Origin: Bryobacteraceae bacterium
GTDB taxonomy: Bacteria > Acidobacteriota > Terriglobia > Bryobacterales > Bryobacteraceae
DNA: 51,588 nucleotides
NCBI GenBank assembly: GCA_025980435.1
Contig: JAICXK010000005.1
Location: forward strand, 1 to 51,588
Reading direction: 5' to 3'
Shown here: piece by piece, positions 1-51,588 of the stretch
Layout of the letters: every line of letters starts with the position of its first letter
How positions within the stretch are numbered: the stretch's first letter is position 1
Notes under the pieces: model-generated
The model's database searches: none
Told to the model about the DNA's origin: nothing
What the model saw: only the letters and a program-made list of their open reading frames with translations
Program-made: the position numbers and the translations under genes

Positions 1-801
1 AACGGCCTGAAGCTTACGAACCTTCGCAGGCAGCGGGGCGTGGCAACCGGTCTCGACGTCCACCAGGCCGAGCAGCTTCTTTACACCGCAACCGCGCAGA
101 TCGCCGCAACAGAGCGGGCTATCGCGGAGACGGAAAACGCTTTGAATGTTCTGCTTGGCCAGAACCCCGGCGATGTCCCCCGCGGTAAACCGCTGGTCGA
201 TTTGGTCGGGCCTCCTGCCGTTCCTGCCGGTCTGCCTTCGGATCTTCTGGAACGCCGTCCGGATATCCGTCAAGCGGAGCAAATCCTGATCGCGCAAAAC
301 GCGCAAATCGGTGCGGCCAAGGCGCTGTTCTTCCCGCAGATCTCTCTCACGGGACTGCTGGGCGTGCAGAGCCGGGCCCTAGGTGATCTGTTTAGCGGGC
401 CGGCGCGCAACGAAAGCATCGCGCCTGCCGGCGTCTTGCCGGTATTCAATGCCGGCCAGCTTCGCAACAATCTTCGCCTGACGCACGCGCAGCAGCGCGA
501 AGCGCTCGCCAATTACAGGAAGACCATCCAGACCGCCTTCGGAGAGGTTTCCGACGCCCTGACCGATTACGAAAAGAATCGGGAGCAGCGATCGCAGGAG
601 GAGCTTCTGGTCAAGGCTCTTCAGGATACCGACCGGCTTTCGACACTGCGCTACAAAGGCGGACTGGACAGCTATCTGCAGGTGCTGGATGCCGAACGGA
701 ACACGTTTTCGGGCGAGTTGACTCTCGCTCAGCTCCGCAAAGACGAACTGCTTTCGATCGTGCAACTTTATCGCGCGTTGGGCGGCGGCTGGCAGAGATA
801 A
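1..801 (+). CDS. Outer-membrane efflux protein, TolC/NodT family (5' end cut off by window)
   Basis: The frame is open from base 1, so the gene begins upstream of the window; only the last 266 residues are present. The visible part has the alternating helical and strand character of the outer membrane factor family. It includes the segment LPSDLLERRPDIRQAEQ (around bases 235-285), a hallmark of NodT-type lipoproteins, a repeat-like barrel strand region (QISLTGLLGVQS), and a C-terminal coiled-coil helix ending in LDAERNTFSGELTLAQLRKDELLSIVQLYRALGGGW. Such proteins form the trimeric channel-tunnel of RND or ABC tripartite efflux pumps. The inner-membrane and adaptor partners would be expected upstream, outside the window. 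The stop is followed by 174 non-coding bases before the kinase gene, so it probably ends its own operon. The family is clear; the substrate is unknown. Confidence 0.93.
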   Translation, partial: NGLKLTNLRRQRGVATGLDVHQAEQLLYTATAQIAATERAIAETENALNVLLGQNPGDVPRGKPLVDLVGPPAVPAGLPSDLLERRPDIRQAEQILIAQNAQIGAAKALFFPQISLTGLLGVQSRALGDLFSGPARNESIAPAGVLPVFNAGQLRNNLRLTHAQQREALANYRKTIQTAFGEVSDALTDYEKNREQRSQEELLVKALQDTDRLSTLRYKGGLDSYLQVLDAERNTFSGELTLAQLRKDELLSIVQLYRALGGGWQR

Positions 802-975
802 GGTCCAGACGGGTCGCAAGCTCCGGATAAGCGCTTCAGATAAATACATCTCTCGGCCATTCGCGCAGAGACTTTCGAATCGCATCGGCAACTGGCTTCC
901 TGGAGGACTAGTACTAACCAGTGCCCGAAAAAGTATCAGGTCGAGGCGTTTCAACACTATGATGCGTATTGGTCA

Positions 976-3900
976 TTGAATAAGTTGAAAGACACACTGC
1001 CCCTGGGACTTGTCATCCAGCCTGCGTTCTGTTGGGTAGCACTGTTAGCTATTTCTCTCTCGGCCTTGTTTTCCCCGGCGCTCGCTTTTCCCGCGCGCTC
1101 ACCGAAGCCAGCCCACGTCGCCCGCGTAATCGGGATGCCGGAGGTCAAAAGCTATTCGTTCCGCGATTACAATGGCGGCGGACAGATCTGGACGATTGTT
1201 CAGGACCGCCGCGGGATCTTGTATTTCGGCGAGTCGAGCTCGGCATTGCTCGAGTTCGACGGCGCCGGCTGGCGGAAGATCTTTCTGCCTTCTAGCGTGG
1301 TGCGGTCGCTTGCTGTCGATGATAGCGGCCGGGTTTGGGTAGGAGCGAGCGGGAACTTTGGCTATCTTGCAGCAGATGCGAACGGCACGCGGAGGTACAT
1401 CTCGCTCCTTCAAGAGCTTCCCGCGCGGGATCGCGGCTTCACGGATGTTTGGCAGACTCTGGTAACCCCGCAAGGTACTTTCTTTCGCAGCTACGAGCGG
1501 CTGTTTCGCTGGGATGGCAAGCGCATGCAGGTGTGGTCGCCGCAAGCAGCAAAATCAAGGTTCCAGGCGCTTTCCTATGTCCACGGTCGCGTTTACACTG
1601 CTCAAGACGGAATCGGTCTTCAGGAGATTGTGGGTGATGAGCTTCGCGACGCGCCGGGAGGCGAAAGTTATCGCTCCTCCGCGAAACTATTTCTGCATCC
1701 CTTCGATCAAAGCCACATTCTGGTTTCGTCCCGCAATCAACTGTTCACTCTGTATGACGGCCAAAAAGTCACCCCATTTGTAACCCAGGCCGACGGGTAT
1801 TTCCAAAAACACAAGCTTTATACGTCCACTGTGCTTCGTGACGGGACCATCTGCGCTACCACATTGAGCGGTGGCGCTGTACTTATCGAGCACGACGGCA
1901 AAGTTCGCCAGATCATTGACACCAGCGACGGGATCCTGAGCTCCGATGTTCTCTCCGCCTATCAGGATCGGGAAGGCGCGCTCTGGCTCGGCATGGACAC
2001 CGGTATCGATCGCTTGGAAGTGAACTCCCCCGTTTCCATCTTCGCGCGCGATGCCACCTTGGATGTGGCGGAGTTTAACGGCTATCTCTACCGTTCTACG
2101 GCCGCGGGGCGCAGCGGTGTAGCGCGCATTATTCCCGATCCGCAAACCGGCCGTCCTACCGATTTGCCGCTCCGCGGTCCCACCCAGGCATGGACATTGC
2201 TCGCTTTCAAGGACCCCGCCGGCAAGGTACCCGACCAATTGCTCGCGGCCACGAGCGAAGGCGTGATGAGGCTGCAGGGTGATGCGCTTGTTCCTGCTAT
2301 GCCCGCCATACACGGCTTTACTGAGCAGACGTACGACATAAGCGCTTCCAAAAAGAACCCAGCGCGTGTCTTCATCGGTCATTCCGACGGCGTCGGTTCG
2401 ATGCGCTGGAATGGACACTCATGGATCGATGAAGGCAGGCTCCCCAACCTTGTTTATGGCGCCCGGGGCGTGGTTGAGGACGCGAAAGGAACTCTCTGGG
2501 CGAGCGGCGGGGACAACCAAATTATTCGTATCGATGTGGCTCCGACGGGCATGCGAGACTCCAAAGCCGAGCCGCTCGGCGCAAAAGAGGGGCTCCCCGA
2601 TGGTCCAGCCTTTGCGAACTTCGTAGCCGGTAGCATTATCGCAACCGTCGACCGTGTAAACCGGGAATTCCGTTGGGACGATGCGGCTCATAAGTTCGTC
2701 GTCGATAACCGCTTTTTGCTGCCGGTCGATGCGCCCGACGTTACCTATGGTCTGTATGGAGACGGTAACAGTAAAGTGTGGTCCGGCTCTTTTTCGTCGG
2801 GGGTCCGGCGTCAGGGCCTGTTTACCCGGCAGCCTGATGGGAGTTGGCATCTGGACGAAGACACTTTCCGCCGCCTGGGCCGCTATCGATTTTTCTCCGT
2901 ACGGCCCCAACCGGATGGCACGGTCTTTTTCTTTGGCGAGAACCTTGTCCGCTTCGACCCTCGCATCAAAGAAGCCGCGCAACGGGAAATCGGGCGGGAG
3001 CAGTTCCCAACGGTGGTGCGCAGGGTCACCGCGGGGTCGCAGGTGATTTTTGGCGGGTACGGAGCGACCGATACTTCTGAAAGACGCCTGCACCCGGGCA
3101 GCAATGCGCTCCAGTTCCAATTTGCCGCGCTCACTTACGGTAATCCGTCCGGCACCGCTTATCAATATTTTCTGGAAGGTTTGGACAAAGACTGGTCTGC
3201 CTGGGGCACGCAAAAAGAGGCCAACTACAGCGGGCTGGGTCCGGGCAGTTATCGTTTCCATGTGCGTTCCCGCGCCGACGACGGCCGCACGGGCGCGGAA
3301 GGGATGTATGCGTTCACGATCCTGCCGCCCTGGTATCGAACTAAGTTCGCTTATTTTCTTTACGTACTTCTCTTTTTGCTGGTGACGTTTGGTTTCTGGC
3401 GGCTCGTCGTCGCTTACGAACGCAAGAAGGCATTTCGCAAAACGCAGGATCTCGAGGCTCAGGCGAAAGCGCTGGAAGCGACTGTCGATGAGCGCACAAG
3501 CGAAATTCGCGCTCAGGCGCGAGAGATTGCCGCGCAAAGGGACAGCATTGAACTGCTGAGCGAGATCGGCCGAGAGATCACCGCTTCGCTCGATCTCAAC
3601 ACCATCTTGTTCAAGCTGTATGAGCGGGTAAACCAGATCGTGGACGCCACCATCTTCGGCGTTGGCCTGTACCGGCCGGAGAAGAAGCTGATCGAATACA
3701 CCCTCGCGATCGAAAACGGCAAACGCTATGCGCCTTACACGCGCAGCACGGAGGATAAGAATCAGTTGGCCGTGTGGTGCATCGACCATCGCCGGCCGAT
3801 CCTGCTGAACGATGTCGATGCTGAGTCCTCAAAGTACATCGCTTCGTACCAACACACCGGGCGCACCTTGGAAGACGGCAGCGTGGCGCAGCCGCCCGCC

Positions 3901-6033
3901 TCAATGATCTATTTGCCCCTCATCGCGCAGGAACGCGTTCTGGGTGTGCTCAGCATTCAGAGCTTCAACAAGAATGCATACACGGCGCAGCATCTTAGAC
4001 TGCTCGAAAACCTGGCGGCCTACACGACCATCGCGCTGGATAATGCGAACGCCTATCTTGTCATCAACGAGCGCGAGCAGCAGGTCCGCGAGCGCGCCGC
4101 GGAGCTGGTGACAATTAATCGCATCACACAGGCTCTCGCTACGCAGCTCGATCGAGACACTCTGGTTCAACTGGTCGGAGATCAAGTGCGCGATCTCTTC
4201 CATGCGCCCGTTGCATATGTATCGCTGCTCGATCGCGCCACGATGATGCTCCATTTTCCGTATACATTCGGCGAAGAGGCGCCGTCGCGGCCTTTCGGAA
4301 CCGGGCTCACTTCTCAGATCATCCGCAGCGGCCAGCCTCTGCTCATCAATGAGGACATGGATCGAAAGCGAACCTCGCTCGGCATTGAGCAGATGGGTCG
4401 CGCTACGGCCTCCTATCTGGGAGTCCCGATTCTGTCCGGCGGCCAGACTATCGGGGTAATCAGCGTTCAGTCGACCGACCAGGAAGGTCGCTTTACGGAA
4501 GCCGACCAGAGGCTGCTCGCAACCATCGCTTCCGCGGTCGGCGTAGCGTTCCATAACGCCAAACTCTTCGACGAAGCCCGTCAGGCAAAGCAGGCGGCGG
4601 AAGAGGCAGATGCCGCCAAGAGTTCGTTTCTCTCCACCGTGAGCCATGAGCTGCGCACCCCTCTGACATCCGTCCTTGGGTTCGCGAAAATTATTCGCCG
4701 CCGCCTCGAAGAGCGCCTTTTCCCGCTCATTCCGGAGAATGAACGGAAGGTTGTCCAAGCCAAACGGCAAGTCGTCGAAAATCTGGGCGTGGTTATCAGT
4801 GAAGGAGAGCGCCTGACCAAGCTCATCGATGACGTCCTCGACCTGGCCAAAATCGAGGCCGGCAAGTTCACCTGGAACATGGCGGCAGTGTCCATTTCCG
4901 ATATCGTGGAGCGCGCGATTGCGGCTACCGCTTCGCTGTTCGAGGCCAAAAATCTTCAGCTCGTTCGGGCTATCGAACCGGATCTGCCGCCCACCACCGG
5001 AGACCAGGACCGCTTGATCCAGGTTGTGATCAACCTGATTTCCAATGCGGTGAAATTTACCGATTCGGGTTCTGTCACCTGCGCCGCACTGCTGCGCGAT
5101 AGGGAAGTTGTTGTCAGCGTCATCGATTCCGGAATCGGCATTGCTCCGGGGGACCAGCCAAAAGTCTTTGAAAAGTTCAAGCAGGTCGGCGACACGCTAA
5201 CCGACAAACCGAAAGGCACCGGCCTCGGATTACCCATCTGTAAAGAAATCGTCGAATATCACGGGGGAAGAATCTGGGTGGAGAGTCAGCCCGGCCAGGG
5301 CAGCACCTTCTGCTTCACGCTTCCCCTGTCCGGACAGTCTGCCGGGATCGAGAAACTGCCGGTCCGGCGTTCCGTGGATATCGAATCCCTGTTAAGGCAG
5401 TTGCGGGAAAGGACCGCGGCTCACGAGCCCCAGAACAAGTCTGTGCTTGTGGTCGACGACGACCCGAACATACGCTCATTGCTCCAGCAGGAGCTTTTGG
5501 AGGCCGGCTATGCCGTGCGCCTCGCTGAGAACGGCCGTAAAGCTCTCGCGCTCATCCGCGAGGAGATCCCGGGCCTGGTGATTCTGGACGTGATGATGCC
5601 TGAGATGAACGGCTTTGACGTGGCAGCGGTGCTGAAGAACGATCCAGCCACCATGGACGTTCCCATCATCATCCTGTCTATCGTCGAAGACAAGGAACGG
5701 GGCTTTCGCGTGGGCGTCGACCGCTACCTCACGAAGCCCATCGATACCGCATCGCTGTTCCATGAAGTAGACGCGCTCCTCGATCAGGGCAAATCGAGGA
5801 AGAAGGTGATGGTGGTTGATGAGGACGCCTCTACGATCCGCACGCTTACCGATGTCCTCGAGACGCGCGGCTATGACGTAGTCGAATCGAATGGCTCGGA
5901 TTTGATCTCCAGAGCCGTTCTCTCGAAACCGGACGTCATCATCCTGAATTCGCTGCTCTCCAGCAATGAAGGGGTCCGCGCGCTGCGCTTTGAGAGAGGC
6001 ATGGAAAACGTTCTCTTTCTCATTTACCCCTAA
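976..6033 (+). CDS. Beta-propeller hybrid histidine kinase with GAF domains and receiver domains
   Basis: A 1685-residue membrane sensor kinase. In order: signal-like hydrophobic segment (about residues 10-38), periplasmic two-component-regulator propeller repeats (about 50-700), Y_Y_Y domain (about 715-780), one transmembrane helix (about 792-814), coiled coil, two GAF domains (about 858-1030 and 1044-1200), HisKA with phospho-acceptor His1224 in SHELRTPL, HATPase with N-box Asn1357 and the G-box GTGLGLP, and a receiver with Asp1538 and Lys1587. A second, incomplete receiver-like stretch (about 1611-1685) has Asn1658 where the phospho-acceptor Asp should be, and it stops early. The start is a TTG with no clear Shine-Dalgarno; no ATG or GTG was found in frame in the roughly 100 bases above it, so the exact N-terminus is uncertain. 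It is followed 4 bases later by a lone receiver and a PP2C phosphatase, suggesting a phosphorelay. Propeller kinases of this type often sense carbohydrates, but the ligand here is unknown. Confidence 0.93.
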   Translation: MNKLKDTLPLGLVIQPAFCWVALLAISLSALFSPALAFPARSPKPAHVARVIGMPEVKSYSFRDYNGGGQIWTIVQDRRGILYFGESSSALLEFDGAGWRKIFLPSSVVRSLAVDDSGRVWVGASGNFGYLAADANGTRRYISLLQELPARDRGFTDVWQTLVTPQGTFFRSYERLFRWDGKRMQVWSPQAAKSRFQALSYVHGRVYTAQDGIGLQEIVGDELRDAPGGESYRSSAKLFLHPFDQSHILVSSRNQLFTLYDGQKVTPFVTQADGYFQKHKLYTSTVLRDGTICATTLSGGAVLIEHDGKVRQIIDTSDGILSSDVLSAYQDREGALWLGMDTGIDRLEVNSPVSIFARDATLDVAEFNGYLYRSTAAGRSGVARIIPDPQTGRPTDLPLRGPTQAWTLLAFKDPAGKVPDQLLAATSEGVMRLQGDALVPAMPAIHGFTEQTYDISASKKNPARVFIGHSDGVGSMRWNGHSWIDEGRLPNLVYGARGVVEDAKGTLWASGGDNQIIRIDVAPTGMRDSKAEPLGAKEGLPDGPAFANFVAGSIIATVDRVNREFRWDDAAHKFVVDNRFLLPVDAPDVTYGLYGDGNSKVWSGSFSSGVRRQGLFTRQPDGSWHLDEDTFRRLGRYRFFSVRPQPDGTVFFFGENLVRFDPRIKEAAQREIGREQFPTVVRRVTAGSQVIFGGYGATDTSERRLHPGSNALQFQFAALTYGNPSGTAYQYFLEGLDKDWSAWGTQKEANYSGLGPGSYRFHVRSRADDGRTGAEGMYAFTILPPWYRTKFAYFLYVLLFLLVTFGFWRLVVAYERKKAFRKTQDLEAQAKALEATVDERTSEIRAQAREIAAQRDSIELLSEIGREITASLDLNTILFKLYERVNQIVDATIFGVGLYRPEKKLIEYTLAIENGKRYAPYTRSTEDKNQLAVWCIDHRRPILLNDVDAESSKYIASYQHTGRTLEDGSVAQPPASMIYLPLIAQERVLGVLSIQSFNKNAYTAQHLRLLENLAAYTTIALDNANAYLVINEREQQVRERAAELVTINRITQALATQLDRDTLVQLVGDQVRDLFHAPVAYVSLLDRATMMLHFPYTFGEEAPSRPFGTGLTSQIIRSGQPLLINEDMDRKRTSLGIEQMGRATASYLGVPILSGGQTIGVISVQSTDQEGRFTEADQRLLATIASAVGVAFHNAKLFDEARQAKQAAEEADAAKSSFLSTVSHELRTPLTSVLGFAKIIRRRLEERLFPLIPENERKVVQAKRQVVENLGVVISEGERLTKLIDDVLDLAKIEAGKFTWNMAAVSISDIVERAIAATASLFEAKNLQLVRAIEPDLPPTTGDQDRLIQVVINLISNAVKFTDSGSVTCAALLRDREVVVSVIDSGIGIAPGDQPKVFEKFKQVGDTLTDKPKGTGLGLPICKEIVEYHGGRIWVESQPGQGSTFCFTLPLSGQSAGIEKLPVRRSVDIESLLRQLRERTAAHEPQNKSVLVVDDDPNIRSLLQQELLEAGYAVRLAENGRKALALIREEIPGLVILDVMMPEMNGFDVAAVLKNDPATMDVPIIILSIVEDKERGFRVGVDRYLTKPIDTASLFHEVDALLDQGKSRKKVMVVDEDASTIRTLTDVLETRGYDVVESNGSDLISRAVLSKPDVIILNSLLSSNEGVRALRFERGMENVLFLIYP

Positions 6034-6037
6034 AGCC

Positions 6038-6418
6038 ATGAAGATCCTGATTGTTGACGACGAACCGCATTTACGCACGCTGATACAGCAGACGCTCGAA
6101 GAACTCGAAGACGACGGCGTGGACCTTCTGACGGCCGGCAATGGGGAAGACGCGCTGCAAACGATACGCGAAGAGCAGCCTAATCTTGTCTTTCTCGACG
6201 TGATGATGCCCAAGCAAAATGGCTTCGATGTCTGCAATGCGGTGAAGAGAGAACTGGGGCTGGGCCACATTCATATCATTCTCCTCACGGCGAAGGGGCA
6301 GGAGTTCGACCGCCAGCGTGGGCAGGAGGTGGGCGCGGATTTCTACATGACCAAGCCGTTCGATCCGGATGCCCTGCTCGCGCAAGCCCGCTCTGTGCTC
6401 GGCTTATCGACGCGCTGA
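6038..6418 (+). CDS. Single-domain response regulator (CheY-like receiver)
   Basis: A 126-residue protein consisting only of a receiver domain. It opens with MKILIVDDEP (acidic pair near residues 7-9), has phospho-acceptor Asp54 in FLDVMMP, and the conserved Lys in FYMTKPF near the C-terminus. The frame extends upstream into the kinase gene, but the ATG at 6038 begins exactly at the first beta strand of the fold, so I take it as the start. It lies 4 bases after the kinase stop and 9 bases before the phosphatase gene. Having no output domain, it probably passes phosphate or acts by protein-protein contact, for example on the neighbouring PP2C-type phosphatase; that link is inferred from gene order. 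Notably the kinase's own last receiver is degenerate, so this separate protein may replace it. Confidence 0.93.
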   Translation: MKILIVDDEPHLRTLIQQTLEELEDDGVDLLTAGNGEDALQTIREEQPNLVFLDVMMPKQNGFDVCNAVKRELGLGHIHIILLTAKGQEFDRQRGQEVGADFYMTKPFDPDALLAQARSVLGLSTR

Positions 6419-6427
6419 GCGAGCCCT

Positions 6428-9140
<2,713 letters not shown>

Positions 9141-9286
9141 CCTGGCTCCCCCATACGCCGCAGTTGTCTTCTCAAACTCACCACAAAGTTCCGGGCAGGA
9201 CACAAGCGTAAGAAAGTGATCGTTCATAGTGAGATGACGCCCCACAGGCGGAAACTCACCCAAATATAGTAGAACAGGATGGATGT

Positions 9287-9622
9287 ATGTTGTACTCTCT
9301 GATCCTCTTGCAGGCGGCGGCCCCATCCGCCCCCACCAGCAGTCTGATGACGGGAATCCTGCCGATCGTTCTCATGATCGCCATTTTTTACTTTCTGGTT
9401 TTCATGCCGATGCGGCGTCAGCAAAGAAACCAGAAAGAGATGGTAAAGTCGCTGCAAAACGGCCAAACCGTTCTGACGACCGGCGGTATCATAGGAACCA
9501 TCGTGGCTGTGAACGATGATACGCTTATACTGCGCATCAAGCCCGACAATCTGAAACTCCAGGTCTCCCGGAACTCCGTGACAAGCCTGGTGACAGCGGA
9601 AGATCAGGTCGTCAAGAAGTAG
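9287..9622 (+). CDS. yajC: Preprotein translocase accessory subunit YajC
   Basis: A 111-residue inner-membrane protein with a single helix (about residues 20-42, ILPIVLMIAIFYFLVFMPMRRQQ), the basic FMPMRRQQRNQKE stretch just after it, and the family's small beta domain (QTVLTTGGIIGTIVAV). YajC associates with SecDF to support Sec-dependent export. It is followed 33 bases later by secD, the usual order. The start ATG at 9287 is preceded by an AGGATGG-like ribosome site. The 146 bases upstream (9141-9286) carry no gene I can recognise and probably hold the promoter of the export operon. Confidence 0.96.
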   Translation: MLYSLILLQAAAPSAPTSSLMTGILPIVLMIAIFYFLVFMPMRRQQRNQKEMVKSLQNGQTVLTTGGIIGTIVAVNDDTLILRIKPDNLKLQVSRNSVTSLVTAEDQVVKK

Positions 9623-9655
9623 AAGCAGCCCTACCCAATTCGCAGTGCATTAGAA

Positions 9656-11278
9656 ATGAAACGCCATTTACGACTCAAGTTTTTCTTCATCGTTGCCGTT
9701 ATTCTGATCTGTATTTACGGCATCATCGGGCTTCCGAAGAGCAAGGCTGAGTTGGTTGAGAACTGGAACAACAACATCCGCCTCGGTCTTGATTTACGCG
9801 GCGGAACTTACCTGGTGGTGCAGGTTCAGCAGCAGGACGCCTTTAATGCCCAGGCGGGCGGGGACGCCGAACGGCTCAAGGACGCCATGCGGAAGGCCAA
9901 CGTGCAGTTCTCGGACGTGTCGGCCGAGGACGCGAAAACGATGGAGGAAGCAACGAACGTGGCTATCTCCATCAAGGGCGTGCCGGCCACCCAAGCGGGT
10001 ACGCTGCGAGGAATTCTGAGCGAGCAGTTCGCGCAGTGGCTTCCGACCGCGGTGAATGCCACCGATTACCGGCTGACGATGCGCCCCTCCGAGGCTCTGA
10101 AGATGTGGCAGAGTGTTCTTACTCAGACGAAGAACACGCTGGACCGGAAGGTAAACGCGCTCGGCCTCGCGGAGGCGACCGTCCAGCAGCGCCGCGCGGA
10201 TCGCGATTCAGAATTACTGGTCCAGTTGCCCGGCGTGGACGATACCGCGCGCGTGAAGCAGATTCTGCAGACTGCGGCGGTGCTGGAGCAGTATGAAGTG
10301 AAGAGCGGCCCATTTCCCAGCCGCGATGCCGCTCTCGCCCAGACCGGCGGCATTTTACCTCCCGGAACAAAGCTGATTGGCCAGTCGCAGGCGAATTCCA
10401 GCGGCGGCGAGGGCGGTGTGTATGTCGTGGCCCGAACGCCCATTTTGCGGGGAACCGACATTCGCAACGCCCGGCCCGAGCAAGGTCAAATGGGGGGCAG
10501 TTGGGAAACGGCTTTCGTGTTGAGCCAGGATGCGGCCAAAAAGTTTTCGGCTTTTACCGGGTCCCACATCGGCGACCGGATTGCTATCGTCCTGGACGGC
10601 AAGGTTTTGCTGGCGCCTTCCATCAAAGGCCAGATTAGCGACAACGGTGTGATCGAGGGAATGGGCTCACAGCAGGCCGCCTCCGACCTCGCGCTCAACC
10701 TGAACTCCGGGTCACTTCCGGCCGGGGTCAAGTACGAGCAAGAAAATACCGTCGGTCCATCTTTAGGCGCCGACTCCATCAAGGAGGGTTTTCTCGCAGG
10801 TATTGCCGGCGTGCTGGCCGTCATTGTGGCCATGCTGGTCTATTACAAACGGAGCGGGATTAACGCCACACTGGCCCTGATCCTGAACGCGATCATTCTC
10901 ATTGCCTGCCTTAGCTATTTCGGAGCGGTTCTTACGCTGCCCGGCATTGCGGGCATCATTCTTACGATTGGTATGGCGGTGGATAGTAACGTGCTGATTT
11001 TCGAGCGCATCCGCGAGGAGCTGCGCGCCGGCAAGGCTATCATTCCTGCCGTAGATATCGGGTTTAACAAGGCGTTTTTGACGATCGTCGATACTCACAT
11101 CACTACGATCGTTTCCTGCGCCATCCTGTTTTTATTCGGATCAGGCCCCGTGAAGGGTTTTGCGGTCACCCTGGTCATCGGATTGATGGCGAACGTGTTT
11201 ACAGCCGTGTTCGTCTCCAAGGTTATTTTTGATTGGGAGTTGTCCAGACCCAAACCGGTCACGGCTCTCAGCATTTGA
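9656..11278 (+). CDS. secD: Protein translocase subunit SecD
   Basis: A 540-residue proton-driven inner-membrane component that helps complete export through SecYEG. It has the first transmembrane helix (about residues 7-26), the family motif GLDLRGGTYLVVQV directly after it, a large periplasmic P1 region (about 50-370), and five C-terminal helices that include the conserved GMAVDSNVLIFERIREEL motif. Length is within the normal range. It sits between yajC and secF. The gap to secF is 106 bases and contains an imperfect hairpin (11345-11371), listed separately. Confidence 0.97.
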   Translation: MKRHLRLKFFFIVAVILICIYGIIGLPKSKAELVENWNNNIRLGLDLRGGTYLVVQVQQQDAFNAQAGGDAERLKDAMRKANVQFSDVSAEDAKTMEEATNVAISIKGVPATQAGTLRGILSEQFAQWLPTAVNATDYRLTMRPSEALKMWQSVLTQTKNTLDRKVNALGLAEATVQQRRADRDSELLVQLPGVDDTARVKQILQTAAVLEQYEVKSGPFPSRDAALAQTGGILPPGTKLIGQSQANSSGGEGGVYVVARTPILRGTDIRNARPEQGQMGGSWETAFVLSQDAAKKFSAFTGSHIGDRIAIVLDGKVLLAPSIKGQISDNGVIEGMGSQQAASDLALNLNSGSLPAGVKYEQENTVGPSLGADSIKEGFLAGIAGVLAVIVAMLVYYKRSGINATLALILNAIILIACLSYFGAVLTLPGIAGIILTIGMAVDSNVLIFERIREELRAGKAIIPAVDIGFNKAFLTIVDTHITTIVSCAILFLFGSGPVKGFAVTLVIGLMANVFTAVFVSKVIFDWELSRPKPVTALSI

Positions 11279-11344
11279 CCAGCCTTTCGGGGCCAAAGGT
11301 CCTGAGGGCGGTTAAGCGGTAGAATTGGGAACATTTGTAGTAAA

Positions 11345-11371
11345 CCGGTGTCTATTTCCTATAGATGCCGG
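11345..11371 (+). promoter_or_regulatory. Imperfect hairpin between secD and secF
   Basis: Arms CCGGTGTCTAT and ATAGATGCCGG pair over 11 positions (two G-U wobbles in RNA) around a 5-base loop TTCCT. It ends 13 bases before the secF ATG at 11385, so it could influence secF translation or mRNA stability. There is no T-run, so it is not a typical terminator. Function is inferred only from position. Confidence 0.4.
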
Positions 11372-11384
11372 CCTCTGAAGCTCG

Positions 11385-12614
11385 ATGGAAATCTTCAAGC
11401 ACACGAACTTTGACTTTCTCGGCAAGAAGTGGCCGTTCATCATTGTGTCTCTTCTGCTTACGGCGGCCGGACTTACGAGCCTGGCGCTCAAAGGCGGGCC
11501 GAGATACGGAATAGATTTTACCGGTGGAGCGCTGATGGATGTGAACTTCATCAAACGGCCCCCCGCGGAAGCCATCCGGTCCGCGCTTCACAAGAAGCTT
11601 TCGGGCGAACTCGAAGTGCAGGAAATCAGCAACTCCCAGGAGGCCCTCATATCATCCGGCGCGGCGAACGAACAGGCTTTACAGATTGCGCGTAATGATA
11701 TGATTGCGGCTCTGAACGCTTCCTTCAATCCGGATTCCGGCGGCAAACTGGACATCAACAACGCCGGGCAGGCTGCGCTTTCCGATGCACTGCGCCAGCC
11801 GCTCGCCAACGCAAGCGTTGCGTTATCCGACGATCAACTGCAGGCGCTGGCGAAATCGATCACCAGGTATCGGGATGCGCATTCCGGGCTCATCCGCAAT
11901 CTGGACGAGCTTGCCGGCGTGCCGGGGGTGACCCCGCAAGTTCTGAACGTCATCAAGCAGGTTTGCTATCCGGGAAGCTTCAACATCAGAAGCTTTGAGT
12001 TTGTCGGCCCGAAGATCGGCGCGGATCTGCGCCAGCAGGCCATAAATGTTGTGCTGATTGCGCTCGGCGCGATGCTGATCTACATCGCATTCCGCTTTGA
12101 GTGGATCTATGGCGTCGCGGCAGTGATTGCCGTGTTCCACGATACGATCATCACGATCGGGCTGTTCTCGATCTTTCATAAACAGATCGACCTAACGGTG
12201 ATTGCTGCTTTGCTTACCCTGGTTGGTTATTCCATGAATGACACGATCGTTACTTTCGATCGTATCCGGGAGAACCTGAAACTGCAGATCCGCGGCTCGT
12301 TCCCGCACATCGTCAACCTGAGCATCAATCAGACCCTGAGCCGGACGGTGTTGACCTCGGGACTGACGTTCTTAACAGCCTTGTCGCTGTTTCTGTTTGG
12401 AGGCCAGGTCTTGAACGGCTTTTCGTTCGCCCTGGTAATTGGTATCATCATCGGAACTTATTCGTCGATCTTTATTGCCAGTCCGATTCTGGTTTTCTGG
12501 CAGGATGTGGCGGACCGCCGGAAGAGAGGCGCGCGGCCGCCAGCGGTTCCGAGCCGGCCGCAGAACGTGGCTAAGCCCGTGAAGAGTGTGAAACCGGTGC
12601 GCACCGCGAAGTGA
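11385..12614 (+). CDS. secF: Protein translocase subunit SecF with an enlarged periplasmic domain
   Basis: The partner of SecD. It has the first helix (about residues 16-36), the signature GIDFTGGALMDV, and a C-terminal five-helix core with SMNDTIVTFDRIRENL. At 409 residues it is about 90-100 longer than common SecF proteins. The extra material lies in the first periplasmic region (about residues 112-198) and includes RNLDELAGVPGVTPQVLNVI, which resembles a helix-hairpin-helix module of the kind seen in GspK or ComEA. The C-terminus is a basic, proline-rich tail (RRKRGARPPAVPSRPQ). The ATG at 11385 is chosen because it precedes the usual N-terminal sequence FKHTNFDFLGKKW. tonB follows 60 bases later. 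Confidence 0.95.
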   Translation: MEIFKHTNFDFLGKKWPFIIVSLLLTAAGLTSLALKGGPRYGIDFTGGALMDVNFIKRPPAEAIRSALHKKLSGELEVQEISNSQEALISSGAANEQALQIARNDMIAALNASFNPDSGGKLDINNAGQAALSDALRQPLANASVALSDDQLQALAKSITRYRDAHSGLIRNLDELAGVPGVTPQVLNVIKQVCYPGSFNIRSFEFVGPKIGADLRQQAINVVLIALGAMLIYIAFRFEWIYGVAAVIAVFHDTIITIGLFSIFHKQIDLTVIAALLTLVGYSMNDTIVTFDRIRENLKLQIRGSFPHIVNLSINQTLSRTVLTSGLTFLTALSLFLFGGQVLNGFSFALVIGIIIGTYSSIFIASPILVFWQDVADRRKRGARPPAVPSRPQNVAKPVKSVKPVRTAK

Positions 12615-12674
12615 AATAATTTAGTGAATTGCAAGCCGGACCGCTGAGCCAGGGCCCGGAGCAAGGGGACTTAC

Positions 12675-13412
12675 ATGTTCGAGCAAACATTTGTAGACGC
12701 GACTTCGAAAACCAAAAAGCCATACACGATCGCGCTTTCTCTGTTGGTGCAGATCGGCGTGATCGGCGTTTTGATTCTCATCCCTCTGATCTATACCCAG
12801 ACGTTGCCGAGCGCGCAGTTGAAGAGCATGCTGGTTGCCCCGCCGCCACCACCTCCTCCGCCGCCACCGCCACCTCCGGCAGCGCCTAAGGTGCAGAAGC
12901 CGGTTGTCAAACAATTTGTTTCAAACCAGTTGCTGGCGCCGAAAGTCATTCCCAAACAGATCAACAAGATTGAGGAAGCCGCTCCTCCTCCCGATACAGG
13001 CATGGGAGTGGTAGGCGGTACAGGTGAAGCCGGCGGAGTTGCCGGTGGAGTTCTGGGAGGAGTGCTGGGTGGTGTGCCCGGCGCACCGCCTCCGCCTCCG
13101 CCTCCCAAGCCCAAGACTCCCAGCGTCGTCCGCATCGGAGGCCAGGTGGCCGAGGCCAACCTGATCCGCAAGGTGCAGCCGGTGTATCCGGCGCTCGCCA
13201 AGTCAGCGCGCGTTCAGGGGACAGTCGAGTTCACTGCCGTAATCAGCAAGGAAGGCAATATTGAAAATCTGCAGCTTGTTCGCGGCCATCCACTGCTGGT
13301 CCAGGCCGCCAAAGAGGCCGTATTGCAGTGGAAGTACCGGCCGACTTTGCTGAATGGCCAGCCGGTCACAGTGGTCACCGACATCATCGTGAACTTCACG
13401 TTGAGCCAGTAG
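12675..13412 (+). CDS. tonB: Energy transducer TonB
   Basis: A 245-residue periplasm-spanning protein that carries proton-motive energy from ExbB/ExbD to outer-membrane receptors. It has a short cytoplasmic N-terminus, one membrane helix (about residues 20-41), an unbroken run of about 14 prolines (about 55-68), a lysine/proline linker, a glycine-rich stretch (about 108-130, GGVAGGVLGGVLGG), a second proline run, and a C-terminal TonB domain (about 155-245) with VQPVYPALAKSARVQGTVEF and AVLQWKYRPTLLNGQPV. The start has an AAGGGGACTTAC ribosome site just upstream. exbB and two exbD genes follow. A likely client, an Oar-type receptor, is encoded at 47.4-50.6 kb. Confidence 0.95.
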   Translation: MFEQTFVDATSKTKKPYTIALSLLVQIGVIGVLILIPLIYTQTLPSAQLKSMLVAPPPPPPPPPPPPPAAPKVQKPVVKQFVSNQLLAPKVIPKQINKIEEAAPPPDTGMGVVGGTGEAGGVAGGVLGGVLGGVPGAPPPPPPPKPKTPSVVRIGGQVAEANLIRKVQPVYPALAKSARVQGTVEFTAVISKEGNIENLQLVRGHPLLVQAAKEAVLQWKYRPTLLNGQPVTVVTDIIVNFTLSQ

Positions 13413-13460
13413 AGTTTCGTTTTAGTTCGTTCAGTAATCGATTCAACTTAGGAGATAAGC

Positions 13461-14198
13461 ATGGTATTACAACTTCAGGTATGGGCTTTCTGGTTACTCC
13501 AGGAAAACCAGGGAATCGCCTTCGACCCACGATCGGTCTGGGGCAATATGGGCACGATCGCCAAATGCGTCATCATCGTGCTGTTTATTATGTCGGCGTG
13601 GTCGATCGGTGTCATGATCGATCGATTCATCGCGTATAGCGCAGCCAGGAAACAGTCGCGGGCATTCGCTCCAGCAGTGGCCGGCGCTCTTCGCGAAGGC
13701 AAGCTGGATGAAGCGATCAAGATTGCCGACCGCTTCAACAAGAGCCATCTGGCGAAGGTCGTGGTTGCCGGCCTTCAGGAATTCAAGGCTCACCAGGTGA
13801 GTTCCGATATTCCCGGCGAAGACATTGAGGCCTCGCGCCGCGCGCTCGAAAGAGCCGAGGCGATTGTGCACGCCGAGTTGAAGCGCGGCGTCAGCAGCCT
13901 GGCGACCATCGGTTCCACAGCGCCCTTTGTGGGGTTGTTTGGAACGGTCGTCGGAATTATGCACGCGTTCCAGGAAATTTCCACCTCTAAGTCAACCGGT
14001 ATCGGGGCCGTCGCCGGCGGTATTTCGGAAGCCCTGATCACCACCGCGGTCGGCTTGTTTGTGGCTATTCCGGCGGTCTGGGTGTTTAACTATTTCTCGA
14101 ATCGGATTGAAGCATTCGACGTCGAAATGGGCAACTCCAGTTCCGAGCTGATCGATTATTTCCTCAAGCGCAGAGAGAGGGTCACGGCGGCCCGGTAA
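13461..14198 (+). CDS. exbB: MotA/TolQ/ExbB proton channel protein
   Basis: A 245-residue membrane protein of the ExbB/TolQ family. Helix 1 is near residues 33-53 (AKCVIIVLFIMSAWSIGVMIDRF), followed by a long cytoplasmic helical region with the family motif ERAEAIVHAELKRGVSSLATIGSTAPFVGLFGTVVGIMHAF, then helices 2 and 3 (about 147-215). It forms the proton channel with ExbD and energises TonB. The ATG at 13461 has a good TTAGGAGATAAGC ribosome site. The 117 bases between it and exbD contain a strong hairpin (14242-14268). Confidence 0.94.
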   Translation: MVLQLQVWAFWLLQENQGIAFDPRSVWGNMGTIAKCVIIVLFIMSAWSIGVMIDRFIAYSAARKQSRAFAPAVAGALREGKLDEAIKIADRFNKSHLAKVVVAGLQEFKAHQVSSDIPGEDIEASRRALERAEAIVHAELKRGVSSLATIGSTAPFVGLFGTVVGIMHAFQEISTSKSTGIGAVAGGISEALITTAVGLFVAIPAVWVFNYFSNRIEAFDVEMGNSSSELIDYFLKRRERVTAAR

Positions 14199-14241
14199 CC
14201 CGGCCGATCCTTGACCTCTGCCCCGGTTGAATCGAGGGACG

Positions 14242-14268
14242 GCGGGAGTGGTTTACGACCGCTCCCGC
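14242..14268 (+). promoter_or_regulatory. Strong hairpin between exbB and the first exbD
   Basis: Arms GCGGGAGTGGT and ACCGCTCCCGC pair over 11 positions (one G-U in RNA) around a TTACG loop. It lies within an apparent operon, 48 bases before the exbD start, and is followed by TTCCTGCAG rather than a T-run. It could reduce read-through or protect the upstream message and so set the ExbB:ExbD ratio; this is inference from structure and position. Confidence 0.5.
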
Positions 14269-14315
14269 TTCCTGCAGGCCGTCAAGCGAAGGATAGTGTC
14301 AAGAGGAGCTCAAAT

Positions 14316-14762
14316 ATGAAGTTAATGAAGGCCCCGCCGGTAGTTTCCGACATCAACGTTACACCGATGGTGGACGTGATGCTCGTGCTGCTCATCATTT
14401 TCATGGTGATCACTCCTATGTTGTCGAAAGGGGTCAACGTCAACAAGGTAAATACGTATAACGCGATCAAAATGGCGGATGCGGACAAGGAAGACGCCGT
14501 ACTGATCGCCATCACGCGCGACGGCAAAGTCTTTTTAAGCCCGGGCAATTCGCTCATACAACCGGGCGAACTGGGCGGCAAAGTGAAAGATTTGCAGCAG
14601 AATCGCTCCGACAAGACGGTTTATATCAAGGCAGACGCCAGGGCGCGTTTTGCGGCGATCACCGACGTGATCGATAATCTGCGCACCGCGGGCGTTGATC
14701 AGCTTGGCCTGATTACCGAACAGATCAAGAACAAAGAGACAAGTAGCAGTTCAAACCTGTAA
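14316..14762 (+). CDS. exbD: Biopolymer transport protein ExbD/TolR (first copy)
   Basis: A 148-residue protein with one membrane helix (about residues 16-38). The helix carries the proton-carrying Asp in NVTPMVDVMLVLLIIFMVITP, and a periplasmic ExbD/TolR domain follows. The open frame runs about 105 bases further upstream, but that part reads as low-complexity, while ATG 14316 has a well-placed GAGGAG ribosome site and starts the normal ExbD N-terminus (MKAPPVVSDINVTPM). The second copy starts 26 bases after its stop. The two share only the membrane segment closely, so they are probably not interchangeable. Confidence 0.93.
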   Translation: MKLMKAPPVVSDINVTPMVDVMLVLLIIFMVITPMLSKGVNVNKVNTYNAIKMADADKEDAVLIAITRDGKVFLSPGNSLIQPGELGGKVKDLQQNRSDKTVYIKADARARFAAITDVIDNLRTAGVDQLGLITEQIKNKETSSSSNL

Positions 14763-14788
14763 CTGCATCTGAGAGGAGTTTACTTTTT

Positions 14789-15217
14789 ATGTCAATGGCA
14801 GTTGGCGGCAAGACCGGGGTCATGGTGGATATGAATGTCACCCCGCTGATTGATGTGTTACTGGTGCTGCTGATCATCTTTATGGTGATCACGCCGCTCA
14901 CACCATATGGTCTAAATACGCTGGTGCCGCAGCCGCCACCGCCCAACCAGCCTCCGCCCCCGCCAAGTCAGGATCCGACTGTTGTGATCGAGGTCGCTAA
15001 GGACGCGAGCCTTCAGATCAACGGCCAGCCGATTAAAGAATCCGATTTGACTGCGCGGCTGCAGGACATTTTTAAGACGCGCGCGACCAAGGTCGTGTTC
15101 GTCAAAGGCGATCCGGACGTGGACTACCGGTACGTAGCAAAGGCGATCGACGACGCCAAGGGCGCGGGTCTGGACAAAGTGGGTATTATGACGCCCAAGG
15201 TCGAGGCAGGGCAGTAG
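14789..15217 (+). CDS. exbD: Biopolymer transport protein ExbD/TolR (second copy)
   Basis: A 142-residue ExbD paralogue. The membrane helix holds the conserved Asp in NVTPLIDVLLVLLIIFMVITPL. After it comes a proline-rich linker (about residues 50-65, PQPPPPNQPPPPPSQ) absent from the first copy, then the periplasmic domain with VFVKGDPDVDYRYVAKAIDDAKGAGLDKVGIMTPK. A GAGAGGAG ribosome site precedes the ATG. The ExbB-ExbD-ExbD arrangement could give a heteromeric channel, as TolQ with two TolR-type proteins does in some other bacteria; that is inference. Confidence 0.93.
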   Translation: MSMAVGGKTGVMVDMNVTPLIDVLLVLLIIFMVITPLTPYGLNTLVPQPPPPNQPPPPPSQDPTVVIEVAKDASLQINGQPIKESDLTARLQDIFKTRATKVVFVKGDPDVDYRYVAKAIDDAKGAGLDKVGIMTPKVEAGQ

Positions 15218-15240
15218 CTTCCGGAAGAGGATCGAGATAA

Positions 15241-16068
15241 ATGCAAAGTTCTAGATGGTTGATGCTCGCCTTGTGCGGCGGTCTGGTGGTACTCACCACG
15301 GGATGCGCCAAGCTCGAATCGCGAGATCAGATGAATCAGGGCGTCCAGGCGTATAAGAACAATCACTACGCCGAAGCGGTGAAGCACTTCAAGGAAGCCG
15401 TCCGGCTGGATGCCGATAACCAAAATGCCCAACTGTACCTGGCGACCTCATACATGATTCAATGGGTTCCGGGCGCCGAATCACCAGATAACAAAAAGAA
15501 CTATGATGCCGCGCAGCAGGAGTTTGAGCGAGTTCTGAAGAAGGACCCGACAAATTCTCTGGCACTGGCTTCGATGGCCTCCATGGCGTACAATTCCGCA
15601 GGGACGGGAACGCCGGAGCAACGGCAAGCCGCTCTGGAAGAGGCCAAGAAGTGGAACCGCCGCCGCATCGAAGTGGATCCGAAAGATGCCGAAGCCTACT
15701 ATTACCTCGGCGTCATCAACTGGGCGCAAGCGTTCACGCCGCTCCAGACGGCGCGGGTGGACGAGCATATGAAGGCCGATGATCCTGGTCCGTTAAAGGA
15801 CAAAAAGGTCCGCGCCGAGATGCAGGAGAAGTACGGCAAGGTGATCGAGGATGGTCTCGACAATCTCAGGAAGTGCTTGCAGTACGACAAAGAGAACGAA
15901 GATGCGATGTCGTACATGAACCTGCTGCTTCGCAAGAAGGCGGACATCGCGAATTCACCCGATGAGGCGAAGGCGCTGATTGCTCAGGCCGAAGACTGGT
16001 CGAACAAATCTCTCGACACGAAGAAGATGAAGGCCAGCCGCCCGCAGAAATCGACTCAGGCAAGTTAA
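15241..16068 (+). CDS. Exported TPR-repeat lipoprotein
   Basis: A 275-residue protein with a lipoprotein signal peptide: hydrophobic stretch and lipobox LTTGC, giving a predicted lipidated Cys22. The mature part contains tetratricopeptide-like repeats (MNQGVQAYKNNHYAEAVKHFKEAVRLDADNQNAQ..., then around 75-105 and 125-150), and a helical C-terminus with a basic tail. It starts 23 bases after the second exbD and so likely belongs to the TonB/ExbBD operon, where a TPR lipoprotein could act as a periplasmic scaffold. The exact function is not known. Transcription probably ends at the twin hairpins just downstream. Confidence 0.88.
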   Translation: MQSSRWLMLALCGGLVVLTTGCAKLESRDQMNQGVQAYKNNHYAEAVKHFKEAVRLDADNQNAQLYLATSYMIQWVPGAESPDNKKNYDAAQQEFERVLKKDPTNSLALASMASMAYNSAGTGTPEQRQAALEEAKKWNRRRIEVDPKDAEAYYYLGVINWAQAFTPLQTARVDEHMKADDPGPLKDKKVRAEMQEKYGKVIEDGLDNLRKCLQYDKENEDAMSYMNLLLRKKADIANSPDEAKALIAQAEDWSNKSLDTKKMKASRPQKSTQAS

Positions 16069-16073
16069 GGCAA

Positions 16074-16116
16074 GGGGGCCGATTCACAATCGGCCCGCAG
16101 ATTAACAATCTGCCCC
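16074..16116. terminator. Twin perfect hairpins between convergent genes (possible bidirectional terminator or REP-like element)
   Basis: Two hairpins stand back to back. The first has 9-bp perfect arms (GGGCCGATT 16076-16084, AATCGGCCC 16088-16096) and loop CAC. The second has 7-bp perfect arms (GCAGATT 16097-16103, AATCTGC 16107-16113) and loop AAC. The tips are near-identical (GATTCACAATC and GATTAACAATC), and flanking G and C runs could close the whole into a cruciform. It lies between the TPR lipoprotein stop and the mqnC stop, where a bidirectional terminator is expected, but no T-run follows. The modular design suggests a dispersed repeat. Confidence 0.6.
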
Positions 16117-16125
16117 ACAAAGCTG

Positions 16126-17157
16126 CTAATTCAAAAAGTAAGTCCGATATAGCGTATCGCGCTGCTTGGGAATAAACCCCGCATCGCGGATCAACCGGCG
16201 TAACTGCTCTTCAGTCGCGCAATGGTGGGTTCCTGCCGCCGAGACAACGTTCTCTTCGATCATGATGCTGCCCACGTCGTTGCCGCCGAAGCGCAATCCA
16301 AGTTGGCAAACTTTCAATCCGGGCGTTACCCAGGATGCCTGGATATTCAAGATGTTATCGAGATAGACTCGCGACAGCGCCAGCATCTTCAGATACTCGA
16401 CGGCTGTAGCCTCCTGCTTGACGAATCGCCCGAGTGAGGTGTACTCACGCTGAAAGAACCAGGGGATGAAGGCGGTGAAGCCGCCGGTGTCCTCCTGAAT
16501 GTTTCGCACGATATCCAGGTGATTCATCCGCTGTTCAATCGTCTCACCGGTGCCAAACATCATCGTTGCGGTCGTCCGCATGCCGAGCGAGTGCGCTGTC
16601 CGGTGCACATCAATCCACTCTTGCGTCGTGCATTTCAGCCGGCTGATCCGATGCCGGACCTCGTTGTCGAGTATTTCAGCGCCGCCGCCCGGAATCGAGT
16701 CCAGGCCGGCGTCCCGAAGCCGGGCAATCGTGTCGCGGAGCGACAGACCGCTGACTTCGGCAATGTTCACGAGTTCCGGCGCGGAGAAGCAGTGGCACCA
16801 GATGTTGGAGCGCGACTTGATGGTCCGAAGAAGATCCTCGTACCACTCGATCTTCAGATCCGGATGGAGCCCGCCTTGCATGAGGATGCCGGTTCCGCCC
16901 AGGTCGATGGTCTCCTGAATCTTATCCAGGATGGTCTGTTTGGGGAGGATGTAGCCCTCCGCATGGCCCATAGGCCGGTAGAAGGCGCAGAAGCTGCAGT
17001 ATTCGGTGCAAAAATTTGTGTAGTTGATATTCCGGTCGATGATATAGCTGACGATGCCTTCGGGATGCAGCTTTTTACGGACGGCATCCGCTTCCAGTCC
17101 GATTCCGACCAGGTCGTCGCTCTCGAACATCTCAATTGCTTGCTGCCGGGTGATCAT
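16126..17157 (-). CDS. mqnC: Cyclic dehypoxanthinyl futalosine synthase (menaquinone, futalosine pathway)
   Basis: A 343-residue radical-SAM enzyme. The iron-sulfur cluster motif is Cys50-x3-Cys54-x2-Cys57 (CTEYCSFC). The sequence VSYIIDRNINYTNFCTEYC and the segment GFTAFIPWFFQREYTSLGR are typical of MqnC, which cyclises dehypoxanthine futalosine on the way to menaquinone. Its start overlaps the mqnA stop by 4 bases (ATGA type), so it is translationally coupled to mqnA. It is the last gene of the minus-strand run xseA-queC-queE-mqnA-mqnC. Confidence 0.95.
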   Translation of the reverse strand: MITRQQAIEMFESDDLVGIGLEADAVRKKLHPEGIVSYIIDRNINYTNFCTEYCSFCAFYRPMGHAEGYILPKQTILDKIQETIDLGGTGILMQGGLHPDLKIEWYEDLLRTIKSRSNIWCHCFSAPELVNIAEVSGLSLRDTIARLRDAGLDSIPGGGAEILDNEVRHRISRLKCTTQEWIDVHRTAHSLGMRTTATMMFGTGETIEQRMNHLDIVRNIQEDTGGFTAFIPWFFQREYTSLGRFVKQEATAVEYLKMLALSRVYLDNILNIQASWVTPGLKVCQLGLRFGGNDVGSIMIEENVVSAAGTHHCATEEQLRRLIRDAGFIPKQRDTLYRTYFLN

Positions 17158-17951
17158 ACGACGCTCTGCACGACGCTGCGCCGGGGCAGATCCGCTAATT
17201 CGAGGAATGCTTCCAGGCCCTTTTGTTCATCCGCGCCAAGTTCGAAGCGGATATGATGCGAGAGGTAGCGCTCCGCGAGTTCGGCGGTTATGCCCCGTGC
17301 GGCGTGTTCCTGCTCCACGATGTCTTCGATTCGTCCCTTGCCGAATAGATACGAACCGCATGTGATTTGTTCCAGAGCGGCCAGGGGGATTCCCGGCTTA
17401 CCAGCCCAAGCTGCGAATACCATCGGCAGTCCGGTGAGTGCCAGCCATTCAGCGCCGAGATCCAGGCACTCATACGGCAGCTTGTCCGGTTGAAGCCGCA
17501 GCGCCGGGTCGCCGATGACAAGCGCGGCATCGGAACGCGCGAGCATCTCGTTCAAAACGGGTTCCTGCGGCGTAATTCCCGGAGCGACGCCGAAGCGCTC
17601 TTGAAGAATGACACGCGCCAGTTGAACAGAAGTCCGCGAGCTGGCGTCCGCGGCAAGGATACGCACGCGGGGCCAGGGTACGCGAGAAAAAAGCAGAATA
17701 CTGCGCACTGCGCCCCGGCAGGTGATTCCGACTCCCGGAACGATTTCCAGGGCCTGACGCGCGATCTCGGCGACCGGCACGAGACCTACGTCGATAATTC
17801 CTTCTTCGACGCGCTGGGCGCAAAGGGAGGGAATCGAAAAAGAGAGGTCAACAGCTTCGCGCTCAGGGCCGTGGAGCATACCCCAGACCAGCGGAACAGT
17901 ATTGAGGTAACTGACTGCGCCGACGCGCGGAATGGGGCGTTTATCGCTCAA
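17154..17951 (-). CDS. mqnA: Chorismate dehydratase (menaquinone, futalosine pathway)
   Basis: A 265-residue periplasmic-binding-protein-like fold enzyme that converts chorismate to 3-[(1-carboxyvinyl)oxy]benzoate, the first committed step of the futalosine route. Diagnostic sequences are VGAVSYLNTVPLVWG at the N-terminus, IDVGLVPVAEIA, and a C-terminal helical part with YLSHHIRFELGADEQKGLEAFLELA. It is 19 bases downstream of queE and overlaps mqnC by 4 bases. Having mqnA and mqnC together implies that the organism makes menaquinone without the classical Men enzymes; mqnB and mqnD are not in the window. Confidence 0.92.
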   Translation of the reverse strand: MSDKRPIPRVGAVSYLNTVPLVWGMLHGPEREAVDLSFSIPSLCAQRVEEGIIDVGLVPVAEIARQALEIVPGVGITCRGAVRSILLFSRVPWPRVRILAADASSRTSVQLARVILQERFGVAPGITPQEPVLNEMLARSDAALVIGDPALRLQPDKLPYECLDLGAEWLALTGLPMVFAAWAGKPGIPLAALEQITCGSYLFGKGRIEDIVEQEHAARGITAELAERYLSHHIRFELGADEQKGLEAFLELADLPRRSVVQSVV

Positions 17952-17970
17952 ATCTCAGTTTATCGGACCG

Positions 17971-18654
17971 TCACACGCCGCGCTTATCGCCCCAAAGATC
18001 GATGTGCAGCCGGGGGCTGTAACGGTAGCCGGTGTTTTTGCAAACTTCAGCTAGCCATAAGCCTCGTTCCCGGATGATTTCTCGCCGGGTCCCCTCCGGC
18101 ATCAGCACAATATTCGACGGTGTCGCGGCAAGCTCTTTCCGGATCGCCTCGATTTCCGCCATGTCCTCGGGCTGGGCGACGACAAACTTGAGCTGATACG
18201 GATAATCCGTCATCAGCCGGCGCAGAATATCCGGTTGATACCGCAGCCGTTCGTGCTGTGCGGCCCAGCGGCCATTCTCGCGGTCCAACGGAACTGAATT
18301 CGAGAGCTTCGGGCTGATGCTCATCAGGTCGCACGTGACGGATGCGTAAACCGTTCCTGCCGTTTCCATCGTGATGTGCAGTCCAGCCCGGCGGAGCCTC
18401 TCCGTCAGTTGGACAATTTCCGGGGCGATCATCGGCTCACCGCCGGTGACTACGACGTGATCGCAGCGGAAACTCGCGACAGTTTCGAGAATCGCCTGAA
18501 GCGGCTGCTCCTGGCCTTGCGGTTGCCATGAGGTGTATGGCGTATCGCACCAGGTACAGCGCAGATTACAGCCCGATGTCCTTACGAATACCGACGGAAC
18601 GCCCACCAGCATCCCTTCGCCCTGAATGGAGTAAAAGATTTCGGCGATTTTCAC
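17971..18654 (-). CDS. queE: 7-carboxy-7-deazaguanine synthase
   Basis: A 227-residue radical-SAM enzyme forming the 7-deazaguanine ring from 6-carboxytetrahydropterin. It has FYSIQGEGMLVGVPSVFVR at the start, the cluster motif Cys29-x3-Cys33-x2-Cys36 (CNLRCTWCDTPY), VVTGGEPM, and a C-terminal RLHIDLWGDKRGV. It is separated from queC by 6 bases and from mqnA by 19, all on the minus strand. The product feeds queC and finally Tgt, encoded at 8-9 kb. Confidence 0.95.
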   Translation of the reverse strand: MKIAEIFYSIQGEGMLVGVPSVFVRTSGCNLRCTWCDTPYTSWQPQGQEQPLQAILETVASFRCDHVVVTGGEPMIAPEIVQLTERLRRAGLHITMETAGTVYASVTCDLMSISPKLSNSVPLDRENGRWAAQHERLRYQPDILRRLMTDYPYQLKFVVAQPEDMAEIEAIRKELAATPSNIVLMPEGTRREIIRERGLWLAEVCKNTGYRYSPRLHIDLWGDKRGV

Positions 18655-18660
18655 AGGTTC

Positions 18661-19353
18661 TTACGCCAACAGCGGATCGCGAATTCCCATTTCTTCGAAA
18701 CCCTTCGCCCGCAACAGGCAGGAATCGCAGCTGCCGCAGGGCTGTCCATCCGGATTGGGATCGTAACAACTATGCGTCAGACTGAGGTCTACTCCGAGCG
18801 CGGTGGCCCGGCGAATGATCTCGGCCTTTGTCATTGCGATCAGGGGCGTCTGGATCGTGGTTTTCAACGCGCCTTCCACGCCGGCCTTGGTAGCCAGGTT
18901 TGCCATCTTCTCAAAAGAGTGAATGAACTCCGGGCGGCAGTCCGGATAACCCGAGTAGTCAATCGCATTCACTCCGATGAAAATGGCGGCGGCATGAACG
19001 ACTTCCGCGTAAGCGAGTGCGCACGAAAGAAAGATTGTGTTCCGTGCCGGGACGTAGGTCGCCGGAATGCCGGCGCTCATATCCGCTTGTGTTCGATGCT
19101 TCGGCACCTCGATGCCGGAGGTCAAAGCGGAGCCGCCCAGAGCCCGCAAATCCAGTTTCATGGTGCGGTGCTCTCGTGCGCCCAACTGGTTTGCGATCCG
19201 TGCCGCTGCCCGGAGCTCCACCGCATGGCGCTGCCCGTAATCAAACGACAGGCAGTAGCATTCATAGCCTTCCCGGCGTGCGATTGCCAGGCAGGTGCTG
19301 GAGTCCAGGCCGCCGCTCAGCAGGCAAATAGCGCGGCCCGGGTCCATGCTCAC
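18661..19353 (-). CDS. queC: 7-cyano-7-deazaguanine synthase
   Basis: A 230-residue ATP-dependent enzyme that converts 7-carboxy-7-deazaguanine to preQ0. It has the PP-loop [15 protein letters not shown] near the N-terminus, [11 protein letters not shown], and a four-cysteine zinc site at the C-terminus ([17 protein letters not shown]). The start is a GTG at 19353 that overlaps the xseA stop (GTGA), arguing for translational coupling; an in-frame ATG lies two codons later at 19347. Confidence 0.96.
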
Positions 19354-20741
19354 GATGCCTCTTCCTGAGTTGACGTTACGACAGCTCGTAGAACGCCTTC
19401 GTGGAGCCGGATCCTGATCTGTTCTTCCAAAGCAGTGTCGACGGAAGAACGAACAATCTGTCCGTCCGCTCTTTCGACGATGGCGTACCCGCGGCCGAGG
19501 ACGGTGAGAGGGCTGATTTGATTAAGGTGCAGGTGCAGCGATTCAAAGCCGCGGCGTTTCTGCCACAAGCGGGTCTGCATAATGTTCAGTATGCGTTGGC
19601 GCAATGCCCCTTCGCGCTGCCGGTCTCGCGCGAGCCGCAGCCTCAAATCGCACGCCTGCAAGCGGCCCGTAAGTCCGGCGAGGCGGCGGCTATGGCCCTG
19701 CAAATGGCCTCGCTCCAGATGGTCCAACTGGTACTCCAGGTCGTCCAGCTTTTGCGCGCGCCGCGCAAGGACGCGGTGCATCGTCGCGGCGCTGCGGTCC
19801 GTTCCAACGTCCCGCAGATCGCGCGAGGCAAGCAGCAAACGATAGCGGATCGCCTGAACGGCTTGCGCACGGCAGCCGGCGATCTGTTCCAGCAAACTCT
19901 CTCGCGTGCAAACCACCATCTCGGCTGCCGCGGAAGGCGTCGGGGCACGGCAGTCGGCTACAAAATCCGCAATGCTGAAATCCGTTTCGTGCCCGATGGC
20001 GGAAATAACCGGGACAGTCGAGGCTGCAATGGCCCTTGCGACGGCTTCTTCATTGAAGGTCCATAGATCTTCCAGCGAGCCGCCTCCCCGTGCCAAAATC
20101 ACCACGTCAGCCCAGGCGCTCTCGCTGAAGAAGCGCAGCCCCGCGCAAACCTGCTCGATGGATCCCTCGCCCTGGACCTGGGCCGGGTAGATACGCACAT
20201 GGATGCCTTCAAAGCGCCGCGCGAGCACGTGGAGGATATCGCGGATTACCGCCCCCGACGGAGATGTCACCACGCCCAGACGCCGCGGGAGCTTCGGCAG
20301 GGGCCGCTTCCTGCCGGGCTCAAACAGTCCTTCCGCCAGAAGCTTTTTCTTGAGCTGCTCAAAGGCAAGCTGCAGCGCACCGGCTCCCTGCGGTTCCAGA
20401 AGCTCGACGATGAGCTGGTACTCGCCGCGCGCTTCATATACCTCCAGGCTGCCGCGCGCAATCACCGACATTCCGTCTTGCGGCTTGAATTTCGCAAACC
20501 TCGCGCTACCCTTGAATAGAACGCACTTCACCTGGCTCTGTTCATCCTTCAGGGAGAAATAAGTGTGGCCGCTTGCGGCCGCCCTGCAGCCGGAGATTTC
20601 GCCGGCCACCCAGATGTTCCGAAACTCGCCGGCAAACAGGTCTTGAATGGCCGCGCTCAGCTCGCTTACCCCGAAAACTCTTCGTTCCGGAGCAAGCGCC
20701 AGAGTCATTTGACCGGTTTGGCTATTGGTCCTGACAGGCAT
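19350..20741 (-). CDS. xseA: Exodeoxyribonuclease VII large subunit
   Basis: A 463-residue nuclease subunit. An N-terminal OB-fold nucleic-acid-binding region ([43 protein letters not shown]) is followed by the catalytic core ([61 protein letters not shown]) and a long C-terminal coiled coil ending in LGRGYAIV. It degrades single-stranded DNA together with XseB; no xseB is visible here. It heads the minus-strand operon and is tightly coupled to queC. The 135 bases before it face the glutamine synthetase gene and must hold two divergent promoters. Confidence 0.95.
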
Positions 20742-20819
20742 CTCATTTCATTTTCGAGCATGCAAACGTTTGGAGCCCCAGGAGCGATGCGCTATTCTAT
20801 CGGATTCCTGGAATATTTC

Positions 20820-20838
20820 GGCGGCTGAACCAGCCGCC
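20820..20838 (+). promoter_or_regulatory. Perfect hairpin in the leader of the glutamine synthetase gene
   Basis: Perfect 8-bp arms GGCGGCTG and CAGCCGCC with loop AAC lie 38 bases upstream of the glutamine synthetase ATG, in the divergent xseA/glnA gap. There is no T-run. The very short stem-loop with an AAC tip recalls the second hairpin at 16097-16113. It may be a REP-like unit or act on the mRNA leader; function is inferred. Confidence 0.45.
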
Positions 20839-20876
20839 CTCACATTCCTGCTCAAAAGATTTTCCGCTGGAGAACT

Positions 20877-22286
20877 ATGAACGCACAAGAAGTTCTGGAT
20901 TATGCGAAGAAGAATGATGCGCGGCAGTTTGACCTGCGCTTCACCGATCTTCCCGGTCTGAGCCAACACATCTCTTACCCCATCAGCATGCTGGATGAGG
21001 GATCGTTCGAAGACGGCTTCGGCATCGACGGCTCGAGTATCCGCGGCTGGGCGGCTATCAACGAAAGCGATATGTTGATCATTCCGGACGGCTCCAGCGC
21101 GTTCATGGACCCGTTTGCCGAGACACGGACCCTGGTGATGCTCGGCGACATTATCGATCCGATCACCCGGCAGCATTATGATCGGGACCCGCGCTGGATC
21201 GCCAAAAAGGCCGAGCTGTTTCTAAAGAATGGCGGGCAGGCCGACACGGCGTACTTCGGCGCCGAAGCCGAATTTTTCATCTTTGATAACATCCGCTTCG
21301 ATCAGAACCAGCACAGCGGATTCTACTTCATCGATGCCGAGGAAGGACGTTGGAACTCCAGCCGCGAACACAACAATCTTGGATACCGGCCGCGCTACAA
21401 GGAAGGCTATTTCCCGGTTCCTCCCACCGATCACTACCAGGATCTGCGGAGCGAGATGGTTGCAACCATGCTCGAGTGCGGGTTGGCTATTGAGTGTCAT
21501 CATCACGAAGTTGCTACCGGCGGCCAGTGTGAAATCGACCAGCGATTCGACACGCTCGTCAAATCCGCCGATAACATGATGCTGTATAAGTACATCGTGC
21601 GGAACGTCGCGTACCAGTACGGCAAGACCGTCACCTTCATGCCCAAGCCGCTTTTCGGAGACAACGGCAACGGCATGCACACGCACCAGAGCCTCTGGAG
21701 CCAAGGCAAGCCCTTATTTGCGGGAGACAATTATGCGGGCTTGAGCCAGATGGCGCTCTGGTATATCGGAGGCCTTCTGCGGCATGCCCGCGCTTTATCG
21801 GCCATCATTGCGCCCACCACGAATAGCTACAAGCGGCTGGTTCCGGGCTATGAAGCTCCCGTGAATCTGGCGTATTCGCGCCGGAACCGGTCTGCAGCAG
21901 TTCGAATTCCCATGTACTCGAACAGTCCGAAAGCAAAGCGTGTTGAGTTCCGCCCGCCCGATCCTGCTTCGAATCCCTATCTGGCATTTGCCGCTATGTT
22001 GATGGCCGGTCTCGACGGAATCGCCTCGAAGATCGACCCGGGCGAAGCGCTCGATAAGGACATCTATGACCTCTCTCCGGAAGAAATGAAAAAAGTTCCT
22101 TCCATGCCCGCATCGCTGGATGAAGCGCTGACATGCCTGGAAGAAGACCACGCTTTTCTCACGAAGGGCGATGTGTTCTCCGAAGAACTGATTGAGACGT
22201 TTGTCTCCTACAAGCGCAAAGCGGAGGCCGAAGCGGTCCGCTTGCGGCCGCATCCATACGAGTTTGCGCTCTATTACGACATCTGA
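20877..22286 (+). CDS. glnA: Type I glutamine synthetase (adenylylatable, GSI-beta type)
   Basis: A 469-residue enzyme joining ammonia and glutamate with ATP. Signatures: [30 protein letters not shown], the ATP-site motif (bases around 21620-21710) with [16 protein letters not shown], and RSAAVRIP. The adenylylation loop is present, with Tyr397 in DIYDLSPEE, the same number as in the E. coli enzyme, so the activity is probably controlled by GlnE-type adenylylation. A CTGGAGAACT ribosome site precedes the ATG. It is divergent from xseA and convergent with the prephenate dehydratase gene (20-base gap). Confidence 0.97.
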
Positions 22287-22306
22287 TCGCAGTCCGGCCC
22301 GCCTGG

Positions 22307-23149
22307 CTAGGAGGTTGGCCGGTAGCTGCCCAGCACTCGGACGAAACGGGTCGTTTCGCTGAGATTGTTCAGCGCATTCTGAACAGGTCTATCGTCCGCC
22401 CGGCCGATAAGATCGACGTAGAACAAGTACTCCCACGGTTTGCCGCGTAGCGGCCGCGATTCGATCTTGGTGAGGTTGAGGTCGCGAAGCGCAAAGCACG
22501 CCATCGCCCGAAACAGGGCTCCCGGCGCGTTTTCCGTCGAGAATGCCACAGATGTTTTCCACACGCCGGATCCGGTCTGGCGATGCCGCGGCTGTTTCGT
22601 CAACAGAAAAAATCGCGTAAAGTTTTGACGGTCGTCCTCGATATTACGCCTCAGGATCTCCCCTTTGTAGATTTGGGCTGCCGTTTCGGATGCGATCGCC
22701 GCCGCCCCTGGTTCACTGCGTTCGCTCAGCATTTTTACACTTCCAGCCGTATCGTAGAACGATACGGGCTCGATCTTTTTATGCTTTTGAAAGAATTGCC
22801 GGCACTGATTCAGTGCGACCGGGTGAGAAAACGCCTTTCGGACATCTCCGAATCGAGTCCCCGGCATGGCTATTAAGTTGTGGGCAATGCGGATATTAGT
22901 CTCCCCACAGATTGGGAAACCGTACTCCAGCAAATGGTCATAATTCTCATGCACGCTCCCGTGTAATGTGTTTTCAATAGGAAGGACGGCGAACTTAACC
23001 TTGCCGGATTTCAGCGATTCGAAAACATCTCGAAATGTTGCGCACGGCAAATCCCGTATTGAAGCGCCCAATAATTTCAACGCGGCGGAGTAACTGAAGG
23101 CTCCGCGTTCGCCTTGGAATGCAACAGAAGCGGTGGCGCGCTGCGACAT
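22307..23149 (-). CDS. pheA: Prephenate dehydratase
   Basis: A 280-residue monofunctional enzyme making phenylpyruvate for phenylalanine synthesis. The catalytic region begins ASVAFQGERGAFSYSAAL and contains VLPIENTLHGSVHENYDHLL, IRIAHNLIA, FSHPVALNQCRQFF, and the conserved Thr-Arg motif in QNFTRFFLL. A C-terminal ACT regulatory domain follows, with KIESRPLRGKPWEYLFYVDL, the phenylalanine-binding ESRP element. No chorismate mutase domain is fused. It is divergent from the regulator gene at 23374, with 224 bases between the two starts. Confidence 0.96.
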   Translation of the reverse strand: MSQRATASVAFQGERGAFSYSAALKLLGASIRDLPCATFRDVFESLKSGKVKFAVLPIENTLHGSVHENYDHLLEYGFPICGETNIRIAHNLIAMPGTRFGDVRKAFSHPVALNQCRQFFQKHKKIEPVSFYDTAGSVKMLSERSEPGAAAIASETAAQIYKGEILRRNIEDDRQNFTRFFLLTKQPRHRQTGSGVWKTSVAFSTENAPGALFRAMACFALRDLNLTKIESRPLRGKPWEYLFYVDLIGRADDRPVQNALNNLSETTRFVRVLGSYRPTS

Positions 23150-23303
23150 GTCCCTCTAGTGTACGTTAAGGCTTCCCGGCCCTACTACGATCAGAATTCT
23201 CTTTATCTTCAGTACCCTCCAGCGACTCAGGACGCCTCTGAAGGCGGCGTTTGGGCTTTTTGCTCCGGTTGCAATTGGATCCGAGGTGGTATACTATCGA
23301 CGT

Positions 23304-23323
23304 TTGTTCTGAAAACAGAACAA
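23304..23323. promoter_or_regulatory. Perfect palindromic operator before the LexA/CI-like regulator gene
   Basis: Arms TTGTTCTG (23304-23311) and CAGAACAA (23316-23323) are perfect inverted repeats around AAAA. A TATACT hexamer (23290-23295), a plausible -10 box, ends 8 bases upstream, so the palindrome would cover the transcription start. The regulator begins at 23374. The natural reading is an autoregulatory operator for the helix-turn-helix protein. A weaker -35 candidate is TTGCAA at 23269 (15-base spacing). Confidence 0.65.
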
Positions 23324-23373
23324 CATGCCGGGACGAGCGCTTTCCCGCCCGTGGCGCGTCCGCGGGAAGGCGC

Positions 23374-24186
23374 ATGCCCCCCACGAAAATGCAGGAAGCC
23401 GGTAAAAAATTAAGGAATGCCCGCGAGCGTCTGCGGTTGAAATACCGCGATGTTGAAGAAGCGAGCCAGCGAATCGCGGCGGCACGCGGCAGCCAGGAAT
23501 TCTGCGTCGGTCTCAGTCGACTGGCAGATATAGAAAACAAGGGGACTATTCCTTCCATTTACCGCCTCTATTCACTCTGCGCAATTTACGGCCTTGACTT
23601 CGAGGCCGTCCTGGCGTCGTACGGCGTTGATCTGGCAAACATGCCGGCAGACGGCTCCAGAATTTCGCTTCCGCAAACGCGTCCGGTGGATTTCCACATT
23701 CCTGAACGCACCTGCATCGATCTTCCTGTCGAGTTCGACTCTATTGCGGAACTCCGGCGCACATCCTATTTGAGCCGTTACCTACATCGCTGGGGAAAGC
23801 TTCCCCTGACGCTGCTAAACTCTGCGGACGTACGGAATCAGCGCTACGGGCTTATCGGCTCTGATGACTGGTCCATGCACCCTCTGATTGCGCCGGGCTC
23901 GCTCATTCAGATCGATGAGGCCAGGCGGCACATCGCCAAAGGGGGCTGGCTGCATGAATTCGAACGCCCTATTTATTTCCTGGAGGACCGCAATGGCTAC
24001 CGTTGCCGTTGGTGTACCGAGAGGGGAGGATTTCTGATTCTTCAGTGCTATCCAAATTCCCAGGTACTGCCGGAAGTTTTCAGGTTTCCCGGAGAGATCG
24101 ACGTAGTAGGGCAGGTAGTCGGCGTTGCTATGCGTTTAGATCTGGTGAGGCGACGCCATACACATTCCTCAGCAGGCCGAGAATAG
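23374..24186 (+). CDS. XRE-type regulator with a LexA/CI-like C-terminal domain lacking the catalytic lysine
   Basis: A 270-residue protein. Residues about 8-85 form an XRE-like helix-turn-helix with KKLRNARERLRLKYRDVEEAS and LADIENKGTIPSIYRLYSLCAIY. Residues about 155-255 look like the S24 peptidase/CI fold: GSDDWSMHPLIAPGSLIQID (Ser167 at the position of the self-cleavage serine) and later GYRCRWCTERGGFLILQCYPNS, where Arg212 appears to stand in place of the usual Lys. If so, it binds DNA and dimerises but cannot cleave itself. I take ATG 23374; the open frame continues upstream over the palindrome, which argues against the longer form. The last 59 bases overlap the opposing gene. No phage genes are nearby. 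Confidence 0.8.
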   Translation: MPPTKMQEAGKKLRNARERLRLKYRDVEEASQRIAAARGSQEFCVGLSRLADIENKGTIPSIYRLYSLCAIYGLDFEAVLASYGVDLANMPADGSRISLPQTRPVDFHIPERTCIDLPVEFDSIAELRRTSYLSRYLHRWGKLPLTLLNSADVRNQRYGLIGSDDWSMHPLIAPGSLIQIDEARRHIAKGGWLHEFERPIYFLEDRNGYRCRWCTERGGFLILQCYPNSQVLPEVFRFPGEIDVVGQVVGVAMRLDLVRRRHTHSSAGRE

Positions 24187-24589
24187 CTTCGAAGTCTGAG
24201 ATGTGTTTTTCCCGTTCAGGACCGCGGATGGAAGCAGGTACCAAGTTCTTATAAGGCGTAAGCCGCAGCCACGCATCTAGTAATTCGGTTCTGTCTACTT
24301 GGTCAATTCCCGATATATACAGCTCAATATCGGCTTTCTTGCGTTCTAGGGGATAGCTTACCCATTCCCGAAAGATGGATTCATGCACCCGCTTTAGAGC
24401 GCGGCTCGCCACGAGAACGCCCGAGTATGCCTGGTTAAATCCATAGTGCTCATACCGTCCGGTATCGGGATTGCGCAAACCCGCCAGGTAAACAAGCCTG
24501 CCATAGGAGCTCTCAATGAGGGATAAATCTCTGACCCAGAGTGTTTCTGAGGTCTCGTGCTCGTCAATGGCCGCCTTGTCCCGCAGCAT
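24128..24589 (-). CDS. Protein of unknown function, tail-to-tail overlapping the regulator gene
   Basis: A 153-residue predicted cytoplasmic protein that I do not recognise. It is rich in charged residues and aromatics (SLIESSYGRLVYLAGLRNPDTGRYEHYG, VHESIFREWVSYPLERKKADIELYI) and has no membrane helix or signal peptide. It ends inside the regulator gene (59-base overlap) and is transcribed towards it. Upstream on its own strand, TTGAAT and TATCAT are spaced 16 bases apart, a decent promoter, with the 10-mer ATACCCGTAA lying in the spacer (24621-24630 on the plus strand). The same 10-mer occurs at two other promoters in the region, so it may be co-regulated with them. Confidence 0.75.
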   Translation of the reverse strand: MLRDKAAIDEHETSETLWVRDLSLIESSYGRLVYLAGLRNPDTGRYEHYGFNQAYSGVLVASRALKRVHESIFREWVSYPLERKKADIELYISGIDQVDRTELLDAWLRLTPYKNLVPASIRGPEREKHISDFEAILGLLRNVYGVASPDLNA

Positions 24590-24620
24590 TTAACTTCGTA
24601 ATTTCAATGATACACGGATA

Positions 24621-24630
24621 TTACGGGTAT
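24621..24630 (-). promoter_or_regulatory. TTACGGGTAT box, copy 1 (promoter of the 153-residue protein)
   Basis: The plus strand reads TTACGGGTAT; on the gene's strand it is ATACCCGTAA, 32-41 bases before the start codon. It sits between a -35 (TTGAAT) and a -10 (TATCAT), a position where a bound repressor would block RNA polymerase. Two further exact copies lie at 24722 and 29488. Confidence 0.5.
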
Positions 24631-24721
24631 TCAAGTTTGTACAGTACCGGGAGGACTAGACCGTTCCGATACCGGAAAACGTGGTAATTACCCTAGAGTT
24701 CCCTGTTTCCCCACCGCTATC

Positions 24722-24731
24722 TTACGGGTAT
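24722..24731 (+). promoter_or_regulatory. TTACGGGTAT box, copy 2 (promoter of the secreted repeat peptide)
   Basis: An exact copy 45-54 bases before the ATG of the repeat peptide. Its last bases form part of TATAAC (24729-24734), a good -10 box; the -35 is weak. A perfect 10-bp palindrome GGTAATTACC (24683-24692) lies 30 bases further upstream. Confidence 0.5.
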
Positions 24732-24775
24732 AACGCTCTGCGAAAAACCTCCAGTCTAAACAATCTAATTGATCT

Positions 24776-25108
24776 ATGAAACAAGGAATACTCGGTGCAT
24801 TTCTAGCTATTGCTCTGGTTAGCAGTTTGTCTGCCAAAGCAGGGGACCGGCTCGTTCCCCATCTGGACGACTCACTTACCCGATCGGTTACAGCTTTCAA
24901 CCCGCCGCTTCCGCACCCGGGCAGCCCCTATCCGCCGCTGCTGATCGGCTTCAACCCGCCGCTTCCACACCCGGGCAGCCCCTACCCGCCGCTGCTGATC
25001 GGCTTCAACCCGCCGCTTCCACACCCGGGCAGCCCCTACCCGCCGCTGCTGATCGGCTTCAACCCGCCGCTTCCGCACCCGGGCAGCCCCTACCCGCCGC
25101 TGGGCTAG
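24776..25108 (+). CDS. Small secreted peptide made of tandem 18-residue proline-rich repeats
   Basis: A 110-residue protein. Residues 1-22 are a Sec signal peptide (MKQGILGAFLAIALVSSLSAKA); residues 23-40 form a charged spacer (GDRLVPHLDDSLTRSVTA). From Phe41 to the end it is four copies of FNPPLPHPGSPYPPLLIG, the last cut short to end PPLG. There is no cysteine in the mature part. Half of each repeat is proline, so an extended polyproline-II rod is likely. The ATG directly follows AATTGATCT; no strong ribosome site is visible. I know no named family. It could be a structural cell-surface peptide, a decoy or ligand, or a multi-core precursor cut at LLIG/F junctions. The neighbours are a regulator, an unknown gene and a seven-helix membrane protein. 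Confidence 0.78.
   Translation: MKQGILGAFLAIALVSSLSAKAGDRLVPHLDDSLTRSVTAFNPPLPHPGSPYPPLLIGFNPPLPHPGSPYPPLLIGFNPPLPHPGSPYPPLLIGFNPPLPHPGSPYPPLG
24896..25102 (+). repeat. Tandem 54-bp direct repeats (3.8 copies) inside the secreted peptide gene
   Basis: Units are at 24896-24949, 24950-25003, 25004-25057 and a partial one at 25058-25102. Units 2 and 3 are identical over all 54 bases; unit 1 differs from them at two silent positions, and unit 4 at one silent position over its length. Perfect in-frame periodicity and the near absence of drift point to recent duplication or ongoing gene conversion. There are no spacers, so this is not a CRISPR array. Confidence 0.95.
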
Positions 25109-25240
25109 GGACGCACGAGATGCCCATTATCCTCTCCGGGCAGCGCCCTGGCCAGGTAATCCGGGTGGGGTAGTGTCACTTCCCTGAGGTTGATTGATTC
25201 TGGGTTTTGCTCTAACATCCAAGGAAGCCTGCGATTAAAG

Positions 25241-26062
25241 ATGAATTGGACTCGCGCAGCACAGGAAATTTGCGATGTGCTGAGCGTCTGCCTTGTCCTT
25301 CGTCTGCTATTTCTGCGGTTGCATAGCGTCTACCGGGTGTTCTGCATTTTCCTGATATTCGATCTGCTCTCGTCGTCGGTTGCGTTTTACGAATTTTTCG
25401 CGCACGATGCGCGGCTGGATTACCGGCTCACCTGGATGGCGATGCGCTGCATCGCGTGGATCCTCTCGCTTTGGATGGTCTATTCCTTCGTGTCCGCCGT
25501 ACTCCACTCGGTTCCTGGCATTCTGAAGTTCTCCCGAAAGCTGCTCAATTACCTGATTCCGATCGCCATTGGGTTGGCAATCCTAAGCTTTGCTCCTGAA
25601 TACTCCGCCGCGCGGGTAGCGGCTGCGGAGAGCCCGATCGTCCATGCCCTCGGCATTGCATTCATTGTGGAACGCGTGGTCGCCACCATCGCGGTTCTCG
25701 TGTTTGGTGGAATTCTGGCCTTTGTCCTCTGGTTCCCCGTCCAGATGCCCCGGAACCTGGCCGTGTTCAGCGTGGGCCTGGTGGTTTATTTCGGCGCGGA
25801 AATGGCATTAATGTTGGTCCGCAGCTATTTCTCCCCGGGCAGCCTCGATCTGGTGAGCAACGGGATCAGCTTCGTTTTGAGCGCGTGCTATCTCTACTGG
25901 TTGATCTTCATTCGCGCCGAAGGCGAAACCGTTCCAGTCCGAATGGGACACAGTTGGCGGAAGGAGGAGCAGAAGCGCCTGATCGGGCAGCTGGAGGCCT
26001 TAAATAATGCCTTGCTGAACGTGAATCGCAGGCAGCAACTCGGCTCCACTTCGCATAGCTGA
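25241..26062 (+). CDS. Seven-helix membrane protein of unknown function
   Basis: A 273-residue protein from ATG 25241, with seven likely transmembrane helices (about residues 10-26, 31-50, 64-88, 100-118, 135-160, 170-190 and 205-222). It ends in a charged, probably cytoplasmic helix (SWRKEEQKRLIGQLEALNNALLNVNRRQQ). A longer form starting at TTG 25190 would add 17 residues without hydrophobic character; I prefer 25241 because the first helix then starts normally. I do not recognise a catalytic motif. The layout of seven helices plus a coiled-coil tail resembles acidobacterial membrane proteins of unknown role and could be a sensor module. It follows the secreted repeat peptide on the same strand, 132 bases downstream. 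Confidence 0.75.
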   Translation: MNWTRAAQEICDVLSVCLVLRLLFLRLHSVYRVFCIFLIFDLLSSSVAFYEFFAHDARLDYRLTWMAMRCIAWILSLWMVYSFVSAVLHSVPGILKFSRKLLNYLIPIAIGLAILSFAPEYSAARVAAAESPIVHALGIAFIVERVVATIAVLVFGGILAFVLWFPVQMPRNLAVFSVGLVVYFGAEMALMLVRSYFSPGSLDLVSNGISFVLSACYLYWLIFIRAEGETVPVRMGHSWRKEEQKRLIGQLEALNNALLNVNRRQQLGSTSHS

Positions 26063-26091
26063 AAATACGCCGGTTCGCCTCGGTGCCCAAA

Positions 26092-26142
26092 TTACGGTAG
26101 GGCTTTTTCGGGTTTCCGTAAATAAATCAGCGGTTACCGTAA
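26092..26142. promoter_or_regulatory. Three operator-like TTACSGTAA boxes at exact 21-bp spacing
   Basis: TTACGGTAG (26092-26100), TTTCCGTAA (26113-26121) and TTACCGTAA (26134-26142) begin exactly 21 bases apart, two helical turns, so bound proteins would lie on the same face of the DNA. The third is a perfect TTAC-C-GTAA palindrome; each of the others departs by one base. The array lies just upstream of the gene at 26209 and after the stop of the seven-helix protein. The half-site TTAC/GTAA is shared with the TTACGGGTAT boxes elsewhere in the region. Confidence 0.6.
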
Positions 26143-26208
26143 AAAAAGAAACCTCAGGTCTTGAAATACGCCGGGCATTCCTGTACTGTATACACTACGG
26201 AGACCATC

Positions 26209-26736
26209 TTGCCTACTGCGTTGGTTCTTACTCCACTGCTCCTCGGGGCCCTAGGGCTGGCATTGCTCTTGCCAGTGATTTTGAGGCTGTTTCGAAAGTG
26301 CACCATCGAGGAGATCACTCCGGAGTGGCTGGAAAGCTTTTCCCCTTCCTCTTATTACCCGATGCAGAATTTACTGGCCGAAGAGGATTTCAATTTCCTC
26401 TGGCGTCAACCGGGCTTCGATCTTTCGCTGTATCGCAAGTTAAGGCATGACCGGCTGCGAATCTTCCGGCAATACCTGAATCGGCTGATTCTCGATTTCA
26501 ACCGGTTGCATGTGGCCGCTCGCGCGATTCTGGCTAACTCGCCCGACGACTGCTCCGAACTGGTTTCAAAACTGGTCTGGTTGAAGGTGCGCTTCTCACT
26601 TAGCGTACTGAGAGTTGAGCTAAACTACGCTTGTTGCAAAATCGGTTTCCGCTACGTAGCTGCTGCGGGCTTGATTTCGCGGCTGGAGGAGATGAGCGCG
26701 CAACTCCACTCGATTGCGGCCATTCAGATGGCCTGA
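26209..26736 (+). CDS. Membrane-anchored protein of unknown function
   Basis: A 175-residue protein if translation begins at TTG 26209, which has GGAG at good spacing (26199-26202); a TTG at 26161 would give 191 residues. An N-terminal membrane helix (LVLTPLLLGALGLALLLPVILRLF) is followed by a helical cytoplasmic-looking domain with WLESFSPSSYYPMQNLLAEEDFNFL, LRHDRLRIFRQYLNRLILDFNRLH and a C-terminal amphipathic region. I do not recognise the family. The phased operator array upstream suggests tight control. The next gene is convergent, 17 bases away. Confidence 0.72.
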   Translation: MPTALVLTPLLLGALGLALLLPVILRLFRKCTIEEITPEWLESFSPSSYYPMQNLLAEEDFNFLWRQPGFDLSLYRKLRHDRLRIFRQYLNRLILDFNRLHVAARAILANSPDDCSELVSKLVWLKVRFSLSVLRVELNYACCKIGFRYVAAAGLISRLEEMSAQLHSIAAIQMA

Positions 26737-26753
26737 CGTTTCGCCATCTTATC

Positions 26754-27476
26754 TTACAGCTTTGATTCCACAAAGCTCCTTAGTTCTGCCTTTGCCTTCC
26801 CATACTCTTCGAAATTCTTCTCGGCCGCTTTAAATTCCTTCGTGTGAACGCAGCGGCGCGCGCCCCGATGTTCTGTCGGAAAACGCAAGTGAAGCATCTC
26901 ATGGAACAGAATGTAGTTCACAATCAACTGCGATGCCTTCGGGGAATCGAGCAGGTTACTTAGCACGATTACATTGTGGGAAGGATCGTAGTGTCCCAGC
27001 GTACTGCGCGAGGGGCGCAAACTCCACCCTAGCTGCGGCCGGGCCATGAGGCCATGAAAATATTTGAAATTCAGCTCCTCGAAGAGTTGTGCCAGATCGT
27101 AAAAGCGGCCCCTGGCATCGAGAAAAGCCTTTCGTCCGCGTTCCTGTTTCACAAGGTGCAAGGTTCTGCGAACGTCGGCGCGATTCAGATAGCGCCGGTA
27201 CCGCGCGACAACACCATCGTCGAGGGTTTTTCGAAACAACTTCGAAATCAGGATCAATGCCAGCGCCTCTTGGATCGGGGCGGGCGCTCCTTGGAGCAAA
27301 TCGCTGATATCGACCCGGAGATGACCTGCTTCCAGACGGATACGACTGTTTGCGTTCGCGTACTTCCGAAAGCGCACCGTGATTTCCGGGAGCGGCGTCC
27401 GCGGCTTCAGGGTACGGAAAACGCGCTCATAAATCTGCTCAACCGTCTCAAAGAACAGAGCAGTCTCGACTTGCAT
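26754..27476 (-). CDS. SprT-like zinc metalloprotein
   Basis: A 240-residue protein from ATG 27476; the open frame allows TTG starts up to 27527. The C-terminal half holds a zinc-protease site HEMLH in YILFHEMLHLRFPTEHRGARRCVHTKEFKAAEKNFEEYG, with a third ligand probably in VHTKEF. Upstream are LNFKYFHGLMARPQLGWSLRPSRSTLGHYDPSHNVIVLSNLLD, features of SprT/Spartan-like proteins. Residues before 120 are helical and not assigned. Some relatives handle DNA-protein crosslinks, but many bacterial ones are uncharacterised; the substrate here is unknown. It is divergent from fabH, with about 80 bases between the starts. Confidence 0.82.
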   Translation of the reverse strand: MQVETALFFETVEQIYERVFRTLKPRTPLPEITVRFRKYANANSRIRLEAGHLRVDISDLLQGAPAPIQEALALILISKLFRKTLDDGVVARYRRYLNRADVRRTLHLVKQERGRKAFLDARGRFYDLAQLFEELNFKYFHGLMARPQLGWSLRPSRSTLGHYDPSHNVIVLSNLLDSPKASQLIVNYILFHEMLHLRFPTEHRGARRCVHTKEFKAAEKNFEEYGKAKAELRSFVESKL

Positions 27477-27555
27477 TTCCAACCAACTGTAACATGGTGA
27501 TTCCGGGTCCTTTCCAGGATCCGGCAAGATTCAAATTATGGAGAGGACAGCGTAA

Positions 27556-28545
27556 TTGCCTACCGCCAAGATCAGTGCCCTGGGCTGCTTTGTGCCGCCT
27601 GGAATTCTAACCAACGATGACCTTTCCAAAATGGTGGAGACAAATGATGCCTGGATTGTCGAGCGGACCGGCATCCGGGAGCGTCACATTGCAACCAAAG
27701 AGATAGCCACCTCCGATATGGCCGTCGCCGCCGCTCGCGAGGCGCTCGGCCAAAGGGGTATCGAGGCATCAGAACTCGATGCGATTATCGTGTGCACGGT
27801 CACGCCGGACATGTTGTTTCCTTCCACCGCGTGCCTGGTTCAGAACCGGCTAGGCGCGGTCGGCGCGTGGGGTTTTGATCTGGTCGCGGCCTGCTCGGGG
27901 TTTCTGTACGGCCTGACAACGGGCGCTCACCTGGTATCGGCCGGGACGCACCGAAAAGTGCTGGTAATTGGCGCTGACACAATGTCCCGCATCATCGATT
28001 ACACGGATCGCGGCACTTGCATTCTCTTTGGGGACGGCGCCGGAGCGTTTCTGATTGAGCCTTCCGAGAACCCAGCCGAAGGGTTTATCGGCCATATAAG
28101 CGAAATTGACGGATCGGGAGCTCAGTTTCTGAATATGCCCGCGGGCGGGAGCCGTCTCCCTGCCAGCGCGGAGACCGTCGCCAAGCGGCTGCATTATGTG
28201 AAGCAGGAGGGCCAGCAGGTGTTCAAGTTCGCGGTTCGCAAGATGTATGAGCTATGCGACAACCTGCTAAAAAAACATGGCCTTAAACCGAGCGATGTGA
28301 AGCTGCTGATTCCGCATCAGGCCAACAAACGAATTATTTCAGCGACTGCCGAGCGTCTCGGGCTACCTCCGGAAAAGGTTGTCTTGAATTTGGATAAATA
28401 TGGCAACACAACCGCCGCAACCATTCCCCTTGCGACCCGAGATGCGATTGCGGACGGGCGTTTAAAGAAAGGTGACCTGGTGCTCTTCGCGGCTGTGGGC
28501 GCGGGCTATACGGCGGGAGCTAGTTTGTGGCGCTGGGCCTACTGA
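27556..28545 (+). CDS. fabH: Beta-ketoacyl-ACP synthase III
   Basis: A 329-residue enzyme that condenses acyl-CoA with malonyl-ACP to start fatty acid synthesis. The catalytic triad is visible: Cys113 in AACSGFLYG, His254 in PHQANKRI, Asn284 in YGNTTAA. The N-terminus has [23 protein letters not shown]. The start is a TTG with a strong GAGAGGAC ribosome site 7 bases before it. The gene is monocistronic, and its last 26 bases overlap the end of the opposing transglycosylase gene. Confidence 0.96.
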
Positions 28546-29239
28546 TGCGCTCTCCGGCGCTGGCCTTGGACTCCGGCGTGCGTTGCCGGGAGTACTCGTT
28601 CAGAACTCTGGTCACATATCGACGAGTTTCTTCATAGGGCGGCACGCCTCCGAAGCGGGCCACTGCCCCCGGTCCCGCGTTGTATGCGGCCAGAGCAAGC
28701 GCGGAATCGCCGTGGTAGCGCAGCAGGAGCGACCGCAGGTATTTTGCCCCGCCTTCCGCATTCTCGGCAGCGCACTGGGGGTTCACGCCCAAGCTGGCTG
28801 CTGTTCCGGGCATGAGTTGCATCAGTCCGAGGGCGCCCCGGCGGGAAACGGCATCCGGCCGGAAGCCGGATTCCGCGCGAGCTACGCTTTGCACCAGTTC
28901 TTCGGGTAAACCTTGCGCTTTCGCCGCCGCCTTCAGCAGGTCGCGGGCGGTCGCTGCCGGCGCACTGGAATGGCTTTGGATGCTTTGGGCGTGATCGCCC
29001 GGCATAGTCTGAATCTGAGAGACCGCGCTTGCCGGGAACTCCAGAGTGCCGGAGCCGATGTGTAGGATCAGCACCTGATCGTTCCGAGTATGGGAATCGG
29101 CCTGCATGCAGAAACCGTTCTTCAGGCAGACATTCTCCGCTGCAGAACACAGCGAAATACAGGCTATGAAGAGTCCGCCAGCCTGCAAACAGCGGGTAAG
29201 TATCGAAATGGCGCTAGTACAAACCGGCGATAATCCCAT
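28520..29239 (-). CDS. Lytic transglycosylase (SLT domain), exported
   Basis: A 239-residue protein with a hydrophobic N-terminal export segment (about residues 10-33). A short cysteine-containing linker follows, and then an SLT lysozyme-like domain (about 98-210). The catalytic Glu123 lies in ARAESGF, followed by [18 protein letters not shown] and [12 protein letters not shown], all diagnostic. It cleaves peptidoglycan with 1,6-anhydro product formation, in the periplasm. The start overlaps the 82-residue gene by 26 bases, indicating translational coupling, and its 3' end overlaps fabH. Confidence 0.93.
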
Positions 29240-29462
29240 CCAGATCGGCTTCGCTTATGGGTTCCTTATCTCCCTCTAGCAGCATGAGTTCGTGCTCAAG
29301 CAGCGTTGCTGATACAAGGGTCTTTACCGCAATTTCAGCGATACTGCTGTTTTTACCATAACGCGCTGCAAACAGGTCTGAAACGTCCTGCAGTTGCTTC
29401 CTGATACCAGACAGGTATCTGGCCATGGCAGCGTGTTCTTCCCGGCTTAAGGGATATTGCAC
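29214..29462 (-). CDS. Small protein of unknown function coupled to the transglycosylase
   Basis: An 82-residue, mostly helical cytoplasmic protein (SREEHAAMARYLSGIRKQLQDVSDLFAARYG..., ending [12 protein letters not shown]). The start is GTG 29462, chosen because AAGGAG lies 5 bases upstream; the open frame continues further up but without translation signals. It overlaps the transglycosylase start by 26 bases. Its promoter probably includes GTGACA and CACAAT with the TTACGGGTAT box directly adjacent. No family recognised. Confidence 0.72.
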   Translation of the reverse strand: MQYPLSREEHAAMARYLSGIRKQLQDVSDLFAARYGKNSSIAEIAVKTLVSATLLEHELMLLEGDKEPISEADLDGIIAGLY

Positions 29463-29487
29463 GTGCGCTCCTTGGCAAGTTTTGGGC

Positions 29488-29497
29488 TTACGGGTAT
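29488..29497 (-). promoter_or_regulatory. TTACGGGTAT box, copy 3 (promoter of the 82-residue protein)
   Basis: An exact copy of the 10-mer, 26-35 bases upstream of the GTG start on the minus strand. On that strand it follows directly after CACAAT, a likely -10 box. It shares its near-promoter location with copies 1 and 2, 4.8 kb away. Confidence 0.5.
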
Positions 29498-29603
29498 TGT
29501 GGCACAAGATTTCGGCCATTGTCACGAAAATGGGGCTCAATTTTGTCTTACCAATACGGATGTAACCGAAAAAACTTGACAGAGTTACGATTGGCACAGG
29601 CTT

Positions 29604-30827
29604 ATGGGCAAACCATCCCAATTGGAATGCAGCCGTTGCGGCAGGGCTTTCGACGCGAACCAGGCTCAAAACGTTTGTGAATGCGGCGGCCCGCTGCTGG
29701 TCAAATATGACCTGGCAAACATAGCCGCCGCTTGGAAACGATCGGATCTTCGCGACGCGTTGCCAAGCATGTGGCGCTATGCCCCGGTTCTGCCGGCCGA
29801 GCTGGGTGAGGCCATCACCTTACAGGAGGGCTGGACTCCGCTGATGCAGGCCCGGGCTCTGGGGCAAGGGATCGGCGCGGAGGACCTATGGATCAAAGAC
29901 GAGGGCCGCAATCCAACCGGTTCTTTCAAAGCCCGCGGGCTGTCGTGTGCTGTGACCATGGCCAAAAAATTCGGTGTGCGAAAGCTGGCGATCCCGTCCG
30001 CCGGAAACGCGGCCAGTGCTCTGGCGGCATACGCCGCCGCCGGTGGCCTTGAAGCGCACATTTTCATGCCTCGCGATGTGCCGCAGGCGAACTTCATTGA
30101 GTGCAAGTCGTTTGGAGCAAATGTCACGCTGATTGATGGTCTCATCAGCGATTGCGCACGCGTCGTTGCCGAACGAAGGGAACGCGAAGGATGGTTCGAT
30201 ATCAGCACGCTCAAGGAGCCCTACCGTATCGAAGGCAAAAAGACCATGGGTTACGAAGTTGCCGAGCAGTTCGGCTGGCACCTTCCCGACGCAATCTTTT
30301 ACCCATGCGGAGGCGGCGTGGGCTTGATCGGCATGTGGAAAGCGTTCGCTGAATTGGAAGAGCTAGGCTGGGTCGGCAATCGGCGGCCGAAGATGATATC
30401 CGTCCAGGCGGCCGGCTGCCAACCGATTACCCGCGCCTTCGAGGAGAATACCGAGGCGAGCGTGTTTTGGAACGATGCCCACACAGTGGCCAGCGGTCTG
30501 CGCGTACCGAAAGCGCTGGGAGACTTCCTGGTGCTGCGGGCTATTCGTGAGAGCAAGGGAACCGCAATCTCTATCGCGGACGAAGAGATACTCGATGCCA
30601 CTCTCGAACTGGCTGAGCGGGAGGGGATTTTTGCTGCTCCAGAAGGTGGCGCTTGTGTTGCCGCCGCGAGACGTCTGCTGCAGACCGGCTTTCTAAAATC
30701 ACAGGACCGCATCGTTCTCTTTAACACAGGATCCGGCTTGAAATATCTGGAAGCGTTCTCGACGCGCTTCTCGCGGCAAGGCGCGAGCGAACAGGATAAA
30801 CTCGGCGGCCTGATTACTCCGCGATGA
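29604..30827 (+). CDS. thrC: Threonine synthase
   Basis: A 407-residue PLP enzyme converting O-phosphohomoserine to threonine. The N-terminus is a small zinc-ribbon-like element (Cys9, Cys12, Cys25, Cys27: CSRC...CECGG), typical of this subgroup. PLP-binding Lys109 lies in NPTGSFKARG; IPSAGNAASALAAYAA binds the cofactor phosphate, and FYPCGGGVGLIGMWKAF is conserved. A TTGACA hexamer (29576-29581) lies 22 bases before the ATG, too close for a standard promoter to this start, so the true promoter is unclear. It is divergent from the 82-residue gene. Confidence 0.94.
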   Translation: MGKPSQLECSRCGRAFDANQAQNVCECGGPLLVKYDLANIAAAWKRSDLRDALPSMWRYAPVLPAELGEAITLQEGWTPLMQARALGQGIGAEDLWIKDEGRNPTGSFKARGLSCAVTMAKKFGVRKLAIPSAGNAASALAAYAAAGGLEAHIFMPRDVPQANFIECKSFGANVTLIDGLISDCARVVAERREREGWFDISTLKEPYRIEGKKTMGYEVAEQFGWHLPDAIFYPCGGGVGLIGMWKAFAELEELGWVGNRRPKMISVQAAGCQPITRAFEENTEASVFWNDAHTVASGLRVPKALGDFLVLRAIRESKGTAISIADEEILDATLELAEREGIFAAPEGGACVAAARRLLQTGFLKSQDRIVLFNTGSGLKYLEAFSTRFSRQGASEQDKLGGLITPR

Positions 30828-31022
30828 CCGCGCAACCAGGTTTCTTGAACGGGTCCCTGGGGAAATTGCGTGACGGATTGGTTTCGGCTTTCTTCCTATC
30901 CCGAATTATGGGACCATTAATAAAGTCAGTTTGGAGTCTTCGGTTTTCCCCCTTGGAGTGACCCCTCAATCGATCGCCCAACCCAGATACCAGGTTCCCG
31001 AACAACAGTTAGGAGAGTGTGA

Positions 31023-31343
31023 GTGATAAAGCTGTTCGTAGGCAATTTGCCCTACAAAGCTACGGAAAGCGACTTGCAGGCTTTCTTTGAAGAAGCAGGC
31101 GTGCACGTCGATAGTGTGAATATTCTTCGCGACCGCTTCAGCGGTGAGGCAAGAGGCTTTGGATTCGTGGAGATTAACGACGATGCGGCTGCAACGCAGG
31201 CCGTGCAGAGCTGCAATGGCCGCGCTTTGATGGGACGCGCATTGGTTGTGAACGAGGCTCGTCCTCCGGAACGCCGTGAACGGTCGGCCGGTGGGGGCGG
31301 TGGCCGCCAACGCGATTTCGGCGGCAGCAAAAATCGCTGGTAG
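31023..31343 (+). CDS. RRM-type glycine-rich RNA-binding protein
   Basis: A 106-residue protein: one RNA recognition motif with RNP2 (KLFVGNL, residues 3-9) and RNP1 (RGFGFVEI, residues 44-51), followed by a basic, glycine-rich tail (RSAGGGGGRQRDFGGSKNRW). Such bacterial proteins bind single-stranded RNA and are often cold-responsive. It starts at GTG 31023 with a TTAGGAGAG ribosome site. The 195-base leader (30828-31022) contains no gene; it has CCAGG/CCTGG arms near 30836-30860 and two similar ACCAGGTT stretches, so it could be a structured 5' leader. Confidence 0.93.
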   Translation: MIKLFVGNLPYKATESDLQAFFEEAGVHVDSVNILRDRFSGEARGFGFVEINDDAAATQAVQSCNGRALMGRALVVNEARPPERRERSAGGGGGRQRDFGGSKNRW

Positions 31344-31349
31344 ACAGCT

Positions 31350-32504
31350 TTACTTGTAGGCGCGCGCGTCTTGTATGCGCCCCTTCCATTCGCCGCCTTT
31401 ACCACGGCTGTATTGCACTGCCGAGTGAATTGTAGCGGCCGTGTAGAAAAGCGCCACTGCCGGAAGGCAGAATATCCACCAAAACGAACGCCGGTAGAAT
31501 CGGACGATCGGGCGGTATGCGGTTGCTATGAGCAGCCAGCCGCCGGCTCCCAGAGCAGCAGGCATCCGTCTGCCTGAAAATAGCAGGACCGGCGGCAGCA
31601 GATACGTGAAGAACAGCGCGATTACTGTGCCTGCCAGCACCAGCGGTGAATGGTCCAGTTGATTAAACGCTGTTCGTGAGATCATACGGCCAATTTCGCC
31701 GGCGGTTCCGTAGCTGCGGATGCTTTCGGTTTGAGCGGTCATCCCTAGCCAGATTCGGCCGCCGGCTTGCTTCACAGCTTGCGCGAGCGCACAATCGTCG
31801 ATCACTTCGTTGCGGATTGTTTGCAGGCCGCCGATCCTTGTGAGCGCCTCTGGACGAATCAGAATGCAGCCGCCGGCCGCTCCTGCGCTTCGCTTCCGGT
31901 CAGACGCGATCCAGGCCGGTGGATAGAGCATGAAGAAGAAGAACACAAAAGCCGGAATCAGGGCCTTTTCGGCTGCCGTTTCGCACCGCAGCGTAACCAT
32001 ATATGAGGCCAGATCGCAGCCGCGCGACTCCGCTATTTCCACCAGCTTTGCCACGCTGCTCTCGCCGTGGCGAATATCGGCATCCGTCAACAGCAGATAG
32101 TCGGGATTGAGCGCCATCGCGGCCTTGCTGCCTTGGGAGAGAGCCCACAGCTTTCCCGTCCATCCGGGAATCAAAGGTTTTCCTTCGATTACGCTTAAAC
32201 GAGCCTCTGCGCCGCATTGTTTCGCCGCAGACTGCGCCGCCTCCGCGGTGCCGTCCGTGCTTGCATCGTCAACCACGATAACGCGCAGCGGGGCGGGGAA
32301 GTCCTGCTCCAGTAATGAAGTCACGGCAGTGTCAATAACCTTTGCTTCGTTACGGGCGGGAATGACCGCGACGACGCGCTTTGTGCCCGGTCGCGCGAGA
32401 CCTACAGGCCGAAGGAGCTGTGGAACACGCCAAAATCCGCCGCGGCCGAAGAGCAGGTAAGTCCAGATCAGTACGGGGATCGTCGCGAGGCCGGTTAGCA
32501 GCAT
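31350..32504 (-). CDS. hpnB: Membrane glycosyltransferase, family 2, HpnB-like
   Basis: A 384-residue enzyme with an N-terminal hydrophobic helix and a GT-A catalytic domain: VVAVIPARNEAKVIDTAV, the nucleotide-sugar Asp in VDDASTDGT, LLLTDADIRH (DxD), and GEIGRMISRTAFNQL. Several C-terminal membrane helices (about residues 285-375) follow, ending SRGKGGEWKGR. The combination matches hopanoid-associated glycosyltransferase HpnB, but no other hopanoid genes are visible, so the lipid substrate is uncertain. It is the last gene of the fabG-aguB-aguA-hpnB run, 7 bases after aguA. Confidence 0.8.
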   Translation of the reverse strand: MLLTGLATIPVLIWTYLLFGRGGFWRVPQLLRPVGLARPGTKRVVAVIPARNEAKVIDTAVTSLLEQDFPAPLRVIVVDDASTDGTAEAAQSAAKQCGAEARLSVIEGKPLIPGWTGKLWALSQGSKAAMALNPDYLLLTDADIRHGESSVAKLVEIAESRGCDLASYMVTLRCETAAEKALIPAFVFFFFMLYPPAWIASDRKRSAGAAGGCILIRPEALTRIGGLQTIRNEVIDDCALAQAVKQAGGRIWLGMTAQTESIRSYGTAGEIGRMISRTAFNQLDHSPLVLAGTVIALFFTYLLPPVLLFSGRRMPAALGAGGWLLIATAYRPIVRFYRRSFWWIFCLPAVALFYTAATIHSAVQYSRGKGGEWKGRIQDARAYK

Positions 32505-32511
32505 GCAAATA

Positions 32512-33567
32512 TCAGGCGGGCTGCTGCTGGGTCATGCAGTGCAAAGCGCCCAGGCCAAGTACCAGGTCGGTTGAGGCGATGCCGACCACTTCGCGATCCG
32601 GAAATAGCTCAGCAATTTTGTTGAGCGCGCGGCGATCGTTAGCGTCATTAAAGGTCGGGACCAGGACCAGCCGGTTCGCAATGTAGAAATTCGCATAGCT
32701 CGCCGGTAAACGCTGTCCGGCAAAGAATACCGGTTGGGGCATCGGTAACGTCTCTATGCGGAGTCCGGCGCCATCCTGATCGCGCATCTCTCGAAGCAAC
32801 GCCAGGTTCTCTCTCAACGGCTCATAATTCACTTCGCTCGGATCTTCCTCTGTGACAATCACCACCGTACGCGTATCGGTGAAGCGCGCCAGATCGTCAA
32901 TATGTCCGTGCGTATCGTCTCCGGCGATGCCGTTTCGCAGCCACAGAGTGTGACCGGCGCCCAGGTACTCCTGGAAGATCTGCTCCAGGTCGCAGCGGCT
33001 CAATTCCGGATTACGCGCCTGCACCGGACTCAACAGGCATTCCTCAGTAGTCAAAATAGAGCCGGTTCCGTTCACATCGAAGCTGCCGCCCTCCAGGACT
33101 ACGCGTTTGCCGTCCCAGGCGGGCATCCACATTCGCAACGCGAGCCGTGGTGCGAGCGCTTCCGGCACCGCGTCATCCCGCTCCGAGTTCGCATACTTGG
33201 CCCATCCGTTGAATCGCCAGTTCAGGATGCCGCGGCCCCCGTCTTTATCGCGCACAAAGATAGGACTGTAATCCCGGGTCCAGCTACGGTCTGTCTCGAT
33301 CTGGAAGAACTCAACCGCATCAAGCTGTGCGCCGGATTTCTTCAACACGGCGCGCGCCTTTCGCTCTACTTCTTCGTTCTGAGCCAGTATCCGCACTTTT
33401 TCCACGCGAGAAAGGTGTCTTACGATTTCACCGTAAACCCAGGCTATCGGAGCGAACTTCCCCGGCCAGTCCGTGATTTCGTGCGGCCAGGCGAGCCAGG
33501 TCGCTTCGTGCGTCTCCCACTCGGCCGGCATCCGAAAGCCGAGCGCGGCGGGTGTTTCGTTTGCCAT
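32512..33567 (-). CDS. aguA: Agmatine deiminase
   Basis: A 351-residue enzyme of the guanidino-group-modifying family, converting agmatine to N-carbamoylputrescine. Seen: MPAEWETHEATWLAWPHE at the start, TDRSWTRDYSPIFV, VLEGGSFDVNGTGSILTTEECLL, DDTHGHIDDLARF, and the catalytic Cys344 in GALHCMTQQQP. ATG 33567 is taken rather than the TTG one codon upstream. It is 3 bases from aguB, which performs the next step, so the pair makes putrescine from agmatine. Confidence 0.95.
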   Translation of the reverse strand: MANETPAALGFRMPAEWETHEATWLAWPHEITDWPGKFAPIAWVYGEIVRHLSRVEKVRILAQNEEVERKARAVLKKSGAQLDAVEFFQIETDRSWTRDYSPIFVRDKDGGRGILNWRFNGWAKYANSERDDAVPEALAPRLALRMWMPAWDGKRVVLEGGSFDVNGTGSILTTEECLLSPVQARNPELSRCDLEQIFQEYLGAGHTLWLRNGIAGDDTHGHIDDLARFTDTRTVVIVTEEDPSEVNYEPLRENLALLREMRDQDGAGLRIETLPMPQPVFFAGQRLPASYANFYIANRLVLVPTFNDANDRRALNKIAELFPDREVVGIASTDLVLGLGALHCMTQQQPA

Positions 33568-33570
33568 CAA

Positions 33571-34473
33571 TCAGCCAAGCCACCGGTTCGTGATCGGCGC
33601 GTAGGCATCGATCCGGCGGTCTCGCAGAAACGGCCAGTTACGCCTGACTTCATCCATCTGCTTCGGATCGCATTCCACAACCAGGACCTCTTCTTCGTGT
33701 GTTGAGGCTTCCGCGAGCACCCGGCCGAACGGATCGGCGACGAACGAGTTTCCCCAAAATTCAATGCCGTTGTCGGGAGGTCCTTCGAATCCCGTCCGGT
33801 TGACGGCCGCGACAAATACGCCGTTCGCAATCGCATGTGCGCGTTGTATGGTTCGCCAGGCGTCCAGTTGCGCGGCGCCGTACTGCTCTTTTTCAGAAGG
33901 GTGCCAGCCAATCGCGGTTGGATAGAACAGCACATTTGCGCCCTGCAGGCTGGTGATGCGCGCACCCTCCGGATACCACTGATCCCAGCAGACCAGCACC
34001 CCGATTCGCGAATACTTGGTCTCGAAGTTCTGAAACCCAAGATCGCCCGGCGTGAAGTAGAACTTCTCGTAATACAGGGGGTCGTCGGGAATGTGCATTT
34101 TGCGGTAGACGCCCACGAGTGAGCCGTCCGCATCCAGAATCGCGGCGGTATTGTGATACAGCCCCTGGGCACGCTTTTCAAAGAGTGAAGCCACAATCGA
34201 AACCTGCAATTCGCGTGCAACCGAGCTGAGCGCTTCGGTAGAAGGCCCTGGTATCGGTTCCGCCAAGTCAAACAATTCGGCCTTCTCTTCGCGGCAGAAA
34301 TACTGGCTGCGAAAGAGCTCCTGCAAACACACAATCTCCGCGCCCTTGCTTGCCGCATCGCGAATGCCGTCTATTGCCTTCCGGAGATTCGCGTCCGGAT
34401 CGGTTGAGCAGGCCATTTGCACCAGGCCCGCATTGAATTTTTCGTCGCGATGGGTGCCGATATTGTTTGCCAT
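33571..34473 (-). CDS. aguB: N-carbamoylputrescine amidase
   Basis: A 300-residue nitrilase-family enzyme releasing putrescine, ammonia and carbon dioxide from N-carbamoylputrescine. The catalytic triad is visible as Glu52 (CLQELFRSQYF), Lys125 (YRKMHIPDD) and Cys162 (VLVCWDQWYPEGAR). The RSQYFC and GWHP segments are typical of the AguB subgroup. It is 11 bases downstream of fabG and 3 bases upstream of aguA in one operon. Confidence 0.95.
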   Translation of the reverse strand: MANNIGTHRDEKFNAGLVQMACSTDPDANLRKAIDGIRDAASKGAEIVCLQELFRSQYFCREEKAELFDLAEPIPGPSTEALSSVARELQVSIVASLFEKRAQGLYHNTAAILDADGSLVGVYRKMHIPDDPLYYEKFYFTPGDLGFQNFETKYSRIGVLVCWDQWYPEGARITSLQGANVLFYPTAIGWHPSEKEQYGAAQLDAWRTIQRAHAIANGVFVAAVNRTGFEGPPDNGIEFWGNSFVADPFGRVLAEASTHEEEVLVVECDPKQMDEVRRNWPFLRDRRIDAYAPITNRWLG

Positions 34474-34484
34474 CTCTACCCAAG

Positions 34485-35219
34485 CTACATGTAAATCCCA
34501 CCGTTCACGTCCAGCACGTGTCCGGTGATAAAGGCCGCCTCGTCGCTAACAAGAAACTTCACCGCTCCGGCTACATCTTCCGGCGTTCCCATACGCTTCA
34601 ATGGCGTTTCGTCGATCATCTTCTGCTTTAATTCGTCAGTCAGGCCGTGCGTCATGTCGGTGCCGACAAATCCGGGAGCAACCGCGTTCACCGTAATGTT
34701 CCGGCTTCCGATCTCGCGGGCCAGCGATTTCGTCAAGCCAATTAGCCCGGCTTTCGATGCGACATAGTTAGCTTGGCCTGGATTTCCCATCTCGCCTACG
34801 ACGGACGAAATGTTCACGATGCGTCCCCAGCGTTCTCGCATCATGCCTGGGAGAACCTGCTGAACGGCATAGAACGGGCCGCTCAGGTTTGTTTGCAAAA
34901 CCATATCCCAGTCCACCTGCTTCATGCGAACGGCGAGCCCATCTTTCGTGATTCCTGCGTTATTCACCAAGATGTCAATCCGCCCAAACTCCTTCGCGGC
35001 TTTTGAAAACCCGTTCGCAATGGATTCCTGGCTGGCGAGATCCACCTGAATAGCAAAGGCTTCTCCACCTCGATCGCGAAGGCTAGCCGCTGTTTCCTCC
35101 AACTTGTCCGTCGAGCGCGCAGCCAATACAACGCGATACCCAGCCGCCGCAAGCGATTCCGCGCACGCCTTGCCAATTCCCCGGCTTGCGCCGGTAATCA
35201 GCGCCGTTCGTCCACTCAT
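34485..35219 (-). CDS. fabG: 3-oxoacyl-ACP reductase
   Basis: A 244-residue short-chain dehydrogenase for the first reduction of fatty acid elongation, using NADPH. The nucleotide motif is TGASRGIG; NNAG follows; the catalytic residues are Asn111, Ser139, Tyr152 and Lys156 (NYVASKAG). The length and the C-terminal FLVSDEAAFITGHVLDVNGGIYM fit FabG. It heads the minus-strand operon, and its start lies only 29 bases from the start of the divergent UbiD-family gene. Confidence 0.93.
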   Translation of the reverse strand: MSGRTALITGASRGIGKACAESLAAAGYRVVLAARSTDKLEETAASLRDRGGEAFAIQVDLASQESIANGFSKAAKEFGRIDILVNNAGITKDGLAVRMKQVDWDMVLQTNLSGPFYAVQQVLPGMMRERWGRIVNISSVVGEMGNPGQANYVASKAGLIGLTKSLAREIGSRNITVNAVAPGFVGTDMTHGLTDELKQKMIDETPLKRMGTPEDVAGAVKFLVSDEAAFITGHVLDVNGGIYM

Positions 35220-35248
35220 AATTCCCTCTCATGATAATGGGTGTACCC

Positions 35249-36706
35249 ATGCCCTTCGACGATTTGAGAGATTTCATTCGAGCGCTGGACAAGCAAGGCG
35301 AACTGAAGCGCATTTCGTTGGCGGTCGATCCGCATCTGGAAATCACTGAATTTGCCGACCGAGCGGTCAAACAAGCTGGACCTGCACTCTTGTTTGAGAA
35401 ACCCAAGGGTTCTACGGTTCCGCTTGCAATCAACCTCTTCGCCAGTATGCGGCGTATGGAAATTGCGCTCGGAGTCAATCATGTGGATCAGGTCGCCGAA
35501 CGAATTTCGGGCTTCCTTGAAATGCAGAAACCCGAGGGTTTGGTTGAGAAACTCAAGCTCCTCCCGAAACTCGGCGAGTTGAATGCCGCTTTCCCAAAGA
35601 CCGTATCGAGCGCGGTCTGTAAAGAGGTCATACGACGGACTGATTTTGCGCTCGATTACTTTCCCATTCTGCACTGCTGGCCCGGTGATGCCGGACGTTT
35701 CATCACGCTTCCCATGGTGTTCTCGCACGATCCTAAAACCGGGAAACGCAACTGCGGCATGTATCGCATGCAGGTCTTCGATGGCCAAACGACCGGTATG
35801 CACTGGCAGAAACACAAGCAAGGAGCCGATCACTATCGCCGTCTGGCCGCTGAAGGGAAGGAAACCAGAATGGCGGTAGCGGTCTCCATTGGGGCCGATC
35901 CCATTACCATGTTTTCGGCCGTTCTGCCGCTGCCTCCCAATATTGATGAGATGCTGTTTGCCGGGTTTCTTCGCGGCAAGCCAGTGGAAATGGTGAAATG
36001 CGAAACGTCCGATATCCTGGTTCCGGCAAACTCGGAAATTGTTCTGGAAGGCTACTTGAATCTCGGTGAACTTCGCCGCGAAGGTCCGTTTGGCGACCAC
36101 ACCGGTTTCTATTCGCTCGATGACGATTACCCTGTTTTCCACGTCGAGTGCATTACGCATCGCAAGAATCCTGTTTACGCGACGACCATTGTCGGGCCGC
36201 CACCCATGGAGGACTTTTATATGGGCAAGGCAATTGAGCGCATCTTTTTGCCCTTGATGCGGATGCAGTTGCCGGAAGTCCGCGATATCTGTATGCCCGC
36301 CGAGGGCATCTTTCACAATCTCGTTCTGATTTCCATACGCAAGTCTTATCCGGGCCACGCCCGCAAAGTCATGCACGCCATCTGGGGACTGGGCCAGGCG
36401 ATGTTCAGCAAGTGCATCGTTGTGGTGGACGAAGATGTGGACGTGCAAAACGTCGCTGAGGTCACCTGGAAAGCCCTCAACAACATCGACCCGCAGCGGG
36501 ACGTCGAATTCTCCCTTGGCCCCATCGATTCGCTCGACCACTCCAGCCGCTTGCCGAATTTTGGTTCGAAGATGGGCGTTGATGCGACGACAAAATGGCC
36601 TTCGGAAGGGTTCCAGCGCCGCTGGCCAAATGTGATTCAAATGTCTTCCGAAGTGGTTCAGCGAGTAGATGAACTGTGGAAGCGCGCGGGCCTGAGCCGC
36701 AAATAA
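35249..36706 (+). CDS. UbiD-family prenylated-FMN-dependent decarboxylase
   Basis: A 485-residue protein with the UbiD layout: MPFDDLRDFIRALDKQGELKRI at the start, GKRNCGMYRMQVFDGQTTGMHWQKHKQGADH, EGPFGDHTGFY (the catalytic Glu region), and the C-terminal KMGVDATTKWPSEGFQR. These enzymes remove carboxyl groups from aromatic or unsaturated acids using prenylated FMN. Since the window encodes mqnA and mqnC, it may be the futalosine-pathway decarboxylase (MqnL-like); this is inference. ATG 35249 is preferred because it matches the family N-terminus; ATGs at 35231 and 35237 are possible. The UbiX partner is not visible. Confidence 0.9.
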   Translation: MPFDDLRDFIRALDKQGELKRISLAVDPHLEITEFADRAVKQAGPALLFEKPKGSTVPLAINLFASMRRMEIALGVNHVDQVAERISGFLEMQKPEGLVEKLKLLPKLGELNAAFPKTVSSAVCKEVIRRTDFALDYFPILHCWPGDAGRFITLPMVFSHDPKTGKRNCGMYRMQVFDGQTTGMHWQKHKQGADHYRRLAAEGKETRMAVAVSIGADPITMFSAVLPLPPNIDEMLFAGFLRGKPVEMVKCETSDILVPANSEIVLEGYLNLGELRREGPFGDHTGFYSLDDDYPVFHVECITHRKNPVYATTIVGPPPMEDFYMGKAIERIFLPLMRMQLPEVRDICMPAEGIFHNLVLISIRKSYPGHARKVMHAIWGLGQAMFSKCIVVVDEDVDVQNVAEVTWKALNNIDPQRDVEFSLGPIDSLDHSSRLPNFGSKMGVDATTKWPSEGFQRRWPNVIQMSSEVVQRVDELWKRAGLSRK

Positions 36707-36710
36707 TTGA

Positions 36711-37247
36711 ATGGAGCGTGTTCCGTACCGTGCAACCGCTGTAGCCGGCGCCTATTCCAACCTGCGGCTGCCGGTCTCAATTCTGCTCGATAATGTTCGC
36801 AGCATGTATAATGTGGGCGCATTTTTTCGTGCTGCCGACGGAGCGGGAATCGAGCGCCTTCTGATCAGCGGCATCACCGCGCATCCCCCGAAGAGCGGCA
36901 TCACGAAAACTGCCTTGGGCGCCGAAACGCGCGTCGCCTGGGAAGCTGTTAGCGATCCGCTTGCCGCAATCGACCGCCTCCGTCTTCATGCGTATGAAAT
37001 CGCCGCTATCGAAACCAGTCTGCAGGGGGTCGATATTTTCGATTGGCGTCCGCGCTTTCCTGTGTGCGTTCTATTCGGTCACGAAGTCGATGGCCTTGCG
37101 CCCGAACTCCTGGCGGTTTGCGACACGCACGTGCGTATCCCCATGCTCGGACTAAAGCATTCGTTAAACGTTGCCAGCGCCGGAGCGGTAGTTATGTATG
37201 AGCTGCTGCGCAAATTCCGCGCTCTCCATCATTCGGTTTCTATTTGA
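36711..37247 (+). CDS. TrmH/SpoU-family RNA 2'-O-methyltransferase
   Basis: A 178-residue SPOUT methyltransferase with all three family motifs: [16 protein letters not shown] (motif 1), [12 protein letters not shown] (motif 2) and [24 protein letters not shown] (motif 3), the knot that binds S-adenosylmethionine. There is no N-terminal substrate domain. The target (tRNA or rRNA) cannot be told from sequence. It starts 4 bases after the UbiD-family stop, so is probably co-transcribed, and overlaps the end of zwf by 8 bases. Confidence 0.9.
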
Positions 37248-38769
37248 TGGCCCGCCAGGCTCGCCCATCGTGTTTGAGCAAGTCGTCCGCCTCTGCCGGA
37301 CCCTGGCTGCCCGCGTCGTAGTTCGGGAACTTCGGTTTTTCCGCAGCCCAATAGTCGAGAACGGGCTGAACCACTCGCCAGCCGGATTCGATATTGTCGG
37401 CGCGCTGAAACAACGTCGCATCCCCGATCATCACATCGTAGATCAGCGTTTCATATCCTGTGGCAGGCGCGGTCCCGAAGTAATCCTGATATTTGAAATC
37501 CATACGCACATCGCCGAGCCTCATGGTGGGGCCCGGAATTTTCGCGCCGAACTCGAACGAAATGCCTTCGTCCGGCTGTATGCGAAGCAGCAACCAGTTC
37601 GGGGCCGGCTTCTTTACCTGTGTATCGCGCAGCAGCGCGGCAGGGGTCTCTTTGAACTTGATTGCGATCTGCGTCTTCCGGATCGCCAGCCGCTTGCCGG
37701 TCCGGATATAAAAAGGCACGCCCGACCAGCGCCAGTTCTCAATTGCCAGCTTTAGCGCCACATAGGTTTCGATATTCGATTCCGGCGAAACATCCGGCTC
37801 CTGCCGGTATCCCGCCACTGCCTGGCCGTCCATCTCACCGGCGGCATATTGTCCCCGAACGGCATTACAAGGGACATCCTTCAAATGACAGACTCTGATC
37901 GCTTGTATCGCTTTCACTTTCTCCGAACGAACTGCGTCCGCGCTGAATGAGTTCGGCGCTTCCATGGCGGTCATTGCCACCAGTTGAAAAACATGATTCG
38001 GAACCATATCGCGCAGCGCTCCGGTCTTTTCATAGAATTTACCCCGCCGCTCCACCCCCACCGTCTCGGCAACCGTGATCTGGACGTGATCGATGCGGTC
38101 GCGATTCCAGACAGGCTCAAATAAGCCGTTGGCGAAGCGGAACATCATGATGTTCTGGACCGTTTCTTTGCCCAGGAAGTGATCGATGCGGTAGATCTGG
38201 CTTTCATTGAGAACGCTCAGAATCTGCTTATCCAGGACTTGAGCCGATCCAAGATCGCGGCCGAAGGGCTTCTCGATTACCACCCGCCGCCAATTCCCAT
38301 TGTTTTGCGCGGCCAGCCCGCTCTGTCCCAAGTGCTCTACCGTCGTGCCGAAGAATCGGTCCGCTATCGCCAGGTAGAAAACATAGTTGCCGTCTGATCC
38401 CTTCTTCCCATCGGTTTCGCTCAGCTTCGATTTGAGCTTTTCATAGCTGGCCGGATCGTTCAGATCGCCTTGCACATAGGACATGCGGCTGGTCAGCCAT
38501 TTCCAGACGTTCTGGTTTACCTGTTCATTCCGGCCATCTTCCTTGACGAAGGCCTGAATCATTTCCGCCAGCGAGGCCTCCCAATCTTCGTTCGTATGCG
38601 CCGCGAGATCGAAGCCGATAATTGCGAAATCCTTCGGCAGCAGGTTTGCGCAGGCCAGGTTATACAGCGCGGGAACAATCAGTCTCTTGGTCAGATCGCC
38701 AGCGGCCCCGAAAATGACCATGGCGCAAGGGCCGGCGGGTTTGGCGCCGCTCGCTCTGTCGTGTGGCAT
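37240..38769 (-). CDS. zwf: Glucose-6-phosphate 1-dehydrogenase
   Basis: A 509-residue NADP-linked enzyme that opens the oxidative pentose phosphate pathway. Motifs: [20 protein letters not shown] (coenzyme), VIEKPFGRD, the substrate site [13 protein letters not shown], and C-terminal [24 protein letters not shown]. The start has a [12 protein letters not shown] leader not needed for the fold; the ATG at 38769 is the first available. It lies 27 bases downstream of the DUF1275 gene on the same strand. Confidence 0.97.
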
Positions 38770-38796
38770 AGGTTCTATTTTCGCCTGTGCCCTGGC

Positions 38797-39561
38797 TCAG
38801 TTCTGCGTCCCGCTCTGTTCCTGCTCTTCGCGAACAGCCAGCGGCCGGTTCAGATCCAAAGCGCTCACACCGGCCAGGCAAACAATCGGAACCAATAACG
38901 AACGGAAGCTGAAGGCGTGATCCCCGAACGCGCCGCAGCACGCGCCGATGATGTAGGCCAACCAGATCAGGCCCAGCCACACGCTCATGCGGAAGACTTT
39001 TTGCCGGCTCGAACTTCTGATTACGGAATGCAAGGGCTGCCCTTTCCGGCGGATTTGATCCCAAAACCAGTCGATATACTTGGCCGTATTTTCCGCGCAT
39101 TTCAGCAGTGTGCCTGTAACGAAACCGGTGTGTACCGTCAATGTGCTGAAGTGTGTCAGAGCAGCGTTCTGAATGCCCATTGCGACGGCTAACAGCCCTA
39201 CGTATGCCACCGAAAGCTCGGCCGCAGTTCCCTTGACGGGTCCCGATATCGCGCAAACGGGAACCAGGAGCCCGATCTCGATTAACAGCGCCGGAGTAGC
39301 GATGCGGCGAATTCGCTTTCGCGCTCCGTATGTGATCAGTAACCTGCAGAACAAAAGCCCGCCAAAATAGGTCACCACGGGCCAGATACGCTCAAGCAAT
39401 CCTGCCCACTCCCGGGAAACCGCGTGAATGCCAACCGCCACGCTGTTGCCGCTCATATTTGCCGTGTAAATGTGCCCCAGCGAGATGTAACCGACAGCAT
39501 CGACGAATCCCGCAATCCAGGTGAGAAAGACCGCTAGCAGGATCGGCGCTTTTCCGTGCAT
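38797..39561 (-). CDS. DUF1275 (YoaK-like) integral membrane protein
   Basis: A 254-residue protein with about six membrane helices. Family marks are WIAGFVDAVGYISLGHIYTANMSGNSV at the N-terminus and AMGIQNAALTHFSTLTVHTGFVTGTL in the middle. A non-membrane insertion (about residues 165-190, WDQIRRKGQPLHSVIRSSSRQK) separates the last helices. The biochemical role of the family is unknown; a transport function is often assumed. It probably shares a transcript with zwf. Confidence 0.88.
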   Translation of the reverse strand: MHGKAPILLAVFLTWIAGFVDAVGYISLGHIYTANMSGNSVAVGIHAVSREWAGLLERIWPVVTYFGGLLFCRLLITYGARKRIRRIATPALLIEIGLLVPVCAISGPVKGTAAELSVAYVGLLAVAMGIQNAALTHFSTLTVHTGFVTGTLLKCAENTAKYIDWFWDQIRRKGQPLHSVIRSSSRQKVFRMSVWLGLIWLAYIIGACCGAFGDHAFSFRSLLVPIVCLAGVSALDLNRPLAVREEQEQSGTQN

Positions 39562-39619
39562 CCAGTGAGATGACGCGGGATTCGTTCAAAAAACGACGAA
39601 CGTAGCGTCAAGAATACAC

Positions 39620-40036
39620 ATGAGCATCGGCGAACAACTCGCGTTCCTTTTCATTCTGGGCCTGCCCATTGCCTCGATAGCCTGGACGGTTACCCATGAG
39701 GAAGTCTTTCGCGAACCGCGCGAATGGTGCAAGCGGAGAAGCGAGCGGTGCAAGCGGCTGGTCCCGCGCAAATTCCTCTACGTGTTCACCTGCGAATACT
39801 GCTTCAGCCACTATGTGGTAATAATTTTCCTAATCATTACCCGGTTCAGGCTCTTATACGATGATTGGCGCGGCTACCTGATCGCCCTGTTCGCCCTGGT
39901 GTGGGTGGCAAACCTCTACATGAATATTTACGCGCGGGTGCGTCTGGATATTAAGAAAGAGCGGGTCGAGATCGAGAAGCAGGAAAAATCGATGGATGAG
40001 GAGCGGGTGAAGTCTTCTGGTACCCCTTACTCTTGA
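39620..40036 (+). CDS. Small membrane protein with a CxxC-type motif
   Basis: A 138-residue protein: N-terminal helix (about residues 7-25), a very basic loop (REWCKRRSERCKRLVPRKF), FTCEYCFSHY, then two more helices (about 68-82 and 87-105) and a charged C-terminal helix (RLDIKKERVEIEKQEKSMDEE). The CEYCFSHY element recalls DUF1360-like membrane proteins, but I am not certain. It is convergent with the trehalase gene and overlaps it by 10 bases. Confidence 0.75.
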   Translation: MSIGEQLAFLFILGLPIASIAWTVTHEEVFREPREWCKRRSERCKRLVPRKFLYVFTCEYCFSHYVVIIFLIITRFRLLYDDWRGYLIALFALVWVANLYMNIYARVRLDIKKERVEIEKQEKSMDEERVKSSGTPYS

Positions 40037-41649
40037 CCACCTGACTTGCTCAGAAGCTTCTGCTGGTCCGCCGGCGATAACTCGTCATATAAGTGAGTAA
40101 AAGCCGCGTTGGTCCATCCGAAACCCGCCTGGTTGGCGCTGTAGCCGAAATGGATCTGCGCCGCAACGTTCGATCCGCCATTCACAACGTCGTACTTCTC
40201 CACGATGTAACCCTGCCGGAGAAACTCCTTCCGCACCAGCGAAAGAAATTTCATGGAGATCCGTTCCGCATCCTCGTTATATCCATAGCGGCGTAGCCCG
40301 TCCACGGCGATCATCTGCAGAGGCGCCCAGCCAAATGGAGAGTCCCACTGGTTTCCACTGACGTATGTGCTGGTTTGCAGACCGCCCTTCTTCTCGAAGA
40401 GCGGCAGGTTCTTTTGGATTCTTGCCGCCTGTTCCTTACTCGCAAAGCCGGCCCACAACGGATAAAACGTGGTCAGAAACGGATAATTCCGCACCCGCTG
40501 GATCTGAAAATCGTAGTCGTAGTAGAGTCCGTCCTTGGCATCCCACATCAACCGGTTTATGCGCTCGGCGCGTCCTTGCGCGCGCTTCCGCCACGTTTTC
40601 GCTTCGGGGCTCCTGCCCAGAATGTCAAGGATATCGGCCGTCTGCGATTCCATGATGTAGAGCAGCGAGTTCAAGCATACAGGGTTGTAATGGATTACAT
40701 CCAGGTTGAAGGCTCCGAACCGGTTCGATGGATCGAAGCCCGATTCGCGCATCGACCGGTCGCCCTTGTAGAAAAGCGGCGTGAGCTGATCCGTCTTGCG
40801 GTTGTAGTACTGATCTACTTCATAGTCCGTAATCTTGTGCGTCCGAAAATACTGCTTCACCAGATCATAGTGAGTTAGTCCCTGCGCGTTGCGTTCGGAG
40901 GCCAATACTTCCGGAGCCGGTCCTTCGCCGAAATCCCAATAGCGCGAGAGCCGCGTATCTTCCGTCAGATGTGGTTTTGTAGTCCAAAATCTGTAATAGC
41001 TCTCAATGAGAGGCAGGGCATCGGCCAGCCACTTGCGGTCGTGCGTCTTGTTGTAAACGCCCAGCACCATCTCGGTCAGAAACGGCGGCTGCGAGCGGCC
41101 GAGATAGTAGGTCCTGTTTGCGTTCAGAATTTTTCCGTAGTTCTTCACTTCATACAGAAAGTTATCCGCCATGTCCGTGGCGAGTTCCAGTTCGTTATCG
41201 CGCAGCAATCCGACCTGAATAAAGTAGCTGTCCCAGCCGTACATCTCGTTGAATCTGCCTCCCGGCACAACATATGGTTTGGGCAAATACAACAGTCCTT
41301 GCTCTTGCAAATGCGACGTGTCTTCCGGCAATTGCCGGATATCGATCGTTTTGAATGCGGCTGCAGGAATTTCGCGCTCTAACGCGGCGCTGATCTTTAC
41401 GACGTTTTCGCTGCGCGGCACAAATACGGGCCAGCGGCCATCGGGTCCGGGATGGAACTTCGGATCGACGGCGGCCTTCGGCAGATCCTTATTCGAGCGA
41501 GTCAGCGTCGTCCAGGTCTGCTTGATGTACGCCAGAATGTCTGTCGAGTTTGTGTGCGGAGAGGGCTTCTGCGCGTACAAAGCGGCCCCGGCAAGGGCGA
41601 GAGCGACAATCGCCAGAGTGGCTGAAACGGATCTGCGAAGAGATTTCAT
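40027..41649 (-). CDS. treA: Exported trehalase, glycoside hydrolase family 37
   Basis: A 540-residue enzyme splitting trehalose into two glucoses. It has an N-terminal export signal (RRSVSATLAIVALALAGAALYA) and the two GH37 signatures: PGGRFNEMYGWDSYF and QWDSPFGWAPLQ. The acid-catalyst region RESGFDPSNRFG is present. ATG 41649 is selected since GGAG sits 6 bases before it; a GTG five codons upstream is possible. The gene lies 16 bases after the glucosidase gene on the same strand, so the two exported enzymes are probably made together to release glucose outside the cytoplasm. Confidence 0.95.
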   Translation of the reverse strand: MKSLRRSVSATLAIVALALAGAALYAQKPSPHTNSTDILAYIKQTWTTLTRSNKDLPKAAVDPKFHPGPDGRWPVFVPRSENVVKISAALEREIPAAAFKTIDIRQLPEDTSHLQEQGLLYLPKPYVVPGGRFNEMYGWDSYFIQVGLLRDNELELATDMADNFLYEVKNYGKILNANRTYYLGRSQPPFLTEMVLGVYNKTHDRKWLADALPLIESYYRFWTTKPHLTEDTRLSRYWDFGEGPAPEVLASERNAQGLTHYDLVKQYFRTHKITDYEVDQYYNRKTDQLTPLFYKGDRSMRESGFDPSNRFGAFNLDVIHYNPVCLNSLLYIMESQTADILDILGRSPEAKTWRKRAQGRAERINRLMWDAKDGLYYDYDFQIQRVRNYPFLTTFYPLWAGFASKEQAARIQKNLPLFEKKGGLQTSTYVSGNQWDSPFGWAPLQMIAVDGLRRYGYNEDAERISMKFLSLVRKEFLRQGYIVEKYDVVNGGSNVAAQIHFGYSANQAGFGWTNAAFTHLYDELSPADQQKLLSKSGGQE

Positions 41650-41665
41650 TTCTTTCTCCGGCACT

Positions 41666-44116
41666 CTACCAAACGAAATCGACCGCCAATTGCTGGTAGC
41701 CTTGACCGGGCGGAAACTGCATATGCAAGCGACCGCTCCGTATCTGCGCGCCGGTCACTTTGGGATTGCTCCGGTTCACCCGGATCGGCAGATCGTAGGA
41801 CGATCCGGCTTGCGCGGCGAAGGTAAAAGTCGCGTGAGCACCCCCGGCACGCTCATCGAGTACCTTCAACTGATGCGTCTTATCCCCTTGCCCGGGCAAA
41901 ACGGCTGGAATTCCTATCTCTACTGGCGGAACTCGGATCTCGATGATCTGCACGCAGGATTTCGGGTTCTCTTCCGCAGCCGCGAGGCAAATACGCGAAT
42001 TCGATTTTGCCGAGACGCGCCATTCGCCCGGTCGGCGCTGGTATGCGAGATCGACGCTTGCCTCTCCAATCTGCACGTGTTTTAGAGCCGCCTTGTCCCA
42101 ATCGGCCGGAAGATGCGGTGTCACGCGAAGCGTCTTATTCTGCGCATCCCAGTCCAAGCCGAATAATCCGCGCAGCAGCGGCGTTACGATCATCGCCGAA
42201 GACCACATCTGGTGCGAACTGCTGCGTCCCAGCGGCTGATAAAACTCACCCGAAAGCAGCTCTGTTACCGATCCCAAATCCTGCGCCCAGGTCAGATCGA
42301 GGTTCTGCATCATGTGCGCATAGCCTGACAGCGGACGGCCGGCGCGATACTCGGCAAGCGAAGCCCAACCCGTGAACAACGGCCAGACCGATCCCTGGTG
42401 ATAGCTGATCGGGTCATAAAAGCTGGTGCGATTGCTGAGGTCGCGCGTGCCCCAGTCAGTTGAGAACTCGTCAGAAGCCCAGCGTGTGAGCATCGCTCCC
42501 GCCTGCTTCAGGCCGAATGTTCCGTCCCACCACGCCACAGACGGATATATAGTGGCTGTGTGATCCACTGAGCCGTCTGCATTGCGGCTGAATGCATAGA
42601 ACTTTTGCGCGGACTCGTAGTATTCGGATTCAATCCTCGCTCCGATATCCGCGGCCTTCTGCTGGGCTTTCACGGCCAGTTTGGAGTCATCCATCAAGGA
42701 CGCCAGGCGTGACATAGCGTGATTCGATTGCTCATCCAGCGATGCCAGGTAGATTTCCTCTTCCGGCATCGTCGGCGGCCAAGATTCTACCCAGCCGGTT
42801 CCCTCTTTGTTGTTGTAGATCCCGTCATTCCCCTCATGCGCGCGCGTGAATTCGTAGGCTTTCCGGACGGCTTCCCAGTTCGTTTTTAAGTAATCCATGT
42901 CGCCGCTGCTCTTCACGTAATCGTTCATTGCCATGACAAGCAGCGGTGTGGAATCAGCCGAGGCGTAGAAGTATGGTGTCGTCTTCCAGTCCAATGCGTC
43001 GGCGGATTGAGAATACTCGTGCATGATCTTGCCATCGGCCCGCTGGCGACGGATCAGAAAATCAAGCGCTCTCCGGGTCAACCCGAAGTCGCCGTAGCTG
43101 TTGATTGCGTATGTCGTCCAAAGCGTGTCGCGTCCGAAAAACCACGCATATCCTGGCCGCGCGGAATCTGCCGATTCGTAGTACCCCGCGACCAGACCGG
43201 TCTCATCGTGATATTTCACCTGCATCTGGTCGATCGTGATCTCTGCCCATTTCAGGGCCGTGTCGATCCGTGCATCAGGTGTTTCAGCCGTCATGCGCTT
43301 GTCGAAAAAATGTGAGTAGTAACCCAGGGTCTGCGAATAGAGCTGAGGGATCGAAGATTCTATGTCAGCCGCCTGATCGTATGGCTGGCTACTGCCCTCC
43401 AATGCCATGACCAGCGGATACACCATTCCGTGATCGCGCTTCGGATCATAGGAAAGCTTCAATTGGAGCGGGAAAGTTTGCGGATGTTCCTGGTACGGCA
43501 CAAGTATTCCGGGCCGCGTACGGGGCATCGCAACGATCGCGGAAAAATGCGGATTGTCGGTATGCAAAACATATACGCCGCTGCTGCCATGAGCGATCCA
43601 TTCCCCATTCGGACGGCCGTAATTGGGCGCAGGCCACATGCGCAGCATCTCCGGCGTGAACGAAAAGGTAATCTCAATCGGTCTCGCGGATTCGATTTCA
43701 AAATACGCCGCGATTCCTGTCGCGGGCTTCTCCTCGCCTCTGGCTGCAAACATGTGCTGGCGGATTGTAAATGCCGCGTGCGAGTAAGTGATAATTGTCT
43801 CGGCCGGTGTGACTTTAATCTCTGCCGCTAGAGCATTCACATCAATTGGAACTGGATAATTCGCCAGTTCTGCGTCAATTCGAAAATGGCTCAGGATTTT
43901 CACGGGCCACAGCCACGCTTCAAACGTTCCATCCTGCCTGCCGAAGAGCGCCCCATGTTCGCCCGCTACCGTCCATGGTTCTCGCGGAGCGCACTGCGAA
44001 AGCAGCTCAAGAGACTTCGTCAGCCGCGAGAAGCTTACCAATGGCTCGAGACTCGCCGCGGATGCTGCGCTTATCGCTAATACGAACAGAAGTGCGCATC
44101 GTTTTTTCATCTTCAT
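41666..44116 (-). CDS. Exported (alpha/alpha)6-barrel glucosidase, amylo-alpha-1,6-glucosidase-like
   Basis: An 816-residue protein from ATG 44116, with a signal peptide (KKRCALLFVLAISAASAASL). The N-terminal half is a beta-sandwich region (about 40-290). The C-terminal half is an (alpha/alpha)6 barrel with GYAWFFGRDTLWTTYAI, LIRRQRADGKIMHEYSQ, YASADSTPLLVMAM, GWVESWPPTMPEEE and SYHQGSVWPLFTGWASLAEY, typical of bacterial debranching-type glucosidases. A short C-terminal beta domain follows. The open frame extends to 44191, but that piece is arginine-rich and would precede the signal peptide. It is co-oriented with and 16 bases upstream of trehalase. The exact linkage cleaved is not certain. 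Confidence 0.88.
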   Translation of the reverse strand: MKMKKRCALLFVLAISAASAASLEPLVSFSRLTKSLELLSQCAPREPWTVAGEHGALFGRQDGTFEAWLWPVKILSHFRIDAELANYPVPIDVNALAAEIKVTPAETIITYSHAAFTIRQHMFAARGEEKPATGIAAYFEIESARPIEITFSFTPEMLRMWPAPNYGRPNGEWIAHGSSGVYVLHTDNPHFSAIVAMPRTRPGILVPYQEHPQTFPLQLKLSYDPKRDHGMVYPLVMALEGSSQPYDQAADIESSIPQLYSQTLGYYSHFFDKRMTAETPDARIDTALKWAEITIDQMQVKYHDETGLVAGYYESADSARPGYAWFFGRDTLWTTYAINSYGDFGLTRRALDFLIRRQRADGKIMHEYSQSADALDWKTTPYFYASADSTPLLVMAMNDYVKSSGDMDYLKTNWEAVRKAYEFTRAHEGNDGIYNNKEGTGWVESWPPTMPEEEIYLASLDEQSNHAMSRLASLMDDSKLAVKAQQKAADIGARIESEYYESAQKFYAFSRNADGSVDHTATIYPSVAWWDGTFGLKQAGAMLTRWASDEFSTDWGTRDLSNRTSFYDPISYHQGSVWPLFTGWASLAEYRAGRPLSGYAHMMQNLDLTWAQDLGSVTELLSGEFYQPLGRSSSHQMWSSAMIVTPLLRGLFGLDWDAQNKTLRVTPHLPADWDKAALKHVQIGEASVDLAYQRRPGEWRVSAKSNSRICLAAAEENPKSCVQIIEIRVPPVEIGIPAVLPGQGDKTHQLKVLDERAGGAHATFTFAAQAGSSYDLPIRVNRSNPKVTGAQIRSGRLHMQFPPGQGYQQLAVDFVW

Positions 44117-44212
44117 AGTTGATATCTCATTGCAGCCATGCTTGTAAACAGGACAATTCGGCCTTACAAAACGCCTCAAAAAGCGTCTCACAAGTAGGAG
44201 GTTTAAGTAGCC

Positions 44213-44668
44213 ATGACACCACAGGAACCAATCAACACCACGACGGGCATGAACGCTCCGACGGGCAACGCGGGTATCGGTGATACCGGCGCGAGACTCG
44301 GCGGAATTCGAGCTGCCAGCGTAATCTGCCTGCTGGCGGGCATTTGGCTATTCGTGTCGCCTTGGGTGTATGGCGCGTATACAAGCGGGAATGCTTGGAA
44401 TTCCTGGATTGTCGGCGCGGCCATTTTCCTGTTAGCCTGCGTTCGCGTTTCGCGGCCGGCTTATTCGACTGCTATCAGTTGGGTGAACCTGGTCCTTGGC
44501 ATTTGGGTGTTCTTCTCACCCTGGATCTATGGATACGCAGCAGTCAACACCGGCCGGTTCATTAACAGCTTGTGTGTTGGCGTAATCGTTTTCGTTTTTG
44601 CCCTGACAAGCGGTATTGCTGCTTCTAAAGTGACACGCATGCCGGGCACCCCGCATTTAGCGCACTAA
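44213..44668 (+). CDS. SPW-repeat membrane protein
   Basis: A 151-residue protein with a Thr/Gly-rich N-terminus (about 28 residues) and four hydrophobic helices. Two of them carry the repeat motif of the SPW family (WLFVSPWVYG near residues 46-55 and WVFFSPWIYG near 97-106). An AGGAGG ribosome site lies just upstream of the ATG. The role of SPW proteins is unknown. It is divergent from the glucosidase gene and precedes the HPS-like operon, from which it is separated by 125 bases with hairpins. Confidence 0.85.
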   Translation: MTPQEPINTTTGMNAPTGNAGIGDTGARLGGIRAASVICLLAGIWLFVSPWVYGAYTSGNAWNSWIVGAAIFLLACVRVSRPAYSTAISWVNLVLGIWVFFSPWIYGYAAVNTGRFINSLCVGVIVFVFALTSGIAASKVTRMPGTPHLAH

Positions 44669-44773
44669 GCGACTTAGGGTTTGGGATGGGGCTTCTTTTC
44701 GGAGCCGCTCGCGTGAGCAGACGGAGGCGCCCCGTTCCGGATCCTGCCAAAGGATTCCTCCCGCCATGGTAAA

Positions 44774-44793
44774 CCTGAGGTCGATACCTCAGG
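44774..44793 (+). promoter_or_regulatory. Perfect inverted repeat directly abutting the start codon of the HPS-like gene
   Basis: Arms CCTGAGGT (44774-44781) and ACCTCAGG (44786-44793) around CGAT are perfect 8-bp complements, and the ATG begins at the very next base. As RNA the hairpin would bury every ribosome-site candidate (TGAGG, TCAGG), so it could control translation. As DNA it has the size and symmetry of a GntR/LacI-type operator. No regulator gene adjoins the operon. Confidence 0.65.
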
Positions 44794-45510
44794 ATGCAAG
44801 CAACTGTTCAACTCTCGTTAGATCTAATCGATCTGGATGAAGCGCTCAAAACCGCTGAACTAGCCGTTCGCGCCGGCATTGACTGGCTCGAAGCCGGTAC
44901 CCCGTTGATCATCGCGGAGGGAATGCACGGAGTACGCGCATTGCGCGCTCGCTACCCGGATGTTCCCATCGTGGCCGATCTGAAAACGATGGATGGCGGC
45001 GGCTTGGAAGCGGAGCTCATGGCAAAAGCCGGCGCTAGCATGGTCGTCGTCATGGGGCAGGCTCACGAAGAGACCATCGAGTCGGTCGTCAAAGCCGGCC
45101 GCGACTTTGGTGCAAAGGTCATGGGCGACAATATGGCCATGCCCGACCCCGTTGCCGGCGCAAAGCGTCTGGAAGAACTTGGCTGCGACTACATTATTCA
45201 CCACATTGGCTATGACATGCGAACCCTGCGCCGCGCGCGGGGGCTGCATGCTCCGACGCCGCTCGACAGGCTTCGCGAAATTGTCAACGCCGTGTCCGTC
45301 CCGGTCCAAGCCGTGGGCGGCTTGACCTTGGAGCAAGCGACCGACACGCCGAAATACGGCGCGCCCCTGGTGGTCATCGGAGCGCCTCTGGCAATCGATC
45401 CGCATGCGTTTCGCACTGCTGAGGGCGATCTCGAAGAAACGCTGCGCCTCATATGCCAGAAGGTGCACGCCTATGGCGATGTGCCGGTGAGAAACGAGTC
45501 TGCCGCATGA
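44794..45510 (+). CDS. Hexulose-6-phosphate synthase-like aldolase (OMP-decarboxylase superfamily)
   Basis: A 238-residue TIM-barrel protein. The metal-binding motif D-x-K-x-x-D is Asp62, Lys64, Asp67 in VADLKTMDGGGLEAELMAKAGA, a form close to 3-hexulose-6-phosphate synthase rather than 3-keto-L-gulonate-6-phosphate decarboxylase. IDWLEAGTPLI and VVVMGQAHEETIESVV support the family; C-terminal PVQAVGGLTLEQA is the phosphate site. HPS joins formaldehyde to ribulose 5-phosphate, or the reverse; the isomerase usually paired with it is absent. The next gene overlaps its stop (ATGA), so the true substrate is probably set by the dehydrogenase and isomerase of this operon. Confidence 0.82.
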   Translation: MQATVQLSLDLIDLDEALKTAELAVRAGIDWLEAGTPLIIAEGMHGVRALRARYPDVPIVADLKTMDGGGLEAELMAKAGASMVVVMGQAHEETIESVVKAGRDFGAKVMGDNMAMPDPVAGAKRLEELGCDYIIHHIGYDMRTLRRARGLHAPTPLDRLREIVNAVSVPVQAVGGLTLEQATDTPKYGAPLVVIGAPLAIDPHAFRTAEGDLEETLRLICQKVHAYGDVPVRNESAA

Positions 45511-46550
45511 CGCGCACAATGCACGGCCTGGTTAATTACGCTCGCGAGCCGTTCTCAGTCGAATTGCGCGAAGTCCCCGTTCCCCAAATCGGAGAGCGCG
45601 ATGTGCTGCTGCAGGTAGGCGCAGTGAGCGTTTGCGGCAGCGATTTGCACCAGTGGCGCGGCTCGCATGGTTGGCCCGTCAACTACCCTTGCATTCTTGG
45701 CCACGAATTCTGCGGGACAGTAGCGAAAACCGGTTCCCGCGTCGAGCATTTCAAAGAAGGCGATCGCGTTGTTAGCGAAACGGCTGCCGTGATCAACGAA
45801 ACTTCTCCGTTGAGCCGCTGCGGTCTTTATAATCTCGACCCATCCCGGCGCGGGTTCGGGTATGGCGTGGATGGAGCCATGACGCAATATGTCCGCGTTC
45901 CGGAGCGCTGCCTGCATCGCATTCCCTCTCCAGTGAGTTTCGAAAGGGCTGCTCTTACGGAGCCCTGCTGCGTCAGCTATAACGCCGTCTGTGTAAACGG
46001 GCGAGTACGCCCAGGCGATAACGTTCTTGTGCTCGGCCCTGGGCCCATCGGATTGCTGTGCGCCATGATGGCGAAGCTAAGCGGGGCAGGGAATGTCATC
46101 GTGGCGGGCCTGCCGAGCGACCGTAATCGTTTGAGCGTGGCGCGCGCCCTCGGCGCTGTCACTCTGGACGGCGGCGTTCCCGAATACATCGCCTCGCTCG
46201 CGGACGGCCTTGGTGTGGACGTCGCCATCGATGCTGCCGGCGTTTCGGCCACCTTGCAAATGGCCATGCAGGCGGTGCGGCCCGCCGGGCAGATCATCAA
46301 AGTCGGCTGGGGCCCGCAGCCCATGCAGTTCAGCCTCGACCCTCTGGTTCAGAAGAACGCCACTATTTCAGGCAGCTTTTCCCACAACTGGCCGGTTTGG
46401 GAACGCGTCATCTCCATGATCGTTTCCGGCCAGATCGATCTCGATCCCATCATCAGCCGCGTCGCTCCCCTGAATGATTGGCAGGAGTGTTTTGAGAAGA
46501 TGGAGCGCGGCGAATATGTGAAGGCGGTACTTACGCCGGAATGCCAGTAA
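45507..46550 (+). CDS. Zinc-type medium-chain alcohol dehydrogenase, structural zinc loop lost
   Basis: A 347-residue dehydrogenase of the sorbitol/threonine dehydrogenase type. Catalytic zinc ligands are Cys43 (SVCGSDLH), His66-Glu67 (GHEFCG) and probably Glu152 (LTEP). The Rossmann motif is VLGPGPIGLL. In the lobe that normally holds four zinc-binding cysteines (about residues 91-111) only Cys105 remains (SRCGLYNLDPSRRGFGYG). The start overlaps the aldolase stop by 4 bases; a longer frame upstream is ignored. It overlaps the next gene by 10 bases. It probably oxidises a sugar alcohol or sugar acid; the substrate is unknown. Confidence 0.9.
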   Translation: MTRTMHGLVNYAREPFSVELREVPVPQIGERDVLLQVGAVSVCGSDLHQWRGSHGWPVNYPCILGHEFCGTVAKTGSRVEHFKEGDRVVSETAAVINETSPLSRCGLYNLDPSRRGFGYGVDGAMTQYVRVPERCLHRIPSPVSFERAALTEPCCVSYNAVCVNGRVRPGDNVLVLGPGPIGLLCAMMAKLSGAGNVIVAGLPSDRNRLSVARALGAVTLDGGVPEYIASLADGLGVDVAIDAAGVSATLQMAMQAVRPAGQIIKVGWGPQPMQFSLDPLVQKNATISGSFSHNWPVWERVISMIVSGQIDLDPIISRVAPLNDWQECFEKMERGEYVKAVLTPECQ

Positions 46551-47455
46551 AGATCTCGGCATTCCCGAAGTGCTATCTCGAACAGATTGCCGGGGGGCAG
46601 ATGTCTGTTTTCGAGTGGATCGAAATGGCGAAACAACTCGATGCGGACGGCCTGGAGATGTATGAGGGGTTTTTTGCCAGCTTGGAACCGGCGTATCTCG
46701 ATTCTGTGGGAGAGGCGATTCACGCAGCCGGATTTGCCATGCCGATGTTGTGCTGCTCACCCGATTTCACTGCGCCCGATCCCGAGAAGCGCAAACGCGA
46801 GGTCGAGAAAGAAACGGACATGATCCGTATTACGCGCCGGCTCGGCGGCCCGCGAGCAGTTTGCCGCGTCCTGAGCGGCCAGCGCTACCCGGAAGTACCC
46901 TGGCAGCAGGGCCGCGACTGGGTTCTGGAGTGCATTGAGCAGGTGCTCCCTGTCGCCCGCGAGGACGATGTCGTGCTCGGCATGGAGAATCATTACAAAG
47001 ACGGCTTCTGGAAATATCCCGAATTTGCGCAGAAGATGGATCGCTTCGTTGAGATCGTCAACGCGGTTCCGGACCGCCGGCACTTCGGCGTGCAGTACGA
47101 TCCCTCGAACGCTATTGTCGCCGGCGACGATCCCATAGCTTTGCTCCGAGCGACTGCCGATCGCGTGGTCAGCATGCACGCCAGCGATCGCTATCTTGCC
47201 GAGGGCTTCACTCTGGATCAGCTTCGGCAAACTGACGGCACGCTCGGCTATTCACCCAACCTGCGCCACGGCGTAACCGGCAAAGGCCTCAACGATTACG
47301 ATTCCATCTTTCGTATCTTGGCCGAACATGATTATTCGGGCTGGATCAGCATCGAAGACGGCATGAACGGCATGGATGAAATGGCCGAATCGCTGGCATT
47401 TCTCAGGCGCATGGGCGAGCGCTACTTTCAAAACAGCAGCTTCAAGCCGAACTGA
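46541..47455 (+). CDS. Sugar phosphate isomerase/epimerase, TIM barrel (xylose-isomerase-like)
   Basis: A 304-residue protein with the AP-endonuclease-2/xylose-isomerase-like barrel. Likely metal ligands are the Glu in VLGMENHYKDG, the Asp in FGVQYDPSNAI, the His in VVSMHASDRY and the Glu in WISIEDGMNGMDEM. Family members isomerise or epimerise sugars, inositols and keto-sugars. It starts within the end of the dehydrogenase gene (10-base overlap) and ends with a 28-base tail-to-tail overlap with the TonB receptor gene. It forms a three-gene pathway with its two upstream neighbours. Confidence 0.88.
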   Translation: MPVKISAFPKCYLEQIAGGQMSVFEWIEMAKQLDADGLEMYEGFFASLEPAYLDSVGEAIHAAGFAMPMLCCSPDFTAPDPEKRKREVEKETDMIRITRRLGGPRAVCRVLSGQRYPEVPWQQGRDWVLECIEQVLPVAREDDVVLGMENHYKDGFWKYPEFAQKMDRFVEIVNAVPDRRHFGVQYDPSNAIVAGDDPIALLRATADRVVSMHASDRYLAEGFTLDQLRQTDGTLGYSPNLRHGVTGKGLNDYDSIFRILAEHDYSGWISIEDGMNGMDEMAESLAFLRRMGERYFQNSSFKPN

Positions 47456-50400
47456 ATCTGCCGGGATGTGGTCGAAGTCGCCGTAATGACGCCAGCGGTG
47501 GGTGCGGGTGTAGCAGAGGCAGACGTAAAGACCACCGGATTGGGCGTCCCGAAATTTGCGTGGTTCAAAATGTTAAAGAACTCTGCCCGAAATTGCAGCT
47601 TGAAGTGTTCGGAAAGATTCGTGTTCTTCAGAGCCGAAAAGTCCAGCGTCGTGATCCCAGGCCCGATCAGCACATCACGTCCCACATTACCGTACGTTCC
47701 GTTTGGCGGCGCTACGAATGCAGCCGGATCGAAATACCGATTCGGCCCGCCGGTGACGACCTTGCCGCTGAATGCAGGATTCCAGGAAGGGCGGATCGGG
47801 TTCCGGCTATCGCCGTTATTGGTCGGATTGTAGCCGAGTTGCGGCGTAAACGGCAGCCCGGATTGGATTGTTCCAATGCCGCTCAGCGACCACCCGCTGA
47901 CGAGCTTGTTTCGCCATCCGGTCACGTTCGCCAAGAATGCTTTGCCGCGTCCCATGGGCAGTTCATAGGTTCCGTTGATTACCGCCAGATGACGAACATC
48001 CGTGGTCGAGAGGCCCCAATCCCATTTCGGATTCAGCGGAAACATCACAAACCCGGGCGCATTCGCAGCTACGCTGCTGTTCCAGGCCGTGCCGTCGTCC
48101 AGGCTTTTCGAAAACGTATAGACCCCGCGAAGCTGGAGTCCATGGCTGAAACGCCGGTTCACATCCACTTCCAGCCCGTTGTAGGAGCTGACTCCCTCCG
48201 AAAACCAGGTTGTGGTGTTGGCCAGCCTGGGATTCGCCAGCGGTGCGCCTTTTGGATAGAAAATAACTCCCGATTTTACGGTCGGAAACGGTTCATTGGC
48301 ATCGAGCGAGAGCATCTCGTGATACCCGTGCGAACCGATGTAGCCAACGGTCAGGGCAGTATTTGGCGCGATCTCCTGTTCCACCTTGAAGGTGTAGGAA
48401 ATAACCGTAGGTGTGTACGCGTCCGGCTGAACGCCACTCGGCGAAACGAGACTGCCGCGCGAAACTGTCGAGCCGGGTGCGATCCGCAGGCTGGCAAGCG
48501 AGACATTCTTCAAGGTCTGGGTCGTGTTGAACGGAGCGGTCTGGTCCAGCCTGTAATCCAGATTGTCGAGCAGCGCATTGTAAATCCCAAAGCCCGCATG
48601 AATGACTGTCTTGCCCTTCCCGAACGGATCCCATGCGAGGCCGGCCCGCGGCTGCGGCAAAAATTTCGCCCGGTTCACCGTGAATACGGAATCGCCAATC
48701 CGCGGATTCGTCTGGATTACCCCGTTGGAATCGAAGACATAATTCGATCCACGGCCGTGCGCTTCGTTCCAACCGTTGGTGGATTCAAAACGGAAACCGA
48801 GGCGCACCTCCAACCTGCGAGTAATTCGCATGGCATCCTGAACAAACCCGGCCGTCTCCAGCGAGCGCCAGCCCAGCGGAGTCGGCGCCGGAACGACGGT
48901 GAAGGTTGAAACCGTTCCCTGGAGGAAACTGGCTAAGCTTCCGAACGACGCCTGCCCATATTGGTACTGCGCCAGATTGTCGTTGGCCTGGATGCGTTGA
49001 AACCAGATTCCTGCTTCGATCGAATGCTTGCCGCGGGTGATCGCAATGTGATCGTCGTACGTAAATAAGTTCCGTACCGCCGATAGATTGCTGCCGGCAT
49101 TTGTGCCGGCCAAGCTGATCTGCGATGCGCCGTTCAGCGCGGTGCCGCCGCCAATCACAACTGCCCCGATAGGCGCGCCCTCAACCCAGCCCGGCACATC
49201 CACGGAAGTAGCGCCGGTGAAGAAATAGCCGGCGCGCGAAAACCCCACACGAGCTGTGTTCAGCACGTTCGGCGAGAATACGTGCTGCTCTTGCAGGCTG
49301 ACGACCTGTTCGCGCAGCGTTTCGATAACACCGCTCAGAGGATTGACGGTGGGAGTATCGTCCGCGCTGTCATCCACCGTGTAGACGCCGAACAAGGTGT
49401 CCTTTTCGGAAAGGTTGTAATCGACGCGGCTGGTTCCAAAGTCTTCTCGGATGGTCTGGAGCGGATGACTGAATGCTTCGCCGATTCCGCCGCCCAGATC
49501 CGGCCCGTTTTGAACTGGCCAGAGGGAGAGCAGCGCTGCTGCGCTGGGAGCGATGCCGACCGGAACAAGGTTCCCTTTCGAGTCGGGGAGAAACCCGGCT
49601 CGCGCGGCATGATCGGGAACCAGCGTCACGTTACTGAGCCCGAGGTGCTGGCGGAACCCTTCGTAGTTTCCGAATACGAACAGCTTGTTTTTCTTAATCG
49701 GTCCGCCCAGCGCCCCGCCGAATTCATTCCGCTGAAATTGCGGAATGGTTCCCTGATCGAAGAAATTCCGCGCATCCAGAGCGTTGTTGCGCAGAAACTC
49801 GTACGCGCTTCCGTGCACCTGATTTGTGCCCGATGCCGTGATGATGCTAATCTGGGCGCCCGGGCGCTTCCCATACTCTGCTCCGTATGTATCGGTCACG
49901 ACGTTGAATTCACGGACCGCATCCACGCCGAGCAATTGCCCGCTTGCGCCTCCCGGCGTATTGTTGATCTCCGAAGCACCGGTGTACTCGATCCCGTTCA
50001 GCAGAAAAAGATTCTCTTGCGGACGGTGGCCGGAAACCGCAAACATGTTTCCAACAGCCGAATTGGACGTGCCGATTCCGCCCGACCTCTGCGCTGAGTA
50101 GTTCACAATCGCGGGATTGAGCGTAATGAGTTCGTCATAGCTGCGCCCGTTCAGCGGCAGTTCTTTCACTTGGCGCTCGTTTACTAGCCCGGAGGTCTGC
50201 TGAGTGGAAAGGCTGACCGTTGCCGGCGCTTCCTCGACCGTGACTACCTGGCGCACTTCGCCAAGGGCTAACGTGAAATCAACAGTTGCGGTCTCACCGA
50301 CAACCAGATTGATGCCAGTTTTCACCTGCGCAGCGAAGCCTTCCTTAGCCACTGTTATCTGGTAATTTCCGACCGCAATCGAAACTGCTCCGTAGCGCCC

Positions 50401-50604
50401 GCCCTGGTCAGTTGCCGTCTTACGTTCCGCGCCCGTCTCCAGATTGGTGATGAAGACTGTCGCTGAAGGCAGCACGGAACCGGTTTCGTCATGCACAACG
50501 CCGGTAATAGATCCGCCGACCACCTGGGCCTGGAGACAGCCGCTGAACCCGAACACAAGCAGTCCGAGCCTAAGCTCTCGTCTCCAAGTATAGTGGGAAG
50601 CCAT
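47428..50604 (-). CDS. Oar-like TonB-dependent outer-membrane receptor
   Basis: A 1058-residue protein: signal peptide (about residues 1-26), carboxypeptidase-regulatory-like domain (about 30-110, GSITGVVHDETGSVLPSATVFI), plug (about 125-250, with ELPLNGRSYDELITLNPAI), and a 22-strand-type barrel ending FGLKLLF with a terminal Phe. Such receptors are very numerous in Acidobacteriota and import or bind oligomeric substrates using TonB energy. It has its own promoter region (50605-50650) and overlaps the isomerase gene by 28 bases at its 3' end. The adjacent sugar operon hints at a carbohydrate substrate, but this is a guess. Confidence 0.93.
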   Translation of the reverse strand: MASHYTWRRELRLGLLVFGFSGCLQAQVVGGSITGVVHDETGSVLPSATVFITNLETGAERKTATDQGGRYGAVSIAVGNYQITVAKEGFAAQVKTGINLVVGETATVDFTLALGEVRQVVTVEEAPATVSLSTQQTSGLVNERQVKELPLNGRSYDELITLNPAIVNYSAQRSGGIGTSNSAVGNMFAVSGHRPQENLFLLNGIEYTGASEINNTPGGASGQLLGVDAVREFNVVTDTYGAEYGKRPGAQISIITASGTNQVHGSAYEFLRNNALDARNFFDQGTIPQFQRNEFGGALGGPIKKNKLFVFGNYEGFRQHLGLSNVTLVPDHAARAGFLPDSKGNLVPVGIAPSAAALLSLWPVQNGPDLGGGIGEAFSHPLQTIREDFGTSRVDYNLSEKDTLFGVYTVDDSADDTPTVNPLSGVIETLREQVVSLQEQHVFSPNVLNTARVGFSRAGYFFTGATSVDVPGWVEGAPIGAVVIGGGTALNGASQISLAGTNAGSNLSAVRNLFTYDDHIAITRGKHSIEAGIWFQRIQANDNLAQYQYGQASFGSLASFLQGTVSTFTVVPAPTPLGWRSLETAGFVQDAMRITRRLEVRLGFRFESTNGWNEAHGRGSNYVFDSNGVIQTNPRIGDSVFTVNRAKFLPQPRAGLAWDPFGKGKTVIHAGFGIYNALLDNLDYRLDQTAPFNTTQTLKNVSLASLRIAPGSTVSRGSLVSPSGVQPDAYTPTVISYTFKVEQEIAPNTALTVGYIGSHGYHEMLSLDANEPFPTVKSGVIFYPKGAPLANPRLANTTTWFSEGVSSYNGLEVDVNRRFSHGLQLRGVYTFSKSLDDGTAWNSSVAANAPGFVMFPLNPKWDWGLSTTDVRHLAVINGTYELPMGRGKAFLANVTGWRNKLVSGWSLSGIGTIQSGLPFTPQLGYNPTNNGDSRNPIRPSWNPAFSGKVVTGGPNRYFDPAAFVAPPNGTYGNVGRDVLIGPGITTLDFSALKNTNLSEHFKLQFRAEFFNILNHANFGTPNPVVFTSASATPAPTAGVITATSTTSRQIQFGLKLLF

Positions 50605-50650
50605 CAGTAATCTCCTATATGTCTATGGACAATAGCATGATTCTTGGTGA

Positions 50651-51588
50651 ATGGTCAAATGGCAGTCCGCGAGAGCCGTCAACCAGACCGATGCACAAGC
50701 ATCTACGAAACGGGTGCCATCCGAATCAACTCGAACCGTTTACGTATCTCTCGGCTGCGATCTCGGTATCGCAGCGGCGAAGTTTACGGTAGCAGGAATC
50801 ACCGGTAGTTCGGCCATGCTGGCCGAGGCCATTCACTCCGTTGTGGATTCCTGTAATGCTGTTCTGTTGCTCTGGGGGAAATACGCCAGCGCGAAGGCCG
50901 CCGATCTGGAGCATCCTTTCGGATATGGCAAGGAACTCTATTTCTGGACCTTGATGGTCGCGGTGCTGATCTTTTCGATCGGCGGCGGCATGTCCATTTA
51001 CGAAGGGATTAGTCACATCGCAGGAGGCCACCGCGCGACGCGGCAAGTTTGGGATTATGCGGTCCTGGCGTTTGCCGCGGTTTTTGAAGTTATAACCGTT
51101 ATTGTTGCGGCTCGCGATTTCCGGCGCATCGAGGGTGACAAAAGGTTTTGGGCAGCCATTCACTCGAGTAAAGATCCCACGGTGTTCACGGTACTGCTCG
51201 ACAATCTCGCGGCCATTGCCGGGCTTGCATTTGCGTTTCTTGGAATCTTTCTGGGCCATTACTTCGACCTTCCCTATCTCGACGGCATCGCATCCATCCT
51301 CATCGGCCTCACTTTGGCCAGTGTCGCGGTAGTGCTGGTCCGAGAGAGCAAAGGTCTGTTGATTGGAGAAGGCATGGACAAGCAGACGCTCGATAGAATC
51401 CGGCGGCTGGCGGAGAGCGATCGGGCTGTAGTTCGCGTGGCAGGACCTCTGACGATGTATTTCGGTCCGGAATCGATACTGCTTGCGCTCGATGTTGAAT
51501 TCGAGAATGGTCTGTCAGCGGCCGAAGTGACCGCTGCCGTTGATCGCCTGGAGAAGAATATACGGGCTGCCTATCCGCGAATCAAACG
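50651..51588 (+). CDS. Cation diffusion facilitator family transporter (3' end outside window)
   Basis: The frame is open from ATG 50651 to the window end (312 codons). After about 28 residues of polar leader, six hydrophobic helices begin with VYVSLGCDLGIAAAKF. Metal-site and family marks: HSVVD in helix 2, EHPFGYGKELYFW, and DNLAAIAG in helix 5. The C-terminal cytoplasmic ferredoxin-like domain starts near SKGLLIGEGMDKQTLDRI and is cut. The HPFGYGKE loop suggests the SLC30A9-like subgroup. It exports divalent cations (zinc, cobalt or iron) by proton exchange. A shorter form beginning at GTG 50714 is possible. It is divergent from the TonB receptor. Confidence 0.88.
   Translation, partial: MVKWQSARAVNQTDAQASTKRVPSESTRTVYVSLGCDLGIAAAKFTVAGITGSSAMLAEAIHSVVDSCNAVLLLWGKYASAKAADLEHPFGYGKELYFWTLMVAVLIFSIGGGMSIYEGISHIAGGHRATRQVWDYAVLAFAAVFEVITVIVAARDFRRIEGDKRFWAAIHSSKDPTVFTVLLDNLAAIAGLAFAFLGIFLGHYFDLPYLDGIASILIGLTLASVAVVLVRESKGLLIGEGMDKQTLDRIRRLAESDRAVVRVAGPLTMYFGPESILLALDVEFENGLSAAEVTAAVDRLEKNIRAAYPRIK

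Follow-up and report, generated by a model that had tools for sequence, protein, structure and literature searches.

The locus described here raises the question of whether a regulator gene and the uncharacterised genes beside it form a system, and of what joins them. It lies in a 51,588-nucleotide stretch of DNA from a member of the Bryobacteraceae, called the window throughout. A first-pass annotation had proposed an undescribed set led by a LexA-like regulator, including a secreted repeat peptide and joined by a promoter box, the 10-mer TTACGGGTAT. The open reading frames that it named are all present in the window, and five of them form the cassette, in the order regulator, 153-aa protein (reversed), short Sec-type peptide, seven-helix (7TM) protein and 175-aa protein.

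23389..24186, + strand: regulator, with an XRE-type HTH, a faintly S24-like C-terminal domain with no conserved catalytic dyad, and a conserved CxWC
24128..24589, - strand: 153-aa protein, all-helical by prediction, its gene convergent with that of the regulator and overlapping it at the 3' end
24776..25108, + strand: proline-rich peptide precursor, with a Sec-type leader (from hydrophobicity) and about four 18-aa repeats (FNPPLPHPGSPYPPLLIG)
25241..26062, + strand: 7TM protein, seven transmembrane helices and a C-terminal helix
26209..26736, + strand: 175-aa protein, with a soluble part and, at the N-terminus, one hydrophobic (membrane) segment

Gene order and co-occurrence

Related loci were found by scanning genome contigs of relatives, the best 80 of 178 being kept, and counts over these 80 cover the closer relatives. 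The 153-aa gene is convergent with the regulator gene in all 80 of them, their 3' ends overlap in 77, and the 7TM and 175-aa genes come next in most. Peptide, 7TM and 175-aa genes are all present in 44 of the 57 loci with enough sequence. The 7TM gene is absent from the available sequence in 11 of the 57, and five of these 11 have the peptide with neither the 7TM nor the 175-aa gene. Two genomes that were opened have a cassette without the 153-aa gene, the order being retained. Conserved gene order, not the shared 10-mer, is what links the cassette genes.

The regulator is found in 54 of the 61 genomes of the family. A 153-aa homologue was matched in 51 of the 61, a figure too high for stand-alone genes by one or more, as G045 was matched through a fused AAA+-type paralogue. 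Among 25 genomes the 7TM gene is present in 19, as is the 175-aa gene. Regulator and 7TM genes occur together in 18 of the 25, are both missing from six, and in one the 7TM gene occurs without the regulator (Fisher p 4e-5, shared ancestry not corrected for). Genome G035 has the 7TM and 175-aa genes and no regulator. The homologues do co-occur, contrary to the other outcome that the first-pass annotation had named as refuting its proposal, and the linkage of a regulator-led set with a secreted repeat peptide, as first proposed, is conserved across the family.

Only the HTH of the regulator matches a known family; the four other cassette protein families have no convincing Pfam or NCBIfam match. 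The window gave no Rfam or tRNA match. A defence system was also considered and is unsupported, the PADLOC models giving a single match (E 0.051) among six window proteins.

The regulator

HTH_31 (XRE-like helix-turn-helix) was matched in 24 of 26 regulators (best E 2.6e-6), the window member falling under the curated cut-off. Pfam Peptidase_S24 was matched weakly in four of the 26 (best E 0.004), and profile comparison with LexA was not significant. With the S24 motif placed by eye, 12 of 26 have a Ser where the catalytic residue aligns, and none of the positions printed in the alignment shows a conserved catalytic Lys. In all 8 genomes tested, the LexA family model picks out a single protein, which is never the cassette regulator. 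Identity with LexA, as first annotated, is rejected, given this canonical LexA elsewhere and the lack of conservation of the S24 catalytic residues. The cysteines of the CxWC are each conserved in 25 of 26 regulators. By sequence, no TPR family was matched among the 26 at E 1. A marginal PDB profile match to cytosolic 5'-nucleotidase (E 0.009) was judged to be chance.

Operator and promoters

The following sites were located around the regulator, peptide and 175-aa genes.

23290..23295, + strand: -10-like TATACT preceding the regulator operator, the window lineage arrangement (from sequence, by eye)
23306..23321, no strand: regulator operator GTTCTGAAAACAGAAC, upstream of the regulator, 11 of 12 consensus positions
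24663..24678, + strand: GTTCCGATACCGGAAA, an asymmetric variant of the operator, in the gap separating the 153-aa and peptide genes
24718..24723, + strand: peptide promoter -10 TATCTT, at a conserved distance from the operator, its last two bases shared with the TTACGGGTAT copy at 24722
26161..26189, + strand: promoter-like TTGAAA-17-TACTGT before the 175-aa gene, with similar sequence in close relatives (by eye)

The palindrome GTTCyGAnnTCrGAAC upstream of the regulator is matched in 73 of 81 loci at no fewer than 11 of its 12 consensus positions. It is perfect in 55 and matched at 9 or more positions in 80 of the 81, the best of 405 shuffles reaching 10. The spacing between this operator and the -10 falls within 5 nt in 56 of 80 loci (best 80 of 178), against a shuffle maximum of 12; shuffles for operator and -10 spacing preserve base composition only. 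The window lineage has its operator immediately after the -10-like hexamer, by eye a repressor-like place, and most genomes differ.

Upstream of the peptide gene is an asymmetric, weaker form of the operator, followed at constant spacing by a TAnnnT -10 in 64 of 77 sites. The TAnnnT is at +53 to +56 in these 64, the other listed 4-nt windows holding at most 9 each, the +52 window excepted. The strict count of this spacing is 26 of 77, versus 14 in shuffles. Judged from the sequences, one palindrome, weaker and asymmetric at the peptide, is the putative control site preceding both regulator and peptide genes at fixed -10 distances.

An AT-hook-like gene is preceded by paired operators, at a separation of 83–86 bp, in 9 of the 14 genomes with the regulator and in none of four without it, a count that omits L238, L255 and L259–L262 (protein start not found) and listed matches without a locus. 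The other 5 of the 14, the window's genome among them, are without paired sites, and in the G004 pair the weaker site agrees at only 9 of 12 positions. The AT-hook-like gene that goes with locus L094, which has the cassette, is without the twin sites. Exact GTTCNGANNTCNGAAM was searched for in 18 genomes, 15 of them regulator-bearing. It is found somewhere in 14 of the 15, at the cassette in only 11, and in none of the three without the regulator. In G007, G033 and G034 the exact matches fall outside the cassette, several within ORFs, and G000 lacks any, its sites agreeing at 11 and 10 of the 12 positions. Across the 18 genomes there are 29 forward and 33 reverse matches, versus 4 and 8 for the reversed control. 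No DNA-repair gene was recognised by eye at the operator-bearing places opened.

The shared 10-mer

A regulon defined by TTACGGGTAT and TTACSGTAA, with an 82-aa gene as a member, is extremely improbable. Exact TTACGGGTAT copies do exist at 24621, 24722 and 29488, three in 5 kb, where window shuffles give a mean of 0.01, but many comparable words are present in the window. There are 33 different 10-mers with three separated copies within 6 kb of the window, and 12–27 in ten order-1 Markov simulations. The triple is not unexpected when the choice of word is allowed for, because many 10-mers recur likewise. In front of the 153-aa and the 82-aa gene, two of the three cases, the word runs opposite to the gene it precedes. 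It is found in none of 80 related loci (best 80 of 178), and genome-wide frequency, which the first-pass annotation had itself named as telling against the box, shows no excess (8 copies versus 5 of the reversed control). The shared TTACGGGTAT looks accidental.

Three TTAC/GTAA boxes had been described before the 175-aa gene. The full TTACSGTAA at 26134 stands, its only other full occurrence in the window being at 3135; the ones near 26092 and 26113 amount, by eye, to partial half-sites. None of these boxes is seen in the relatives printed, where a TTGAAA...TACTGT-type promoter recurs (by eye). The 82-aa gene (29217–29462) accompanies the cassette in only 7 of 80 related loci (best 80 of 178, not all of them long enough to cover it), and unrelated genes, namely sprT-like, fabH and lytic transglycosylase, lie between it and the cassette. 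The original suspicion of an undescribed system was largely right, and the reason given for it, the shared box, was wrong.

The secreted peptide

Leaders were assigned from hydrophobicity rather than with a signal-peptide predictor. An automatic filter found peptides in 56 of 76 loci; the set of 70 precursors adds looser lists and partly by-eye assignment. No peptide was assigned in 11 of 81 loci. In four of these, L084, L096, L113 and L121, no more than about 660 nt of sequence lies beyond the regulator, and the remaining seven have more; L135, with a divergent secreted ORF, is counted as none. PxPxCxPC is present in 46 of the 70 precursors, and 24, the window's included, have two or more units. 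Just over half (36 of 70) are only 33–45 aa, the part after the leader being very short. Seven, the window's again included, have no cysteine after residue 22. The window's regulator nonetheless retains CxWC. Two or more peptide gene copies occur in 10 of 56 loci (automatic-filter list).

Mean distances are 0.78 for the peptide core, 0.71 for the 7TM protein and 0.40 for the regulator. In partial Mantel tests on 47 loci, the peptide given the regulator gave r 0.11 with the 7TM, 0.13 with the 175-aa and 0.19 with the 153-aa protein. Peptide versus regulator given the 7TM gave r 0.48, which shared ancestry alone could yield. As receptor-ligand covariation, peptide variation in these 47 loci is not specifically tied to the 7TM protein.

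The 153-aa, 7TM and 175-aa proteins

Elsewhere the 153 domain is found fused to an AAA+ ATPase and to several kinds of DNA-binding domain (AraC, LuxR, HTH_17). It is a modular regulatory domain and, if confirmed, would be a new one in its own right. Its predicted structure had no match with E below 3 among PDB folds, and TscA matches to the family (5 of 67 members, best E 0.0085) were judged to be chance. Loop charges suggest an N-out, C-in topology for the 7TM protein. Its profile had no sequence match among solved structures, and most top-ranked fold matches are rhodopsins/GPCRs, none of which reaches significance (E at best 0.19, all TM-scores under 0.5). Pfam matches to BPD_transp_1_N (4 of 51 members) and single ones to DUF2678 and SK_channel (best E 5e-4) were judged to be chance, as were two single matches in the 175-aa family. 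No histidine kinase domain was matched in 51 7TM and 41 175-aa family members.

Proposed function and alternatives

The reading that we tentatively prefer, giving it somewhat less than an even chance, is a peptide-signalling circuit: an autoregulated cassette that would make, and most likely respond to, a short secreted peptide. The regulator, with its HTH and S24-like dimerisation/sensor domain, would bind the palindrome. Export of the peptide would go through Sec, with cleavage by signal peptidase, multi-copy precursors releasing several near-identical units. The 7TM protein (N-out, C-in) may be the membrane partner, as receptor or as transporter/processing factor, with the membrane-anchored 175-aa protein relaying or scaffolding on the cytoplasmic side. 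The 153-aa protein, its domain being fused elsewhere to DNA-binding and ATPase domains, may tune the regulator. The output would be the cassette itself and, in many genomes, the AT-hook-like gene, with its two operators spaced by about eight turns of the helix. A bolder form is quite improbable: an ancient peptide-hormone-like system in a Gram-negative phylum, with a Sec-secreted proline-rich ligand (multi-unit precursors in several lineages), a dedicated 7TM N-out/C-in receptor, and a kinase-free signal passing via the 175-aa protein and the modular 153 domain to the CxWC S24-like regulator.

An antimicrobial, bacteriocin-like cassette is unlikely. Relatives would then be the target of the peptide, the 7TM and 175-aa proteins would serve in immunity or export, and production would be under the control of the regulator. 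A small secreted peptide does adjoin membrane proteins, some loci have tandem peptide gene copies, and the peptide core and 7TM protein are highly divergent beside the regulator. But the regulator's presence in 54 of 61 genomes is a wide spread, which for a bacteriocin would be unusual; the window proteins match no bacteriocin or immunity family, and no transporter family is recognised in the cassette, though the 7TM protein could be one. Homeostasis of envelope, metal or redox state, with the regulator CxWC sensing a cytoplasmic ligand and the CxPC peptide acting as a periplasmic chelator or redox peptide, would account for the cysteines of regulators (25 of 26 each) and peptides (PxPxCxPC, 46 of 70). 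This too is improbable: such a role does not need tandem near-identical short units, and 7 of 70 precursors are cysteine-less after residue 22, including the window's, whose regulator still has CxWC. The peptide could instead be a proline-rich cell-surface component, a structural or developmental small protein merely co-controlled and without feedback. The repeat-type precursors would suit this, and the covariation test singles out no receptor; we nevertheless hold it to be quite unlikely, with 36 of 70 precursors so short and the peptide gene having a form of the regulator's own operator.

If confirmed, the peptide-signalling circuit would give Acidobacteriota, a soil phylum where the literature searched listed no such system, a regulatory circuit based on a peptide. 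The operator makes direct tests possible.

Comparison with known systems

LexA/CI and other S24 regulators share with the cassette regulator an N-terminal HTH, a faint S24-like C-terminus and a palindrome upstream of their own gene. The cassette regulator differs in that the catalytic Ser (12 of 26) and Lys are not conserved and a canonical LexA is encoded elsewhere.

Agr and ComQXPA combine a secreted peptide, a multi-helix membrane protein and a regulator, as does the cassette, but the cassette membrane proteins have no histidine kinase match and the 7TM protein has no shared family match. Yeast alpha-factor is made from a multi-copy pheromone precursor of near-identical short repeats. The cassette likewise has a secreted repeat precursor and a seven-helix protein predicted to be N-out, C-in; it is, however, bacterial, and the 7TM profile matches no solved structure, its GPCR fold matches not being significant.

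In the RRNPP systems (Rgg/SHP, ComR/ComS, PlcR/PapR) an XRE-type HTH regulator is linked to a short secreted peptide gene. The cassette resembles these in having such a regulator linked to a secreted peptide gene that bears a presumed regulator site. RRNPP peptide quorum sensing, a subject of PMC7564271 and PMC12445099, belongs to Bacillota. The cassette is in another phylum, and its regulator has a faintly S24-like C-terminus without a TPR match. The cassette also adds the 7TM and 175-aa membrane partners, multi-unit precursors and a convergent 153-aa protein.

Conservation of the gene grouping

The five genes of the cassette are arranged in the window as follows.

23389–24186 (+), regulator
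24128–24589 (-), 153-aa protein
24128–24186, convergent 3' overlap of the regulator and 153-aa genes
24776–25108 (+), secreted peptide
25241–26062 (+), seven-helix membrane protein (7TM)
26209–26736 (+), 175-aa protein

Of 61 genomes searched within the family, 54 have a match to the regulator and 51 have one to the 153-aa protein, at least one of the latter being a fused paralogue (G045). The regulator alignment (A1), run against GTDB genome contigs, gave 178 relatives, the best 80 of which were used. In all of these best 80 of 178 loci the 153-aa gene adjoins the regulator gene on the opposite strand, and in 77 the 3' ends overlap, the overlap length being identical in 43. Beyond the 153-aa gene come the peptide, the 7TM and then the 175-aa protein. 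Among the 57 loci whose sequence on that side reaches 3,250 nt or more, the 7TM is found in 46, the 175-aa protein in 49, the peptide in 50 and all three in 44. The 7TM is missing despite sufficient flank, often with more of the cassette, from 11 of the 57 (L078, L090, L091, L093, L098, L107, L110, L119, L124, L131 and L148), which keep the regulator and the 153-aa gene.

In a set of 25 genomes, the 7TM and the 175-aa protein are each present in 19, and both are missing from the same six, which are also without the regulator. This co-occurrence of regulator and 7TM has a Fisher p of 4e-5, a value that ignores the shared ancestry of the six. One genome (G035) has the 7TM and the 175-aa protein with the regulator missing, while two (G001 and G060) are without the 153-aa gene and keep the remaining four in order. 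In a phylum-wide sample, 14 of 247 genomes match the regulator alignment; the match is full-length in four genomes from a single further family of the class and in two from a family outside it. Three of these loci were opened; the 153-aa gene and the 7TM are present in all three and the 175-aa gene in one. A script picked out a proline-rich secreted peptide in two of them, and one was recognised by eye in the third.

The gene grouping and its operator, described below, are well supported. No description of the cassette was found in the literature, as judged on listings and abstract openings with few subscription journals covered. The first-pass annotation had suggested a so far undescribed regulon in which TTACGGGTAT and TTACSGTAA boxes joined a LexA-like regulator to unknown proteins and a secreted repeat peptide; the grouping stands apart from the 82-aa gene, whereas the linking role of TTACGGGTAT and the identification as LexA do not.

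The titles of the best 80 of 178 relatives are acidobacterial, with the sole exception of L123, in which an acidobacterial cassette lies under the record title Acidimicrobiia. This is probably a mislabelled bin. A SprT-like metallopeptidase gene (26757–27500, minus strand) adjoins the cassette in the window and is not counted as a member. The 82-aa protein (29217–29462, minus strand) has no family match and occurs, at some 5 kb from the regulator, in 7 of the best 80 of 178 loci.

Putative operator and promoters

The palindrome GTTCyGAnnTCrGAAC, the putative operator, lies upstream of the regulator gene and would be bound by its product. All 12 fixed positions are matched in 55 of 81 loci, at least 11 in 73 and at least 9 in 80; the best match in 405 shuffled regions was never above 10. 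Between the 153-aa and peptide genes stands a weaker variant, seen at 77 sites, that is asymmetric and ends in GAAAA; here at least 10 positions of the symmetric consensus are matched in 44 of 80 loci, compared with 4 of 400 shuffles. The window has both.

23306–23321, regulator operator, 11 of 12 consensus positions
24663–24678, operator between the 153-aa and peptide genes, 10 of 12 consensus positions

In 56 of 80 regulator promoters (shuffle maximum 12) a TATAAT-like hexamer is located 57–61 nt past the start of the operator. The same strict count gives 26 of 77 peptide promoters (shuffle maximum 14), and 64 of the 77 have TAnnnT at +53 to +56. These fixed distances put the operator near -60, a typical activator position. 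Unlike this arrangement, the regulator operator of the window is a short way downstream of TATACT. Regulation may therefore be of either sign, and the sign may have changed.

Two operators 83–86 nt apart, a spacing of about eight helical turns, are also found at the gene of a small basic AT-hook-like protein (MDVxKxLAELR...GRPP) that carries GRGRRRGRPP; this gene would be a second target of the regulator. They occur in 9 of 14 regulator-bearing genomes with a placeable start (L236, L237, L239, L240, L242, L243, L244, L245 and L252) and in none of four genomes without the regulator (one-sided Fisher p 0.04). These twin sites are absent from the window's own genome and from G008, G050, G025 and G007.

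The 10-mer TTACGGGTAT, at 24621, 24722 and 29488, had been taken as a promoter box joining the genes. It is absent from all 80 related loci searched, and the 5.1-Mb genome contains 8 copies of it and 5 of its reversed control. The window has 33 ten-letter words, this one among them, of which three separated copies lie inside 6 kb; ten simulations gave 12–27. This word looks accidental and is not what joins the genes. TTACSGTAA occurs at 26134, the sole further window match being at 3135.

Peptide and associated proteins

The peptide was assigned, partly by eye, in 70 of 81 loci, all precursors being chosen for a Sec-type leader. Precursors are of 33–45 residues in 36 of the 70 and longer than 100 in 14, and 46 contain PxPxCxPC. 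Two or more units are present in 24, including the precursor of the window, which has four 18-aa repeats about 98% alike at the DNA level. By script count, 10 of 56 loci have two to five copies of the gene. The repeats of the window's neighbours, such as PLPDPNSPNPP and PAWPHPGSPNPP, vary between species and are nearly identical inside one precursor, as expected if every unit has the same job. The peptide would act as a signal, with the 7TM as its receptor; when covariation was tested, the 7TM did not stand out as its partner.

The 7TM structure is predicted confidently (pLDDT 91.8), and the loop charges suggest an N-out, C-in topology. Rhodopsins and GPCRs make up most of its top-ranked fold matches, but the E values are 0.19 or worse and the TM-scores stay below 0.5. 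The 153-aa protein is predicted to be all-helical (pLDDT 89.6), with no fold match in the PDB. Elsewhere its domain is fused to AraC HTH, LuxR GerE, HTH_17 and AAA+ ATPase domains (L274–L279 and L281), pointing to a regulatory role. Judged from these fusions, it is an undescribed modular regulatory domain. Pfam matches, all weak, gave a family common to at most 4 of 51 7TM, 5 of 67 153-aa and 1 of 41 175-aa members.

The regulator has an XRE-type HTH, with HTH_31 found in 24 of 26 members. In its C-terminal domain is a CxWC motif (residues 206–209 of the 23389–24186 product), C206 and C209 each being kept in 25 of 26. The motif persists even alongside a cysteine-free peptide, the window being an example. 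A faint likeness to S24 is seen in 4 of the 26 (best E 0.004); 12 carry Ser at the S24 serine position, and no lysine is conserved among the 26. Comparing profiles with LexA gave no significant match, and a canonical LexA is encoded elsewhere in 8 of 8 genomes.
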